Part shown: positions 1 through 39,552 of the stretch, in pieces
Numbering within the stretch: the stretch's first letter is position 1
Layout of the letters: each line of letters opens with the position of its first letter
Source of the DNA: Opitutaceae bacterium
Lineage (GTDB): Bacteria; Verrucomicrobiota; Verrucomicrobiia; Opitutales; Opitutaceae
Assembly: GCA_026125215.1 (NCBI GenBank)
Contig: JAHCLN010000015.1
Coordinates: forward strand, 1 to 39,552
DNA: 39,552 nt
Reading direction: 5' to 3'
Made by a program: the position numbers and the translations under genes
The notes under the pieces: generated by a model
Told to the model about the DNA's origin: nothing
Databases searched by the model: none
The model's input: the letters and a program-made list of their open reading frames with translations, nothing else

Positions 1-902
1 TGGCGCAGGACACCCAGCCGCTCGATCTCCAGCTCACTCACCTCGCCGGGCTTGAGCCAGCCGCCGGTGTTTTCCGGACCCAGCTCAAGGATGCAACCGG
101 TGCCAACCGTGCCGGTGCCGAGCAAGTCGCCGGGAAACAGCTCGGCATCGCGCGAGGCCTGCGCGATGAGGCGCGGGATGCTGTGGTGCAGCGCAGACAC
201 GTTACCACGGGACAATTCCCGTCCGTTTACCCGGGCGGACATCGCCAGATCCAGTTTTTCGCCGGCAATGCGGTCGGCGACTTCGTCGCGCGTCACCAGC
301 CACGGACCGAGGCCGGTCGCGAAATCCTTGCCCTTCGCCGGGCCGAGACCGACACCGACCTCGGCCCGCTGCAGGTCGCGGGCACTGAAATCGTTGAGCA
401 CCGTGAATCCCGCCACGTGTTCCCAGGCCCGCTCCGGCGCGATGTCGCGCCCGGCGCGGCCGATGACGATGCCGAGCTCCAGCTCGTAATCGAGTTCCTG
501 CGAGCCCGCCGGGGCGTTCACCTCGCCGTCGTGTCCGACCAACGCGCTCGGGTTGGAAAAATAGAAGACCGGCAGCTCATACCAAGCGGGCACCATGTCC
601 AGGCCGCGCCGGGCGCGGCAGGTTTTCACGTGTTGCTCAAAGGCGTAAAAATCGCGGAACGCAGGCGGCCGCAGCACCGGGGGCAGGAAAGCAAACTCGC
701 TCTCGCGGTAACGCGGTCCCGTCCAGCCCGCCGCGCGCTGCGCCGTGTGCGCCAGATGGGCCAGCACCCAGGGCAGGCCGTCCTCCAGCCGTGGCACCGG
801 CCGGCCGATGAGTCCCGCGAGTTCGATCCAGGTGCCGTCGGGCGCGGCGGCCGCCACCACGGGTTCGACACTGGCGTGGGGCAGGAGGGTGGCGAGGCGC
901 AT
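1..902 (-). CDS. Fumarylacetoacetate hydrolase-family protein (3' end beyond window)
   Basis: The frame reads without a stop from an ATG at 902 to the window edge, giving about 300 residues. It resembles fumarylacetoacetase, the last enzyme of tyrosine/homogentisate degradation (fumarylacetoacetate to fumarate plus acetoacetate). Visible family features are a paired-acid metal-ligand segment (LDYELELGIVIG), the stretch VLNDFSARDLQ, an AKGKDF segment and a GTGTVGTGC turn near the visible end. The N-terminus begins MRLATLLPHASVEPVV, as expected for this family. No strong ribosome-binding site precedes the start. The gene is divergent from phenylalanine 4-hydroxylase, with about 190 bp between the starts, so the pair is consistent with phenylalanine/tyrosine catabolism. 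A broader FAH-superfamily hydrolase, such as an acylpyruvase, is the main alternative. Confidence 0.88.
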   Translation of the reverse strand, partial: MRLATLLPHASVEPVVAAAAPDGTWIELAGLIGRPVPRLEDGLPWVLAHLAHTAQRAAGWTGPRYRESEFAFLPPVLRPPAFRDFYAFEQHVKTCRARRGLDMVPAWYELPVFYFSNPSALVGHDGEVNAPAGSQELDYELELGIVIGRAGRDIAPERAWEHVAGFTVLNDFSARDLQRAEVGVGLGPAKGKDFATGLGPWLVTRDEVADRIAGEKLDLAMSARVNGRELSRGNVSALHHSIPRLIAQASRDAELFPGDLLGTGTVGTGCILELGPENTGGWLKPGEVSELEIERLGVLR

Positions 903-1091
903 GGCGGCGGGGAGGGTGCATGGTTTCTGGCCGCGGCGTTCCGCCGGGGCGAAGCAAAAAAATCCGGGCGTTCGGCGCGCCGGCACATTAACCCGTTCGG
1001 CCGATGGCCGGCCCCCACCCCGCCTGCTAGCATCGCGGCAAATATCGCGCCCTTGGTGGCGCCGCCTCCCCAACCCCAACCCGGAGATGAA

Positions 1092-1901
1092 ATGCCGTCC
1101 CCCACCACCGATGCCCAGGCCGGCCCGCCCGCCGCGGGCGGCGACGATCCCCGCTGCATCCCGCACAAGCTGACCGCCCCGCTCCCGGTCGGCGACGAAT
1201 GTCCCTACCCTGACTACACCCCGGAGGAACACTCCGTCTGGCGCGACCTGTTTGCCCGCCAGACGGAGCTGCTTCCAGACCGGGCCGCGGATGAATTTCT
1301 GACCGGCCTCCGGGCGCTGGACTTGGATCGCGTTCATATCCCCGCGTTGAAAACAGTCTCGCGCCGCCTGCACGCCGCCACCGGCTGGCGCATCGCCCGC
1401 ACCCCCGGCCTGCTCGATGCGGGGGATTTTTTCGGTTACCTCGCCCGGCGCATTTTCCCCTGCACGGACTACATCCGCGGCCGGCACGAGCTCGACTACA
1501 CGCCCGCGCCGGACTGTTTCCACGACATCTTCGGCCACACGCCGATGATCATGCACCCGCGGTTCGCGGATTTTTACCAGAAGATCGGCCAGGCCGCGCT
1601 GGCCTGCCGGGATGCCGGCATCATGGAAGGGCTGACGCGCATCTACTGGTTCACGGTGGAGTTCGGGCTCATCCGCAATCCCGGCGGACTGCGCATCTAC
1701 GGCAACGGCATCATCTCCTCGCCGGCCGAGACGCTCCACAGCCTGACGGAAAAGGTGACCAAGCATCCCGTCGTGCCGGAGCGCATCGCGGCGCAGCCCT
1801 ACGACATCTGGCACTTTCAGGATCCGTTGTTCGTCATCGGCTCGTTCGATGCGCTGGAGGCCGACTTCGTCCGCTGGGCGCAGGCCCGGCGGCTGTTGTA
1901 G
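1092..1901 (+). CDS. phhA: Phenylalanine 4-hydroxylase
   Basis: This encodes a 269-residue protein of the aromatic amino-acid hydroxylase family, which converts phenylalanine to tyrosine using iron and a pterin cofactor. The iron-binding facial triad is visible: His144 and His149 in CFHDIFGHTP (HX4H) and Glu190 in TVEFGL. The length fits bacterial single-domain enzymes of about 260-300 residues, which lack the regulatory and tetramerisation domains of animal forms. The start at 1092 is preceded by GGAG with six bases between it and the ATG. The frame stays open far upstream to about 183, but that part lies over the opposite-strand hydrolase and is not coding. Divergence from a fumarylacetoacetase-like gene supports a catabolic role. 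Tryptophan hydroxylation is unlikely in this setting but cannot be excluded by eye. Confidence 0.95.
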   Translation: MPSPTTDAQAGPPAAGGDDPRCIPHKLTAPLPVGDECPYPDYTPEEHSVWRDLFARQTELLPDRAADEFLTGLRALDLDRVHIPALKTVSRRLHAATGWRIARTPGLLDAGDFFGYLARRIFPCTDYIRGRHELDYTPAPDCFHDIFGHTPMIMHPRFADFYQKIGQAALACRDAGIMEGLTRIYWFTVEFGLIRNPGGLRIYGNGIISSPAETLHSLTEKVTKHPVVPERIAAQPYDIWHFQDPLFVIGSFDALEADFVRWAQARRLL

Positions 1902-1958
1902 CACGCACCGCTCACGCGAATCGCCCTTGCGAGCCGGGCGGACGGGGATATTCCCTGA

Positions 1959-2492
1959 ATGTTGCCGTCCATGCGCTGCGCCGAATCCCAAATCCCTCCC
2001 GCCCGCCGCCGCCGCGCCGGGTTCACGCTCGTGGAGGTGATGATGGCTTCGACGGTGCTGCTCGTGGGCTTTGTCGGGATGATGCAGACCATCCTGATCG
2101 GTGCGGAAATGCTCGCGACCGCGCGGCGGCAAAACCTGGCCGCCCAGATCCTGTCGCACGAGGTCGAGATGCTCCGCTTGTTATCATGGTCGGAAATCAC
2201 CGCTCTGCCGACCGGTCAGCCCGTCCCCACCCAGCTCACGGTGGACAGCCAGTTTTCCGCGGCCATCACCGCCGTCGGACTGCGGGCCTCTTCACCGTGG
2301 CAAAGCAATGACACCCTCAAGCTCACCCGCACCTTCACCACCCCCGATCCCGACACGGACCTGCGGGAGGTGAACTTCACCCTGACCTGGACCATGCAAC
2401 CCAGCGGCGGCGCGGCCGTGCGCACCTACACACGGAAGCTTTCCGCTTACTACAGCAAACACGGTCTGAACCTCTCCTACCAGCGCTCGTGA
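1959..2492 (+). CDS. Type IV prepilin-like minor pilin (PilV-like)
   Basis: This is a 177-residue secreted pilin-like protein. A basic leader (PPARRRRAG) is followed by the prepilin peptidase site G^FTLVEV and a hydrophobic helix. Glu5 of the mature protein is present, as needed for assembly into a pilus or pseudopilus. The C-terminal part is a small hydrophilic domain of the PilV/GspI type with no recognised motif. It is the first gene of a run of three pilin-like genes, and its stop overlaps the next start (GTGA at 2489-2492), so the three are probably co-translated. A second ATG at 1971 is an alternative start. The role as a minor pilin is inferred from the leader and gene order. Confidence 0.8.
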   Translation: MLPSMRCAESQIPPARRRRAGFTLVEVMMASTVLLVGFVGMMQTILIGAEMLATARRQNLAAQILSHEVEMLRLLSWSEITALPTGQPVPTQLTVDSQFSAAITAVGLRASSPWQSNDTLKLTRTFTTPDPDTDLREVNFTLTWTMQPSGGAAVRTYTRKLSAYYSKHGLNLSYQRS

Positions 2493-3043
2493 CCACCACC
2501 GCCCGCTCACGCTCCGCCGGCTTTACGATTTCCGAATTGCTGGTTGGCATCACCCTCTCCGGCCTGGTCATGGCGGCGGTGCTCTCCAGCTATGTTTACC
2601 TCGGTCGGAATTTTGCGCGGTTGATGAACCAGCAGACGCTCGAATCGGAAGGCCGGCGGACCGTGCAAACTTTTGCCCGCGATGTGCGCATGGCCGAGGG
2701 TTTCTCGGGCACGCCGACGGCAACCCAGCTCACCCTGGTCCTGCCCGCCGGCAACGTCACCTACGCCTATGACAACACCAACCGGCGGCTCACCCGCACC
2801 CCCGCCGGCGGCAGTGCTTTGGTGCTGCTGCGAAACACGACCGATAACGGCTGCTCTTTCCTCTACTATGACATCGCCTCGCGGGAATACAGCAATCCGG
2901 CCCAGTTCACTCCGGGCATCAAGCAGGTGGCTTTGAGCTTCACCACCCAGACCGGCGTGGCGGCCAATTTTACGCGCACGGGCGTTTACACGGGGGCGAC
3001 TCAGCGGCTGTTGCTGCGCAACAAGGGGCTGCTCGAACCATGA
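2489..3043 (+). CDS. Type IV prepilin-like minor pilin (PilW/GspJ-like)
   Basis: This 184-residue prepilin starts at a GTG that overlaps the previous stop. The leader MTTTARSRSAG is followed by FTISELLVGI, with Glu5 present, then a hydrophobic helix. The body contains the segment RRTVQTFARDVRMAEG, which is common in PilW/GspJ-type minor pilins just after the helix. The C-terminal half is beta-rich by appearance. Its stop at 3041-3043 overlaps the ATG of the next gene at 3040. It probably helps prime pilus assembly with its neighbours; the exact class (PilW or GspJ) cannot be fixed from sequence reading alone. Confidence 0.8.
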   Translation: MTTTARSRSAGFTISELLVGITLSGLVMAAVLSSYVYLGRNFARLMNQQTLESEGRRTVQTFARDVRMAEGFSGTPTATQLTLVLPAGNVTYAYDNTNRRLTRTPAGGSALVLLRNTTDNGCSFLYYDIASREYSNPAQFTPGIKQVALSFTTQTGVAANFTRTGVYTGATQRLLLRNKGLLEP

Positions 3044-5373
3044 GCCGGTCGATCACATCATCCGAACGCGGCACGGTGGTGCTGGTGGCGCTCGGCTTTG
3101 TCACCATCCTCGGAATTGCCGTCGCCGGTTATCTGTCCGTCTGCGTGCAAGCCATGAGGCTGAGCCATCAGGCCTTTGGCGCCGATGTCAGCCGTCAACT
3201 GGCCGAGATGGGGCTGGAACGCGGCCTCCGGGCCTTCAATCGCAACGACTGGTCCGGCTGGACGCTCAGCGGCACCACCGCCACCCGCACGATCACCTTT
3301 CCTGCCGACAAGTTCGGTAGTGTCGGCCTCACCGGCTCGATCAAGCTGCGGGTGGACAACTACAACGCCTACCACCTCGGCGCAACCTGGAGCAGCAGCA
3401 CCGCGTATGTCGTTGGTGATGTGGTAGGATATAATGGAGCGTGGTATCGCTGTATCATAACCCACAATGCCACCACGGCCCTCCCTCCAAATTCGCCTTT
3501 TTGGATGCCAGAGCTTGAGTCCACCGATGTGGAATGGAATTCGGCTACCAGTTACCAAGCGGGAGGGATGGCGCGCCGGAACAGCGTGTGGTATCGCTGC
3601 ATCAGCGCGCATACCAATCAACCGCCTCCGAACGTCGCTTACTGGGTGGTAGTTCCCGCAATCACATTCAATACACCCTTGGTCTACTCCACCAACGCAT
3701 TGGTGTATTACTATGGCAATTGGTATCAGTGGAATGGCGCTTCGTGGAGCGGCGCCAACCCGGCCGGCGTGGCTTGGATCTGGCGCAACACAACCGCCTA
3801 TTCGGTCGGCGACATCGTGTATCGTGGCGGGGTGTGGTATCGCTGCACAACCGCCCACACAAACAATGCACCCCCAAATGCCAGCTTTTGGTCCACCCTT
3901 CAGCCTTCGGGTGAAGCAATAGCGGCCAAGACCTGGAGTTCCAGCACCACCTACAGGGCTTATGATGTGGTCTACCGAGCAGGCTCCTGGTATCGCGCCT
4001 TGCAAGAGCACGCCAATCAGCAACCTCCCAATCCAACCTACTGGGCCAACACCCCAAGCTCCTCGCATCATTGGCGCTCAGGCCGCACTTATCCGGCCAA
4101 CAGTGTGGTCCTGCACAATGGCGTTTGGTATCGCAACACCGCCAGCACCTCGAACCACCCCACTTTAGGCCCATGGTTGAGCGCCGAGACTTCCACCTGG
4201 AACTCCGCCACTGCTTACGGTGTGAACAGCTACGTGAGCTATGGCGGGGTGTGGTATCGCTGCATCGCCGCCCATACCAACCAGTCGCCCAACAAGGCGG
4301 CTTACTGGCAGGCGACCAACGCAGCCGTGCTCTATGCCGAAGGCCGGGCCGCGCAGACCGGGGGAAAGGAGACCGTTGCCCAACTCCGCGCCACGATCGT
4401 TCCGGGCTCACTTTTTCCCAATGCGATCGCCGCCACCGAAACCGTCAGTTTCGGCACCACCGTGCTGGTGGACAGCTATGATTCCACGGCTGGCACCTAC
4501 AACGCCGGCAGCGCCGGCTTCTCCGCGGTGGTGGCAGGCGCAGCCAGCTCCGGCACCGCCGTGACACTCTCCTCGGCCACGGTGAAGGGTTACGTCGCAG
4601 CCACGTCGAGCGACAGTTCGCCCTATGCCCCGCGGGTGAGCTACGCCGGCAGCGCCAGCGTGCGAAACCCGGATGGCAGTGTAACTTCCCCGGCCGCGGG
4701 CGCAGTCAACGTCGATCTCACCCGCCTCAGCCGAAGCCCGTATATCCCGTCCTACGAAGCATCCATGACGACCCACTCTGCGGAAACTCTGGACGGTATT
4801 GGAGACTGGCCGGCAGGGGGCATGACGATCGGGACACCGGGAGCACAAACTCCAACCATCTACGATTACGACGAAGACAACGATGGCGAAGCCGATGGCA
4901 TGTATGTGAACAATCAAGTGCTGACCGTTATCGGTCCGGTTGTTTTGAATGTAGGCGGCCAATTGCGCATTAGAAGCAACGCCAGCAGCAGAATCGTCAT
5001 CACCGAGACCGGCTCCTTGCAGATTAATTTTACCGGCCGGCTGCGGATTCAAAACGGCGGCGGTATCCAAAACCAAACCCTCGATCCCAAAAAACTGACC
5101 TTGGTTGGCACCGGTTCCCACACCAACCACGATCTGCAATCCACCGCCAACCCGTTCTATGGCACCCTCTACCTGCCCAACGGCCGGCTGCAGGTCGCCG
5201 CCAACATGGAAATTTTCGGCGCCGTCTCCGCCAAGAACGTGACCTTCGGCAACAATGCGAAGCTCCACTACGACACCTCCCTGCGCTACACGCCGACCCC
5301 GGGCACGGAGTCGCCCTACGTGATCCGGGAGTGGCGGGAGCTCTCCGCGGTTGCCGAACAGGCCTCGTTCTGA
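3040..5373 (+). CDS. PilX/GspK-like tip pilin with an inserted chitin-binding module array
   Basis: This is a 777-residue protein. Residues 1-12 form a short leader ending SSERG, followed by a hydrophobic helix (TVVLVALGFVTILG) that lacks Glu5, as is usual for PilX/GspK proteins at the pilus tip. Residues 35-110 look like the usual PilX N-terminal region. Residues 116-424 are six clear and one degenerate module of the CBM5/12 (chitin-binding type 3) pattern: W-S/N-S-x-T-x-Y, then a GD-V strand, then G-x-W-Y-R-C, then N-x-x-P-P-N and a final aromatic W. After the array the PilX-like body resumes (LYAEGRAA, then TIVPGSLFPNAI), and the C-terminal 200 residues resemble the beta-rich domain of large pilus-assembly PilX proteins. 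The array therefore sits inside the protein rather than at an end. Carbohydrate binding at a pilus tip is an inference. Confidence 0.78.
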   Translation: MSRSITSSERGTVVLVALGFVTILGIAVAGYLSVCVQAMRLSHQAFGADVSRQLAEMGLERGLRAFNRNDWSGWTLSGTTATRTITFPADKFGSVGLTGSIKLRVDNYNAYHLGATWSSSTAYVVGDVVGYNGAWYRCIITHNATTALPPNSPFWMPELESTDVEWNSATSYQAGGMARRNSVWYRCISAHTNQPPPNVAYWVVVPAITFNTPLVYSTNALVYYYGNWYQWNGASWSGANPAGVAWIWRNTTAYSVGDIVYRGGVWYRCTTAHTNNAPPNASFWSTLQPSGEAIAAKTWSSSTTYRAYDVVYRAGSWYRALQEHANQQPPNPTYWANTPSSSHHWRSGRTYPANSVVLHNGVWYRNTASTSNHPTLGPWLSAETSTWNSATAYGVNSYVSYGGVWYRCIAAHTNQSPNKAAYWQATNAAVLYAEGRAAQTGGKETVAQLRATIVPGSLFPNAIAATETVSFGTTVLVDSYDSTAGTYNAGSAGFSAVVAGAASSGTAVTLSSATVKGYVAATSSDSSPYAPRVSYAGSASVRNPDGSVTSPAAGAVNVDLTRLSRSPYIPSYEASMTTHSAETLDGIGDWPAGGMTIGTPGAQTPTIYDYDEDNDGEADGMYVNNQVLTVIGPVVLNVGGQLRIRSNASSRIVITETGSLQINFTGRLRIQNGGGIQNQTLDPKKLTLVGTGSHTNHDLQSTANPFYGTLYLPNGRLQVAANMEIFGAVSAKNVTFGNNAKLHYDTSLRYTPTPGTESPYVIREWRELSAVAEQASF
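3385..4311 (+). repeat. Array of seven CBM5/12-like coding repeats
   Basis: Within the PilX-like gene, modules lie at residues 116-156, 165-202, 215-240 (short and degenerate), 247-284, 298-335, 344-379 and 386-423. Most share G-[VA]-WYRC and end in an aromatic pair such as PFW, AYW or SFW. At the DNA level the strings TGGCGGGGTGTGGTATCGCT near 3829 and 4243 are the same, which points to fairly recent duplication or gene conversion. Several modules, notably around 3420-3480 and 3660-3740, are richer in A and T than the flanking gene. Confidence 0.8.
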
Positions 5374-5410
5374 AGTGATTCTGTTGCTTCTTGCGACAGA
5401 GGGCACCTGC

Positions 5411-5448
5411 GCAACTTATTCTCGCGTTGACGGTCGTGCAAGTTATTC
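5411..5448 (+). promoter_or_regulatory. Direct repeat upstream of the pilM-like gene
   Basis: The 93-bp gap between the PilX-like and PilM-like genes holds two near-identical 11-mers, GCAACTTATTC at 5411-5421 and GCAAGTTATTC at 5438-5448. Their starts are 27 bp apart. They may be a regulator site or overlapping -10 elements for a separate pilMNO transcript. No clear -35 element at standard spacing was found, so the promoter reading is weak. Confidence 0.3.
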
Positions 5449-5466
5449 AGGTTCTCCAGCCTCTCC

Positions 5467-6510
5467 ATGTCCCTGTTCACCCGCAAGGCGCGCCACGGCG
5501 TGCTTTTTAATCTGACCAGCAACTTCCTCCAGATCGCCCGCATCGAGCATCTGGAAGAGAAGCCGCTGGACCTGCGGGAGTTCGCCGAATTTGGCCCGGA
5601 CGACACCGGGGCCTGGGCCGCTTGGATCAACCGCCACCTCGGGGAGCGGCGACGGGGGCAGTATCATCCCGCTTTTTGCGGGTTCCACCCGCCGGAGCGC
5701 GTGCTCATCCGCGAGATCATCACTCCGCGCCGGCTGACCGAGCCCGGTTATCTGCCGGGCCTCCTCAACGAGCACGCCCGGGTGGCGAACACGCGCGACT
5801 GGATGATCACCGCCCTCAATCCGATGGACGGCACCCCGCTGCCGCCCGAGGGCAATCCCCGCCACGCCCTTATCTTCGCGCTGCCGCGCGATGCCATCCG
5901 CCGCACGCAGGAGCAGCTGCTCAAGCTCGGTCTGCGCCCCCGGCGGCTGGAAGTCAGCACCCTCGGCCTGCTCGGCGCCCTCATCCGCCACCGCGCCCAG
6001 ACCGGTTACGCACACGCCATCGCCGTCTGCGAAATCGAGCTCAACCAAACCCGCCTCTACATCATCGCGAAGGACGGGGTGCACGTCCTCAATCCGCTGC
6101 CCCACGGCCTGCTCTCCATCACCGAGGCCGCGATGAAGGAACTCGACGCGCCCGACGCCGTCATCGCCCGCCGCCTGCTGGAGTCGCCCACCGAGGATCT
6201 GGTGGCCCACGGCCGCAAGCTCACCCGCGTGCTCTCCCGTCACTTCAAGCCCGCCGTGGACCACTTCGAGCTCAAGACCGGCCACCGCATCGATGCGCTC
6301 CACTGCACGCAGCTGCCGACCAAGCTGGCCTGGCTCGCCCCCGCCCTCGGCACCGCCGTGGATCTGCATTTGATCGAGCCCGACCTGGCCGCGCTGATGG
6401 GCGAAGCCGGCCTGAAGGTTTCCGCCGACGGCGAGGCCGTCAGCCCCAACTGGCTGGCCAGCCTCAGCCTCGTCTCCGAACTCGCGCCGCCCGCCGAGGT
6501 CCCCGCATGA
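5467..6510 (+). CDS. PilM-like pilus assembly protein
   Basis: This 347-residue cytoplasmic protein has the general plan of PilM, the actin-fold protein that forms the inner-membrane alignment complex with PilN and PilO. No signal peptide or membrane segment is visible. The sequence is divergent and standard actin-fold phosphate motifs are not obvious, so the assignment rests on length, the segment ELNQTRLYIIAKDG in the expected position and especially gene order: pilin genes before it, and PilN-, PilO- and PilP-like genes after it with four-base overlaps. The start at 5467 is the ATG nearest to a plausible leader. GspL-type proteins of secretion systems are the main alternative. Confidence 0.68.
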   Translation: MSLFTRKARHGVLFNLTSNFLQIARIEHLEEKPLDLREFAEFGPDDTGAWAAWINRHLGERRRGQYHPAFCGFHPPERVLIREIITPRRLTEPGYLPGLLNEHARVANTRDWMITALNPMDGTPLPPEGNPRHALIFALPRDAIRRTQEQLLKLGLRPRRLEVSTLGLLGALIRHRAQTGYAHAIAVCEIELNQTRLYIIAKDGVHVLNPLPHGLLSITEAAMKELDAPDAVIARRLLESPTEDLVAHGRKLTRVLSRHFKPAVDHFELKTGHRIDALHCTQLPTKLAWLAPALGTAVDLHLIEPDLAALMGEAGLKVSADGEAVSPNWLASLSLVSELAPPAEVPA

Positions 6511-7106
6511 GCGCCGAAGTCAACCAGCTCAATCTCAGCCCGCACTGGCACGTGGACTGCCGGCTCGTGGCCGACCTGCCCGAAGACAGCGTCATCGGCG
6601 TCCGCTTCCTCATCAACACCGCGATGGGCGCGATCACCCTCGCCATCCTCCTGGGCACCGCCTGGCTGTTCTACGGCGGCCTCACCATGCGCGAGACGCT
6701 GGGCGACTGGGAAAAACGCCTGGGCGAACGCCGGCAGGAAATCGCCGAGGTCGAAAACATGCAGCTCGCTTTCAACCGGGAGGTCGACGCCGTGGACCTC
6801 GCCCACGAACTCATCCACAGCCGGCTGCCCGTAACCCAGTTCGTGCAGCAACTCGGCCGCACCCGTCCCGACCTCATGGTCATCGATCTCATCGAGCGCA
6901 GCGGCGACCTGATCATCCTGCGCGGTGCCCTGCGTGAATCCTCCGAACGCGCCAGCCGTCTGCTCACCACCCACGTGCAGCGCCTGCGCGAGGACCCCGC
7001 GGTCGGGCCGCCGTTTCAGGACATCGTCATCTCCAGTCTGGAACGCTTCAGCGAGGGCGACCAGATCCGCTTCGAACTCACCTTCCGGCTCAAGCCCGAG
7101 GAATGA
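6507..7106 (+). CDS. PilN-like inner-membrane pilus assembly protein
   Basis: This encodes 199 residues with the PilN plan: a short cytoplasmic N-terminus (MSAEVNQLNLSPHWHVDC), one membrane helix at about residues 34-57 (MGAITLAILLGTAWLFYGGL), a coiled-coil (WEKRLGERRQEIAEVENMQ) and a small periplasmic alpha/beta domain. PilN binds PilM through its N-terminal tail and PilO in the periplasm. The ATG at 6507 overlaps the PilM-like stop (ATGA), which marks translational coupling and decides the start. Much longer open frame upstream of this ATG is shadow of the PilM-like gene. Confidence 0.75.
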   Translation: MSAEVNQLNLSPHWHVDCRLVADLPEDSVIGVRFLINTAMGAITLAILLGTAWLFYGGLTMRETLGDWEKRLGERRQEIAEVENMQLAFNREVDAVDLAHELIHSRLPVTQFVQQLGRTRPDLMVIDLIERSGDLIILRGALRESSERASRLLTTHVQRLREDPAVGPPFQDIVISSLERFSEGDQIRFELTFRLKPEE

Positions 7107-7669
7107 CCATGCTGCGCGCATTTTTTCAAAATCTGCAGCCCACGCTGAAGCGCTACTTTTTCAGCAGCATCTGCGCGGGCCTCAGCCTGCTGCTGCTCAT
7201 CGTCGCCGCGGTCCTGTGGCTCGACCAGCGCAATCTGGAGCAGCGGCTGCAGACGCGCACCGCCCAGGGCGAGGCGGTGCTCGCCGCGCTCGCCGCCGGC
7301 CCGGCCCTGCGCGACACGCTCAACCAGATCAGGGACACCACGGCCAGCATCAACGCCAACCTCATCGAGGAATCCAACCTCGCGGAAAATCTCTGGTATT
7401 TCTACAATTTCGAATCCCAGACCAAAGTGCGGCTGGCCAACCTCCAGCAGTTGTTCACCCCCGGAGGCGGAGCCGGCGACGCCACCTACAAGCTCATCCC
7501 CTACTCGCTCCGGGTCACCGGCACCTTCCCGCAGGTGATGGATTTTCTGCAAAAACTCGAAACCGGCCCCAAGCTCGCCAAGATCCGCAACTTCAGCCTC
7601 AACCGCCTCGACGCGGAGGGCGTCAACGTCGCCCTCCAGATTGACGTCGTCCTGCTCGGCAAGCCATGA
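7103..7669 (+). CDS. PilO-like inner-membrane pilus assembly protein
   Basis: This 188-residue protein has one membrane helix at about residues 20-42 (FSSICAGLSLLLLIVAAVLW), a coiled-coil (DQRNLEQRLQTRTAQGEAVL) and a periplasmic ferredoxin-like domain with the strand pair IPYSLRVTGTFPQVMDFLQK, a segment typical of PilO. It is expected to pair with the PilN-like protein. The ATG at 7103 overlaps the previous stop by four bases, and the next gene overlaps its own stop in the same way, so 5467-8133 behaves as one coupled set. Confidence 0.78.
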   Translation: MTMLRAFFQNLQPTLKRYFFSSICAGLSLLLLIVAAVLWLDQRNLEQRLQTRTAQGEAVLAALAAGPALRDTLNQIRDTTASINANLIEESNLAENLWYFYNFESQTKVRLANLQQLFTPGGGAGDATYKLIPYSLRVTGTFPQVMDFLQKLETGPKLAKIRNFSLNRLDAEGVNVALQIDVVLLGKP

Positions 7670-8133
7670 ACGCCTCCCGCCGCCTCGCCCTCGTTTTCCT
7701 CGTGCTCGCGGTGCTCGCCCCCGCGCACGGCCTCACGCCCATCGACCTCGCGCGCCTCAAACAGACCAGCGACCGCATCAACCAGCTTTACCAGCCGCGG
7801 ACCGGCACGCCGCCGCCGGTCAACCCCCGGCACAACCCCTTCCGCATCGGCGCCGAGCCCGTGCCGGTGGACACCCGCGGACAGGAAGACCCCGGCCTCG
7901 TCGTCACGGACGACGAAACCCTCCTGCGCCAGGCAGCGGCCACCCTCAAAATCAGTGGCGTGATGGAGCTCAACGGCACCCTGCGCCTCTCCATCAACAC
8001 CGCCAACTACGGCGTGGGCGATGTGCTGCAGGTCCGGCTCGGCAGCGGCAACGTTTTCCTCCGCGTGGCCGCCATCGCGCCCCGCAGTGTCACCCTCCGC
8101 CTCAACGCCGCGGAGCTCGTGCTCCCGTTCTGA
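7666..8133 (+). CDS. Small secreted protein in the PilP position
   Basis: This 155-residue protein has an N-terminal signal peptide (MNASRRLALVFLVLAVLAPAHG) without a lipobox cysteine. A proline-rich linker (RTGTPPPVNPRHNPF) leads into a compact C-terminal beta domain ending in AELVLPF. In canonical pilMNOPQ operons this position is held by the PilP lipoprotein, which connects the inner-membrane complex to the secretin. The plan of linker plus small beta domain fits, but the lipid anchor is absent and sequence similarity is not evident by eye. No secretin gene follows. The functional call is therefore positional. Confidence 0.5.
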   Translation: MNASRRLALVFLVLAVLAPAHGLTPIDLARLKQTSDRINQLYQPRTGTPPPVNPRHNPFRIGAEPVPVDTRGQEDPGLVVTDDETLLRQAAATLKISGVMELNGTLRLSINTANYGVGDVLQVRLGSGNVFLRVAAIAPRSVTLRLNAAELVLPF

Positions 8134-8433
8134 TCCGGACTCACGCAATCCGATGTAGGTCAGCGCGCTTGCACGCCCCCGGGAAAGCAGCCCACGGGCG
8201 GGATGCCCGTGTCACCGCGATCACCCGGCCGGCCCCCCGAAGGCGAAATGTCCGGGCTGATCACGAGGATCTTGCCGGCACCGTTCGCTCTGCCGGTGAC
8301 AATCACGTGTCATATCCGTCGGCGATTGTTACTTTCGCCCTATGGTCGCTGCCCCGCGCGTGGCATAAAGTCCGCTATGACGTGGTAGGCATTCGCCAAC
8401 CACGCCGGATCGCCAACCTATCCGCCACTACCC
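8134..8433. other. 300-bp intergenic region with a short hairpin
   Basis: This is the leader of the TonB-dependent receptor gene and the 3' flank of the pilus operon. A 7-bp stem, CACGGGC at 8193-8199 and GCCCGTG at 8205-8211 with loop GGGAT, is the only clear structure. It lacks a following T run, so it is not a convincing intrinsic terminator. No open frame with coding character and no confident -35/-10 pair was found. Confidence 0.5.
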
Positions 8434-11355
8434 ATGACACCAAGCCTGCAACGGCTGCTGCTTCTCGCAGCCCTGCTGGGCGGCGCCACCCTCGCGTCAG
8501 CCCAACCCGCGCCCGCCCCGGCGCCCAAGCCCACGGAGGCGGAGACCAAGTCCGCCGACGAAACTGAAGACACCGATGGCGACGGCACCATCAGGGCCAT
8601 CCGCCTTGAGGCCGTCGAGATCACCGGCTCGCGCATCCGCCGCCTCGAAGTCGAGGGGCCATCGCCGGTCAGCACCTACGATCGCGATTTCATCCGGGCC
8701 ACCGGCGCGCTCACGCTGGCGGACTTCATGAATTACCTGCCGCAAAACTACACCGGCATCGGCGCCGGCCGCGGCAGCGCGCCCAATGAACTCAACCCCG
8801 AGTTCGGTCAGCGCACGGAAACAACACTGCCGGCTTTCAACTTCGTGATGGGCTCCTCCGCCGCGGCTCCCGGCCAAACCGGCGTCTCCGGCGTGAGCCT
8901 CCGCGGCCTGGGCTCCGGTTCCACCCTCGTGCTGGTGGACGGCCGCCGCGCCGCCCAGTCGGGCGCCGGCAACCGCTCAACCGACTCGCGCCAGGGTTTC
9001 GTGGACCTGAACACCATTCCGCTCGGCATGGTGGACCGCATTGAGGTCGTGACCGACGGTGCCTCCGCCATTTACGGCGCCGACGCCGTCGCCGGCGTGA
9101 TCAACGTCATCCTCAAGAAGGATTGGACCGGCCACGAGCTGACCGGCACCTTCAAGGGCTCCGAACACGGCGGCGGGCGCGAGCGCTCGCTCACCCTCAC
9201 CAGCGGTTTTGCCGACGGCAAGCTGCGCGGCACCGTCTCGCTCAGCTACTACGACCGCGCCCCTCTGAAGGCCTCCCAGCGTTCGTTCTCCAAGAACCAG
9301 GACCACCGGAACATCGTCGCCGGCACCAACACCGACGGCACGCCGATCTACGGCCGCGACCTGCGCCTGAACTGGGGTTACCCGGCCGTTGTGCAGGCCC
9401 AGCCCGCCGTGCCCGGCGACTTTGTTGCCCTGCCCGGTATCCGCGTCGTGCTGGTGCCGGAGGGTGCCACGGCCACGCCCGGGATCTCGGGTTTTATCCC
9501 GGTGACCACACCGGTGCCGCCAAACACCAACGTCTTCGCGACCGGCCAGCGGCGCGCCAACACGGCGGAATTCCTCGACATCATCCCCGCCTCCGAGCGG
9601 GAGGGTATCGCCGGCAACTTCACCTACGAGATTTCCCCGACGTTGGATTTGTATGGCAAGTTTGGTTACAACGAGACCTTCGGTTTCTACAACAGCCAGC
9701 CCGCGGTCTCCTCGGCCTCCGCCACCTCCGGCTTCGGCAACTTCTCGACGCTTGTGCCGGCCGCGCTGAATCCGTTCAACCAGAACGTCATCGTCGGCAT
9801 GGTCCACTATGAGTTCGGCTCAATCTGGCAAAAGACCACCACCCGCGCCTACGACGGCCTGATCGGTCTGCGCGGCCAGGTCGGCGAGACCTGGTTCTGG
9901 GACAGCGGCTACGGCGTTCAGCGCAACCGCGTGGGCCAGATCACCCGCAATTTCAACGGGGCGCGCATCAGCGCCGCCCTCTCCAGTGGTGCCCTCAATC
10001 CCTTCATCGATGCCCGCGCCACCGGCCCCATCCATGCCGCGGTCTATGAAACCATGGCCCTCTACCCCTACCGCAATGCCTCCAGCGAACTCGTGACCTG
10101 GGATTTCCAAGCCAGCGGCCACTTGTTTGAATTCTGGGGCGGGCCGGTGCAGCTGGCCTTCGGCGGCGTTTACAACCGGGCAGAAAACTCGGAGGTGGCG
10201 GTCAACTACTCCACCGCCGTCACCCCGGTGTCCAGCGCCTCGTTCGCCGAGGGCGTGCAGCATTCCCGCGCGGCCTTTGCCGAACTCTCCGTGCCCTTTG
10301 TCGGCAAGCCCAACGCCATGCCGGGTGTCCGCCGGCTGGAGCTCCAGCTCGCCGGCCGCTACGAGGACTACAACCGCGCGGGCGACTCCACGGTGCCGAA
10401 GATCGGCTTCACGTGGGTGCCCGTCGATTCAATCCTCCTCCGCGGCAGCTTCTCCGAGGGCTTCCGGGCGCCCGCACTGACCGAGTATCAGGTGGCCAAT
10501 ACCGTCTCGACCGGCACTGTGCAGGACCCGCGCCGCACGCCGCCCGCCACCACGGGGGTCACGCTGACCCGCGGAGCCAACGGCAACATCAAGCCTGAGA
10601 CCTCGCAGAACGAGTTCTACGGCATCATCATCGAGCCGCCGGTGGCCAAGGGCCTGAGCTTCGGCGTGGACTACTACCGCACGACGCAGGAGAACGTCAT
10701 CCAGACGCTCTCGGCCCAGACCATCATCAACAACGAGAATCTGTTCGCCAGCCGCATCACCCGCGCGACCCCGGATGCCACCGACACCTCGCTGAGCCAG
10801 CCGGGCCGTATCACCGCCGTGGACATCACCTTTGTGAATTTCGGCAAGGTGGAGAACGAGAGCCTCGACTTCCTCGTGAACTACGACCTGCCCTGGCAGG
10901 ATCTCGGCCGCTGGCGTATGGTGGTCTCCGCCACCAAGACGCTGAAGTCCACCCGCGAGCTTGCCCCCGGCCTGCCGCCGGTGATCGACGAAGGCGACAC
11001 CTTCGCGCCGCCGGAATGGCGCTACAACGCATCGGTGTTCTGGAGCAAGGGACCGTGGAACGCCTCGCTGTTCTACACCTACATTGACAGCTTTGCCACG
11101 AACCTCGCCGGCAACTCGCTCGCCTCCACCTATCCCGTGCCCTCGGCCTCGAAGCTCGATGTGCGCGCCGGCTACGAGTTCAAGAACGGCGTGTGGCGCG
11201 GCTACGCCAAGGGCTTCCGCATTATCGGCGGCATCGGCAACGTCTTCGACAAGGAGCCGCCGTTCTCCGACACGGTCTTCGGCTACAATGGCGGTCTGCA
11301 CGGCTCGTTCGCCCTCGGGCGCAGCTACGAACTGTCCTTTGTGCTGCCCTTCTGA
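8434..11355 (+). CDS. TonB-dependent outer-membrane receptor
   Basis: This 973-residue protein has a signal peptide (about residues 1-23, cleavage near ASAQ) and a low-complexity linker rich in Ala, Pro and Glu. A plug domain spans about residues 60-230, containing LEAVEITGSRIRR and, from residue 190, the conserved VDLNTIPLGMVDRIEV followed by DGASAIYGADAVAGVINVI. A 22-strand-type barrel fills the rest, with the family SEGFRAPALTEYQ segment and a terminal aromatic (VLPF), the usual outer-membrane insertion signal. Such receptors import large or scarce ligands using TonB energy. The ligand cannot be inferred: there is no adjacent SusD, iron-uptake or vitamin gene. The gene is monocistronic, with a strong terminator 24 bp after its stop. 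Confidence 0.93.
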   Translation: MTPSLQRLLLLAALLGGATLASAQPAPAPAPKPTEAETKSADETEDTDGDGTIRAIRLEAVEITGSRIRRLEVEGPSPVSTYDRDFIRATGALTLADFMNYLPQNYTGIGAGRGSAPNELNPEFGQRTETTLPAFNFVMGSSAAAPGQTGVSGVSLRGLGSGSTLVLVDGRRAAQSGAGNRSTDSRQGFVDLNTIPLGMVDRIEVVTDGASAIYGADAVAGVINVILKKDWTGHELTGTFKGSEHGGGRERSLTLTSGFADGKLRGTVSLSYYDRAPLKASQRSFSKNQDHRNIVAGTNTDGTPIYGRDLRLNWGYPAVVQAQPAVPGDFVALPGIRVVLVPEGATATPGISGFIPVTTPVPPNTNVFATGQRRANTAEFLDIIPASEREGIAGNFTYEISPTLDLYGKFGYNETFGFYNSQPAVSSASATSGFGNFSTLVPAALNPFNQNVIVGMVHYEFGSIWQKTTTRAYDGLIGLRGQVGETWFWDSGYGVQRNRVGQITRNFNGARISAALSSGALNPFIDARATGPIHAAVYETMALYPYRNASSELVTWDFQASGHLFEFWGGPVQLAFGGVYNRAENSEVAVNYSTAVTPVSSASFAEGVQHSRAAFAELSVPFVGKPNAMPGVRRLELQLAGRYEDYNRAGDSTVPKIGFTWVPVDSILLRGSFSEGFRAPALTEYQVANTVSTGTVQDPRRTPPATTGVTLTRGANGNIKPETSQNEFYGIIIEPPVAKGLSFGVDYYRTTQENVIQTLSAQTIINNENLFASRITRATPDATDTSLSQPGRITAVDITFVNFGKVENESLDFLVNYDLPWQDLGRWRMVVSATKTLKSTRELAPGLPPVIDEGDTFAPPEWRYNASVFWSKGPWNASLFYTYIDSFATNLAGNSLASTYPVPSASKLDVRAGYEFKNGVWRGYAKGFRIIGGIGNVFDKEPPFSDTVFGYNGGLHGSFALGRSYELSFVLPF

Positions 11356-11378
11356 CCCTGTTTGGTGTGTGTTGAATC

Positions 11379-11411
11379 AAGGCGCCCGGGCTCCGGCCCC
11401 GGCGCCTTTTT
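11379..11411 (+). terminator. Rho-independent terminator of the TonB receptor gene
   Basis: The arms AAGGCGCC (11379-11386) and GGCGCCTT (from 11401) pair, with further GGG/CCC pairs inside the stem, and five T residues end the hairpin. This is the most convincing + strand intrinsic terminator in the window. Confidence 0.88.
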
Positions 11412-11479
11412 CATCCCCCGCGATTAGTCCTTTCGACCCATAGCCCGACCCCCGCCGCTCCGCTACACTGCCCCGACGC

Positions 11480-12427
11480 ATGCCCGCGACCCTTCATCGC
11501 CCCCGGCCTCCCGTGCTCTCCCTGATCGGCAACACCCCACTGGTGCCGCTCCACTTTGCCGCGGAAAACCGCACGCTCTACGCCAAGGCCGAGTTCCTCA
11601 ATCCCAGCGGTTCCATCAAGGACCGGCTCGCCCTCTGCGTCATCGAGGACGCCGAGCAGCGCGGCCTCCTGCATGCCGGTTCGGTCATCCTCGAATGCAC
11701 CAGCGGCAACACCGGCATCTCCCTCGCGATGGTCGGCGCCGCCAAGGGCTACAAGGTGAAGATCCTCATGAGCGACAGCGCGAGCGTCGAACGGCGCTAC
11801 CTCATCGAGCAATTCGGCGGCGAGGTGCAGCTCTTCAAGGCCACCCAGGGCTACGGCACCGGCATCCAGCTTTCCCTCGAGATGGCCGCCAAGGACGCCC
11901 GCTACTTCCTGCCCCGCCAGTTTGAGAACCAGATCAACGCCCAGGACCACGAGGAACACACCGGCCGCGAGATCCTCTCGCAAATGCACGGGCTGGTGGA
12001 CGCCTTCGTCGCGGGCTATGGCACCGGCGGCACCCTCACCGGCTGCGGCCGCGCCATCCGCGCCGCCAATCCCGCCGCCAAGATCTACGCCATGGAGCCC
12101 GCCGAGGCCGCCATGCTCTCCGGCGAGATGCCGTGCTGCCACTTCATCGAGGGCGTCGCCGGCGGCTATGTGCCGCCGCTCCTGCGCTCCGCACACATCG
12201 ACGCCCCCGTCAAGGTCACCAGCGCCGACGCGCTCGCCATGACCCGCCGGCTCAACCGCGAATTCGGTCTGCTCGTCGGCACCTCCAGTGGCGCGAATGT
12301 CGCCGCCGCCCTCCGCGTGGCGGGCGACCTCGGACCCGAGTCACGCGTCGTCACCATCCTCTGTGACCGCGCCGAGCGCTACTATTCCACCCGGCTTTTT
12401 GCCCGGGATACCCCCGCCGGGGAATAA
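11480..12427 (+). CDS. cysK: Cysteine synthase (O-acetylserine sulfhydrylase)
   Basis: This 315-residue PLP enzyme of the beta family makes cysteine from O-acetylserine and sulfide. The PLP lysine is Lys47 in PSGSIKDR, the substrate-binding loop is TSGNTG at 74-79, and the cofactor-phosphate loop is GTGGT (after VAGY). The C-terminal GTSSGAN stretch completes the active site. The length matches CysK/CysM. The N-terminal VLSLIGNTPLVPL is typical. The gene follows the TonB-receptor terminator and lies 46 bp before the DsbD-like gene. Cystathionine beta-synthase of the short bacterial type is a possible alternative from sequence reading. Confidence 0.92.
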   Translation: MPATLHRPRPPVLSLIGNTPLVPLHFAAENRTLYAKAEFLNPSGSIKDRLALCVIEDAEQRGLLHAGSVILECTSGNTGISLAMVGAAKGYKVKILMSDSASVERRYLIEQFGGEVQLFKATQGYGTGIQLSLEMAAKDARYFLPRQFENQINAQDHEEHTGREILSQMHGLVDAFVAGYGTGGTLTGCGRAIRAANPAAKIYAMEPAEAAMLSGEMPCCHFIEGVAGGYVPPLLRSAHIDAPVKVTSADALAMTRRLNREFGLLVGTSSGANVAAALRVAGDLGPESRVVTILCDRAERYYSTRLFARDTPAGE

Positions 12428-12473
12428 CCGGCCCGGTTTGCACCTCCGCCAGAGTGCGTTCACCTTAACCACC

Positions 12474-14591
12474 ATGTTTGCCCGCCTGTCCGTCCTCTGC
12501 GCCCTCGCGCTCACCTTCCTCCTGCCGGCTGCCGCCACGGCGCAGGTTCGCGCCACGCTCGTGGCCGAAGTCGCCTCCATCCAGCCCGGCCAGCCGTTCA
12601 ACGCGGCGCTCCGCCTCCAGCACGAGGGCCACTGGCACACCTATTGGATCAACCCCGGCACCGGTCTGGCCACCACCCTTACCTGGACGCTGCCCGCGGG
12701 CTTCACGGCCTCCGACATCCGCTGGCCCGTGCCCACCGCCCTGCGCGACCGCGGCGGCAACGTCATCGGCAACGGCTACGAAGGCGACATCCTGCTGCCC
12801 GTGACCATCACGCCCCCGGCCGATCTCGCGCCGGGCACAAATGTCACCCTGAAAGTCTATGCCGAGTGGCTGATGTGCGAGGACACCTGCATCCCGGGCG
12901 ACGCCAACCTGCAGCTCACCCTGCCGGTCGCCGCCGGTCCGGCCGCGCCGCATCCCACCTTTGGCGAACGCGTCACCGCCGCCGTAGCCCGGCTGCCGAG
13001 ACCCGATCCCGCCTGGCAGGTCACCGCCACCAAGGCCGGCGGCGTAATCACCCTCGCGGTGAAAGCCGCACAGGCCTCGGACCATGTCCCGCAGGATCTG
13101 CATTTCTTTGCCGACGACAACCTCGTCGGCTACGACCTGCCCCAAACCGTCAGTCCCGACGGACAGGGTGGATTCGTGCTGACCCTGAGGATTGCCGCCG
13201 ATGCCGATGCCAACGCCACCGAGCTACACGGCGTGCTCGCCGCCAAAAACGGCTGGCGGGCCGACGGCTCGCTTCCCGCTCTCCGGGTAGAAGTGCCTTT
13301 CGAGGCCGATGAAATGGCGGCCACCGCCGCGGAAACCGTCACCTCGGACGGCGTGGCCGGCACTGCCGCCACCGGCTTGGTCGGCACGCTCGCCCTCGCC
13401 TTCATCGGCGGGCTCATCCTCAACCTCATGCCCTGCGTGTTTCCCGTGCTCGGCATCAAGATCCTCGGCTTCGTCAACCAGGCCGGCAGCGACCGGCGCA
13501 AGGTCGTGATGCACGGGCTCACCTTCACCTTGGGCGTGCTGCTTTCCTTCTGGGTGCTGGCCGGCGCGCTCGCCATCCTCAGGGCCGGCGGCGATCAGCT
13601 CGGCTGGGGTTTCCAACTGCAGTCGGCGGGTTTCGTTTTCGCCCTCACCGTCTTGCTGCTGGTCTTCGCCCTCAACATGAGCGGCGTGTTTGAGTTCGGC
13701 CTCGGCGCCACCGGCGTCGGCGCCGGGTTGCAGATGAAAGACGGCTACGCCGGCTCGTTCTTCACCGGCGTGCTGGCCACGGTGGTGGCGACCCCTTGCT
13801 CCGCGCCGTTTCTCGCGCCGGCCCTCGGCGCGGCTCTCGCGCTGCCGACGACGGAATCCTTCGTCATCTTCACGGCCATCGCCCTCGGGCTCTCCGCGCC
13901 CTACCTGCTGCTCTCGCTCTTCCCCGCGGCCATCAAGGTGCTGCCCCGGCCGGGTGCGTGGATGGAAACCTTCAAGCAGTTCATGGCCTTCCCGCTCTAC
14001 GCCACCGTGGGCTACCTCGTGTGGGTGCTCGCCGGCCAGGTGAGCGAGCCCGCCTTCCTCATCACGCTCTTCAGCCTCGTGCTGATCGCGCTGGCCGCCT
14101 GGTTCTACGGCCGCTGGAACGCCCCCGGCGCCTCCGCCGGCCGGGCCCGTTTCGGCCTCGCCTCCGGCACCGCCCTGCTGGCCGCCGGCCTCTGGCTGGG
14201 CTGGCCCGCCGCTCCGGCGCAGGCCGCGGCCGAGGGCGAAACCGGTTACACCCTCACTTGGGAAGACTGGAGCCCCGCCGCCGTGGAAAAATATCGGGCC
14301 GAGGGCCGGACCATCTACGTCGATTTCACCGCCCGCTGGTGCTTCACCTGCCAGACCAACAAGGCCGCCGTCTTCGGCTCGGCCGAGGTCCTCCGGTATT
14401 TTGCGGAGCACAACATCGTCGCCCTGAAGGCCGACTGGACGAACAAGGATCCCCGCATCACCACCGAGCTGGCGAAATACCAGCGCAGCGCGATCCCGTT
14501 CAACCTTATCTGGCTGCCCGGCCGCACCGAGCCCGTGATCCTGCCCGAGCTGCTGACCCCCGGCATCGTGCTCGATGCCCTGAAAGGCTGA
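12474..14591 (+). CDS. DsbD/ScsB-like thiol:disulfide electron transporter
   Basis: This 705-residue membrane protein carries reducing power across the inner membrane to periplasmic thiols. A signal peptide (ending AAATAQ) is followed by an N-terminal periplasmic domain with Cys135 and Cys139 (MCEDTCIPGDA), the ScsB-type pattern. Eight or so membrane helices follow, with Cys321 in MPCVFPVLG and Cys442 in ATPCSAPFLAP, the transmembrane redox pair. The last domain is a thioredoxin fold with Cys623 and Cys626 (RWCFTCQTN). All three redox pairs are present, so the protein looks functional. The start is the ATG at 12474, just before the signal peptide; the open frame extends further upstream over cysK. 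Its likely clients include the multi-thioredoxin protein encoded at 15855-18905. Confidence 0.9.
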   Translation: MFARLSVLCALALTFLLPAAATAQVRATLVAEVASIQPGQPFNAALRLQHEGHWHTYWINPGTGLATTLTWTLPAGFTASDIRWPVPTALRDRGGNVIGNGYEGDILLPVTITPPADLAPGTNVTLKVYAEWLMCEDTCIPGDANLQLTLPVAAGPAAPHPTFGERVTAAVARLPRPDPAWQVTATKAGGVITLAVKAAQASDHVPQDLHFFADDNLVGYDLPQTVSPDGQGGFVLTLRIAADADANATELHGVLAAKNGWRADGSLPALRVEVPFEADEMAATAAETVTSDGVAGTAATGLVGTLALAFIGGLILNLMPCVFPVLGIKILGFVNQAGSDRRKVVMHGLTFTLGVLLSFWVLAGALAILRAGGDQLGWGFQLQSAGFVFALTVLLLVFALNMSGVFEFGLGATGVGAGLQMKDGYAGSFFTGVLATVVATPCSAPFLAPALGAALALPTTESFVIFTAIALGLSAPYLLLSLFPAAIKVLPRPGAWMETFKQFMAFPLYATVGYLVWVLAGQVSEPAFLITLFSLVLIALAAWFYGRWNAPGASAGRARFGLASGTALLAAGLWLGWPAAPAQAAAEGETGYTLTWEDWSPAAVEKYRAEGRTIYVDFTARWCFTCQTNKAAVFGSAEVLRYFAEHNIVALKADWTNKDPRITTELAKYQRSAIPFNLIWLPGRTEPVILPELLTPGIVLDALKG

Positions 14592-14623
14592 GTCTCCCGC
14601 CCCGCTTTACTCCCGCGCTCGCT

Positions 14624-15817
14624 TCACCGCAGCAGGGAAATCAGCTTCGCCCGGCTCGTGATGCCGAGTTTGGCGAAGATGGACTGCAGCTGGTTCTTGA
14701 TCGTGCCGACGCTCTTGTGCAGCCGCGTGGCGATTTCCTCGTTGCCGAGCCCGTCGCGCACCAGCAGCGCCACCTCGCGCTCGCGCGGCGTGAGCTTGGC
14801 CAGCACGGTGAACTGCCGTTGCTCCGCGCCGGCGCTGGGTGCGTTGAGCACGGCGCGGTTGATCAGCTGAGCAAAGAGGTAGGGCCGCGTGAGCAGCGGA
14901 TCGTCGAGGGTCACCAGGCTCAGGTCAGCCTGGAGCGAGGGCTGCTCGGGATGCACGAGGCTGCGGCGCAGCTGGCTGAGCCCCGTCGTCGGGGCCAGGG
15001 CCTGCGCATAGTGTTCGCCCAGCAGGGTCTCGTAGGCCTCGAGAAAGGCCGCGGGCACGGCGAAAACCGCCCGGCTGTTCATGCGGTGCGCGGCCTCGGG
15101 GCCGAGGTTCCACATGGCGCAGGCATCGAAGGCCTCGGGATTGGCGAAGACCACCTCGCGCTTGGCGTTCACGAGGAGCACGCCCTGCGGCAGGAGGTTG
15201 ATGAACTGCTGCAGCGTGCTCCGGCAGACACGCTCCTCCTCCTGCTTCTCGATGCGGCGGAGGGTGCGGTCGAAGATCGGGTGCAGGTCGAGCAGGAGGT
15301 TGAACTCACTGCGCGTGAAGGCCGGCTGCGTAAAGGCCCGGCGCAGCACCATGATGTTCTTGCGCTCGCCCTTTTCCCAGGTCGTGAGACCGAGGAGCTT
15401 GTCGAAGCCCTCGGCCTTGAGGACGTGCCGGTAGAAATCGCTGCGTTTCCGTTTGCCCGGCTCGGCCGGCAGCATGTCCGCCAGGTTGTAGAGCTTGATG
15501 CCGGGGTGGTCGTTCAGATACGCGTGCGTCGGCGTGAGCTTGGCCCGCGCCCGCCACCACTCGGCCGCGCGTTGCGAGGGCTGCGAATGCAGCGTGAGCG
15601 CACCCGGCACCTTCTCCTTGGCGTCGAGAAACAGGGTGGCCGAATGCTGGTCGGGGAAGGCCGCCTGCAGAAAGGCCCGCAGCGCCGCCCAGAACGCCGT
15701 GACATTCGGCGCCGTCTCCAGGTCCACCAACGGGCGGTGGAGCAACGGATCGTTGATCTGCAACGACCGGTCGGAGACCTGGATATTGGCGGCGGACTTG
15801 GACACGGTGGGCAACAA
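14624..15817 (-). CDS. LuxR-family transcriptional regulator with a PAS-like sensor region
   Basis: This protein of about 397 residues has a C-terminal LuxR/GerE helix-turn-helix: LTPREREVALLVRDGLGNEE, then IATRLHKSVGTIKNQLQSIF. The central part (FINLLPQGVLLVNAKREVVF, then ANPEAF) looks like a PAS fold, and the N-terminal 200 residues are a sensor region without a recognised name. No phospho-acceptor receiver is seen. The start is TTG at 15817 (TTG at 15814 or GTG at 15805 are alternatives); AGGAAA lies about nine bases upstream of the TTG. The gene lies 37 bp downstream of the multi-thioredoxin gene on the same strand, so the two are probably co-transcribed. It converges on the DsbD-like gene. 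Confidence 0.82.
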   Translation of the reverse strand: MLPTVSKSAANIQVSDRSLQINDPLLHRPLVDLETAPNVTAFWAALRAFLQAAFPDQHSATLFLDAKEKVPGALTLHSQPSQRAAEWWRARAKLTPTHAYLNDHPGIKLYNLADMLPAEPGKRKRSDFYRHVLKAEGFDKLLGLTTWEKGERKNIMVLRRAFTQPAFTRSEFNLLLDLHPIFDRTLRRIEKQEEERVCRSTLQQFINLLPQGVLLVNAKREVVFANPEAFDACAMWNLGPEAAHRMNSRAVFAVPAAFLEAYETLLGEHYAQALAPTTGLSQLRRSLVHPEQPSLQADLSLVTLDDPLLTRPYLFAQLINRAVLNAPSAGAEQRQFTVLAKLTPREREVALLVRDGLGNEEIATRLHKSVGTIKNQLQSIFAKLGITSRAKLISLLR

Positions 15818-15854
15818 TGCAGGTTTCCTGCCGGATTGGCCAGCCCCTATCGGT

Positions 15855-18800
15855 TCAGTTTTTCGGGGCGGCCAGACGCAGGCTGGGCGCCGGGGCCTCG
15901 CCGCTCAGCGCCTTCCGGCGCGCCAGATCGGCCGCCGCCTTCTCCACGATGGCGGGGTCCACCTTGACGCCGGCCTTGGCCAACGCGGCGTCGAGGATGA
16001 CCTCACCTTTCATGTAGCCGATCACGATGTCGGCGATGCGGCCCTCGCGGTCGATGACGAACTGCGTGGGAATGCCGCTCACGCCGTAAAGCGCCAGCGA
16101 GGCGCGCTCAGGCTTCCGTTCCGCAGCGTCGTGCGAAAAGTGAATGTCGGGATATTTTTCCTGGTTGGCCTTCACCCAGCGCTCAAAGGCGGCGCGGGTA
16201 TCGCTGGTGGCGGAACCGAGCACGACCACGCCCTGGTCCTTGTATTGCGCGGCGACTTCCTGCGTGTGCGGGAACGCCGCGATGCACGGGCCGCACCAGG
16301 TCGCCCAGAAATCGAGGATGACCACCCGGCCGCGGTAGTCGGACAACTTCACATCCTTGCCGGCCAGATCCTGCGTGGTGAAGTCCGGCGCCATCGCGCC
16401 GATCTTGATCATTTCCCTGCGCGCCTCGGGCTCGGGCGGCTTGGTCTCCTCAACCGTGAACACCCGGGCCGGCGTATCCTCGGACGACAGCTTGACACCG
16501 GCGCGGAGCAGGAGGTTGCCGAGCGACTCGGCCGTGCCGGGGCCTGCGCCGACAAAGAAGCCGACGAAGCGACCCTGTGCATCCATGACGTAATTGTGCG
16601 GCAGGGGCGCCATCGCACCGCCCGTGAACAAAATCGGCGCCGCTTTGCCAAAATGGGCGCTGGAGGCCTGGCGAAAGGCAGCAACCTCCTCGTTGGTCAT
16701 CTCGTCCATCGGCTTGTCCGCACGGGGCGGAGCGCCGGCCGGAGCGGCCAGCAGCGGGAAGCTGATCTTGCCCGCCAACGCCGCGCGCACTTCGGCCACC
16801 TGCTCAAGCGAAGCGTAGGCCGCCAAGGCGATGAACTGCACGTTTTGGCCGGCATAGCTGCGCGACCACGCTTCCTGGAAGTTCACCCAGTCATCCGGTG
16901 GCGTGCCTGCGCCTCCCCAGACGCTCAATACCGTGGTCTTGCCGCGCGTCAGCTCGGCCAAGCTCACCTCGGCACCGGTGGCATCGGTCAGGGCCAAGTC
17001 GGGCACCGCCTCGCCGGCCTTCAGCTTGCCGTAAGTCACCGTAAACCGCGGCTTGGGATTGATCTTTTCCTCTTCCGCCGCGGCCGCGCGGGCCTTGGCC
17101 GCCTCGGCGGCCCTCGCCAATTGTTCGCGGCCCTTCGCCACAATGGCTTCTTCCACCTTCACACCAAGACCGGCCAGCGCCGCTTCGGTGCGGGCATCTT
17201 CCTTGCCGCCGTTGCCGACAATGACCTCGGCAATCTTGCCGTCGCGGCCGATGACAAACTGCGTGGGAATACCCGTGACGCCGTAGAGTTTGGCCGAGGC
17301 GCGCTCCTCAAAGGTCGCGCTGCCCCGTTCGTTGGGATCGAAGGTCCAGACCATGTCCGGATACTTCGGCTGGTTGCGCGGGATCCACTCCTTGAACTTG
17401 GCAATGGTGTCGCTGGTGCCGGAAGCGAGGACAACGACGTCCTGATCCTTGTATTTCGCGGCCAGCGCCTGCGTGTGCGGGAACGAGGCGATGCACGGCC
17501 CGCACCAGGTCGCCCAAAAATCGAGGATGACGATCTTGTCCTTGAAATCCGACAGCCGCACCTCGTTGCCGTCCACGTCGTGCATCACGAAATCCGGGGC
17601 GACATCACCCGCCGCGAGCGTGCGGGGACGGTCTGCCGGCGGCACGGCAGGAGCAGGTCGGGAATCCTGAGCCGGGCGGGCGGCGGCCAATTCCTTGAGC
17701 GTCTCCAGGACGGCGGCCTGATCCGCCGCGGTCAGCTTGACGCCCGCACGATCCAGCGACTGACGCACCCAGGTGCCGACCTTGGGGCCCATGCCGATGA
17801 TGCCGCCGCGGAAACGACCGTCGGCCCCAACGACCACGTAGGCGGGGAACATGCCGACACCGAAATTCATATGGGCGGAAGACTCCATGAACGCCTTGCC
17901 GGCGGAGTCCCACGCAACCGTGTAACCCAGCGCCGCGGCCGAGGTCTTGGCCCAGGTGTCGAAATCCGCCCGCTCGGTGGCGATGTTGATCGCCCAGACC
18001 TCAAGGCCCTGGGCCTTGTAGGCGGCGTGCAACGCGGCCACGTCATCGGCCGGGGCACGGGCGCCGGTCCAGTAGGCGATGAGGACGGGCTTGCCCTTGA
18101 AACCGGACAGCTTGATTTCCCGGCCATCGGCGCCGACGGCACTGAAGTCGGCGACTTCGTCGCCAAAACTGACGGAGCCCAGTTGCGCGGTCGGGATGCG
18201 CATCGCGCCGGCGGGCGCCATGCCGCCGCCCATCAGCGGCGCCGAGCCGGCGGGCATGGCCATGGTTTTCTTCACCGCCGGGATGGACTTGGGCGCATCC
18301 GTGCGCTCGGGGGGAAGATGGGAAGTATCGATCGGCAGGCCGCCCTTGGCCAGCAGGCGGGTAAGGCTGGGATTTTCGTTGGGACCGCCGCCGGCGGTCA
18401 TGCCGACGAGCTTGCCGTCGCGATCAATCAGGAAAAGCGTGGGAAATCCGCCGACCCCGTAGTGCGTGTTGAAAACCGAGCTTTTCCAGTCGCGGCCGGC
18501 CGGATCGTGGGCGGTGAGAAACTTGTATTTGTCGCGGTTGCGGCCCACCCAGCCGTCGTAGTTGGCCCGGGTATCGGAGGCGCAAACCGCCAGAACCACC
18601 AGACCGTCGCCGGCGAACTTCTCGGCCAGGCCGCTTTGGTGCGGCATGGAAGCGATACAGGGCCCGCACCAGGTCGCCCAGATGTCCAACAGGACCATTT
18701 TGCCACGGAAGTCCGATAGCTTCACCTCTTCGCCATCGGGGCCGATCACGGTGAAGTCCGGCGCAACGTCGCCCGCCTGCAACCGGACCCTGGCTTGGCC

Positions 18801-18905
18801 GTCCGTATCCGGGGCGGGGACGGTCTCCACGGCGGCAAGCCACGGAGCGGCGATCAAAAGGGCCGCACACAAGGCTGGGCCACGGAGGAAGGAGGCGTTT
18901 TTCAT
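15855..18905 (-). CDS. Five-domain TlpA/thioredoxin-like secreted protein
   Basis: This 1,016-residue protein has a signal peptide (residues 1-25) and five tandem AhpC/TSA-TlpA-type modules. Modules 1, 3 and 5 (about 42-190, 429-590, 833-985) each carry WATWCGPC, with cysteines at 80/83, 468/471 and 871/874, and a cis-Pro loop (GGFPT or TGIPTQ). Modules 2 and 4 (about 242-400 and 628-805) keep the fold landmarks but have TGARAP and GGAGTPP where the active site should be. A charged helix (REQLARAAEAAKARAAAAEE) links modules 3 and 4. A likely role is periplasmic disulfide reduction or thiol protection, fed by the nearby DsbD-like protein. The ATG at 18905 is chosen because it opens the signal peptide; 36 further upstream codons in frame look non-coding. 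Confidence 0.87.
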   Translation of the reverse strand: MKNASFLRGPALCAALLIAAPWLAAVETVPAPDTDGQARVRLQAGDVAPDFTVIGPDGEEVKLSDFRGKMVLLDIWATWCGPCIASMPHQSGLAEKFAGDGLVVLAVCASDTRANYDGWVGRNRDKYKFLTAHDPAGRDWKSSVFNTHYGVGGFPTLFLIDRDGKLVGMTAGGGPNENPSLTRLLAKGGLPIDTSHLPPERTDAPKSIPAVKKTMAMPAGSAPLMGGGMAPAGAMRIPTAQLGSVSFGDEVADFSAVGADGREIKLSGFKGKPVLIAYWTGARAPADDVAALHAAYKAQGLEVWAINIATERADFDTWAKTSAAALGYTVAWDSAGKAFMESSAHMNFGVGMFPAYVVVGADGRFRGGIIGMGPKVGTWVRQSLDRAGVKLTAADQAAVLETLKELAAARPAQDSRPAPAVPPADRPRTLAAGDVAPDFVMHDVDGNEVRLSDFKDKIVILDFWATWCGPCIASFPHTQALAAKYKDQDVVVLASGTSDTIAKFKEWIPRNQPKYPDMVWTFDPNERGSATFEERASAKLYGVTGIPTQFVIGRDGKIAEVIVGNGGKEDARTEAALAGLGVKVEEAIVAKGREQLARAAEAAKARAAAAEEEKINPKPRFTVTYGKLKAGEAVPDLALTDATGAEVSLAELTRGKTTVLSVWGGAGTPPDDWVNFQEAWSRSYAGQNVQFIALAAYASLEQVAEVRAALAGKISFPLLAAPAGAPPRADKPMDEMTNEEVAAFRQASSAHFGKAAPILFTGGAMAPLPHNYVMDAQGRFVGFFVGAGPGTAESLGNLLLRAGVKLSSEDTPARVFTVEETKPPEPEARREMIKIGAMAPDFTTQDLAGKDVKLSDYRGRVVILDFWATWCGPCIAAFPHTQEVAAQYKDQGVVVLGSATSDTRAAFERWVKANQEKYPDIHFSHDAAERKPERASLALYGVSGIPTQFVIDREGRIADIVIGYMKGEVILDAALAKAGVKVDPAIVEKAAADLARRKALSGEAPAPSLRLAAPKN

Positions 18906-19065
18906 GAAGAATTGGAGACGGAGCGCACGAACTGGACGCGAACTTCCGCATCCCGCAAGCGACCGGCAAGGTAACAGAGAGGTTCCGGACCAACCATAGG
19001 CAAAAAGTAACAAGCCATGCCAAAAAACGTGCTTTTTGTCCTACGCGGGCCAATTTTCGCCGGCC

Positions 19066-19938
19066 GTGACCCACCCCGCCCATTCGCGCGCCATCGGCCA
19101 GTTGCTGCTGGCCGCGTTGTTTTGGAGCCTCGGCGGGCTGCTCATCAAGTCGGCCGACTGGCCGCCCCTCGCCGTGGCCGGCGGCCGGGGCATCGTCGCG
19201 GCGCTCTTCCTCGCCCTCACCAACCGCCGGCTGAAGTTCACCTTCTCGCCGGTGCAGCTCACGGCCGCCTTCGCGTATGCGGGCTGCACGGTTTTCTTCG
19301 TGGTGGCCACCAAGCTCACCACCGCGGCCAATGCCATCCTGCTCCAATACACGGCGCCGGTCTGGATCGCGCTGCTCGGCGCCTGGTTCCTCGGCGAGCG
19401 GACCCGGCGGTCGGACTGGATCATCATCGCCGTCGTGCTGGGCGGCATGACGCTTTTCTTTGCCGACGGCCTGGAGCTGGGCGGCGCTTTCGGCAACCTC
19501 ATGGGCGTCCTCAGCGGCGTGTGTTTTGCGGCCATGACCATCGCTCTGCGGAAGCAAAAGGACGGCTCACCGGTGGAATCCATCATCCTCGGCAACCTTA
19601 TCGCGTTTGCCATCGGCCTGCCGTTCATGATCGGCGTGCCGCCGCCCTCACCGACCGGCATCGCCGCCATCATCGCCCTGGGCATCGTGCAACTGGGCTT
19701 CTCCTACTGGCTTTATGCCCGGGCCATCCGGCAGGTAACGGCGCTGGAGGCGGTCATCATCCCGGTGATCGAGCCGATCCTGAACCCCGTGTGGGTTTTC
19801 CTCGCCCGTGGTGAAAAACCCGGCCGCTGGGCGCTGCTCGGGGGCATCATCGTGCTGACCGCGGTCACCGCCCGCGCCCTCCTCGCCCTGCGGCGCCCGG
19901 CCCCGCCCAACCCCGCCCGTTTGTCACCCAATAGGTGA
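19066..19938 (+). CDS. EamA/DMT-family transporter
   Basis: This protein of about 290 residues has ten predicted membrane helices in two EamA repeats (first repeat LLLAALFWSLGGLLIK and ILLQYTAPVWIALLGAWFLG; second repeat FGNLMGVLSGVCFAA, then AVIIPVIEPILNPVWVF). Such proteins export metabolites or amino acids; the substrate is unknown. No ATG is in frame at the start: GTG at 19066 is preferred and TTG at 19036 is an alternative. The final codons, LSPNR and stop, lie inside the left palindrome of the XRE unit, so the natural C-terminus was probably replaced or trimmed there. It is divergent from the multi-thioredoxin gene and converges on a second EamA gene. Confidence 0.85.
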   Translation: MTHPAHSRAIGQLLLAALFWSLGGLLIKSADWPPLAVAGGRGIVAALFLALTNRRLKFTFSPVQLTAAFAYAGCTVFFVVATKLTTAANAILLQYTAPVWIALLGAWFLGERTRRSDWIIIAVVLGGMTLFFADGLELGGAFGNLMGVLSGVCFAAMTIALRKQKDGSPVESIILGNLIAFAIGLPFMIGVPPPSPTGIAAIIALGIVQLGFSYWLYARAIRQVTALEAVIIPVIEPILNPVWVFLARGEKPGRWALLGGIIVLTAVTARALLALRRPAPPNPARLSPNR

Positions 19939-19944
19939 CAAACG
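19918..19944. repeat. Palindrome A1 (left flank of XRE unit 1)
   Basis: The arms CGTTTGTCACC (19918-19928) and GGTGACAAACG (19934-19944) are perfect 11-bp reverse complements around CAATA. The site supplies the last codons and TGA stop of the upstream EamA gene and lies 25 bp before the XRE start codon. It may be an operator for the XRE protein, a bidirectional terminator or an element end. Confidence 0.93.
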
Positions 19945-19969
19945 AGCGGGAGTTGCCCATGCTGGATAC

Positions 19970-20323
19970 ATGAACTCCATCAAAATACCCGATGGCCGCT
20001 ATGTGCTCGTCGATGGGCTTTCCGCCGCCGCCCGGGAATCAGCGCTGCGCATCAATCGTTATCTGATAGAACGTAGCCGGCGTCACGTCGGCGAAACGCT
20101 GCGTCCCGGACCACACACGCCGCTCTGGAACGCCTTCGTCAACTCGGCGCGGCCGCACCTGCACAAGCGCGGCGCCAAGATCCGGCTCGCCCGTCTCATC
20201 GGCGTGCCACGGCAGCGTATCCACGACTATTTGGTCGGCCGGGGCCGCATGCCCGACGCGGAGCGGATGCTGCTGCTGCTCGACTGGCTGGGCGCGCAGC
20301 ACCGCGGCTCCGACCGCTCCTGA
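19970..20323 (+). CDS. Small XRE-type helix-turn-helix protein, unit 1
   Basis: This 117-residue protein has an N-terminal region without a known name (about residues 1-45) and a linker with RPGPHTPLWN. A C-terminal helix-turn-helix of the XRE/Cro type follows: KIRLARLIGVPRQRIHDYL, then GRGRMPDAERML. No membrane segment, signal peptide or catalytic motif is seen. It is homologous over full length to the protein at 37325-37681; the last 39 residues through the helix-turn-helix are about two-thirds identical. The gene is enclosed by palindromes A1 and A2, which are the obvious candidate binding sites. No strong ribosome-binding site lies at standard spacing. The likely role is sequence-specific DNA binding and autoregulation; a role in moving the unit is possible but unproven. 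Confidence 0.82.
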   Translation: MNSIKIPDGRYVLVDGLSAAARESALRINRYLIERSRRHVGETLRPGPHTPLWNAFVNSARPHLHKRGAKIRLARLIGVPRQRIHDYLVGRGRMPDAERMLLLLDWLGAQHRGSDRS

Positions 20324-20334
20324 CCACCCGGCCA

Positions 20335-20357
20335 TTTGTCACCTATTGGGTGACAAA
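20335..20357. repeat. Palindrome A2 (right flank of XRE unit 1)
   Basis: The arms TTTGTCACC (20335-20343) and GGTGACAAA (20349-20357) are perfect around TATTG. This is A1 in opposite orientation, sharing 24 bp with it including one extra G/C outside the arm. On the minus strand it supplies the final LSPNR codons and TGA of the second EamA gene. It starts 11 bp after the XRE stop. Confidence 0.92.
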
Positions 20358-21220
20358 CAGCCGGACTGCAGCTGGGTGAGGATGTTGGCCAGCAGGATGA
20401 GGCCGCCGCCCACGAGCAGCGTCCACGTGAGCGTTTCGTTTGCATAGGCGATGCCGCCCCACAGGGAAAAGACGGCCGGCAGGAACAGGGTCATCAGCGA
20501 GCTGAAGACCGGCTCCGTGCAGTAAATCAGCCCGGCCTCGGTCGCCGGGATTTTGCGCTGCCACGCGTTCATGATCGAGAAGGAGCCCAGCGTGCAGAAA
20601 AACGTGAGCATGAGGGTCAACCCCACCCAGGCCGCCGAGGTCCACGGCACCAGCAGGGTCGGCAGATCCGGTGCCGCGAGCACGGCCAGCGGCACCAGCA
20701 GCACCACGTGCGTGCCAAACATCGCCAGCGTGATGTGCCCGGCCCGGTTGCCGGCGAATTTCCGCCGCTGGAGCCAGAGGATCTGCGCCATGAAAAAAAA
20801 CGAGGACAACAACGTCTCCCATTCGCCGCGGCCCAGGCTGAGCGTGCGCCAGTCGAACCGCCCGAGGATGGCCACGCCCGCCAGCACAAGCACGGCACTG
20901 AACCAGACGCGTGCGCCAGGGTTCACCCGTTGCCGGAGCGCAAAATAAACCGGCAGCAGAATCACGTAAAACTGCGTCAGAAATGCGGAGGTCGAGGCCG
21001 CGGTGTAGTGCAGCCCGTCCACCTGCAGCAACAGCCCGAGGGTGGCAAACACCCCCATCCCCGCGCCCTGGGCCAGTTCGGCCTTCGTCATCGTAAACAC
21101 GGCGCGACGGTGCCAGAGCAGCAGGACCAGCGTGGCGAGCATGAACCGCGGCGCCACCGCATAGAGCACCGAGAACCAGCCCCCGGCCTGCGGCACGAGG
21201 GACGCGTGCAGCAGGGTCAG
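20339..21220 (-). pseudogene. EamA/DMT transporter, 3' part, split by IS110
   Basis: The reading frame from the IS junction encodes about 293 residues covering membrane helices 2-10 of an EamA protein (PRFMLATLVLLLW, then TSAFLTQFYVILLPVYFAL, then GLIYCTEPVFSSLMTLFLPA). Helix 1 is missing here; it lies beyond the insertion element at 22413-22468. Joining the two parts across one CT dinucleotide restores a continuous frame reading VVKALTLLHASL. A TTG at 21223, formed by the IS end, could start a truncated product, but loss of the first helix makes function doubtful. The stop lies in palindrome A2. Confidence 0.85.
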
Positions 21221-21230
21221 CAACGGTCTT

Positions 21231-22405
<1,175 letters not shown>

Positions 22406-22412
22406 AGATACA

Positions 22413-22468
22413 AGTGCCTTGACCACGGGAAAGCTCACCCCCCACAGCAGCGTGGCAAGGAGCAGCAT
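22413..22468 (-). pseudogene. EamA/DMT transporter, 5' part, split by IS110
   Basis: The minus strand from ATG 22468 reads MLLLATLLWGVSFPVVKA and then enters the IS at the CT core. This is the classic first helix of an EamA protein and continues in frame into the 3' part at 21220. A TTG at 22510 would add LNTQRHPQHQRAVL and is an alternative start. Without the rest of the gene it encodes nothing useful. Confidence 0.83.
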
Positions 22469-22645
22469 GAGGACGGCCCGCTGGTGTTGGGGATGACGCT
22501 GGGTGTTCAATGAAGTGGGCGCGAAGCGTGCCCGCGCCGGGCCGCGCGGCAAGCGCAGAGCCCGGTTCCGCGCCGTGTGAAGAATGTGTCACCGCCGGCG
22601 GCCCGGCTCGACAACCGCCCGCACAGCCGCCACTCCTTTGGCCGC

Positions 22646-24136
22646 ATGGCGAAGCGCGCGGCAGAAAAAACCAGGCTCACCCGCAAGGATTACGAAGCCC
22701 GGGTGCCGCGGTTGCGCGAGCAGTTGGTGCAGCTGCAGGTGCGGCTCAAGGAGCTGCCCTGCCCGGTCCTGCTCGTGATCGCGGGCGTCGAGGGTTCCGG
22801 CAAAGGCGAGGTCATCAACACCCTGCACAGCTGGCTCGATCCGCGCGGGGTGGAGGTGTTCGCCTTCCACCCGCCGACCGAGGAGGAACGCGAGCGCCCG
22901 TTGATGTGGCGCTACTGGCGGAGCCTGCCGCCGCGCGGCCGCATCGGCATCTATGCGGGCTCCTGGTATACGGAAGTGCTGCGCGAGGCGATGCAGCCGC
23001 GGGCAAAAAAAGCCGGTTTCCATCACGCCCTGCAGCGCATCGAGCATTTTGAACGGACCCTCGCGGCCGACGGCGCCCTTATCGTCAAATGCTGGCTGCA
23101 CCTCTCCCGCGAGGCCCAGGGCCGCCGGCTGCGCGAACTTGAAGACGATGCCCGCACCGCCTGGCGGGTGACGCCGGACGACTGGGAAAGCCACCGCCGC
23201 TATGCGCGGCTGGCCGCGCTGACGGCCACCATGCAGCGGGCCACGCGCCGCCCCGGCGCGCCCTGGCATGTCATCGACGCAACGGACGAGCGGTCGCGCA
23301 ATCTGGCCGTGGCCACCACGCTGCTTGCACGTTTCCAAGAGCACCAGCGCCGGCTCCGTCAGGCGACGGCCCGGCCGGAACGCCGCCGCCCGGTGACCCC
23401 TTTGCGACCGAGCGGACGGCGGTTGCTTCTGGATCTGCCGCTCGACCAAAAGCTCTCCGCCGCCGCCTACGAATTGAAGCGGGACAAGTGGCTCGGCCGG
23501 CTCAACGCCGCCGTGCGGCGGGCCGCGGCCAAGCACCGATCCATCGTGTTTGTCTTCGAGGGCTGGGACGCCGCCGGCAAGGGCGGCGCGATCCGCCGCC
23601 TCACCAGCGCGATCGACGCGCGCGATTGCCGCGTCATCCCGGTTTCCAAACCCACGGACGAGGAAAAATCCCACCACTACCTCTGGCGCTTCTGGCGGCA
23701 CGTGCCGCGCGCCGGCATGGTGACCATCTACGACCGCTCCTGGTATGGCCGCGTGCTGGTCGAGCGGCTGGAAGGCTTTGCCCGCGACGACGAGTGGCGC
23801 CGCGCCTACACCGAGATCAACGATTTCGAGGCCCAGCTGACCGAGCGCGGCATCATCGTGGTGAAGTTCTGGCTGCACATCAGCAAGGACGAGCAGCTGC
23901 GGCGGTTCCGCCACCGGGAGGAAACCGAATACAAGCGCCACAAGATCAATGCCGAGGACTGGCGCAACCGCCGCAAGTGGGCCGCCTACGAGATTGCCGT
24001 GGGCGACATGCTGGCCCTCACCCAGCAACCGCCGGCCCCCTGGCACCTCGTGCCGGCCAACGACAAGCGCCATGCCCGCCTGCAGGTGCTGAAACTGGCG
24101 ACCCGCCGGATCGAGGCCGCGCTTGGGCTCAGGTGA
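22646..24136 (+). CDS. Two-domain PPK2: polyphosphate:AMP phosphotransferase
   Basis: This protein of about 496 residues is built from two fused PPK2 domains, the plan of class II PPK2 enzymes that phosphorylate AMP with polyphosphate. Domain 1 has the Walker A-like loop AGVEGSGKGEVIN and GSWYTEVL. Domain 2 has EGWDAAGKGGAIRRL, VSKPTDEEKSHHYLWRFW and DRSWYGRVLVERLEGF. Domain 2 holds the full canonical motif set and is probably the catalytic one; domain 1 is more diverged. The ATG at 22646 matches the usual N-terminus (AEKTRLTRKDYEARVPRL). A GTG at 22577 would add 23 residues without family resemblance. Its 3' end overlaps the convergent sensor kinase gene by eight bases. Confidence 0.88.
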   Translation: MAKRAAEKTRLTRKDYEARVPRLREQLVQLQVRLKELPCPVLLVIAGVEGSGKGEVINTLHSWLDPRGVEVFAFHPPTEEERERPLMWRYWRSLPPRGRIGIYAGSWYTEVLREAMQPRAKKAGFHHALQRIEHFERTLAADGALIVKCWLHLSREAQGRRLRELEDDARTAWRVTPDDWESHRRYARLAALTATMQRATRRPGAPWHVIDATDERSRNLAVATTLLARFQEHQRRLRQATARPERRRPVTPLRPSGRRLLLDLPLDQKLSAAAYELKRDKWLGRLNAAVRRAAAKHRSIVFVFEGWDAAGKGGAIRRLTSAIDARDCRVIPVSKPTDEEKSHHYLWRFWRHVPRAGMVTIYDRSWYGRVLVERLEGFARDDEWRRAYTEINDFEAQLTERGIIVVKFWLHISKDEQLRRFRHREETEYKRHKINAEDWRNRRKWAAYEIAVGDMLALTQQPPAPWHLVPANDKRHARLQVLKLATRRIEAALGLR

Positions 24137-26705
24137 GCGGGGCGTCCGGCCCGGCGGAACCGCGGGCCGCCTGCAGCCGCAGGAAGGCGTCGGTCAGCTC
24201 CGCGGGTTTCAGCGGTTTGGTCAGGTAGTCGTCGGCCCCGGCCGTCAGCACCCGGGCCCGTTGCTCTTCGCGGGCGTCCGCGGTGAGGGCGATGATCCAG
24301 ACCTCGCGCATCTTTTCTCCCGCTTCACCGCGCCGGATGTGTTCGATGGCGGTCAGCCCGTCCATTACGGGCATGTGCAGGTCCATCAGCACCACATCGT
24401 AGTCGCGGCGGGCCAGTTCATCGAGGGCGATGCGGCCGTTGTCCGCCAGCGTCCATTGGCAATCAAGCCGGCCGAGCACGCGCTGCATGAGCCGCTGATT
24501 GACGGGGTTGTCCTCCACCAGGAGCACCTGCAGGCCGAAGCCGGTCCGGGCAAAGGGGGAGGCTGTCGCGACCGGCTGGGCGGCGGGCGCGCCCAGCAGC
24601 GCGCGCAGCGCCTGATGATGCACCGGCTTGTTGACCAGCAGCCGGAAATGCCGGTGCAGGGCGGTGCGGCTGGCCGCCGGCAGCACCAGCGGCACGAGGC
24701 CGATGACTTTTTCCCGCGGCAGTCCCGGCTGCTCCTGCCCGCGGGCGACAAATTGTTGGACGGCGGAAAAATCCAGATCCACGAGCGCCACGTCCCAAGC
24801 CAGCCCCGGCAGCTCCTCAAGCGTGGTCGCCGTGACGAGCGCCCCCCACCGCTGGCCGAGTCGCACCAGTTCGTGGCGCAACGAGCCCGGTGCGGCGGCG
24901 ATCGCCAGCCGGACGCCCGCGAGATCCGCGGCCATGTTCACGGGGCCGCCACCCTCGACGGCCGCGGCATGGATGGTGAAACGGAAGGTGGAGCCCGCGC
25001 CTTCCCGGCTCTCCACTCCGATCACGCCGCCCATCATCTGCACGAGGTTGCGGCAAATCGCGAGGCCGAGCCCCGTGCCGCCGTGCTGGCGGGTGAAGGC
25101 GCTGTCCACCTGCGAAAAGGGTTTGAACAGGAGCTGCTGCTGGCCGGGCGCGATGCCCGGCCCGGTGTCGCGGACGACAAACTCCAGCTCCCAATCCGGG
25201 CCGGCCGCCCGCGCCGCGAGCGTGACCTCCACCTCGCCTGCCTCGGTGAATTTCACGGCATTGCCAATGAGGTTCGTCAGCACCTGGCGCAGGCGGCCGG
25301 GGTCGGCCTGCACCATCTGCGGGACGCCGTCCTCCACCCAGTGCAGCAGCTCGAGCTTCTTCTCGGCCGCGCGGCCGGCGAGCAGGTCGAGCGCATCTTC
25401 GAGGCATTCGCGCGGATCACACGGCTGCAGCTCCAGCCGGAACTTGCCGGATTCGATCCGCGCGAAATCGAGCATGTCGCCCGTCAGCTGGATCATCGCC
25501 TCGGCGCTGAGGTGGATGGTCTGGAGGTATTCCTTCTGCTCGTCGCTGAGCGGGGTGTCGAGCAGCAGGTTGGTGAAGCCGACGATGCCGTTGAGCGGGG
25601 TGCGCACCTCGTGGCTCATGGTGGCAAGGAACTGGCTCTTGGCGCGGTCGCCGGCTTCGGCGCGTTCCAGCGCCTCGCGCAGCACCGCCTCGTTCTGCTT
25701 CACCACGGTCATGTCCTCGAACACCGCGACAAAGCAGGCCAGCTCGCCGTTGCTGCGCCGGACCGGGGAGATGCTGGCGCGCACGGGATACTGCGAACCG
25801 TCGCGGCGGGGCTGCAGCCACTCGCCGCTCCAGGTGCCGCCGGCGCGCACGGTGCCGACGAGTTCGCCGACTGTCTCATCCGGCAGGTGGGGCGATTTGA
25901 ACTCTCGCCAGGGCCGGGCAATGAGCTCGCGCCGCGCATAGCCGAGCTGCCGGCAAAGGCCGGCGTTGGCATATTCGATCCGGCTCTGCAGGTCCACGAT
26001 CATGACGGCCGAGGGGCTCTGCTCCATGGCCTCGAAAAGGTTGCGGATGACTTCGCGCTGGGCGTGCTGCCGGCGGTTGATCACCCAGCCGGCCAGCGGC
26101 AGGCCGAGCAGCAGCCAGGTGTAAAAGGCCGCCTGCACCGCCCCGGCCCAGAGGCGGCGGTTCCAGTCGTGCGCGGCGATGTCGATGCCGACGATCCCGC
26201 GAATTTCACCGGCCGGATCCATGATCGCGGCATAGCCGGTTATCCACATGCCGAAGCCGTCCTGCAGCGGACCTTCGGTCGCCGGCAGACCGGTGCGCAG
26301 GACGGCCTGCAAACCGGGGGACGTCGCCGCTTCCGCATATTCCTCGCCCGGCAGGGAGATTTCGGCCGAATCGGCCGGCTCGGAATCCGCGAGAAATATC
26401 ACCCGGCCGGCCGCGGCCATGGGCCGGAAAAGATAGACGAAGCGGATCAGCGCGTCGACCTGCCGGTAGCGCACGAGCCGATCTTTCACCGCCGCGTAGT
26501 CCGGGGTGCCGACATCGGCCGCGGTGCCGGTGAGCCGGTCGAGCTCGGCGGCATCAAACGCCGCGGCCGCGCCCAGCACATCGCGCAGCAGGCCGCCGCG
26601 CATCTCCAGTTCGGCGGAGCGGTAACCCCAGTGGCCGACGGCCAGCCCGGCGACAAAAATGGCCGCCGCTGCTGCGGGCAGGCGGTATTTCAGGAGGAGA
26701 CGCAT
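24129..26705 (-). CDS. Hybrid sensor histidine kinase with receiver domain
   Basis: This 858-residue membrane protein starts with a helix at about residues 8-26, an extracytoplasmic sensor to about 186 and a second helix at 187-208. A PAS domain (about 222-335) and a HisKA domain follow, with phospho-accepting His365 in SHEVRTPLNG. The HATPase domain holds LTNLIGNAVKFTEAG, DTGPGIAP and GGTGLGLAI. After it lies a region of about 110 residues (VRLAIAAAPGSLRHELV to NKPVHHQALRAL) that resembles a receiver without the phospho-acceptor setting. A canonical receiver ends the protein, with Asp775 in VLMDLHMPVMDG and Lys in YLTKPL. No partner regulator gene is adjacent. ATG 26705 is chosen because it directly precedes the first helix. 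Confidence 0.9.
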   Translation of the reverse strand: MRLLLKYRLPAAAAAIFVAGLAVGHWGYRSAELEMRGGLLRDVLGAAAAFDAAELDRLTGTAADVGTPDYAAVKDRLVRYRQVDALIRFVYLFRPMAAAGRVIFLADSEPADSAEISLPGEEYAEAATSPGLQAVLRTGLPATEGPLQDGFGMWITGYAAIMDPAGEIRGIVGIDIAAHDWNRRLWAGAVQAAFYTWLLLGLPLAGWVINRRQHAQREVIRNLFEAMEQSPSAVMIVDLQSRIEYANAGLCRQLGYARRELIARPWREFKSPHLPDETVGELVGTVRAGGTWSGEWLQPRRDGSQYPVRASISPVRRSNGELACFVAVFEDMTVVKQNEAVLREALERAEAGDRAKSQFLATMSHEVRTPLNGIVGFTNLLLDTPLSDEQKEYLQTIHLSAEAMIQLTGDMLDFARIESGKFRLELQPCDPRECLEDALDLLAGRAAEKKLELLHWVEDGVPQMVQADPGRLRQVLTNLIGNAVKFTEAGEVEVTLAARAAGPDWELEFVVRDTGPGIAPGQQQLLFKPFSQVDSAFTRQHGGTGLGLAICRNLVQMMGGVIGVESREGAGSTFRFTIHAAAVEGGGPVNMAADLAGVRLAIAAAPGSLRHELVRLGQRWGALVTATTLEELPGLAWDVALVDLDFSAVQQFVARGQEQPGLPREKVIGLVPLVLPAASRTALHRHFRLLVNKPVHHQALRALLGAPAAQPVATASPFARTGFGLQVLLVEDNPVNQRLMQRVLGRLDCQWTLADNGRIALDELARRDYDVVLMDLHMPVMDGLTAIEHIRRGEAGEKMREVWIIALTADAREEQRARVLTAGADDYLTKPLKPAELTDAFLRLQAARGSAGPDAPLT

Positions 26706-26770
26706 GCGGGGGATACCAGTGGCCCGAGCCAATCCGGCTGCGCCGGGCCGCGCAATGCTGAAGCGGACGC

Positions 26771-26802
26771 AAAAAAAACCGCCGCGGAAGCCGCGGCGGT
26801 TT
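26771..26802 (-). terminator. Intrinsic terminator of the SWIB gene
   Basis: A 12-bp stem (AAACCGCCGCGG at 26776-26787 with its exact complement at 26791-26802) has a three-base loop and, on the minus strand, is followed by a run of T residues. It ends transcription 19 bp after the SWIB stop and isolates the sensor kinase gene. Confidence 0.9.
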
Positions 26803-26820
26803 GGGAGGAAAAAAGTCTGC

Positions 26821-27090
26821 TTACTTGACGTGACCCGAGACGAGCTTGGTCATCTCGAACATGCTGACCTTCGACTTGCCGTTGAAGACGGCCTTCAGCT
26901 TGTCGTCGGCGTTGATCTGGGTCTTCACCTTCTTGTCCTGCAGGCCGTTCTTCTTGATGTAGGCCCAGAGCTTCTTGGTGAGCTCCGTGCGGGGGAGCGG
27001 GGTCGAGCCAACCACGGCGGCGAGCTTGTCGTCGGGCGTGACCGGTTTCATGAATGCAGCGTTGGGTTTGCGAGCGGATTTTTTAGCCAT
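26821..27090 (-). CDS. Stand-alone SWIB/MDM2-domain protein
   Basis: This 89-residue basic protein begins MAKKSARKPNAAF and then forms a SWIB domain: KPVTPDDKLAAVVG, PLPRTELTKKLWAYIKKNGL, then INADDKLKAVFNGK, and VSMFEMTKLVSGHVK. The SWIB fold is best known from SWI/SNF complexes in eukaryotes and, in bacteria, from chlamydial proteins. A free-standing copy is one clue to a PVC-type bacterium. The function in bacteria is not established; a chromatin-like or nucleoid role is a guess based on the fold and basic tail. ATG 27090 is preferred over an in-frame start at 27129 because the domain and basic tail begin there. A strong terminator follows. Confidence 0.92.
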   Translation of the reverse strand: MAKKSARKPNAAFMKPVTPDDKLAAVVGSTPLPRTELTKKLWAYIKKNGLQDKKVKTQINADDKLKAVFNGKSKVSMFEMTKLVSGHVK

Positions 27091-27179
27091 ATTGATTGTT
27101 TGTTTAGGGTGTCCTCGGTGTGAAGACACCGCCCTTATAGAGGGAGAAAGGCCGGTTTGCCTAGGAGAATCTTACGGTT

Positions 27180-29042
27180 TCACGAGGACGCCGGCGGCCG
27201 GGCGGCATCGTCGACCTGCACGAACTGGGCGTAGAGTTCGGCGTAGTGGCCGCCCCGGGCAAGCAGCTCCGCATGCGGACCGCGCTCGATGATGCGGCCG
27301 CGGTCGAGCACGAGCACGCAGTCGGCATGCCGGATGGTGCTGAGCCGGTGGGCCACGATGAAGCTGGTGCGGCCGCGGAGCAGCTCCACGAGGGCTTTTT
27401 GGAGGCGGGCCTCCGTCAGGGCGTCGATCGAGCTGGTGGCCTCGTCGAGGATCACGATCCGCGGGTCGGCCAACAGGGCCCGGGCGAAGCAGATCAGCTG
27501 CCGCTGTCCGACGGACAACCCCGCCCCACGCTCGCCCACCTCGGTCAGCAACCCGCGCGGCAACGCCTCCAGCAGGTCGAGGCAGTCGAGCCGGCGGGCC
27601 GCCTCGCGGACCTCTTCGTCGGTTGCCTCGGGCCGGCTCATCCGGATGTTCTCCAGCACGGTGCCGGTGAAGAGGAAGTTCTGCTGCTGCACCATGCCCA
27701 TCTGGCGGTGGAGCGAGCGGCTGGTGATGTGCCGCACCTCGCGGCCGTCGATCAGCAGTTCGCCTTTCGTGGGCAGGTAGAACTTCGCCACCAGGTTGAT
27801 GATGGAGCTCTTGCCGCTGCCGGTGTGGCCGACCAGCGCAACCGTCTGGCCGGGGGCCGCGGTGAAGTCGATGTCGTGCAGCACGGGCTGCGCCGGGTCG
27901 TAGCCGAAGGTCACGCCGCGGAACTCCACCGCCGCGCCACGGGCCACGCCGGTGCGGCCGGGGTCGGGCAGGTCCGTCGCCGCGGGATCGTCCACCCAGT
28001 CCGGCGTGGCGTCGATGAGGCGGAAGACCCGTTCGGCGCCCGCCATCGCGATGAGGGCGTTGTTGTATTGCGTGCCGAGGGTGGCAATCGGCGAGAAGAA
28101 CAGGTTGGCGAGGAAGAAGAACTGGATGAGGTCGGCCATCGTCATCAGGTCGTGGAACGTGCGCCAGCCGCCGGCCATGAGCAGGATCGCGATGAAAAAC
28201 TGGCTGTTCAGCTCGAGCAGCGGCACGAGGATCGCGGAGGTGCGGGCCAGCGCGAGGTTGAAGCGCGAATGGGCGCTGAGGAGATTGCGGAACAGGCCGG
28301 CGTTCGTCTCCTGCCGCACAAAGCCCTGCGTCACCCGGATGCCGTTGACGGACTCGGCCAGCGTGGCCGTGACCCGGCTGAAACTTTCGGTGGCCGCACG
28401 CGACTCCCGGCTGAGCCGCACGCGGAAGTGCCGGTTCACCCCCCAGAGAATCGGCGCCATCGCCACGACCACCAGGAAGAGCACCCAGTCGCACCAGGCC
28501 ATGAGCGCAGCGGCGACGATCATCTGCCCGCCCTGGACCATGCTGACGAAAAACACATCCTGGATGCCCACGCGCAGCGATTCCACGTCGCTGGTCACGC
28601 GGCCGATGATCCGGCCGAGCTTGATGCGGTGGAAAAAGCTCATCGGCTGCCGTTGCATCTTCGCAAAAATCTCGGCCCGGAGGGCGCTGACCACGGTCTC
28701 GCCGATCTCGAGCGCATAGCGCTGACGGAAGTGAAACAGGCCGTCGGTGCTCACCGCCAGCAGCAGGTAGCCGCCCAGCGCCCAGAACAGGAGCGGCAGA
28801 TCGTGCCCGGCGACCGGTCCGCTGATGATGAAGCCGACCGCCCAGGCCAGCAGCGGCAGCTGCACGGCACGGGTGAGGGTGAGCGCCACAAGCCAGAATA
28901 GCTTGCGCTTCACTGGCTCGGTGTAGCTGAACAGCCGGCGGATGAGCCCCCACTCCAACGGTTTGAACTGGACCTCGTCTTCCGCCTCCTGCTGGCGGTC
29001 GGTCAGCGTGAGCTGGCCGGCTTTGCCGGTGGGCGGACTCAT
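27180..29042 (-). CDS. ABC exporter half-transporter with canonical catalytic glutamate
   Basis: This 620-residue type IV-fold (MsbA-like) exporter has a six-helix membrane domain (residues about 45-340) and a nucleotide-binding domain. Walker A is GHTGSGKSS (Lys411), the signature is LSVGQRQ (509-515), Walker B with catalytic glutamate is VILDEATSSID (Glu534), and the H-loop histidine is in VAHRLST. The signature deviates from LSGGQ at its third residue. Together with its partner this forms a heterodimer with one proper and one weak ATP site. ATGA overlap with the upstream gene (29039-29042) means coupled translation. The substrate is unknown: lipid, drug or peptide are all possible. Confidence 0.92.
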   Translation of the reverse strand: MSPPTGKAGQLTLTDRQQEAEDEVQFKPLEWGLIRRLFSYTEPVKRKLFWLVALTLTRAVQLPLLAWAVGFIISGPVAGHDLPLLFWALGGYLLLAVSTDGLFHFRQRYALEIGETVVSALRAEIFAKMQRQPMSFFHRIKLGRIIGRVTSDVESLRVGIQDVFFVSMVQGGQMIVAAALMAWCDWVLFLVVVAMAPILWGVNRHFRVRLSRESRAATESFSRVTATLAESVNGIRVTQGFVRQETNAGLFRNLLSAHSRFNLALARTSAILVPLLELNSQFFIAILLMAGGWRTFHDLMTMADLIQFFFLANLFFSPIATLGTQYNNALIAMAGAERVFRLIDATPDWVDDPAATDLPDPGRTGVARGAAVEFRGVTFGYDPAQPVLHDIDFTAAPGQTVALVGHTGSGKSSIINLVAKFYLPTKGELLIDGREVRHITSRSLHRQMGMVQQQNFLFTGTVLENIRMSRPEATDEEVREAARRLDCLDLLEALPRGLLTEVGERGAGLSVGQRQLICFARALLADPRIVILDEATSSIDALTEARLQKALVELLRGRTSFIVAHRLSTIRHADCVLVLDRGRIIERGPHAELLARGGHYAELYAQFVQVDDAARPPASS

Positions 29043-30913
29043 GGTGCCCCCTCCTTTTCTGCGGCCGGTGTCTGCAGCTCGCGCCCGTCCACCAGCTGCA
29101 ACCGGGCGACCCGCCGGTAGGGGCCGGGCACGCGCATGAGTTCCTCGTGCGTCCCGCGCTGCACGATGCGGCCGTCCTCCATCACGATGATGAAGTCGGC
29201 CCGCCGCAGCGTGCTGAGGCGGTGGGCCACGATGAAGGTCGTGCGGCCGCTGATCGCCCGCTCCAGGGCCTCGAAGATCTCGTGCTCGGTCTCGCTGTCG
29301 ATCGCGGCGGTGGGATCGTCAAGCAGCAGGATGGCCGGCTCGAGCAGCACGGCGCGGGCGATGGCGAGCCGTTGCCGCTGCCCGCCCGACAGGCCGCTGC
29401 CGCTCTCGCCCAGCACGGTGTCGTAGCCCTTGGGCAGCGCCATGATGAAGTCGTGCGCCGCCGCGATCTTGGCCGCCTTGATGATCTGCTCCGGCGTGGC
29501 CTCGGGATGCCCGAAGGCGATGTTGGCGCCGACCGTGTTGGAAAAGAGGAAGCTTTCCTGGAAAACCAGACCGATGTTGCGCCGCAGGTCGTCGAGATGC
29601 AGCCGGCGTGCATCGATGCCGTCGATCAGCAGGCAGCCCGTCGTGGGGTCGAAAAAGCGGGGGATGAGGCTCATGAGCACGCTCTTGCCGGCGCCGGTGG
29701 CCCCGAGGATGGCGACGCACTGGCCGGGCTTCACCTCCAGCGAGATGTCGCGCAACACCGGGGTGATGCCGGTGTAGGCAAAGCTGACGCGGTCGAAGCG
29801 CACGGCCCCCGTGAGCCGCGGGCGGCGCACGGCGTCGGGGGCGCTTTGCACCTCGACCGGGGCGTCGAGGATCTCAAACACCCGGCGGGCGCCGATCAGC
29901 GACTGCTGCACGCTGTTGACGAGGGTGGCCACGCTGTTCACCTGCCCGGAGAACTGTTCGAGCAGGCCGGCAAAGACGATGAGGCCCGTGCCGAGCGGCA
30001 GCTGCCCCTGCATCACCAGCCAGCCGCCGTAGCCGAGCAGCACCAGCATGTTGATGCGCGTGAGCAGGCCGACCGCCGGGGAAAACAGGCTCACCCGCCA
30101 GAAGATGCCGCGCTGCTGGTCAAACACGGCCTGGTTGGCCGCATCGAAGCGCGCCCGGTCCTCGTCCTCGCGGCCGAAACCCTTGGTGACGGCAATGCCC
30201 TGAATGCTTTCGGCCAACGCCTGCACCATCCGCTCGAACAGCGTGCGGTTGCGCGCATACTCGGGCTGGATCTTGTGCGAAAACCAGATGGAGATGACCG
30301 CCAGCAGCGGCGTCGTGGCGAGACACGCGAGGGTCAGACCGGGATGCAGGCTGACCATGTAAACCACGTAGACGGACAGCGAAATGACCATGATCACGCT
30401 CTGCATCAGCACCTGGTCCACAAACATGCGGACGGCCTGCACGTCGCCGGTCACGCGGGTGATGATCGAGCCGGTGGTGTTGGCGTCGAAAAACCGGAAG
30501 CTGAGGCGCTGCAGCTTGTCGTAAACCTGCGCGCGCAGGTCCACCACGAGCTTCTGCTGCACGAGCTTGTTGATCGAGACGGCGTAGGCGTAGTTGAGCA
30601 CCGCGCGGCTGAGCGCGAAGACAAGGATGAGGCCCGCCAGCAACCCGAGCACGTGCAGCGGCGGCCAGTCGGCCGGCGGCGCCAGGTGCAGGGGGTTGTC
30701 GCCCAGTGGCACGCCCTCGACCTGCGAGCGGATGTAGTCGATGCCGAGCCCGGTGAAGCTGAGCCCGGCGATGCCCATGGTGAGCAGCACGAGCTGGAGC
30801 AGCAGCACGCCGATGCAGTGCAGCCGGTAGCGCCACGCGAGCCCGAACAGCCGCCGGACCAGCACCCAGTTGGGGAGCGGAGCGGCGGCGGGACTAGGCG
30901 GAGGCTCGGCCAT
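29039..30913 (-). CDS. ABC exporter half-transporter with degenerate Walker B
   Basis: This 624-residue half-transporter has membrane helices at about residues 33-345 and a nucleotide-binding domain. Walker A is GATGAGKSV (Lys410) and the signature is canonical LSGGQRQ (508-514), but Walker B reads LLLDDPTAAID, with Asp533 in place of the catalytic glutamate. That substitution, with the altered LSVGQ of its partner, is the hallmark of heterodimeric exporters such as TM287/288, BmrCD and LmrCD. It is the upstream gene of the pair and overlaps it by four bases. The long N-terminal proline tail is not informative. Confidence 0.92.
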   Translation of the reverse strand: MAEPPPSPAAAPLPNWVLVRRLFGLAWRYRLHCIGVLLLQLVLLTMGIAGLSFTGLGIDYIRSQVEGVPLGDNPLHLAPPADWPPLHVLGLLAGLILVFALSRAVLNYAYAVSINKLVQQKLVVDLRAQVYDKLQRLSFRFFDANTTGSIITRVTGDVQAVRMFVDQVLMQSVIMVISLSVYVVYMVSLHPGLTLACLATTPLLAVISIWFSHKIQPEYARNRTLFERMVQALAESIQGIAVTKGFGREDEDRARFDAANQAVFDQQRGIFWRVSLFSPAVGLLTRINMLVLLGYGGWLVMQGQLPLGTGLIVFAGLLEQFSGQVNSVATLVNSVQQSLIGARRVFEILDAPVEVQSAPDAVRRPRLTGAVRFDRVSFAYTGITPVLRDISLEVKPGQCVAILGATGAGKSVLMSLIPRFFDPTTGCLLIDGIDARRLHLDDLRRNIGLVFQESFLFSNTVGANIAFGHPEATPEQIIKAAKIAAAHDFIMALPKGYDTVLGESGSGLSGGQRQRLAIARAVLLEPAILLLDDPTAAIDSETEHEIFEALERAISGRTTFIVAHRLSTLRRADFIIVMEDGRIVQRGTHEELMRVPGPYRRVARLQLVDGRELQTPAAEKEGAP

Positions 30914-30968
30914 GGAACGGCCACCCTAGGAACCCGCCGGGCAATTACACGAATTTTTTGCGGCCGTC

Positions 30969-32204
30969 TCAGCTCCCCGCCGCAGCGCCGCGCCCGCCCG
31001 CCAGCTGCCGCGCCACCGGGCCTTCGAGGTGAACAGTCTGCGTCGGGAAAGCAAACGACAGCCCGCGGGCATTGACCGCGCGCATGAAGGCGAGGTTGAT
31101 CCGCTCGCGCAGCTCGAAGCTCTTCACGATGTTGGGGTCGGCGCAGAAATAGATGATCTGGATGTCGAGCGACGAGGCGCCGTAGCCGAGGAAGTTCACC
31201 GCCAGGAACTCCTGGTGCACGCCGGGATCGTTTTTGAGGATGGCCCGGAAATCAGCGAGAATCCCCTCCATCTGCTCCGGCGTGGTGTCGTAGGTGAGCC
31301 CGATGGTCTGGTCCACCCGGCGCTGGGGCATGACGGAGAAATTGGTGATGACCTCGTTGGCCATCATCTTGTTGGGAATCGTGACCAGCGTCCGCTGCGG
31401 GGTGCGCAAACGCGAAGAGCGCAGCCCGATTTCCTCGACCGTGCCCATGGTGGCGCCGATCTGCACGAAATCGCCCAGCTTGAACGGCCGGTCCACCGCC
31501 ACCACCAGCGAGCCGAAAAAGTTGGAGAGCGAATCCTGCGCGGCGAGTGCCACGGCCAGACCGCCGATGCCGAGGCCCGCCAGCAGCGAACCGACGGAGT
31601 AGCCCATGTTTTGGATGATCAGGATGACGCCGATGATCACAAAAAACACCCGCAGCGTCTTTTTGATCAGCGGGATGAACGGCGTGATCCCGAGGCTCTT
31701 TTCCTTCGCCTGCTCGTGCAGGTGATCGGCGACGATGTCGGAGCAACGCAGGAAACCCCAGAAGATCACCGTCATCACCGTGACCTGAAAGAGCCACAGC
31801 ACGACGCGGTCGATCTGGGGGTCGAGGTTGAGGATGGCCAGCGCCAGAAAGGAGCTGAGGACGAGCAGAAAGGTGGAAATGGGCGCCTGCAGTCCGGCGA
31901 AGAGCTTGTCGTCGAGGCGGGAGGAGGTGCGGGCGGCCACCTTGTGCAGCACTTTGAACACCATCGTCAGCAGCAGCCGCCGCAGCAGCACCGCCGCCAG
32001 CAGCACGCCGAGTGAGGCCAGCACCCGGCCGAAGGCGTTTTCCCCAACCTGCAGCAGCAGGACCTGCTTGGTCCAAGTCCAGCCCTGCATCCAGGTGCTG
32101 GGCGCGGCCGGGGCGGCCGCGGACGATTCCTGGGCCAGCAGGGCGACCCCGCCGGTAACGAGGGTCAGGGCAACAAACATGAATGAGCGCCAGAACTTCA
32201 TCAT
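30969..32204 (-). CDS. MscS-family mechanosensitive channel
   Basis: This 411-residue protein has a signal-like first helix (MMKFWRSFMFVALTLVTGGVA region). Several membrane helices follow, including the pore helix GLGIGGLAVALAAQDSLSN followed by FFGSLVVAVDRPFKLGD, the MscS signature. A cytoplasmic beta and alpha/beta domain completes it (GTVEEIGLRSSRLRTPQR, then TIPNKMMANEVITN). The channel relieves turgor during osmotic downshock; some relatives with extra helices transport other solutes. The open frame continues far upstream, but coding character starts at the double ATG 32204/32201. It is upstream of the ABC pair on the same strand, 55 bp away, with no terminator between. Confidence 0.9.
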   Translation of the reverse strand: MMKFWRSFMFVALTLVTGGVALLAQESSAAAPAAPSTWMQGWTWTKQVLLLQVGENAFGRVLASLGVLLAAVLLRRLLLTMVFKVLHKVAARTSSRLDDKLFAGLQAPISTFLLVLSSFLALAILNLDPQIDRVVLWLFQVTVMTVIFWGFLRCSDIVADHLHEQAKEKSLGITPFIPLIKKTLRVFFVIIGVILIIQNMGYSVGSLLAGLGIGGLAVALAAQDSLSNFFGSLVVAVDRPFKLGDFVQIGATMGTVEEIGLRSSRLRTPQRTLVTIPNKMMANEVITNFSVMPQRRVDQTIGLTYDTTPEQMEGILADFRAILKNDPGVHQEFLAVNFLGYGASSLDIQIIYFCADPNIVKSFELRERINLAFMRAVNARGLSFAFPTQTVHLEGPVARQLAGGRGAAAGS

Positions 32205-32285
32205 CCGGCCAAGGTGCCGCCGACGCGCCGGCCGGTCAATCCCCGCTTGCCCGCCCGGCGCGCCTCTGCGCATTCTCCCGCCTTC

Positions 32286-33260
32286 ATGCCACCGCTGTTT
32301 GCCGTTCTGACCGAACTTCCGCCCCTGCCGCTCTGGGCCTGGCTGGCCTTTTTCGCCTTCATCTCGGCGATGCTCGCGCTCGACCTCGGGGTGTTCCACC
32401 GCGTGGCCCACGAGGTGAAGATGAAGGAGGCGCTGCGCTGGTGTGCCGTGTGGATCGGCCTCGCGCTGGCCTTCAACGTCCTGCTGTGGTGGTGGCGCGG
32501 CCCCGTGCCGGCGAAGGAGTTTTTCGCGGCCTACATCGTCGAGAAGGCGCTGAGCGTGGACAACGTCTTCGTCTTCATCCTCGTGTTCACCTATTTCCGG
32601 GTGCCGCCGCGCTTCCAGCACCGCGTGCTGTTCTGGGGCGTGGTCGGCGCCGTGATCATGCGCACGGTGTTCATCCTCGTCGGCGTGAGCGTGCTCGCGC
32701 GCTTCCACTGGGTGATCTACATTTTCGGCGCGTTCCTCCTTTTCACCGGCATCAAGATGGCGTTGCCCGGCAAGAGCGAGGTGGACGTGAATCCCGAGCA
32801 CAACTGGATCGTGCGGCTCTTCCGCCGCTTCTACCCGGTGGCGCCGCACGACGACAACGGGCGCTTTTTCACCATCCACCAGGGCCGCCGCATGGCCACG
32901 CCGCTGTTCGTCGTGCTGCTCGTGATCGAATCGACCGACGTGGTCTTCGCCGTGGATTCGCTGCCCGCCGTGCTGGCGATCACCCGCGACGGGTTCATCG
33001 CGCTCACGTCGAACGTCTTCGCCATCCTCGGGCTGCGTGCGATGTATTTTGCGCTGAACGGCATCATGCAGCTCTTCCGCTACCTCAAGCTCGGCCTCGC
33101 CCTCATCCTGGTCTTCATCGGCGTGAAAATGCTCATCGAGAGCTGGTATAAGGTTCCGATCGCCGTCTCGCTCGGCGTGATCGGCGGCGTGCTGGTCGTC
33201 TCGGTTCTCGCCTCGGTGCTGATCCCGGACAAAACCAAGTCCGTGAACGTGAGCAAATAG
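32286..33260 (+). CDS. TerC/Alx-family membrane protein
   Basis: This 324-residue protein has about nine membrane helices. Helix ends carry the conserved acids of the TerC family: AYIVEKALSVDNVFVFILVF in the first half and IESTDVVFAVDSLPAVLAI in the second. In several bacteria TerC/Alx proteins export manganese or help metal loading of exported enzymes; which applies here is unknown. The ATG at 32286 starts MPPLFAVLTELPPLPLW just before helix 1. An earlier in-frame ATG at 32214 overlaps the divergent MscS gene's leader and adds low-complexity sequence. It converges with the DCC-family gene, with seven bases between stops. Confidence 0.9.
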   Translation: MPPLFAVLTELPPLPLWAWLAFFAFISAMLALDLGVFHRVAHEVKMKEALRWCAVWIGLALAFNVLLWWWRGPVPAKEFFAAYIVEKALSVDNVFVFILVFTYFRVPPRFQHRVLFWGVVGAVIMRTVFILVGVSVLARFHWVIYIFGAFLLFTGIKMALPGKSEVDVNPEHNWIVRLFRRFYPVAPHDDNGRFFTIHQGRRMATPLFVVLLVIESTDVVFAVDSLPAVLAITRDGFIALTSNVFAILGLRAMYFALNGIMQLFRYLKLGLALILVFIGVKMLIESWYKVPIAVSLGVIGGVLVVSVLASVLIPDKTKSVNVSK

Positions 33261-33267
33261 CCGCGCT

Positions 33268-33708
33268 TCAGGCGAAAAACCGCTCCGCCCACTCCGGTCG
33301 CGCCAGCGGCCGGGGCCGCCATTCCCCAAAAATGCGGTAGCGCCACCGGGCGATGAGCCGGTAGCCGGCGTCGCGCCAGCGGCCGGGCACGAGGCCCAGC
33401 ACCGCGGCCAGCATCCGGCCGGTGCCCGGACACAGCCGCAGGGCCGCGAGCACACCGTCCGTCCGCAACCGCGGCGGCGTCGCCGCGGCCCAGTCGGCGA
33501 CAAAAACCAGCGAATCAAAATCGGCCACCGGCAACCCCTGCGCCCGCAGGTAGGCCTGGGCGGCGGGACTCTGCAACGGCGCAAACCGCAGCAGCCCCCG
33601 GCGGTCGAGCCGCAGCAAAAGCCGCACGCAGCGGTGGCACAGGCCGCACTCTCCGTCGAAAAGCAGGACCGGCCCGGTCACGGGCAGGGTTGGGGTGGAC
33701 GCACCCAT
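33268..33708 (-). CDS. DCC-family (DUF393) thiol-oxidoreductase-like protein
   Basis: This 146-residue protein shows the DCC signature near its N-terminus: VLLFDGECGLCHRCVRLLL, with the CxxC pair in ECGLCHRC. Later landmarks are LRFAPLQSPAAQAYL and SLVFV, then a C-terminal WRYRIFGE segment typical of the family. DCC proteins are predicted thioredoxin-like oxidoreductases with little experimental data. The ATG at 33708 follows the stop of the upstream membrane-protein gene with one base between, so they form a two-gene operon. Confidence 0.87.
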   Translation of the reverse strand: MGASTPTLPVTGPVLLFDGECGLCHRCVRLLLRLDRRGLLRFAPLQSPAAQAYLRAQGLPVADFDSLVFVADWAAATPPRLRTDGVLAALRLCPGTGRMLAAVLGLVPGRWRDAGYRLIARWRYRIFGEWRPRPLARPEWAERFFA

Positions 33709-33709
33709 G

Positions 33710-34342
33710 TCAGCCCTTGGCCCCGTGCCGGGCCTGCACTTCGGCCAGATCGGCAAGATCGCAGGCCAGCTCCGTGGCCTGCCCGAACCGGATGCGGATC
33801 GCCTCGTTGGCGATGAGCCCCTGCTCGGTGTAAGTGACCAGACCCTGCTCCAACTTGAAGGCCCCGCGGAAAGGACGGAATTTCTGCTGCAACTCGGGCA
33901 GCAGCGCGGCGCGGAGAAAATCGGGCTGGTTGGTCTGCACAAACCACGCGTCGTCAAACTCGCGGTTGCCCACGGTGATCTCCTTCGCCCCGAAGAGCTG
34001 CAGCACGCGTGTGCCAAATCCTTGGCGGGTGATGGAGCATGTCATATCGCCGGTCAGCACCGGCGTGACCACCACCGCGGTCCACGTGGTCCGGGACTTC
34101 CCGCTGCCGGTGCTGAAGGTATGGATCTTGACGGCTTTGCCGCGGATGGAACCCACCAGCGCTGGCGGCGCGGCCGTAAGCCCGCGCGGGGGATCGGGCG
34201 GGTCGAGCCGGAGCCCGAGGTCGGCCGCCAAGCGCTCCAGATTGGCGCGCATGCGGCGGGTATTGTGGATGACCGCCCAGATGCCGAATGCAGGCATCAC
34301 CACAAAAAAGGACACCATCATGACGATGGACAGGGTCTCCAT
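33710..34342 (-). CDS. Membrane-anchored protein of unknown function
   Basis: This 210-residue protein has one N-terminal helix (about residues 4-27, LSIVMMVSFFVVMPAFGIWAV), a short charged stretch (RRMRANLERLAADLGL) and a cytoplasmic domain of about 160 residues. The domain has no name I recognise; it contains RGKAVKIHTFSTGSGKSRTT (not a proper P-loop setting) and a late NREFDDAWFVQTNQPDFL segment, found in uncharacterised proteins described as membrane-anchored DUF3137-like. The function is unknown. It precedes the DCC-family gene with one base between. Confidence 0.7.
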   Translation of the reverse strand: METLSIVMMVSFFVVMPAFGIWAVIHNTRRMRANLERLAADLGLRLDPPDPPRGLTAAPPALVGSIRGKAVKIHTFSTGSGKSRTTWTAVVVTPVLTGDMTCSITRQGFGTRVLQLFGAKEITVGNREFDDAWFVQTNQPDFLRAALLPELQQKFRPFRGAFKLEQGLVTYTEQGLIANEAIRIRFGQATELACDLADLAEVQARHGAKG

Positions 34343-34390
34343 GCCGCTACGCTATCCGGCGGTCGCAGGGCCGCCAGTCCGATTTGCACG

Positions 34391-34422
34391 CAAAATAGCC
34401 GGACTCTTTTCAGAGTCCGGCT
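34391..34422 (-). terminator. Intrinsic terminator after the Hsp20 pair
   Basis: A 10-bp perfect stem, AGCCGGACTC (34397-34406) and GAGTCCGGCT (34413-34422), has a six-base loop. On the minus strand it is followed by ATTTTG. It ends the two-gene Hsp20 transcript 27 bp after the second stop. Confidence 0.8.
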
Positions 34423-34449
34423 TGGTCACGGGCGTGGTGGGGCCGGTAG

Positions 34450-34857
34450 TCAGGCCACCGCGATCTTGCGTGGTTTCACGGCCTCGGTCTTCGGCAGCGA
34501 CACGCGCAGCACGCCGTCTTTCAGCTCGGCGTGGATCTTGTCCACGTCGATGGCGTTGTCGTGCGTAAGCGCGAGCTCGAAGCCGGCATCCGCCGACTCG
34601 CGGTAAAGGGCGGTCCAGCCCTCGGGCTGTTTCCAGGCGCGGGTGCCGCGCACGGTGAAGAGGCCGTCCTCGGCCGTGAGCTCAAGGCCGTCCTTGGTCA
34701 CACCGGGCAGGTGCACGGTGAGCCCGTAGGCTTCGGCGGTTTCCTTGACCTCGTAGGCCGGCCGCACGACCGGACCCCGGTCGGCCGGGGCTTCGGGTTG
34801 GTGGCGGCGGACGTTCACGCGGTTGAACGAAGGGATGAGGGTGTTGAAGATGCTCAT
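34450..34857 (-). CDS. Small heat-shock protein (Hsp20 family), second of pair
   Basis: This 135-residue alpha-crystallin-domain chaperone has the core at about residues 33-130: YEVKETAEAYGLTVHLPGV, ELTAEDGLFTVRG, then HAELKDGVLRVSLPK ending in KPRKIAVA. The GVLRVSLP segment is the family A-x-x-n-GVL signature. It lacks the usual C-terminal IXI extension motif in clear form (KIAVA), as does its neighbour. ATP-independent holding of unfolding proteins is the expected role. It lies 26 bp after the first Hsp20 gene. The two are related but diverged, which suggests an old duplication rather than a recent one. Confidence 0.92.
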   Translation of the reverse strand: MSIFNTLIPSFNRVNVRRHQPEAPADRGPVVRPAYEVKETAEAYGLTVHLPGVTKDGLELTAEDGLFTVRGTRAWKQPEGWTALYRESADAGFELALTHDNAIDVDKIHAELKDGVLRVSLPKTEAVKPRKIAVA

Positions 34858-34883
34858 GGTGGTGGGAGTTTGCGGTTGGCGGT

Positions 34884-35324
34884 TTACTTGACCGAGACGG
34901 TGATCTTGCGGGGCTTGGCCGCCTCCTGCTTGGGCAGGGTGACGGTCAGCACGCCGTTCTCGTAGGCGGCGGTGATGCGGTCCGCCTGCACCTCGTCGGG
35001 CAGGTGGACGGAGCGGTTGAGCGAGAAGCTTTGCTCCTGCTCGCCGTCCTTGCGCTTGTGCGTGGCGTTGATGCTCAGGTAGCCGTCCACGATCTCGACA
35101 TGGATGTCGTCGCGGTTCACGCCCGGGAGCTCCGCGCGGACGTAGGTGTTGTCTTTGTCCTCGTAGAGATCGATCGGGAAACGCGTATCCGCCGACGGGG
35201 CGGCAAGATTGGCGAACGCCGAGGAAAAGAGACGGTCGATTTCGGTCTCAAGGCCGGCCCATGGCGACCGTTGAAAGGCCACCGGGCTGCGATAGTTGGG
35301 ATAAGTGTAACGGACGAGGGTCAT
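34884..35324 (-). CDS. Small heat-shock protein (Hsp20 family), first of pair
   Basis: This 146-residue Hsp20 protein begins MTLVRYTYPNYRSPV, followed by the SPWAGLETEIDRLFSSAF segment common in bacterial class A members. Its alpha-crystallin domain runs from FPIDLYEDKDNTYVRAELPG through GYLSINATHKRK to NGVLTVTLPKQEAAKPRKI. The longer in-frame extension to 35423 has no family resemblance, so ATG 35324 is preferred. It is the promoter-proximal gene of the pair; no CIRCE element is visible in the 240 bp upstream. Confidence 0.92.
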   Translation of the reverse strand: MTLVRYTYPNYRSPVAFQRSPWAGLETEIDRLFSSAFANLAAPSADTRFPIDLYEDKDNTYVRAELPGVNRDDIHVEIVDGYLSINATHKRKDGEQEQSFSLNRSVHLPDEVQADRITAAYENGVLTVTLPKQEAAKPRKITVSVK

Positions 35325-35443
35325 GGCTTTGTATGGTTTGAAGGTTGGAACGATGTGATGCCGGTCTATCTGCATACAGGATGCCGGTCTGGCCGAAGCG
35401 CTAAGCTCCCGACCGTTAGCCATTTATTCCGACCCCGTTGCCG

Positions 35444-35468
35444 AGGGCGGGAAATAATAACCCGCCCT
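35444..35468. promoter_or_regulatory. Inverted repeat in the hsp20/patB divergent region
   Basis: The perfect 8-bp arms AGGGCGGG (35444-35451) and CCCGCCCT (35461-35468) flank AAATAATAA. The AT-rich centre between GC-rich arms suits an operator. It lies about 120 bp before the Hsp20 start and 97 bp before the PatB start, so it could serve either. A partial echo of the arm sequence (TTTCCCGCC) lies near 35489-35497. Confidence 0.4.
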
Positions 35469-35564
35469 GTGCCGTCCCACCGTGAAAAAATTTCCCGCCC
35501 CGGGTTATGCCGGAAATAAACCGTGCCCGCCGGCGGAATCCGTGGTTGGTTTCCGCTCCCAGCC

Positions 35565-36719
35565 ATGAGTTTTGATTTCGAAAACGTCCCCGAGCGCCGC
35601 GGCACCGACTCCCAAAAATGGCAGAAATACGCCGGTCGCGACGTGCTGCCGATGTGGGTGGCCGACATGGATTTTCCCGCGGCCCCGGCCATCGTGGCGG
35701 CGCTGCACGCCCGCGTGGACCACGGCATCTTCGGCTACGCCCGGCCGGTGCCCTCCACCGTCGGCGCGATCGTCGAAGCGATGGCCGCACGCTACGGCTG
35801 GAACATCGAGCCGGACTGGATCGTGTGGCTGCCCGGCCTGGTGGTCGGGCTCAATGTCACCGCCCAGGCCTTCGCCGCGCCCGGCGAGGAAGTGCTCACG
35901 CTGGCGCCGGTTTATCCGCCGTTCATGTCCGCGCCCAAAAACAGCGCACGGGTTTCCACCACGGTGGACTTTGTCCTCCGGGACGGGCGCTGGACCATCG
36001 ACTGGGAGGCGCTGGAGCGCGCCGTCACGCCGCGGACGAAGCTGTTTTATCTCTGCAATCCGCACAACCCGCTCGCCCGCGTGTGGCGGCGCGACGAGCT
36101 CGTGCGGCTCGGCGAATTCTGCGTGCGGCACAACCTCGTGCTGTGCAGCGATGAAATTCATTGCGACCTCATCCTCGACCCGGCGCTGCCGCACATCCCG
36201 ACTGCGGTGCTGGGCGAAGCCATCGCACGCCGCACCGTCACCCTCATGGCGCCGAGCAAGACCTACAATGTCCCCGGCCTCGGCACCTCCTTTGCCCTTA
36301 TTCCCGACCGGGAACTCCGCGCGCGGTTTGTCCGGGCCACCGCCGGCATCGTCGCCGAGGTGACGGCGCTCGGCTTCACCGCCTGCGAAGCGGCCTACCG
36401 CGACGGTGAACCCTGGCGGCAGGCCCTCCTCGCCCACCTGCGCGGCAACCGCGATTTTCTGGCGGACTTCGTGCAGCGCGAACTGCCCGGCGTCACCATC
36501 GAGGCCCCGATCGAGGCCACCTACCTCGGCTGGCTCAATGTCGCGGCGTTGAACCTGCCCGACCCCGTCGCGCACTTTGAAACGCACGGCGTGGGCCTGA
36601 GCGACGGCGCTTTCTTCGGCTCGCCCAAGGGCAAACACGTGCGCATCAACTTCGGCTGCCCCCGCGCCACCCTCGCCGAGGCGCTGCGGCGGATGAAAAC
36701 CGCGGTGGCGTCCCGCTGA
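35565..36719 (+). CDS. patB: PatB/MalY-type aminotransferase-fold C-S lyase
   Basis: This 384-residue PLP enzyme of fold type I has N-terminal family residues in MSFDFENVPERRGTDSQKW and LPMWVADMDFP, the PatB/MalY signature. The PLP lysine is Lys232 in MAPSKTYNVPGL, with NPHNP and SDEIHCDLIL as cofactor-binding segments. Such enzymes cleave cystathionine or cysteine conjugates to homocysteine or thiols, pyruvate and ammonia. A sulfur-amino-acid role fits with cysK elsewhere in the window. The ATG at 35565 matches the family N-terminus. The DUF1648 gene follows 20 bp downstream. Confidence 0.92.
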   Translation: MSFDFENVPERRGTDSQKWQKYAGRDVLPMWVADMDFPAAPAIVAALHARVDHGIFGYARPVPSTVGAIVEAMAARYGWNIEPDWIVWLPGLVVGLNVTAQAFAAPGEEVLTLAPVYPPFMSAPKNSARVSTTVDFVLRDGRWTIDWEALERAVTPRTKLFYLCNPHNPLARVWRRDELVRLGEFCVRHNLVLCSDEIHCDLILDPALPHIPTAVLGEAIARRTVTLMAPSKTYNVPGLGTSFALIPDRELRARFVRATAGIVAEVTALGFTACEAAYRDGEPWRQALLAHLRGNRDFLADFVQRELPGVTIEAPIEATYLGWLNVAALNLPDPVAHFETHGVGLSDGAFFGSPKGKHVRINFGCPRATLAEALRRMKTAVASR

Positions 36720-36739
36720 GTTTTTGCCATTGTGGGATC

Positions 36740-37258
36740 ATGTCACGCGCCCTGCTGCTGCTTTTGCTGTTAACGCTGGGGCTGGCGCTCGTGCAGGCAG
36801 CCCGCCATCATGCCACCCTGCCGGAACAGGTCGCCACGCACTTTGATGTTCGCGGCCAGCCCGACGACTGGATGAGCCGCGACGCCCACGCGGCGTTCCA
36901 GGCTGGCCTGGCGGTCTTCATCGCCGCGGTGTTCGCGGGGCTGGGCCACTTCATCGACCGGCTCCCGGCGCGTTTTATCAATGTGCCGCATCGCGACTAC
37001 TGGTTCGCCCCGGAACGCCGCGCCGCGGCCCTGCAGGCGGTCGCCGCCCTGCTCCATGCCATCGGCTGCGCCACCCTCGCGTTCTTCATGTTCGTGTTTC
37101 ACCACGTCCATCGGGCCAACCTTTCGGGCGGCCGGCTGGAGATCGAACTCATGCCGCTGATCATCGGGCAGTTCCTCTTCATCATCGGCGTGGTTATCGT
37201 CTTCATGTTCCGCTTCCGGCGCCCACCCGGCCGCCCGGTCCCACGCCACCGGGCCTGA
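36740..37258 (+). CDS. DUF1648-domain membrane protein
   Basis: This 172-residue protein has four likely membrane helices (MSRALLLLLLLTLGLALVQ, FQAGLAVFIAAVFAGLGHFI, ALLHAIGCATLAFFMFVF, IIGQFLFIIGVVIVFMF). The segment LPEQVATHFDVRGQPDDWMS after helix 1 is the DUF1648 motif, also found in SdpI-type immunity proteins. Its specific function is unknown; there is no toxin gene beside it. It is followed 33 bp later by the palindrome of the second XRE unit. Confidence 0.8.
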   Translation: MSRALLLLLLLTLGLALVQAARHHATLPEQVATHFDVRGQPDDWMSRDAHAAFQAGLAVFIAAVFAGLGHFIDRLPARFINVPHRDYWFAPERRAAALQAVAALLHAIGCATLAFFMFVFHHVHRANLSGGRLEIELMPLIIGQFLFIIGVVIVFMFRFRRPPGRPVPRHRA

Positions 37259-37291
37259 GAAATACCCCGCCTCACAACTCCGTTTCCCGCT

Positions 37292-37322
37292 CGAAAGTGT
37301 AACCCAATGGGTTACACTTTCG
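37292..37322. repeat. Palindrome B1 (left flank of XRE unit 2)
   Basis: The 14-bp perfect arms CGAAAGTGTAACCC (37292-37305) and GGGTTACACTTTCG (37309-37322) flank AAT. The right arm contains an ATG (37307) that reads MGYTFA into the XRE frame, so the site overlaps the gene's possible start; the next in-frame ATG is 37325. Confidence 0.95.
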
Positions 37323-37324
37323 CC

Positions 37325-37681
37325 ATGATACCGATTCATCCCCGTCTCAAGCTGTGGCTGGATTTGGGTGATGCGCTCGCCGTGGCCGCAGAAACCGGCG
37401 CCCGGCGGGTGCACCATGCCCTGCATCGGCGGTCCCAGGCGGTGGGGCGAACCCGCCGGCCCGGATCGGCCACCCCCATGTGGAACGTCTGCACCACGCT
37501 GCTCCGGCAGGAACTCCAGATCTATGGCAGCAAGGCGCGCTTGGCGCGTTACCTCGGCGTGCCCCGTCAGCGCATCAATGACTTCCTGACCGGACGCCGC
37601 CGGCTGCCGGATGCCGAACTGACCCTGCGGCTGCTGCACTGGCTGGCGGAAAGCCGCGCCGGTCGGAACCCCGCGCTCTAG
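37325..37681 (+). CDS. Small XRE-type helix-turn-helix protein, unit 2
   Basis: This 118-residue protein is homologous to the one at 19970-20323 over full length. It has the same plan: a diverged N-terminus, an RPG-x-x-TP-x-WN linker and a helix-turn-helix, KARLARYLGVPRQRINDFL, then GRRRLPDAELTLRLLHWL. The putative recognition helix differs from its relative at few places (RQRIND against RQRIHD). ATG 37325 is chosen because it matches the length of the relative; ATG 37307, inside palindrome B1, would add MGYTFA. No ribosome-binding site fits either. It probably binds its own palindromes and autoregulates; any role in moving the unit is speculative. Confidence 0.82.
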   Translation: MIPIHPRLKLWLDLGDALAVAAETGARRVHHALHRRSQAVGRTRRPGSATPMWNVCTTLLRQELQIYGSKARLARYLGVPRQRINDFLTGRRRLPDAELTLRLLHWLAESRAGRNPAL

Positions 37682-37713
37682 CAAAAGTGTAACCCAATGG
37701 GTTACACTTTTGC
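37681..37713. repeat. Palindrome B2 (right flank of XRE unit 2)
   Basis: The 15-bp perfect arms GCAAAAGTGTAACCC (37681-37695) and GGGTTACACTTTTGC (37699-37713) flank AAT. This is the longest perfect palindrome in the window. It starts on the last base of the XRE stop codon and ends 46 bp before the dus ATG, so binding or hairpin formation here could affect dus expression. Confidence 0.95.
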
Positions 37714-37759
37714 GGGATTGTCGCGGGTGGCGCAGAAGCCATGCTGCCCGGTCTGGCAC

Positions 37760-38869
37760 ATGCGCATCGGCCCGCACAAGCTCCCGACCAACCTCTTCCT
37801 CTCGCCGCTGGCGGGTTACACCAACCTGCCCTTCCGCGTCACCCTGCGCGAGCTCGGCGGCCTCGGCTGGGCCACCACCGACCTCGTCAACGCCCGCTCC
37901 CTGCTCGAACGCAACCGCACCGCGCTCAAGCTCGTCGAATCCTCGCCGGAGGACCGGCCGCTGGCCATCCAGCTCTTCGGCAGCGTGCCGGAGGAGATGC
38001 GCGACGCCGCCGTCCTGTGCCAGGAAATGGGCGCCCAGTCCGTGGACATCAACATGGGCTGCCCCGTGAAGAAGGTCGTGAAAATCGGCGGCGGCTCGGC
38101 GATGATGACCGAGCTCGACAAAACCGCCGCCCTCGTCCGCGGTATGATCGCCGCCGTGAAAATCCCCGTCACCGCCAAGATGCGGCTCGGCTGGGATGAA
38201 GACAATCTCACGGCGCCCGACCTTGCCCGCGTGCTGGAGGATGTCGGCGTCGCCGCCATCTTCGTCCACGGCCGCACGCGCGCACAAGGGTTCGCCGGCA
38301 CGGTCAACCTCGCCGGCATCCGTGCCGTCGTGCAGGCGGTGAAGTCCATCCCCGTCATCGGCAACGGCGACATCACCACCCCCGAAGCCGCAAAGCACAT
38401 GCTCGACGAGACCGGCTGCGCCGGCGTGAGCATCGGCCGCGGCGCGTTCTACGATCCGTGGATTTTCCGCCGCACCGCCCACTACCTGGCCACCGGCGAA
38501 CTGCTGCCGGAGCCGGACTTCGCCGAGCGCGTGCGGGTGATGCGGCGGCACTTCGGGCGCTACTGTGAGTTTTACGGGGAGGAGCACGGCGCACGGCTCT
38601 TCCGCAAGGTCGCCCCGTGGTATGCCCGGCGCTTCGGACCGGCCAAGCCCTTCAAGCAACGCATCATCACGATCCGGTCGCAGGCCGACTTCGAGGCCGC
38701 GCTGGCCGAATACATGGTCTGGCGGGCGCAGTTCTGCGATGAACGCGGCGAACTGCTGCCGCGCTTCGCGCTGGAGCCGATGGTCGCCTCGTTCATGCGC
38801 ACCGACGAACCCGCCGGGCTCAACCGCGCCGCCATCCCCGTGCCCAAGGGGCCGGTGGACGTTTGGTGA
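37760..38869 (+). CDS. dusB: tRNA-dihydrouridine synthase
   Basis: This 369-residue flavoenzyme reduces uridines in the tRNA D-loop. The N-terminal LSPLAGYTNLPFR is the FMN-binding start of the TIM barrel. The catalytic cysteine is Cys101 in DINMGCPVKKVVK, at the position usual for DusB. Later landmarks are KMRLGWD, FVHGRTRAQGF (FMN phosphate and tRNA side), IPVIGNGDI and GVSIGRGAF. The ATG at 37760 fits the family start. An in-frame ATG at 37697 lies within palindrome B2 and would add 21 residues without resemblance. The exact Dus subtype is by length and motif only. MarC follows 22 bp later, so co-transcription is likely. Confidence 0.9.
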   Translation: MRIGPHKLPTNLFLSPLAGYTNLPFRVTLRELGGLGWATTDLVNARSLLERNRTALKLVESSPEDRPLAIQLFGSVPEEMRDAAVLCQEMGAQSVDINMGCPVKKVVKIGGGSAMMTELDKTAALVRGMIAAVKIPVTAKMRLGWDEDNLTAPDLARVLEDVGVAAIFVHGRTRAQGFAGTVNLAGIRAVVQAVKSIPVIGNGDITTPEAAKHMLDETGCAGVSIGRGAFYDPWIFRRTAHYLATGELLPEPDFAERVRVMRRHFGRYCEFYGEEHGARLFRKVAPWYARRFGPAKPFKQRIITIRSQADFEAALAEYMVWRAQFCDERGELLPRFALEPMVASFMRTDEPAGLNRAAIPVPKGPVDVW

Positions 38870-38891
38870 ACAATCTGTTTCATCCTCCGCC

Positions 38892-39552
38892 ATGAACCCC
38901 GCGAGCCACTTTTGGGAACTCATCCTTGGCACCGTCATCGCGCTGCTGCCGCTGATCAACCCGCTGGCCGCCGCGCCCACTTTTCTCGCCATCACCGAAG
39001 GCGACACGCCGGAGCGGCGCAACCAGCAGCTGCGCATGGCCTGCATCTACATGGTGGCCATCCTCGTGAGCTTTCTCGTGGGCGGCACCTTCATCATGAG
39101 CTTCTTCGGCATCTCCATCCCGGGCCTCCGCATCGCGGGCGGACTGCTGGTGGCCGGCATCGGCTCCGGCATGTTGCTGGCGCCGCCGCGCGATCCCGCG
39201 CAGAGCAACCGCGAGACCGAGGCCGCGCGCGCCAAGCGCGACATCGCCTTTTCCCCGCTGGCCATGCCGATGCTCAGCGGCCCGGGCGCCATCGCGGTCA
39301 CGCTGGGCTTCACCTCGCTGGCACAGGACTGGCTCGACTACATCGCCATCATCCTCGGCATCCTGATCGTGGCGGCGATCATCTACTCCACCCTGCGCGT
39401 CTCCGGCAAAATCGTCAAAGTGATCGGGCTCACCGGCATGAACGCCCTCACCAAGGTCATGGGCTTCCTCATCCTGTGCATCGGCATCCAGTTTGTCGTG
39501 AACGGCGTGCTCGGGATCATCACCGACCCCGCGCTGTTGCGCGGCATCCGCG
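38892..39552 (+). CDS. MarC-family membrane protein (3' end beyond window)
   Basis: The frame is open from ATG 38892 to the window edge, giving 220 residues. It shows the MarC/NAAT pattern: ALLPLINPLAAAPTFLAIT near the start, SFFGISIPGLRIAGGLLVAG in the middle and AMPMLSGPGAIAVTLGFTSL in the second half. The visible C-terminal region (GMNALTKVMGFLILCIGIQF) is close to the family end, so only a few residues are probably missing. MarC proteins have about six membrane helices and an uncertain role; the name derives from proximity to marRAB in E. coli, not from a shown resistance function. Confidence 0.9.
   Translation, partial: MNPASHFWELILGTVIALLPLINPLAAAPTFLAITEGDTPERRNQQLRMACIYMVAILVSFLVGGTFIMSFFGISIPGLRIAGGLLVAGIGSGMLLAPPRDPAQSNRETEAARAKRDIAFSPLAMPMLSGPGAIAVTLGFTSLAQDWLDYIAIILGILIVAAIIYSTLRVSGKIVKVIGLTGMNALTKVMGFLILCIGIQFVVNGVLGIITDPALLRGIR

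Follow-up and report, generated by a model that had tools for sequence, protein, structure and literature searches.

The third minor pilin gene of a PilV-PilW-PilX-PilMNOP operon in an Opitutaceae genome encodes a PilX-like protein that, judged from its sequence and a predicted model, has the build of a tip-located modular pilin, with a string of about seven CBM5/12 modules set inside its head. The reading that we favour, and consider probable, is that PilX is a tip-capping modular minor pilin of a type IV pilus that acts as a multivalent polysaccharide adhesin. Its tip location would follow from family and fold, while multivalent binding of glycans and pilus retraction on the substrate are what we infer for its function. 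The array probably grips polysaccharide surfaces, is old by the standard of its sequences, and lacks the residue that would make chitin the default guess for its ligand.

The Operon and the N-Terminus of PilX

The window (the whole 39,552-nucleotide stretch of DNA that was analysed) is part of one contig of a 3.46 Mb draft genome, and carries the operon in the following order, which is also found in relatives (synteny):

1959-2492, + strand: PilV-like minor pilin with Glu5, without a module in this genome (Pfam N_methyl)
2489-3043, + strand: PilW-like minor pilin, Glu5 present (Pfam N_methyl)
3040-5373, + strand: 777-aa K-type minor pilin, PilX/ComZ-like, bearing the CBM5/12 array (open reading frame; Pfam; AlphaFold2 and ComZ match)
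5467-6510, + strand: PilM-like (NCBIfam pilM, weak, E=3e-4; synteny)
6507-7106, + strand: PilN-like (position and synteny)
7103-7669, + strand: PilO/GspM-like (Pfam PilO, 3.3e-5; NCBIfam GspM XpsM type, 1.7e-6, under the cut-off)
7666-8133, + strand: PilP-like (position and synteny; no match in Pfam or NCBIfam)

PilX thus stands after an I-like PilV and a J-like PilW, in the place of a K-type subunit. The start codon (ATG) of its gene shares four bases with the end of the PilW-like gene, which points to coupled translation, and the PilW-like gene in turn overlaps the PilV-like gene. The genome also encodes PilT, PilB-like ATPases and three secretins (PilQ-like, Amuc_1098-like and GspD-like), and GspE/GspD-like genes are located on contig C154.

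The preliminary description had placed the protein among the PilX/GspK-like pilins that lack Glu5, and this assignment holds. Cleavage is predicted at RG/TVVLV (the slash marking the cut), so that residue 5 is valine instead of glutamate, and Glu5 occurs in none of the 44 readable N-termini among 49 PilX proteins including the query (the N-terminal pattern matched 47 of the 49 rows, three of them in the body of the protein, and left G137 and G173 unmatched). An RG/xVxLV start is conserved in relatives and is followed by a predicted hydrophobic helix (residues 10-68), as expected of a class III prepilin signal with its pilin helix. The Pfam N_methyl model matches both upstream pilins and has no match in PilX. 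Two papers describe the tip complex of type 4 filaments as topped by a subunit that lacks Glu5 (PMC10191384; PMC9934059).

The Module Array and the Fold of PilX

An AlphaFold2 model of PilX was built from 14 aligned homologues and has a mean pLDDT of 68.5, with low values between the modules and weak ones in several modules. It runs from the helix at 10-68 through strands 80-87 and 97-106 to the array at 116-425, continues with strands 430-439 and 445-455 into a beta-solenoid reaching to about residue 747, and closes with a last strand at 760-767. The features of the protein are as follows:

3067-3243, + strand: hydrophobic N-terminal pilin helix without Glu5, residues 10-68 (AlphaFold2; alignment)
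3277-3357, + strand: first two pilin strands, residues 80-87 and 97-106, before the array (AlphaFold2)
3385-3510, + strand: module 1, residues 116-157, CBM5/12 (module HMM; best Pfam stretch 116-153)
3532-3651, + strand: module 2, residues 165-204, CBM5/12 (module HMM)
3652-3777, + strand: module 3, residues ~205-246, distinct divergent type (in register in seven genomes; missed by the module HMM)
3778-3897, + strand: module 4, residues 247-286, CBM5/12 (module HMM)
3931-4053, + strand: module 5, residues 298-338, CBM5/12 (module HMM)
4069-4182, + strand: module 6, residues 344-381, CBM5/12, without the Cys and the PPN motif (module HMM)
4195-4317, + strand: module 7, residues 386-426, CBM5/12 (module HMM)
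4327-4404, + strand: pilin strands after the array, residues 430-439 and 445-455 (AlphaFold2)
4405-5280, + strand: beta-solenoid body, residues 456-747, DUF3494/ComZ-like fold (VIA-align; Pfam)
4480-4524, + strand: solenoid loop, residues 481-495, which holds a second array of eight modules in G001 and G004 (alignment)
4924-5286, + strand: DUF7305 match, residues 629-749 (Pfam, E=5e-13)

The identity of the modules and their internal position, both proposed from the sequence beforehand, are borne out by domain search and structure prediction. Pfam CBM_5_12, a domain that is not specific to type IV pilus proteins, matches PilX in five stretches (E=3.8e-26, 91.3 bits against a cut-off of 26.2), and an HMM of the module, for which eight seeds were picked by hand, the six window modules among them, delimits the six CBM5/12 units listed above. 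Among PDB chains, sequence comparison also leads to CBM5/12 (1ed7, E=9.4e-6). In the predicted model the modules adopt the three-stranded CBM5/12 fold, a single module aligning with the CBM of chitinase C (1wvv_B) at Z 7.7 and rmsd 1.7 over 47 residues and with 4tx8 at Z 7.4 and rmsd 1.4, where a Z below 8 is middling for VIA-align 2. The model inserts the whole array between pilin strands 97-106 and 430-439. Similar modules are present in phage tail fibres.

As to the rest of the head, the best PDB match of the model is ComZ of Thermus thermophilus (Foldseek, E=4.4e-5), with a low whole-chain TM-score (by query length, 0.12-0.17). Aligned separately with VIA-align 2, the solenoid (456-747) matches ComZ (6qvi_C) at Z 14.4 and rmsd 3.7 over 240 residues, and DUF3494 ice-binding proteins at Z 17.2 (7bwy). 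The predicted arrangement, a beta-solenoid within a pilin fold whose last strand (760-767) returns after the solenoid, is that of ComZ. The ComZ paper compares the pilin part of that protein with GspK and its solenoid with FfIBP, and argues for a position at the tip (PMC6561018).

Age and Spread of the Array

The preliminary description counted six clear modules and one degenerate one, and read the identity between distant modules as a sign of recent expansion. The six modules stand, while the seventh, the third unit of the array, is a conserved type of its own: in several of seven genomes from four genera it reads '..LVNWYGTWYRWN.GG.WD..PPISW'-like, and its recurrence at this very place in all seven argues that it is not decaying. 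These genomes share a common plan of two units, the distinct third and four more; they are a selected set, picked for a long gap after module 2. Between genera, units at the same position are 44.0% identical against 33.9% for units at other positions, and 2000 shuffles gave a mean of 35.3 and a maximum of 38.4. In 65 of 119 between-genera comparisons the best match was the unit at the same position, and module 7 of the window is 72% identical in amino acids to the last module of G002. The modules of the window are only 32-52% identical to each other in protein and 51-65% in DNA, and among 13 first-site arrays with at least five modules no pair exceeds 54% identity. Recent expansion is rejected because module identity is this low and the register of the seven-unit array is kept across four genera; on these sequences, the array is old. 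Duplication in blocks of three was likewise dropped, since identity does not rise at a lag of three units (36.4, compared with 36.1 and 36.0 at lags of one and two).

In a tree of the C-terminal body, a single branch (SH-aLRT 95) separates the array-bearing PilX proteins from the others, which fits a single origin of this group. The tree is unrooted and has 49 rows, 34 with and 15 without an array, the latter taken from the better-scoring matches; G200, whose protein is cut by a contig end, was excluded. PilX homologues without the insertion, with which a comparison had been suggested, do exist at the same locus and have open frames of mostly 440-550 amino acids. The PilX body was detected in 134 of 252 family genomes (E<=1e-15), hence most homologues are without an array.

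PF02839 was matched in 38 of the 252 family genomes, in PilX and/or PilV of the operon in 32 and elsewhere in six. Three genomes (G019, G103 and G195) were added by way of PilX, giving 35 Opitutaceae genomes with modules in PilX. At the first site the counts range from 1 to 10 modules, and many arrays have 3, 6 or 9. Past the point where the C-terminal profile begins to match, a further eight modules are found in G001, G004 and G089 and one further module in G098, G124 and G181; in G001, with a protein of 1012 aa, and in G004 the alignment puts this second array in a solenoid loop. PilV is visible in 34 array genomes and carries one or two modules in 16 of them, all 16 also decorated in PilX; PilW is free of modules in 34 of 34. 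The PilV modules follow '..LPLGTSYT' in G019 and, in G004 and G001, 'IDSRF' or the sequence equivalent to it, so that PilV, too, has two insertion sites. That the decorated PilV is a pilin rests on its sequence: the best Foldseek matches of its model were phage fibres and chitinase CBMs, with no pilin among them. In the phylum sample, CBM5/12 was matched in 34 genomes, 28 of them outside the family; the loci of the best matches (within L147-L171), which come from part of those 28, gave no match to PilV, PilW or PilX.

The Possible Ligand of the Modules

Residues of the fold core are kept in most of 196 modules, a set compiled before the last loci were added (Trp in 187, Tyr in 190, Tyr in 191 and Trp in 189). 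In chitinase A1, chitin is bound through an exposed Trp687, together with Gln679. None of the six window modules has a Trp at the position of Trp687; in that stretch of the sequence, a Trp was found in two of the 196 modules, both in the same protein and in a probably misaligned 'NWA' segment. The equivalent of Gln679 is Gln in one of the six window modules and in 20 of the 196. The stretch of the binding Trp, from the strand-2 Tyr up to the Pro, is free of aromatic residues in six of six window modules and 165 of the 196. CBM5 modules of known structure rely on an exposed Tyr-Trp pair (PMC8449059), the pair expected of a chitin-binding module of the CjCBM5 kind. A Trp (for example W266 and W405 of PilX) adjoins the strand-2 Tyr in 122 of the 196 modules, and a Tyr immediately precedes the last Trp in 120.

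Genome content gives no link between array and chitinase. A search of the five genomes of the genus turned up no GH18 chitinase, and across the family GH18 was matched in 17 of the 252 genomes, only three of which (G090, G124 and G200, a single one over the cut-off) are among the 35 array genomes; among chitin-active families the search covered GH18. The empty Trp position and the scarcity of GH18 make chitin unlikely as the default guess, and the attachment to chitin envisaged in the preliminary description thus finds no support. The ligand is probably not chitin bound in the manner of chitinase A1, and in this branch of CBM5/12 it should differ from chitin. With the chitin-binding Trp position empty, the modules could also be spacers or bind protein.

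Proposed Role and Alternatives

We propose that the N-terminal helix of PilX packs into the pilus core and that PilX, being without Glu5, goes in first and forms the tip, below which come the I-like PilV and the J-like PilW. The head would carry two inserts in its pilin sheet, a ComZ-type beta-solenoid and the CBM5/12 string, of which about seven modules of 40 residues would emerge from a loop connecting two pilin strands. Each module may then make a weak contact, and many of these together would hold the tip to a polysaccharide surface, to which PilT-driven retraction would pull the cell.

A variant with a modest chance of being correct, in effect a sub-case of the tip-adhesin explanation, is that the modules bind exopolysaccharide or surface glycan of the cell itself or of its neighbours instead of a food polymer, and so serve aggregation or social motility. 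It draws on the same module type in phage tail fibres and in receptor-binding parts that touch bacterial surfaces, and on the missing chitinase link.

Less likely is a pilus tip of the ComZ kind for DNA uptake (competence), in which the modules would be an anchor near a DNA-rich polysaccharide matrix, or spacers. ComZ is the top fold match, its solenoid matches that of PilX, and it is described as a DNA-binding protein and DNA receptor (PMC6561018). However, DUF3494 ice-binding proteins have this solenoid fold too and match even more closely, hence the fold does not tell the function.

The operon could also serve a type II secretion (T2SS)-like pseudopilus, with PilX as its K subunit and the modules selecting or docking exoenzymes or polysaccharide in the periplasm; the under-threshold GspM score (XpsM type) of the PilO-like protein and the GspE/GspD-like genes on C154 speak for this, but the PilMNOP-type neighbours, PilT and the PilQ-like secretin in the genome make it improbable. 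A chitin-specific tip adhesin, as the Pfam family name CBM_5_12 and the nearest PDB domains (from chitinases and chitin deacetylases) would suggest, is similarly improbable in view of the residues and GH18 counts given above.

Relation to Known Pilins and Adhesins

Adhesion by modular pilins has been best studied in Streptococcus sanguinis. The modular type IV pilins of this species comprise PilB with a vWA module and PilC with a lectin module (PMC8179133; PMC9934059), the grafting of carbohydrate-binding domains onto pilins is known, and internal insertion in pilins is known for ComZ and GspK (PMC8179133). PilX resembles the S. sanguinis proteins in that a non-pilus domain is grafted onto a minor pilin with a predicted tip position and adhesive role, and PilC in particular in that this domain is a carbohydrate-binding module. 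In contrast to PilB and PilC, whose extra domain is located at the C-terminus, PilX has its modules inside the head, and it further differs in its array of about seven CBM5/12 units, the two sites in PilX, the additional decoration of PilV and the lack of Glu5. With ComZ (6qvi) it shares a beta-solenoid inserted in the pilin sheet and an argued tip position, whereas ComZ is a DNA receptor for which the accessible text reports no CBM array (PMC6561018). Another known pilin also has a repeat array, which consists of a different domain of unknown function. Compared with CBM5/12 (1ed7, 1wvv/2d49), the modules agree in profile, core Trp and Tyr residues and predicted fold, and differ from those of chitinases in a shortened chitin-contact loop without the Trp and in a new strand-2 Trp. 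In the literature searched, which was mostly non-subscription, no CBM5/12 array in a minor pilin was found; against this literature, the array itself, its place in the head, the conservation of its register and its extension to another site in PilX and into PilV appear new.

PilY1 is the usual tip adhesin of type IV pili. Like PilC/PilY1, PilX would fill the role of an adhesive pilus cap, with the difference that its adhesive part is built into the pilin. The PilY1 domain (PF05567) was absent from the PilX open reading frame and from all of 57 relatives (0/57); its model matched one of 387 phylum genomes (G315, outside the family), hence it is able to detect the domain, and had no match in 14 control genomes. 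A more far-reaching and tentative idea is that the Opitutaceae tip has turned into a reader of glycans in place of PilY1, by way of an ancient, position-specific array derived from CBM5/12 that sits in the K-type pilin and, in many lineages, in PilV as well, with a remodelled face for a non-chitin polysaccharide and possibly with a specificity for each position.

Within one family, these proteins form a natural series of tip pilins with 0, 1, 3, 6-7 or 11 modules in two places, with PilV decorated or not, which would allow the effects of valency and placement on the grip of a pilus tip on polysaccharide to be measured, in a system where no PilY1 was found. Polymer-degrading Verrucomicrobiota are mostly uncultivated; if the proposed binding is true, it would explain how they attach to particles.

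PilX-like pilins and the pilus locus

The window's genome encodes two additional PilX-like solenoid pilins, of 648 and 487 aa, on contig C24 (L052:5960-10480, -), which have their own PilV/PilW-like neighbours and carry no modules. Among the array-bearing homologues, the PilX of genome G178 is interrupted by a stop inside the array and reads as two open frames (L132:2-2425, +), and this split gene is either a real pseudogene or the product of an assembly error. A cysteine in the hydrophobic N-terminal start (LVALC, residues ~12-19) is common to many PilX homologues and is absent from the window protein, which reads LVALG there. The pilus genes of the window are followed immediately on their 3' side by:

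8434-11355, +, TonB-dependent receptor

Such a receptor also follows the pilus genes in genome G003, and none adjoining the pilus genes was detected in the other compared loci.

PilY1 and CBM5/12-type modules in other proteins

PilY1 is the usual tip adhesin, and among 387 genomes of the phylum the sole match to its domain lies in a 1439-aa frame of G315 (L174), a member of the same order; a further frame of that genome, 4221 aa long, matches CBM5/12. Modules like those of the window are found in phage records as well, namely in Synechococcus phage tail fibres and in Vibrio phage proteins, and similar ones occur in structures of the Agrobacterium phages Milano and 7-7-1 (PDB 8fqc, 9rkv). In G053, also of the same order, CBM5/12-type modules occupy the variable middle region of a flagellin-like protein (L089:3855-5555, -), a further filament bearing modules of this type.

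Follow-up and report, generated by a model that had tools for sequence, protein, structure and literature searches.

A small gene encoding a predicted XRE/Cro-like HTH protein sits between two copies of the palindrome that it appears to read. Within the Opitutaceae, genomes that keep such a gene carry about 20 dispersed copies of one palindrome class, while genomes without it carry few, and those more decayed. This looks like a previously undescribed partnership between a gene and a population of short repeated DNA sites. The window analysed was the whole 39,552-nucleotide stretch of contig JAHCLN010000015.1 (positions 1 to 39,552, forward strand) from the Opitutaceae bacterium assembly GCA_026125215.1. 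It contains two such units, termed unit 1 (19918-20357) and unit 2 (37292-37713), with the following features.

37292..37322 (no strand), left palindrome of unit 2, CGAAAGTGTAACCCAATGGGTTACACTTTCG, 15-bp arms, half-site GTAACCCA read towards the centre
37325..37681 (+), HTH gene of unit 2 (118 aa, stop codon included in the coordinates), with a predicted long N-terminal helix (residues 6-32) followed by a predicted four-helix Cro/XRE-like domain
37565..37588 (+), codons of the predicted recognition helix (residues 81-88; Q82 with palindrome position -5, R83 with -4, N85 weakly with -6)
37601..37603 (+), codon of R93, the residue that co-varies with position -3 of the palindrome (R with C, Q with T, A with G)
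37681..37713 (no strand), right palindrome of unit 2, GCAAAAGTGTAACCCAATGGGTTACACTTTTGC, 16-bp arms, overlapping the stop codon by one base
19918..19944 (no strand), left palindrome of unit 1, GTTTGTCACCCAATAGGTGACAAAC
19970..20323 (+), homologous HTH gene of unit 1 (50% identity over the matched part), between convergent EamA genes
20335..20357 (no strand), right palindrome of unit 1, TTTGTCACCTATTGGGTGACAAA

The arrangement at unit 2 described in an earlier note, made from the sequence alone, was confirmed. Both palindromes are perfect and odd, with core AAAGTGTAACCCAATGGGTTACACTTT, and their arms of 15 and 16 bp around one central base become 14 and 15 bp if the centre is counted as AAT. 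The stop codon TAG (37679-37681) shares its G with the right palindrome, and the AAT centre has the same orientation on both sides, as the note had stated. The gene, however, most likely starts at ATG 37325, where its homologues start, and not at ATG 37307 inside the palindrome. Unit 1 is also real, with a palindrome of its own, and an IS110-family transposase (21231-22175, minus strand) lies next to the EamA gene beside it.

The interpretation offered in the note was only partly borne out by our analysis. The palindrome-gene-palindrome layout was indeed a recurrent unit. The 3.46-Mb genome has four gene copies, each with its own palindrome on both sides (AAAGTGTAACCCAATGGGTTACACTTT, CAAAGTAACCTAATAGGTTACTTTG, GTTTGTCACCCAATAGGTGACAAAC and AACATTTCACTTAATAAGTGAAATGTT), and of 120 genomes of the same family 56 hold 1-8 homologues, in 33 of 49 genera, giving about 114 loci. 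Matching AAT-centred palindromes were found on both sides at 78 of 114 loci. With a stricter detector, AAT-centred palindromes on both sides within 300 bp occurred at 56 of 112 homologues and at 0 of 1123 control ORFs of 100-160 codons, which excludes chance. In 1.36 Mb, 84 of 92 perfect odd palindromes with arms of 10 bp or more had an AAT/ATT centre, although that stretch was chosen around the genes and so over-represents them. In contrast, the orientation of the AAT centre, which the note had used to distinguish the two units, was not informative, being inverted in 46 units and direct in 32 (p=0.14), and it flips between orthologous sites. The note had also set palindromes without a linked gene as a refutation. 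Genomes with a gene do hold many solitary palindromes, but these do not refute the finding, as they match the specificities of the resident genes and depend on a gene being present in the genome.

The family appears to be largely confined to the Opitutaceae. In 388 genomes of the phylum, strong hits were restricted to this family, with three weak hits outside it. A search for related loci with the single protein found nothing, while the same search with a nine-protein alignment returned named records that were mostly Opitutaceae/Opitutales MAGs, one with a title naming Akkermansiaceae. No homologue was found in plasmid and phage collections, and searches of the open-access literature found no description of this family.

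No curated protein family reached its cut-off. The best Pfam hit was YdaS_toxin (PF15943), at 26.6 bits against a cut-off of 30, followed by HTH_3 and HTH_31, also below cut-off, and NCBIfam gave nothing above cut-off. An AlphaFold2 model built on 93 aligned family members predicted the long N-terminal helix (6-32) and a four-helix HTH domain (51-111), with a mean pLDDT of 82. Foldseek aligned mainly the HTH part to Cro/XRE proteins, the best being CylR2 with a probability of 0.99 but an E-value of only 0.28. PDB sequence hits to human DUX4 represent weak HTH similarity only. W53, G68, L73, E98 and W106 were invariant, and there was no Y1 Pfam hit and no conserved HUH motif or tyrosine. A role as a YdaS-like toxin or antitoxin is a remote possibility, since apart from the sub-threshold Pfam hit the compact unit has no partner gene, and PADLOC and PHROG gave no support beyond weak HTH hits; a PADLOC hit to Cas5 (E 0.007) was dismissed as chance.

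Protein and palindrome were found to co-vary by a simple code. Across 80 gene-palindrome pairs, residue 93 matched position -3, counted from the centre, as R with C 32 times, A with G 20 times and Q with T 10 times; residue 83 was R with C at -4 and T, A or Q with A; and residue 82 was Q with A at -5. Such co-variation is partly shared ancestry, although relatedness was controlled for, in large part, by comparing pairs at least 50% identical. In these, residue 93 differed in 77% of pairs that differ at -3 and in 9% of pairs that do not, the strongest of all columns, and residue 83 was the strongest for -4 (53% versus 6%). For -5 and -6 the best columns in the close-pair test lay elsewhere, and those two assignments are thus weaker. 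Among individual loci (numbered with L, and genomes with G, throughout), L061 (R93, GTCACCTA) and L082 (Q93, GTCACTTA) illustrate the code, their recognition helices being otherwise the same, but as they are only 50% identical overall this is not a true single-residue comparison. L090 and L082, which are 74% identical, differ within residues 81-96 only at 85 (Q, H), and in the site at -6 (A, C). On this sequence evidence alone, it is close to certain that the encoded protein binds the palindrome.

The same palindromes are scattered elsewhere in the genome. In the genome of the window, 36 places carry the class GTNACNYAATRNGTNAC, bracketing copies included, and these fall mainly into three types that match three of the four resident genes. 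In genome G117, of another genus, about 24 sites are of a third type, GTAACCCAATAGGTTAC, for which no matching gene was found in that genome; the gene may be missing from the assembly, lost or too diverged. One class, GTNACNTAATANGTNAC, was counted in all 120 genomes. The 56 genomes with a gene held 1094 copies (mean 19.5), while the 64 without held 46 (mean 0.72; Mann-Whitney p=1.3e-16), and the reversed pattern, used as a control, occurred three times in all. Bracketing copies are included in these counts but are few. Fourteen gene-less genomes still hold some sites and about a third of homologues have no matching pair, though part of this may reflect incomplete assembly. When one mismatch was allowed, the perfect fraction had a median of 0.59 in genomes with a gene and 0.26 in those without (p=3e-4, 68 genomes), a softer test than the first, since several of the gene-less genomes compared have counts near the control level. 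In the gene-less congener G073, orthologous sites look degenerate (GTCACCCGACGGATGAC; GCAACCTATTGGGTTAC), although another gene-less congener, G095, keeps a perfect one.

This distribution also bears on whether the palindromes could be REPs moved by a Y1/HUH transposase (RAYT) elsewhere in the genome, with the HTH gene as a passenger. Y1 transposases are present in 103 of the 120 genomes, and Opitutus terrae is reported to be rich in GTAG REPs, also within genes (PMC3733652). However, six genomes with the HTH gene and no detected Y1 gene still hold 62 sites (for example 32 in G047, 10 in G017 and 7 in G009), whereas Y1-containing genomes without the HTH gene have about 0.7 each. The flanks of solitary sites in the genome of the window show no shared tag and no GTAG lies beside the palindromes, while it is the HTH protein itself that co-varies with the sites. 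RAYT-driven movement is thus very unlikely. In genome G003, locus L058 (14437-14465, on a 5,957,605-bp contig) carries TGTGGCCGGAGTCAATGACTCCGGCTACA, which looks like a GTAG/GTGG-type REP, a separate palindrome family in the same genome.

The half-site was far more conserved than its flanks. Between the close species G067 and G091, 23 orthologous sites differed at 1 of 230 positions lying 4-8 bp from the centre, against 5-6% at 51-300 bp, although the sites were found by their intact palindrome in G067, which favours conservation somewhat. At 12-15 bp from the centre, just outside the core, divergence was 13%, about twice the background. At one site both arms had changed together (AATGTCAC to AGTGTCAC), and at others the centre was flipped. 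In the genus of the window, orthologous positions in a beta-mannosidase and an epimerase gene keep a palindrome whose core differs between species. A beta-mannosidase palindrome with the same flanking protein sequence also appears in G117, where it may be part of the native coding sequence rather than an insertion. The elements are 17-51 bp long, and across the loci, at 9-25 bp from the centres, the arms often stay perfectly complementary, with locus-specific sequence, well beyond the region that an HTH dimer would need (arms of up to 24-25 bp), which binding alone does not explain.

A codon-usage classifier placed 5 of the 36 sites in this genome in frame within a gene and 13 in non-coding DNA, against 224 and 26 of 400 random positions. 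Sites thus favour intergenic DNA, but some sit inside genes without breaking the frame, for example in an epimerase, a DUF1446-like gene and a helicase (names read from the translations rather than from a family search). In the helicase, two relatives lack 13-16 residues that here carry the unit-1-type palindrome, so sequence was gained or lost there. The extra sequence is in frame but its ends are not exact, and no clean insertion of a single palindrome with both junctions was found. In-frame palindromes in protein genes are also a feature of Rickettsia palindromic elements and CGTC REPs, Rickettsia belonging to another phylum; no dedicated bracketed gene is known for those (PMC3733652), whereas here each palindrome set has its own gene.

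Neighbouring sites were not found closer than 44 bp and clustered at 44-48, 54-59, 64-67, 76-79 and 87-91 bp. After pairs with similar flanks were collapsed, 66 pairs gave a period of 10.7 bp, with 0 of 5000 jittered sets as strong. Pairs in inverted orientation resemble REPINs. Same-face spacing is expected of interacting bound proteins and not of hairpins.

An ordinary autoregulated XRE repressor, with the bracketing palindromes as its operators and the solitary ones as its regulon, would account for part of these observations. The protein has a predicted XRE-type HTH domain, a left palindrome was found at 73 of 112 genes with its centre a median of 39 bp before the start codon, and XRE proteins commonly bind palindromes before their own gene (PMC12565409). 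This reading does not, however, explain the second palindrome just behind the stop codon (median centre 24.5 bp), the sites inside coding sequences, the local arrays, or several independent sets per genome, and we consider it unlikely. In comparison with XRE/Cro/YdaS-type regulators, the HTH fold, dimer-type palindrome and proximity of gene and site are shared, while the protein falls below Pfam and NCBIfam cut-offs, its gene has a palindrome on both sides and there are tens of dispersed sites, also in genes.

A recent hop of unit 2 was likewise not supported. It has homologous neighbours on both sides, beside dus, at loci in other genera (for example L020-L023, L025, L027-L031, L037 and L050), with different palindrome cores. 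It is therefore an old, vertically inherited locus, and its absence in G073, where DUF1648 and dus are about 15 bp apart, is probably a loss. At the site of unit 1, between the convergent EamA genes, G115 holds a single 51-bp perfect palindrome of another core (L133, 25-bp arms, a length that binding alone does not explain), and G073 a decayed one. Some paralogues do differ in location, and L093 and L094 share DNA only from about the left to the right end of the unit while their flanks differ. Movement of gene and terminal palindromes together as an autonomous insertion element nevertheless seems very unlikely, since there is no recognisable transposase domain, the units are few and diverged rather than identical copies, and unit 2 is syntenic across genera. 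In G091 about a dozen copies of the palindrome lie in the middle of a MITE of roughly 110-135 bp with inverted ends TATTACTCTGTTA/TAACAGAGTAATA (L286, L294, L304, L322, L325, L332, L333, L336 and L341), and one locus in G067 (L305, 2930-3400, contig C25) is a local array of about nine palindromes where G091 has one.

Taken together, we favour, as somewhat more likely than not, a model in which each unit encodes a small HTH protein that would bind, as a dimer, the palindrome bracketing its own gene, with each recognition helix and the loop after it reading one arm. In this view, the dispersed sites, often paired on the same face of the helix so that two bound dimers could touch, form a population that the gene keeps alive. 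Site sequence and protein specificity would evolve together, several orthogonal gene-plus-site sets would coexist in one genome, and sites would decay where the gene is lost. The sequences themselves show the bracketing, its recurrence across the family, the co-variation of protein and site, the dependence on the gene and the decay, the helical phasing, the constraint on the half-site and the in-frame extra sequence in a gene. Binding as a dimer, autoregulation through the left palindrome and cooperative pairing of dimers are inferred, binding itself resting on sequence evidence alone. That the gene maintains a genome-wide population of its sites is well supported by the co-occurrence and decay. 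New sites may arise by hairpin-templated copying, by carriage in MITEs, or by point mutation kept by selection for binding.

The main rival, less likely but not excluded, is a host-serving chromosome-architecture or global-regulator protein, comparable in behaviour to MatP/matS, SlmA or Noc, whose sites are kept because the cell benefits from binding. The strong constraint exactly on the half-site, the same-face spacing, the old locus next to dus in several genera and the presence of sites both in and between genes are in keeping with this. MatP, SlmA and Noc each have many dispersed palindromic sites, in and between genes, but their genes are not known to be bracketed by their sites or to occur as several orthogonal paralogues per genome. 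Against this rival, only 56 of 120 family genomes have a gene, with 1-8 paralogues of different specificity, the genes are tightly bracketed by their own sites, and sites occur in frame as extra sequence within a gene, inside a MITE and in local arrays.

The closest model is the REPIN-RAYT (REPtron) system, in which a trans-acting gene is likewise flanked by the palindromes, the palindromes form a dispersed population, often as pairs, and some lie inside genes (PMC3733652); RAYTs are old, vertically inherited genes, and genomes with them hold more REPINs (PMC8049555). Here, however, the partner is a predicted DNA-binding protein without a recognisable nuclease, HUH motif or catalytic tyrosine, there is no GTAG tag, the centre is AAT, the pairs are helically phased and the residue-to-base code is readable. 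We regard the arrangement as new because each known family considered failed at least one defining feature, although its overall behaviour resembles REPIN-RAYT and a more cautious reader may prefer to see in it a variation on that system. Tentatively, and short of even odds, it could represent a new class of self-maintaining site population, in which a nuclease-less HTH protein, encoded between two copies of its own binding site, both preserves and spreads a genome-wide set of helically phased palindromes, in and between genes, with several orthogonal sets per genome whose specificities follow a simple code.

If this is right, a population of short repeated palindromes can be kept for long times by a DNA-binding protein alone, without a transposase, which would change how repeated palindromes in bacteria are explained. 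The family also offers a ready-made natural experiment, with dozens of protein-palindrome pairs with a legible recognition code, gene-less sister species in which the sites decay, and a same-face spacing rule that is open to direct test at the bench.
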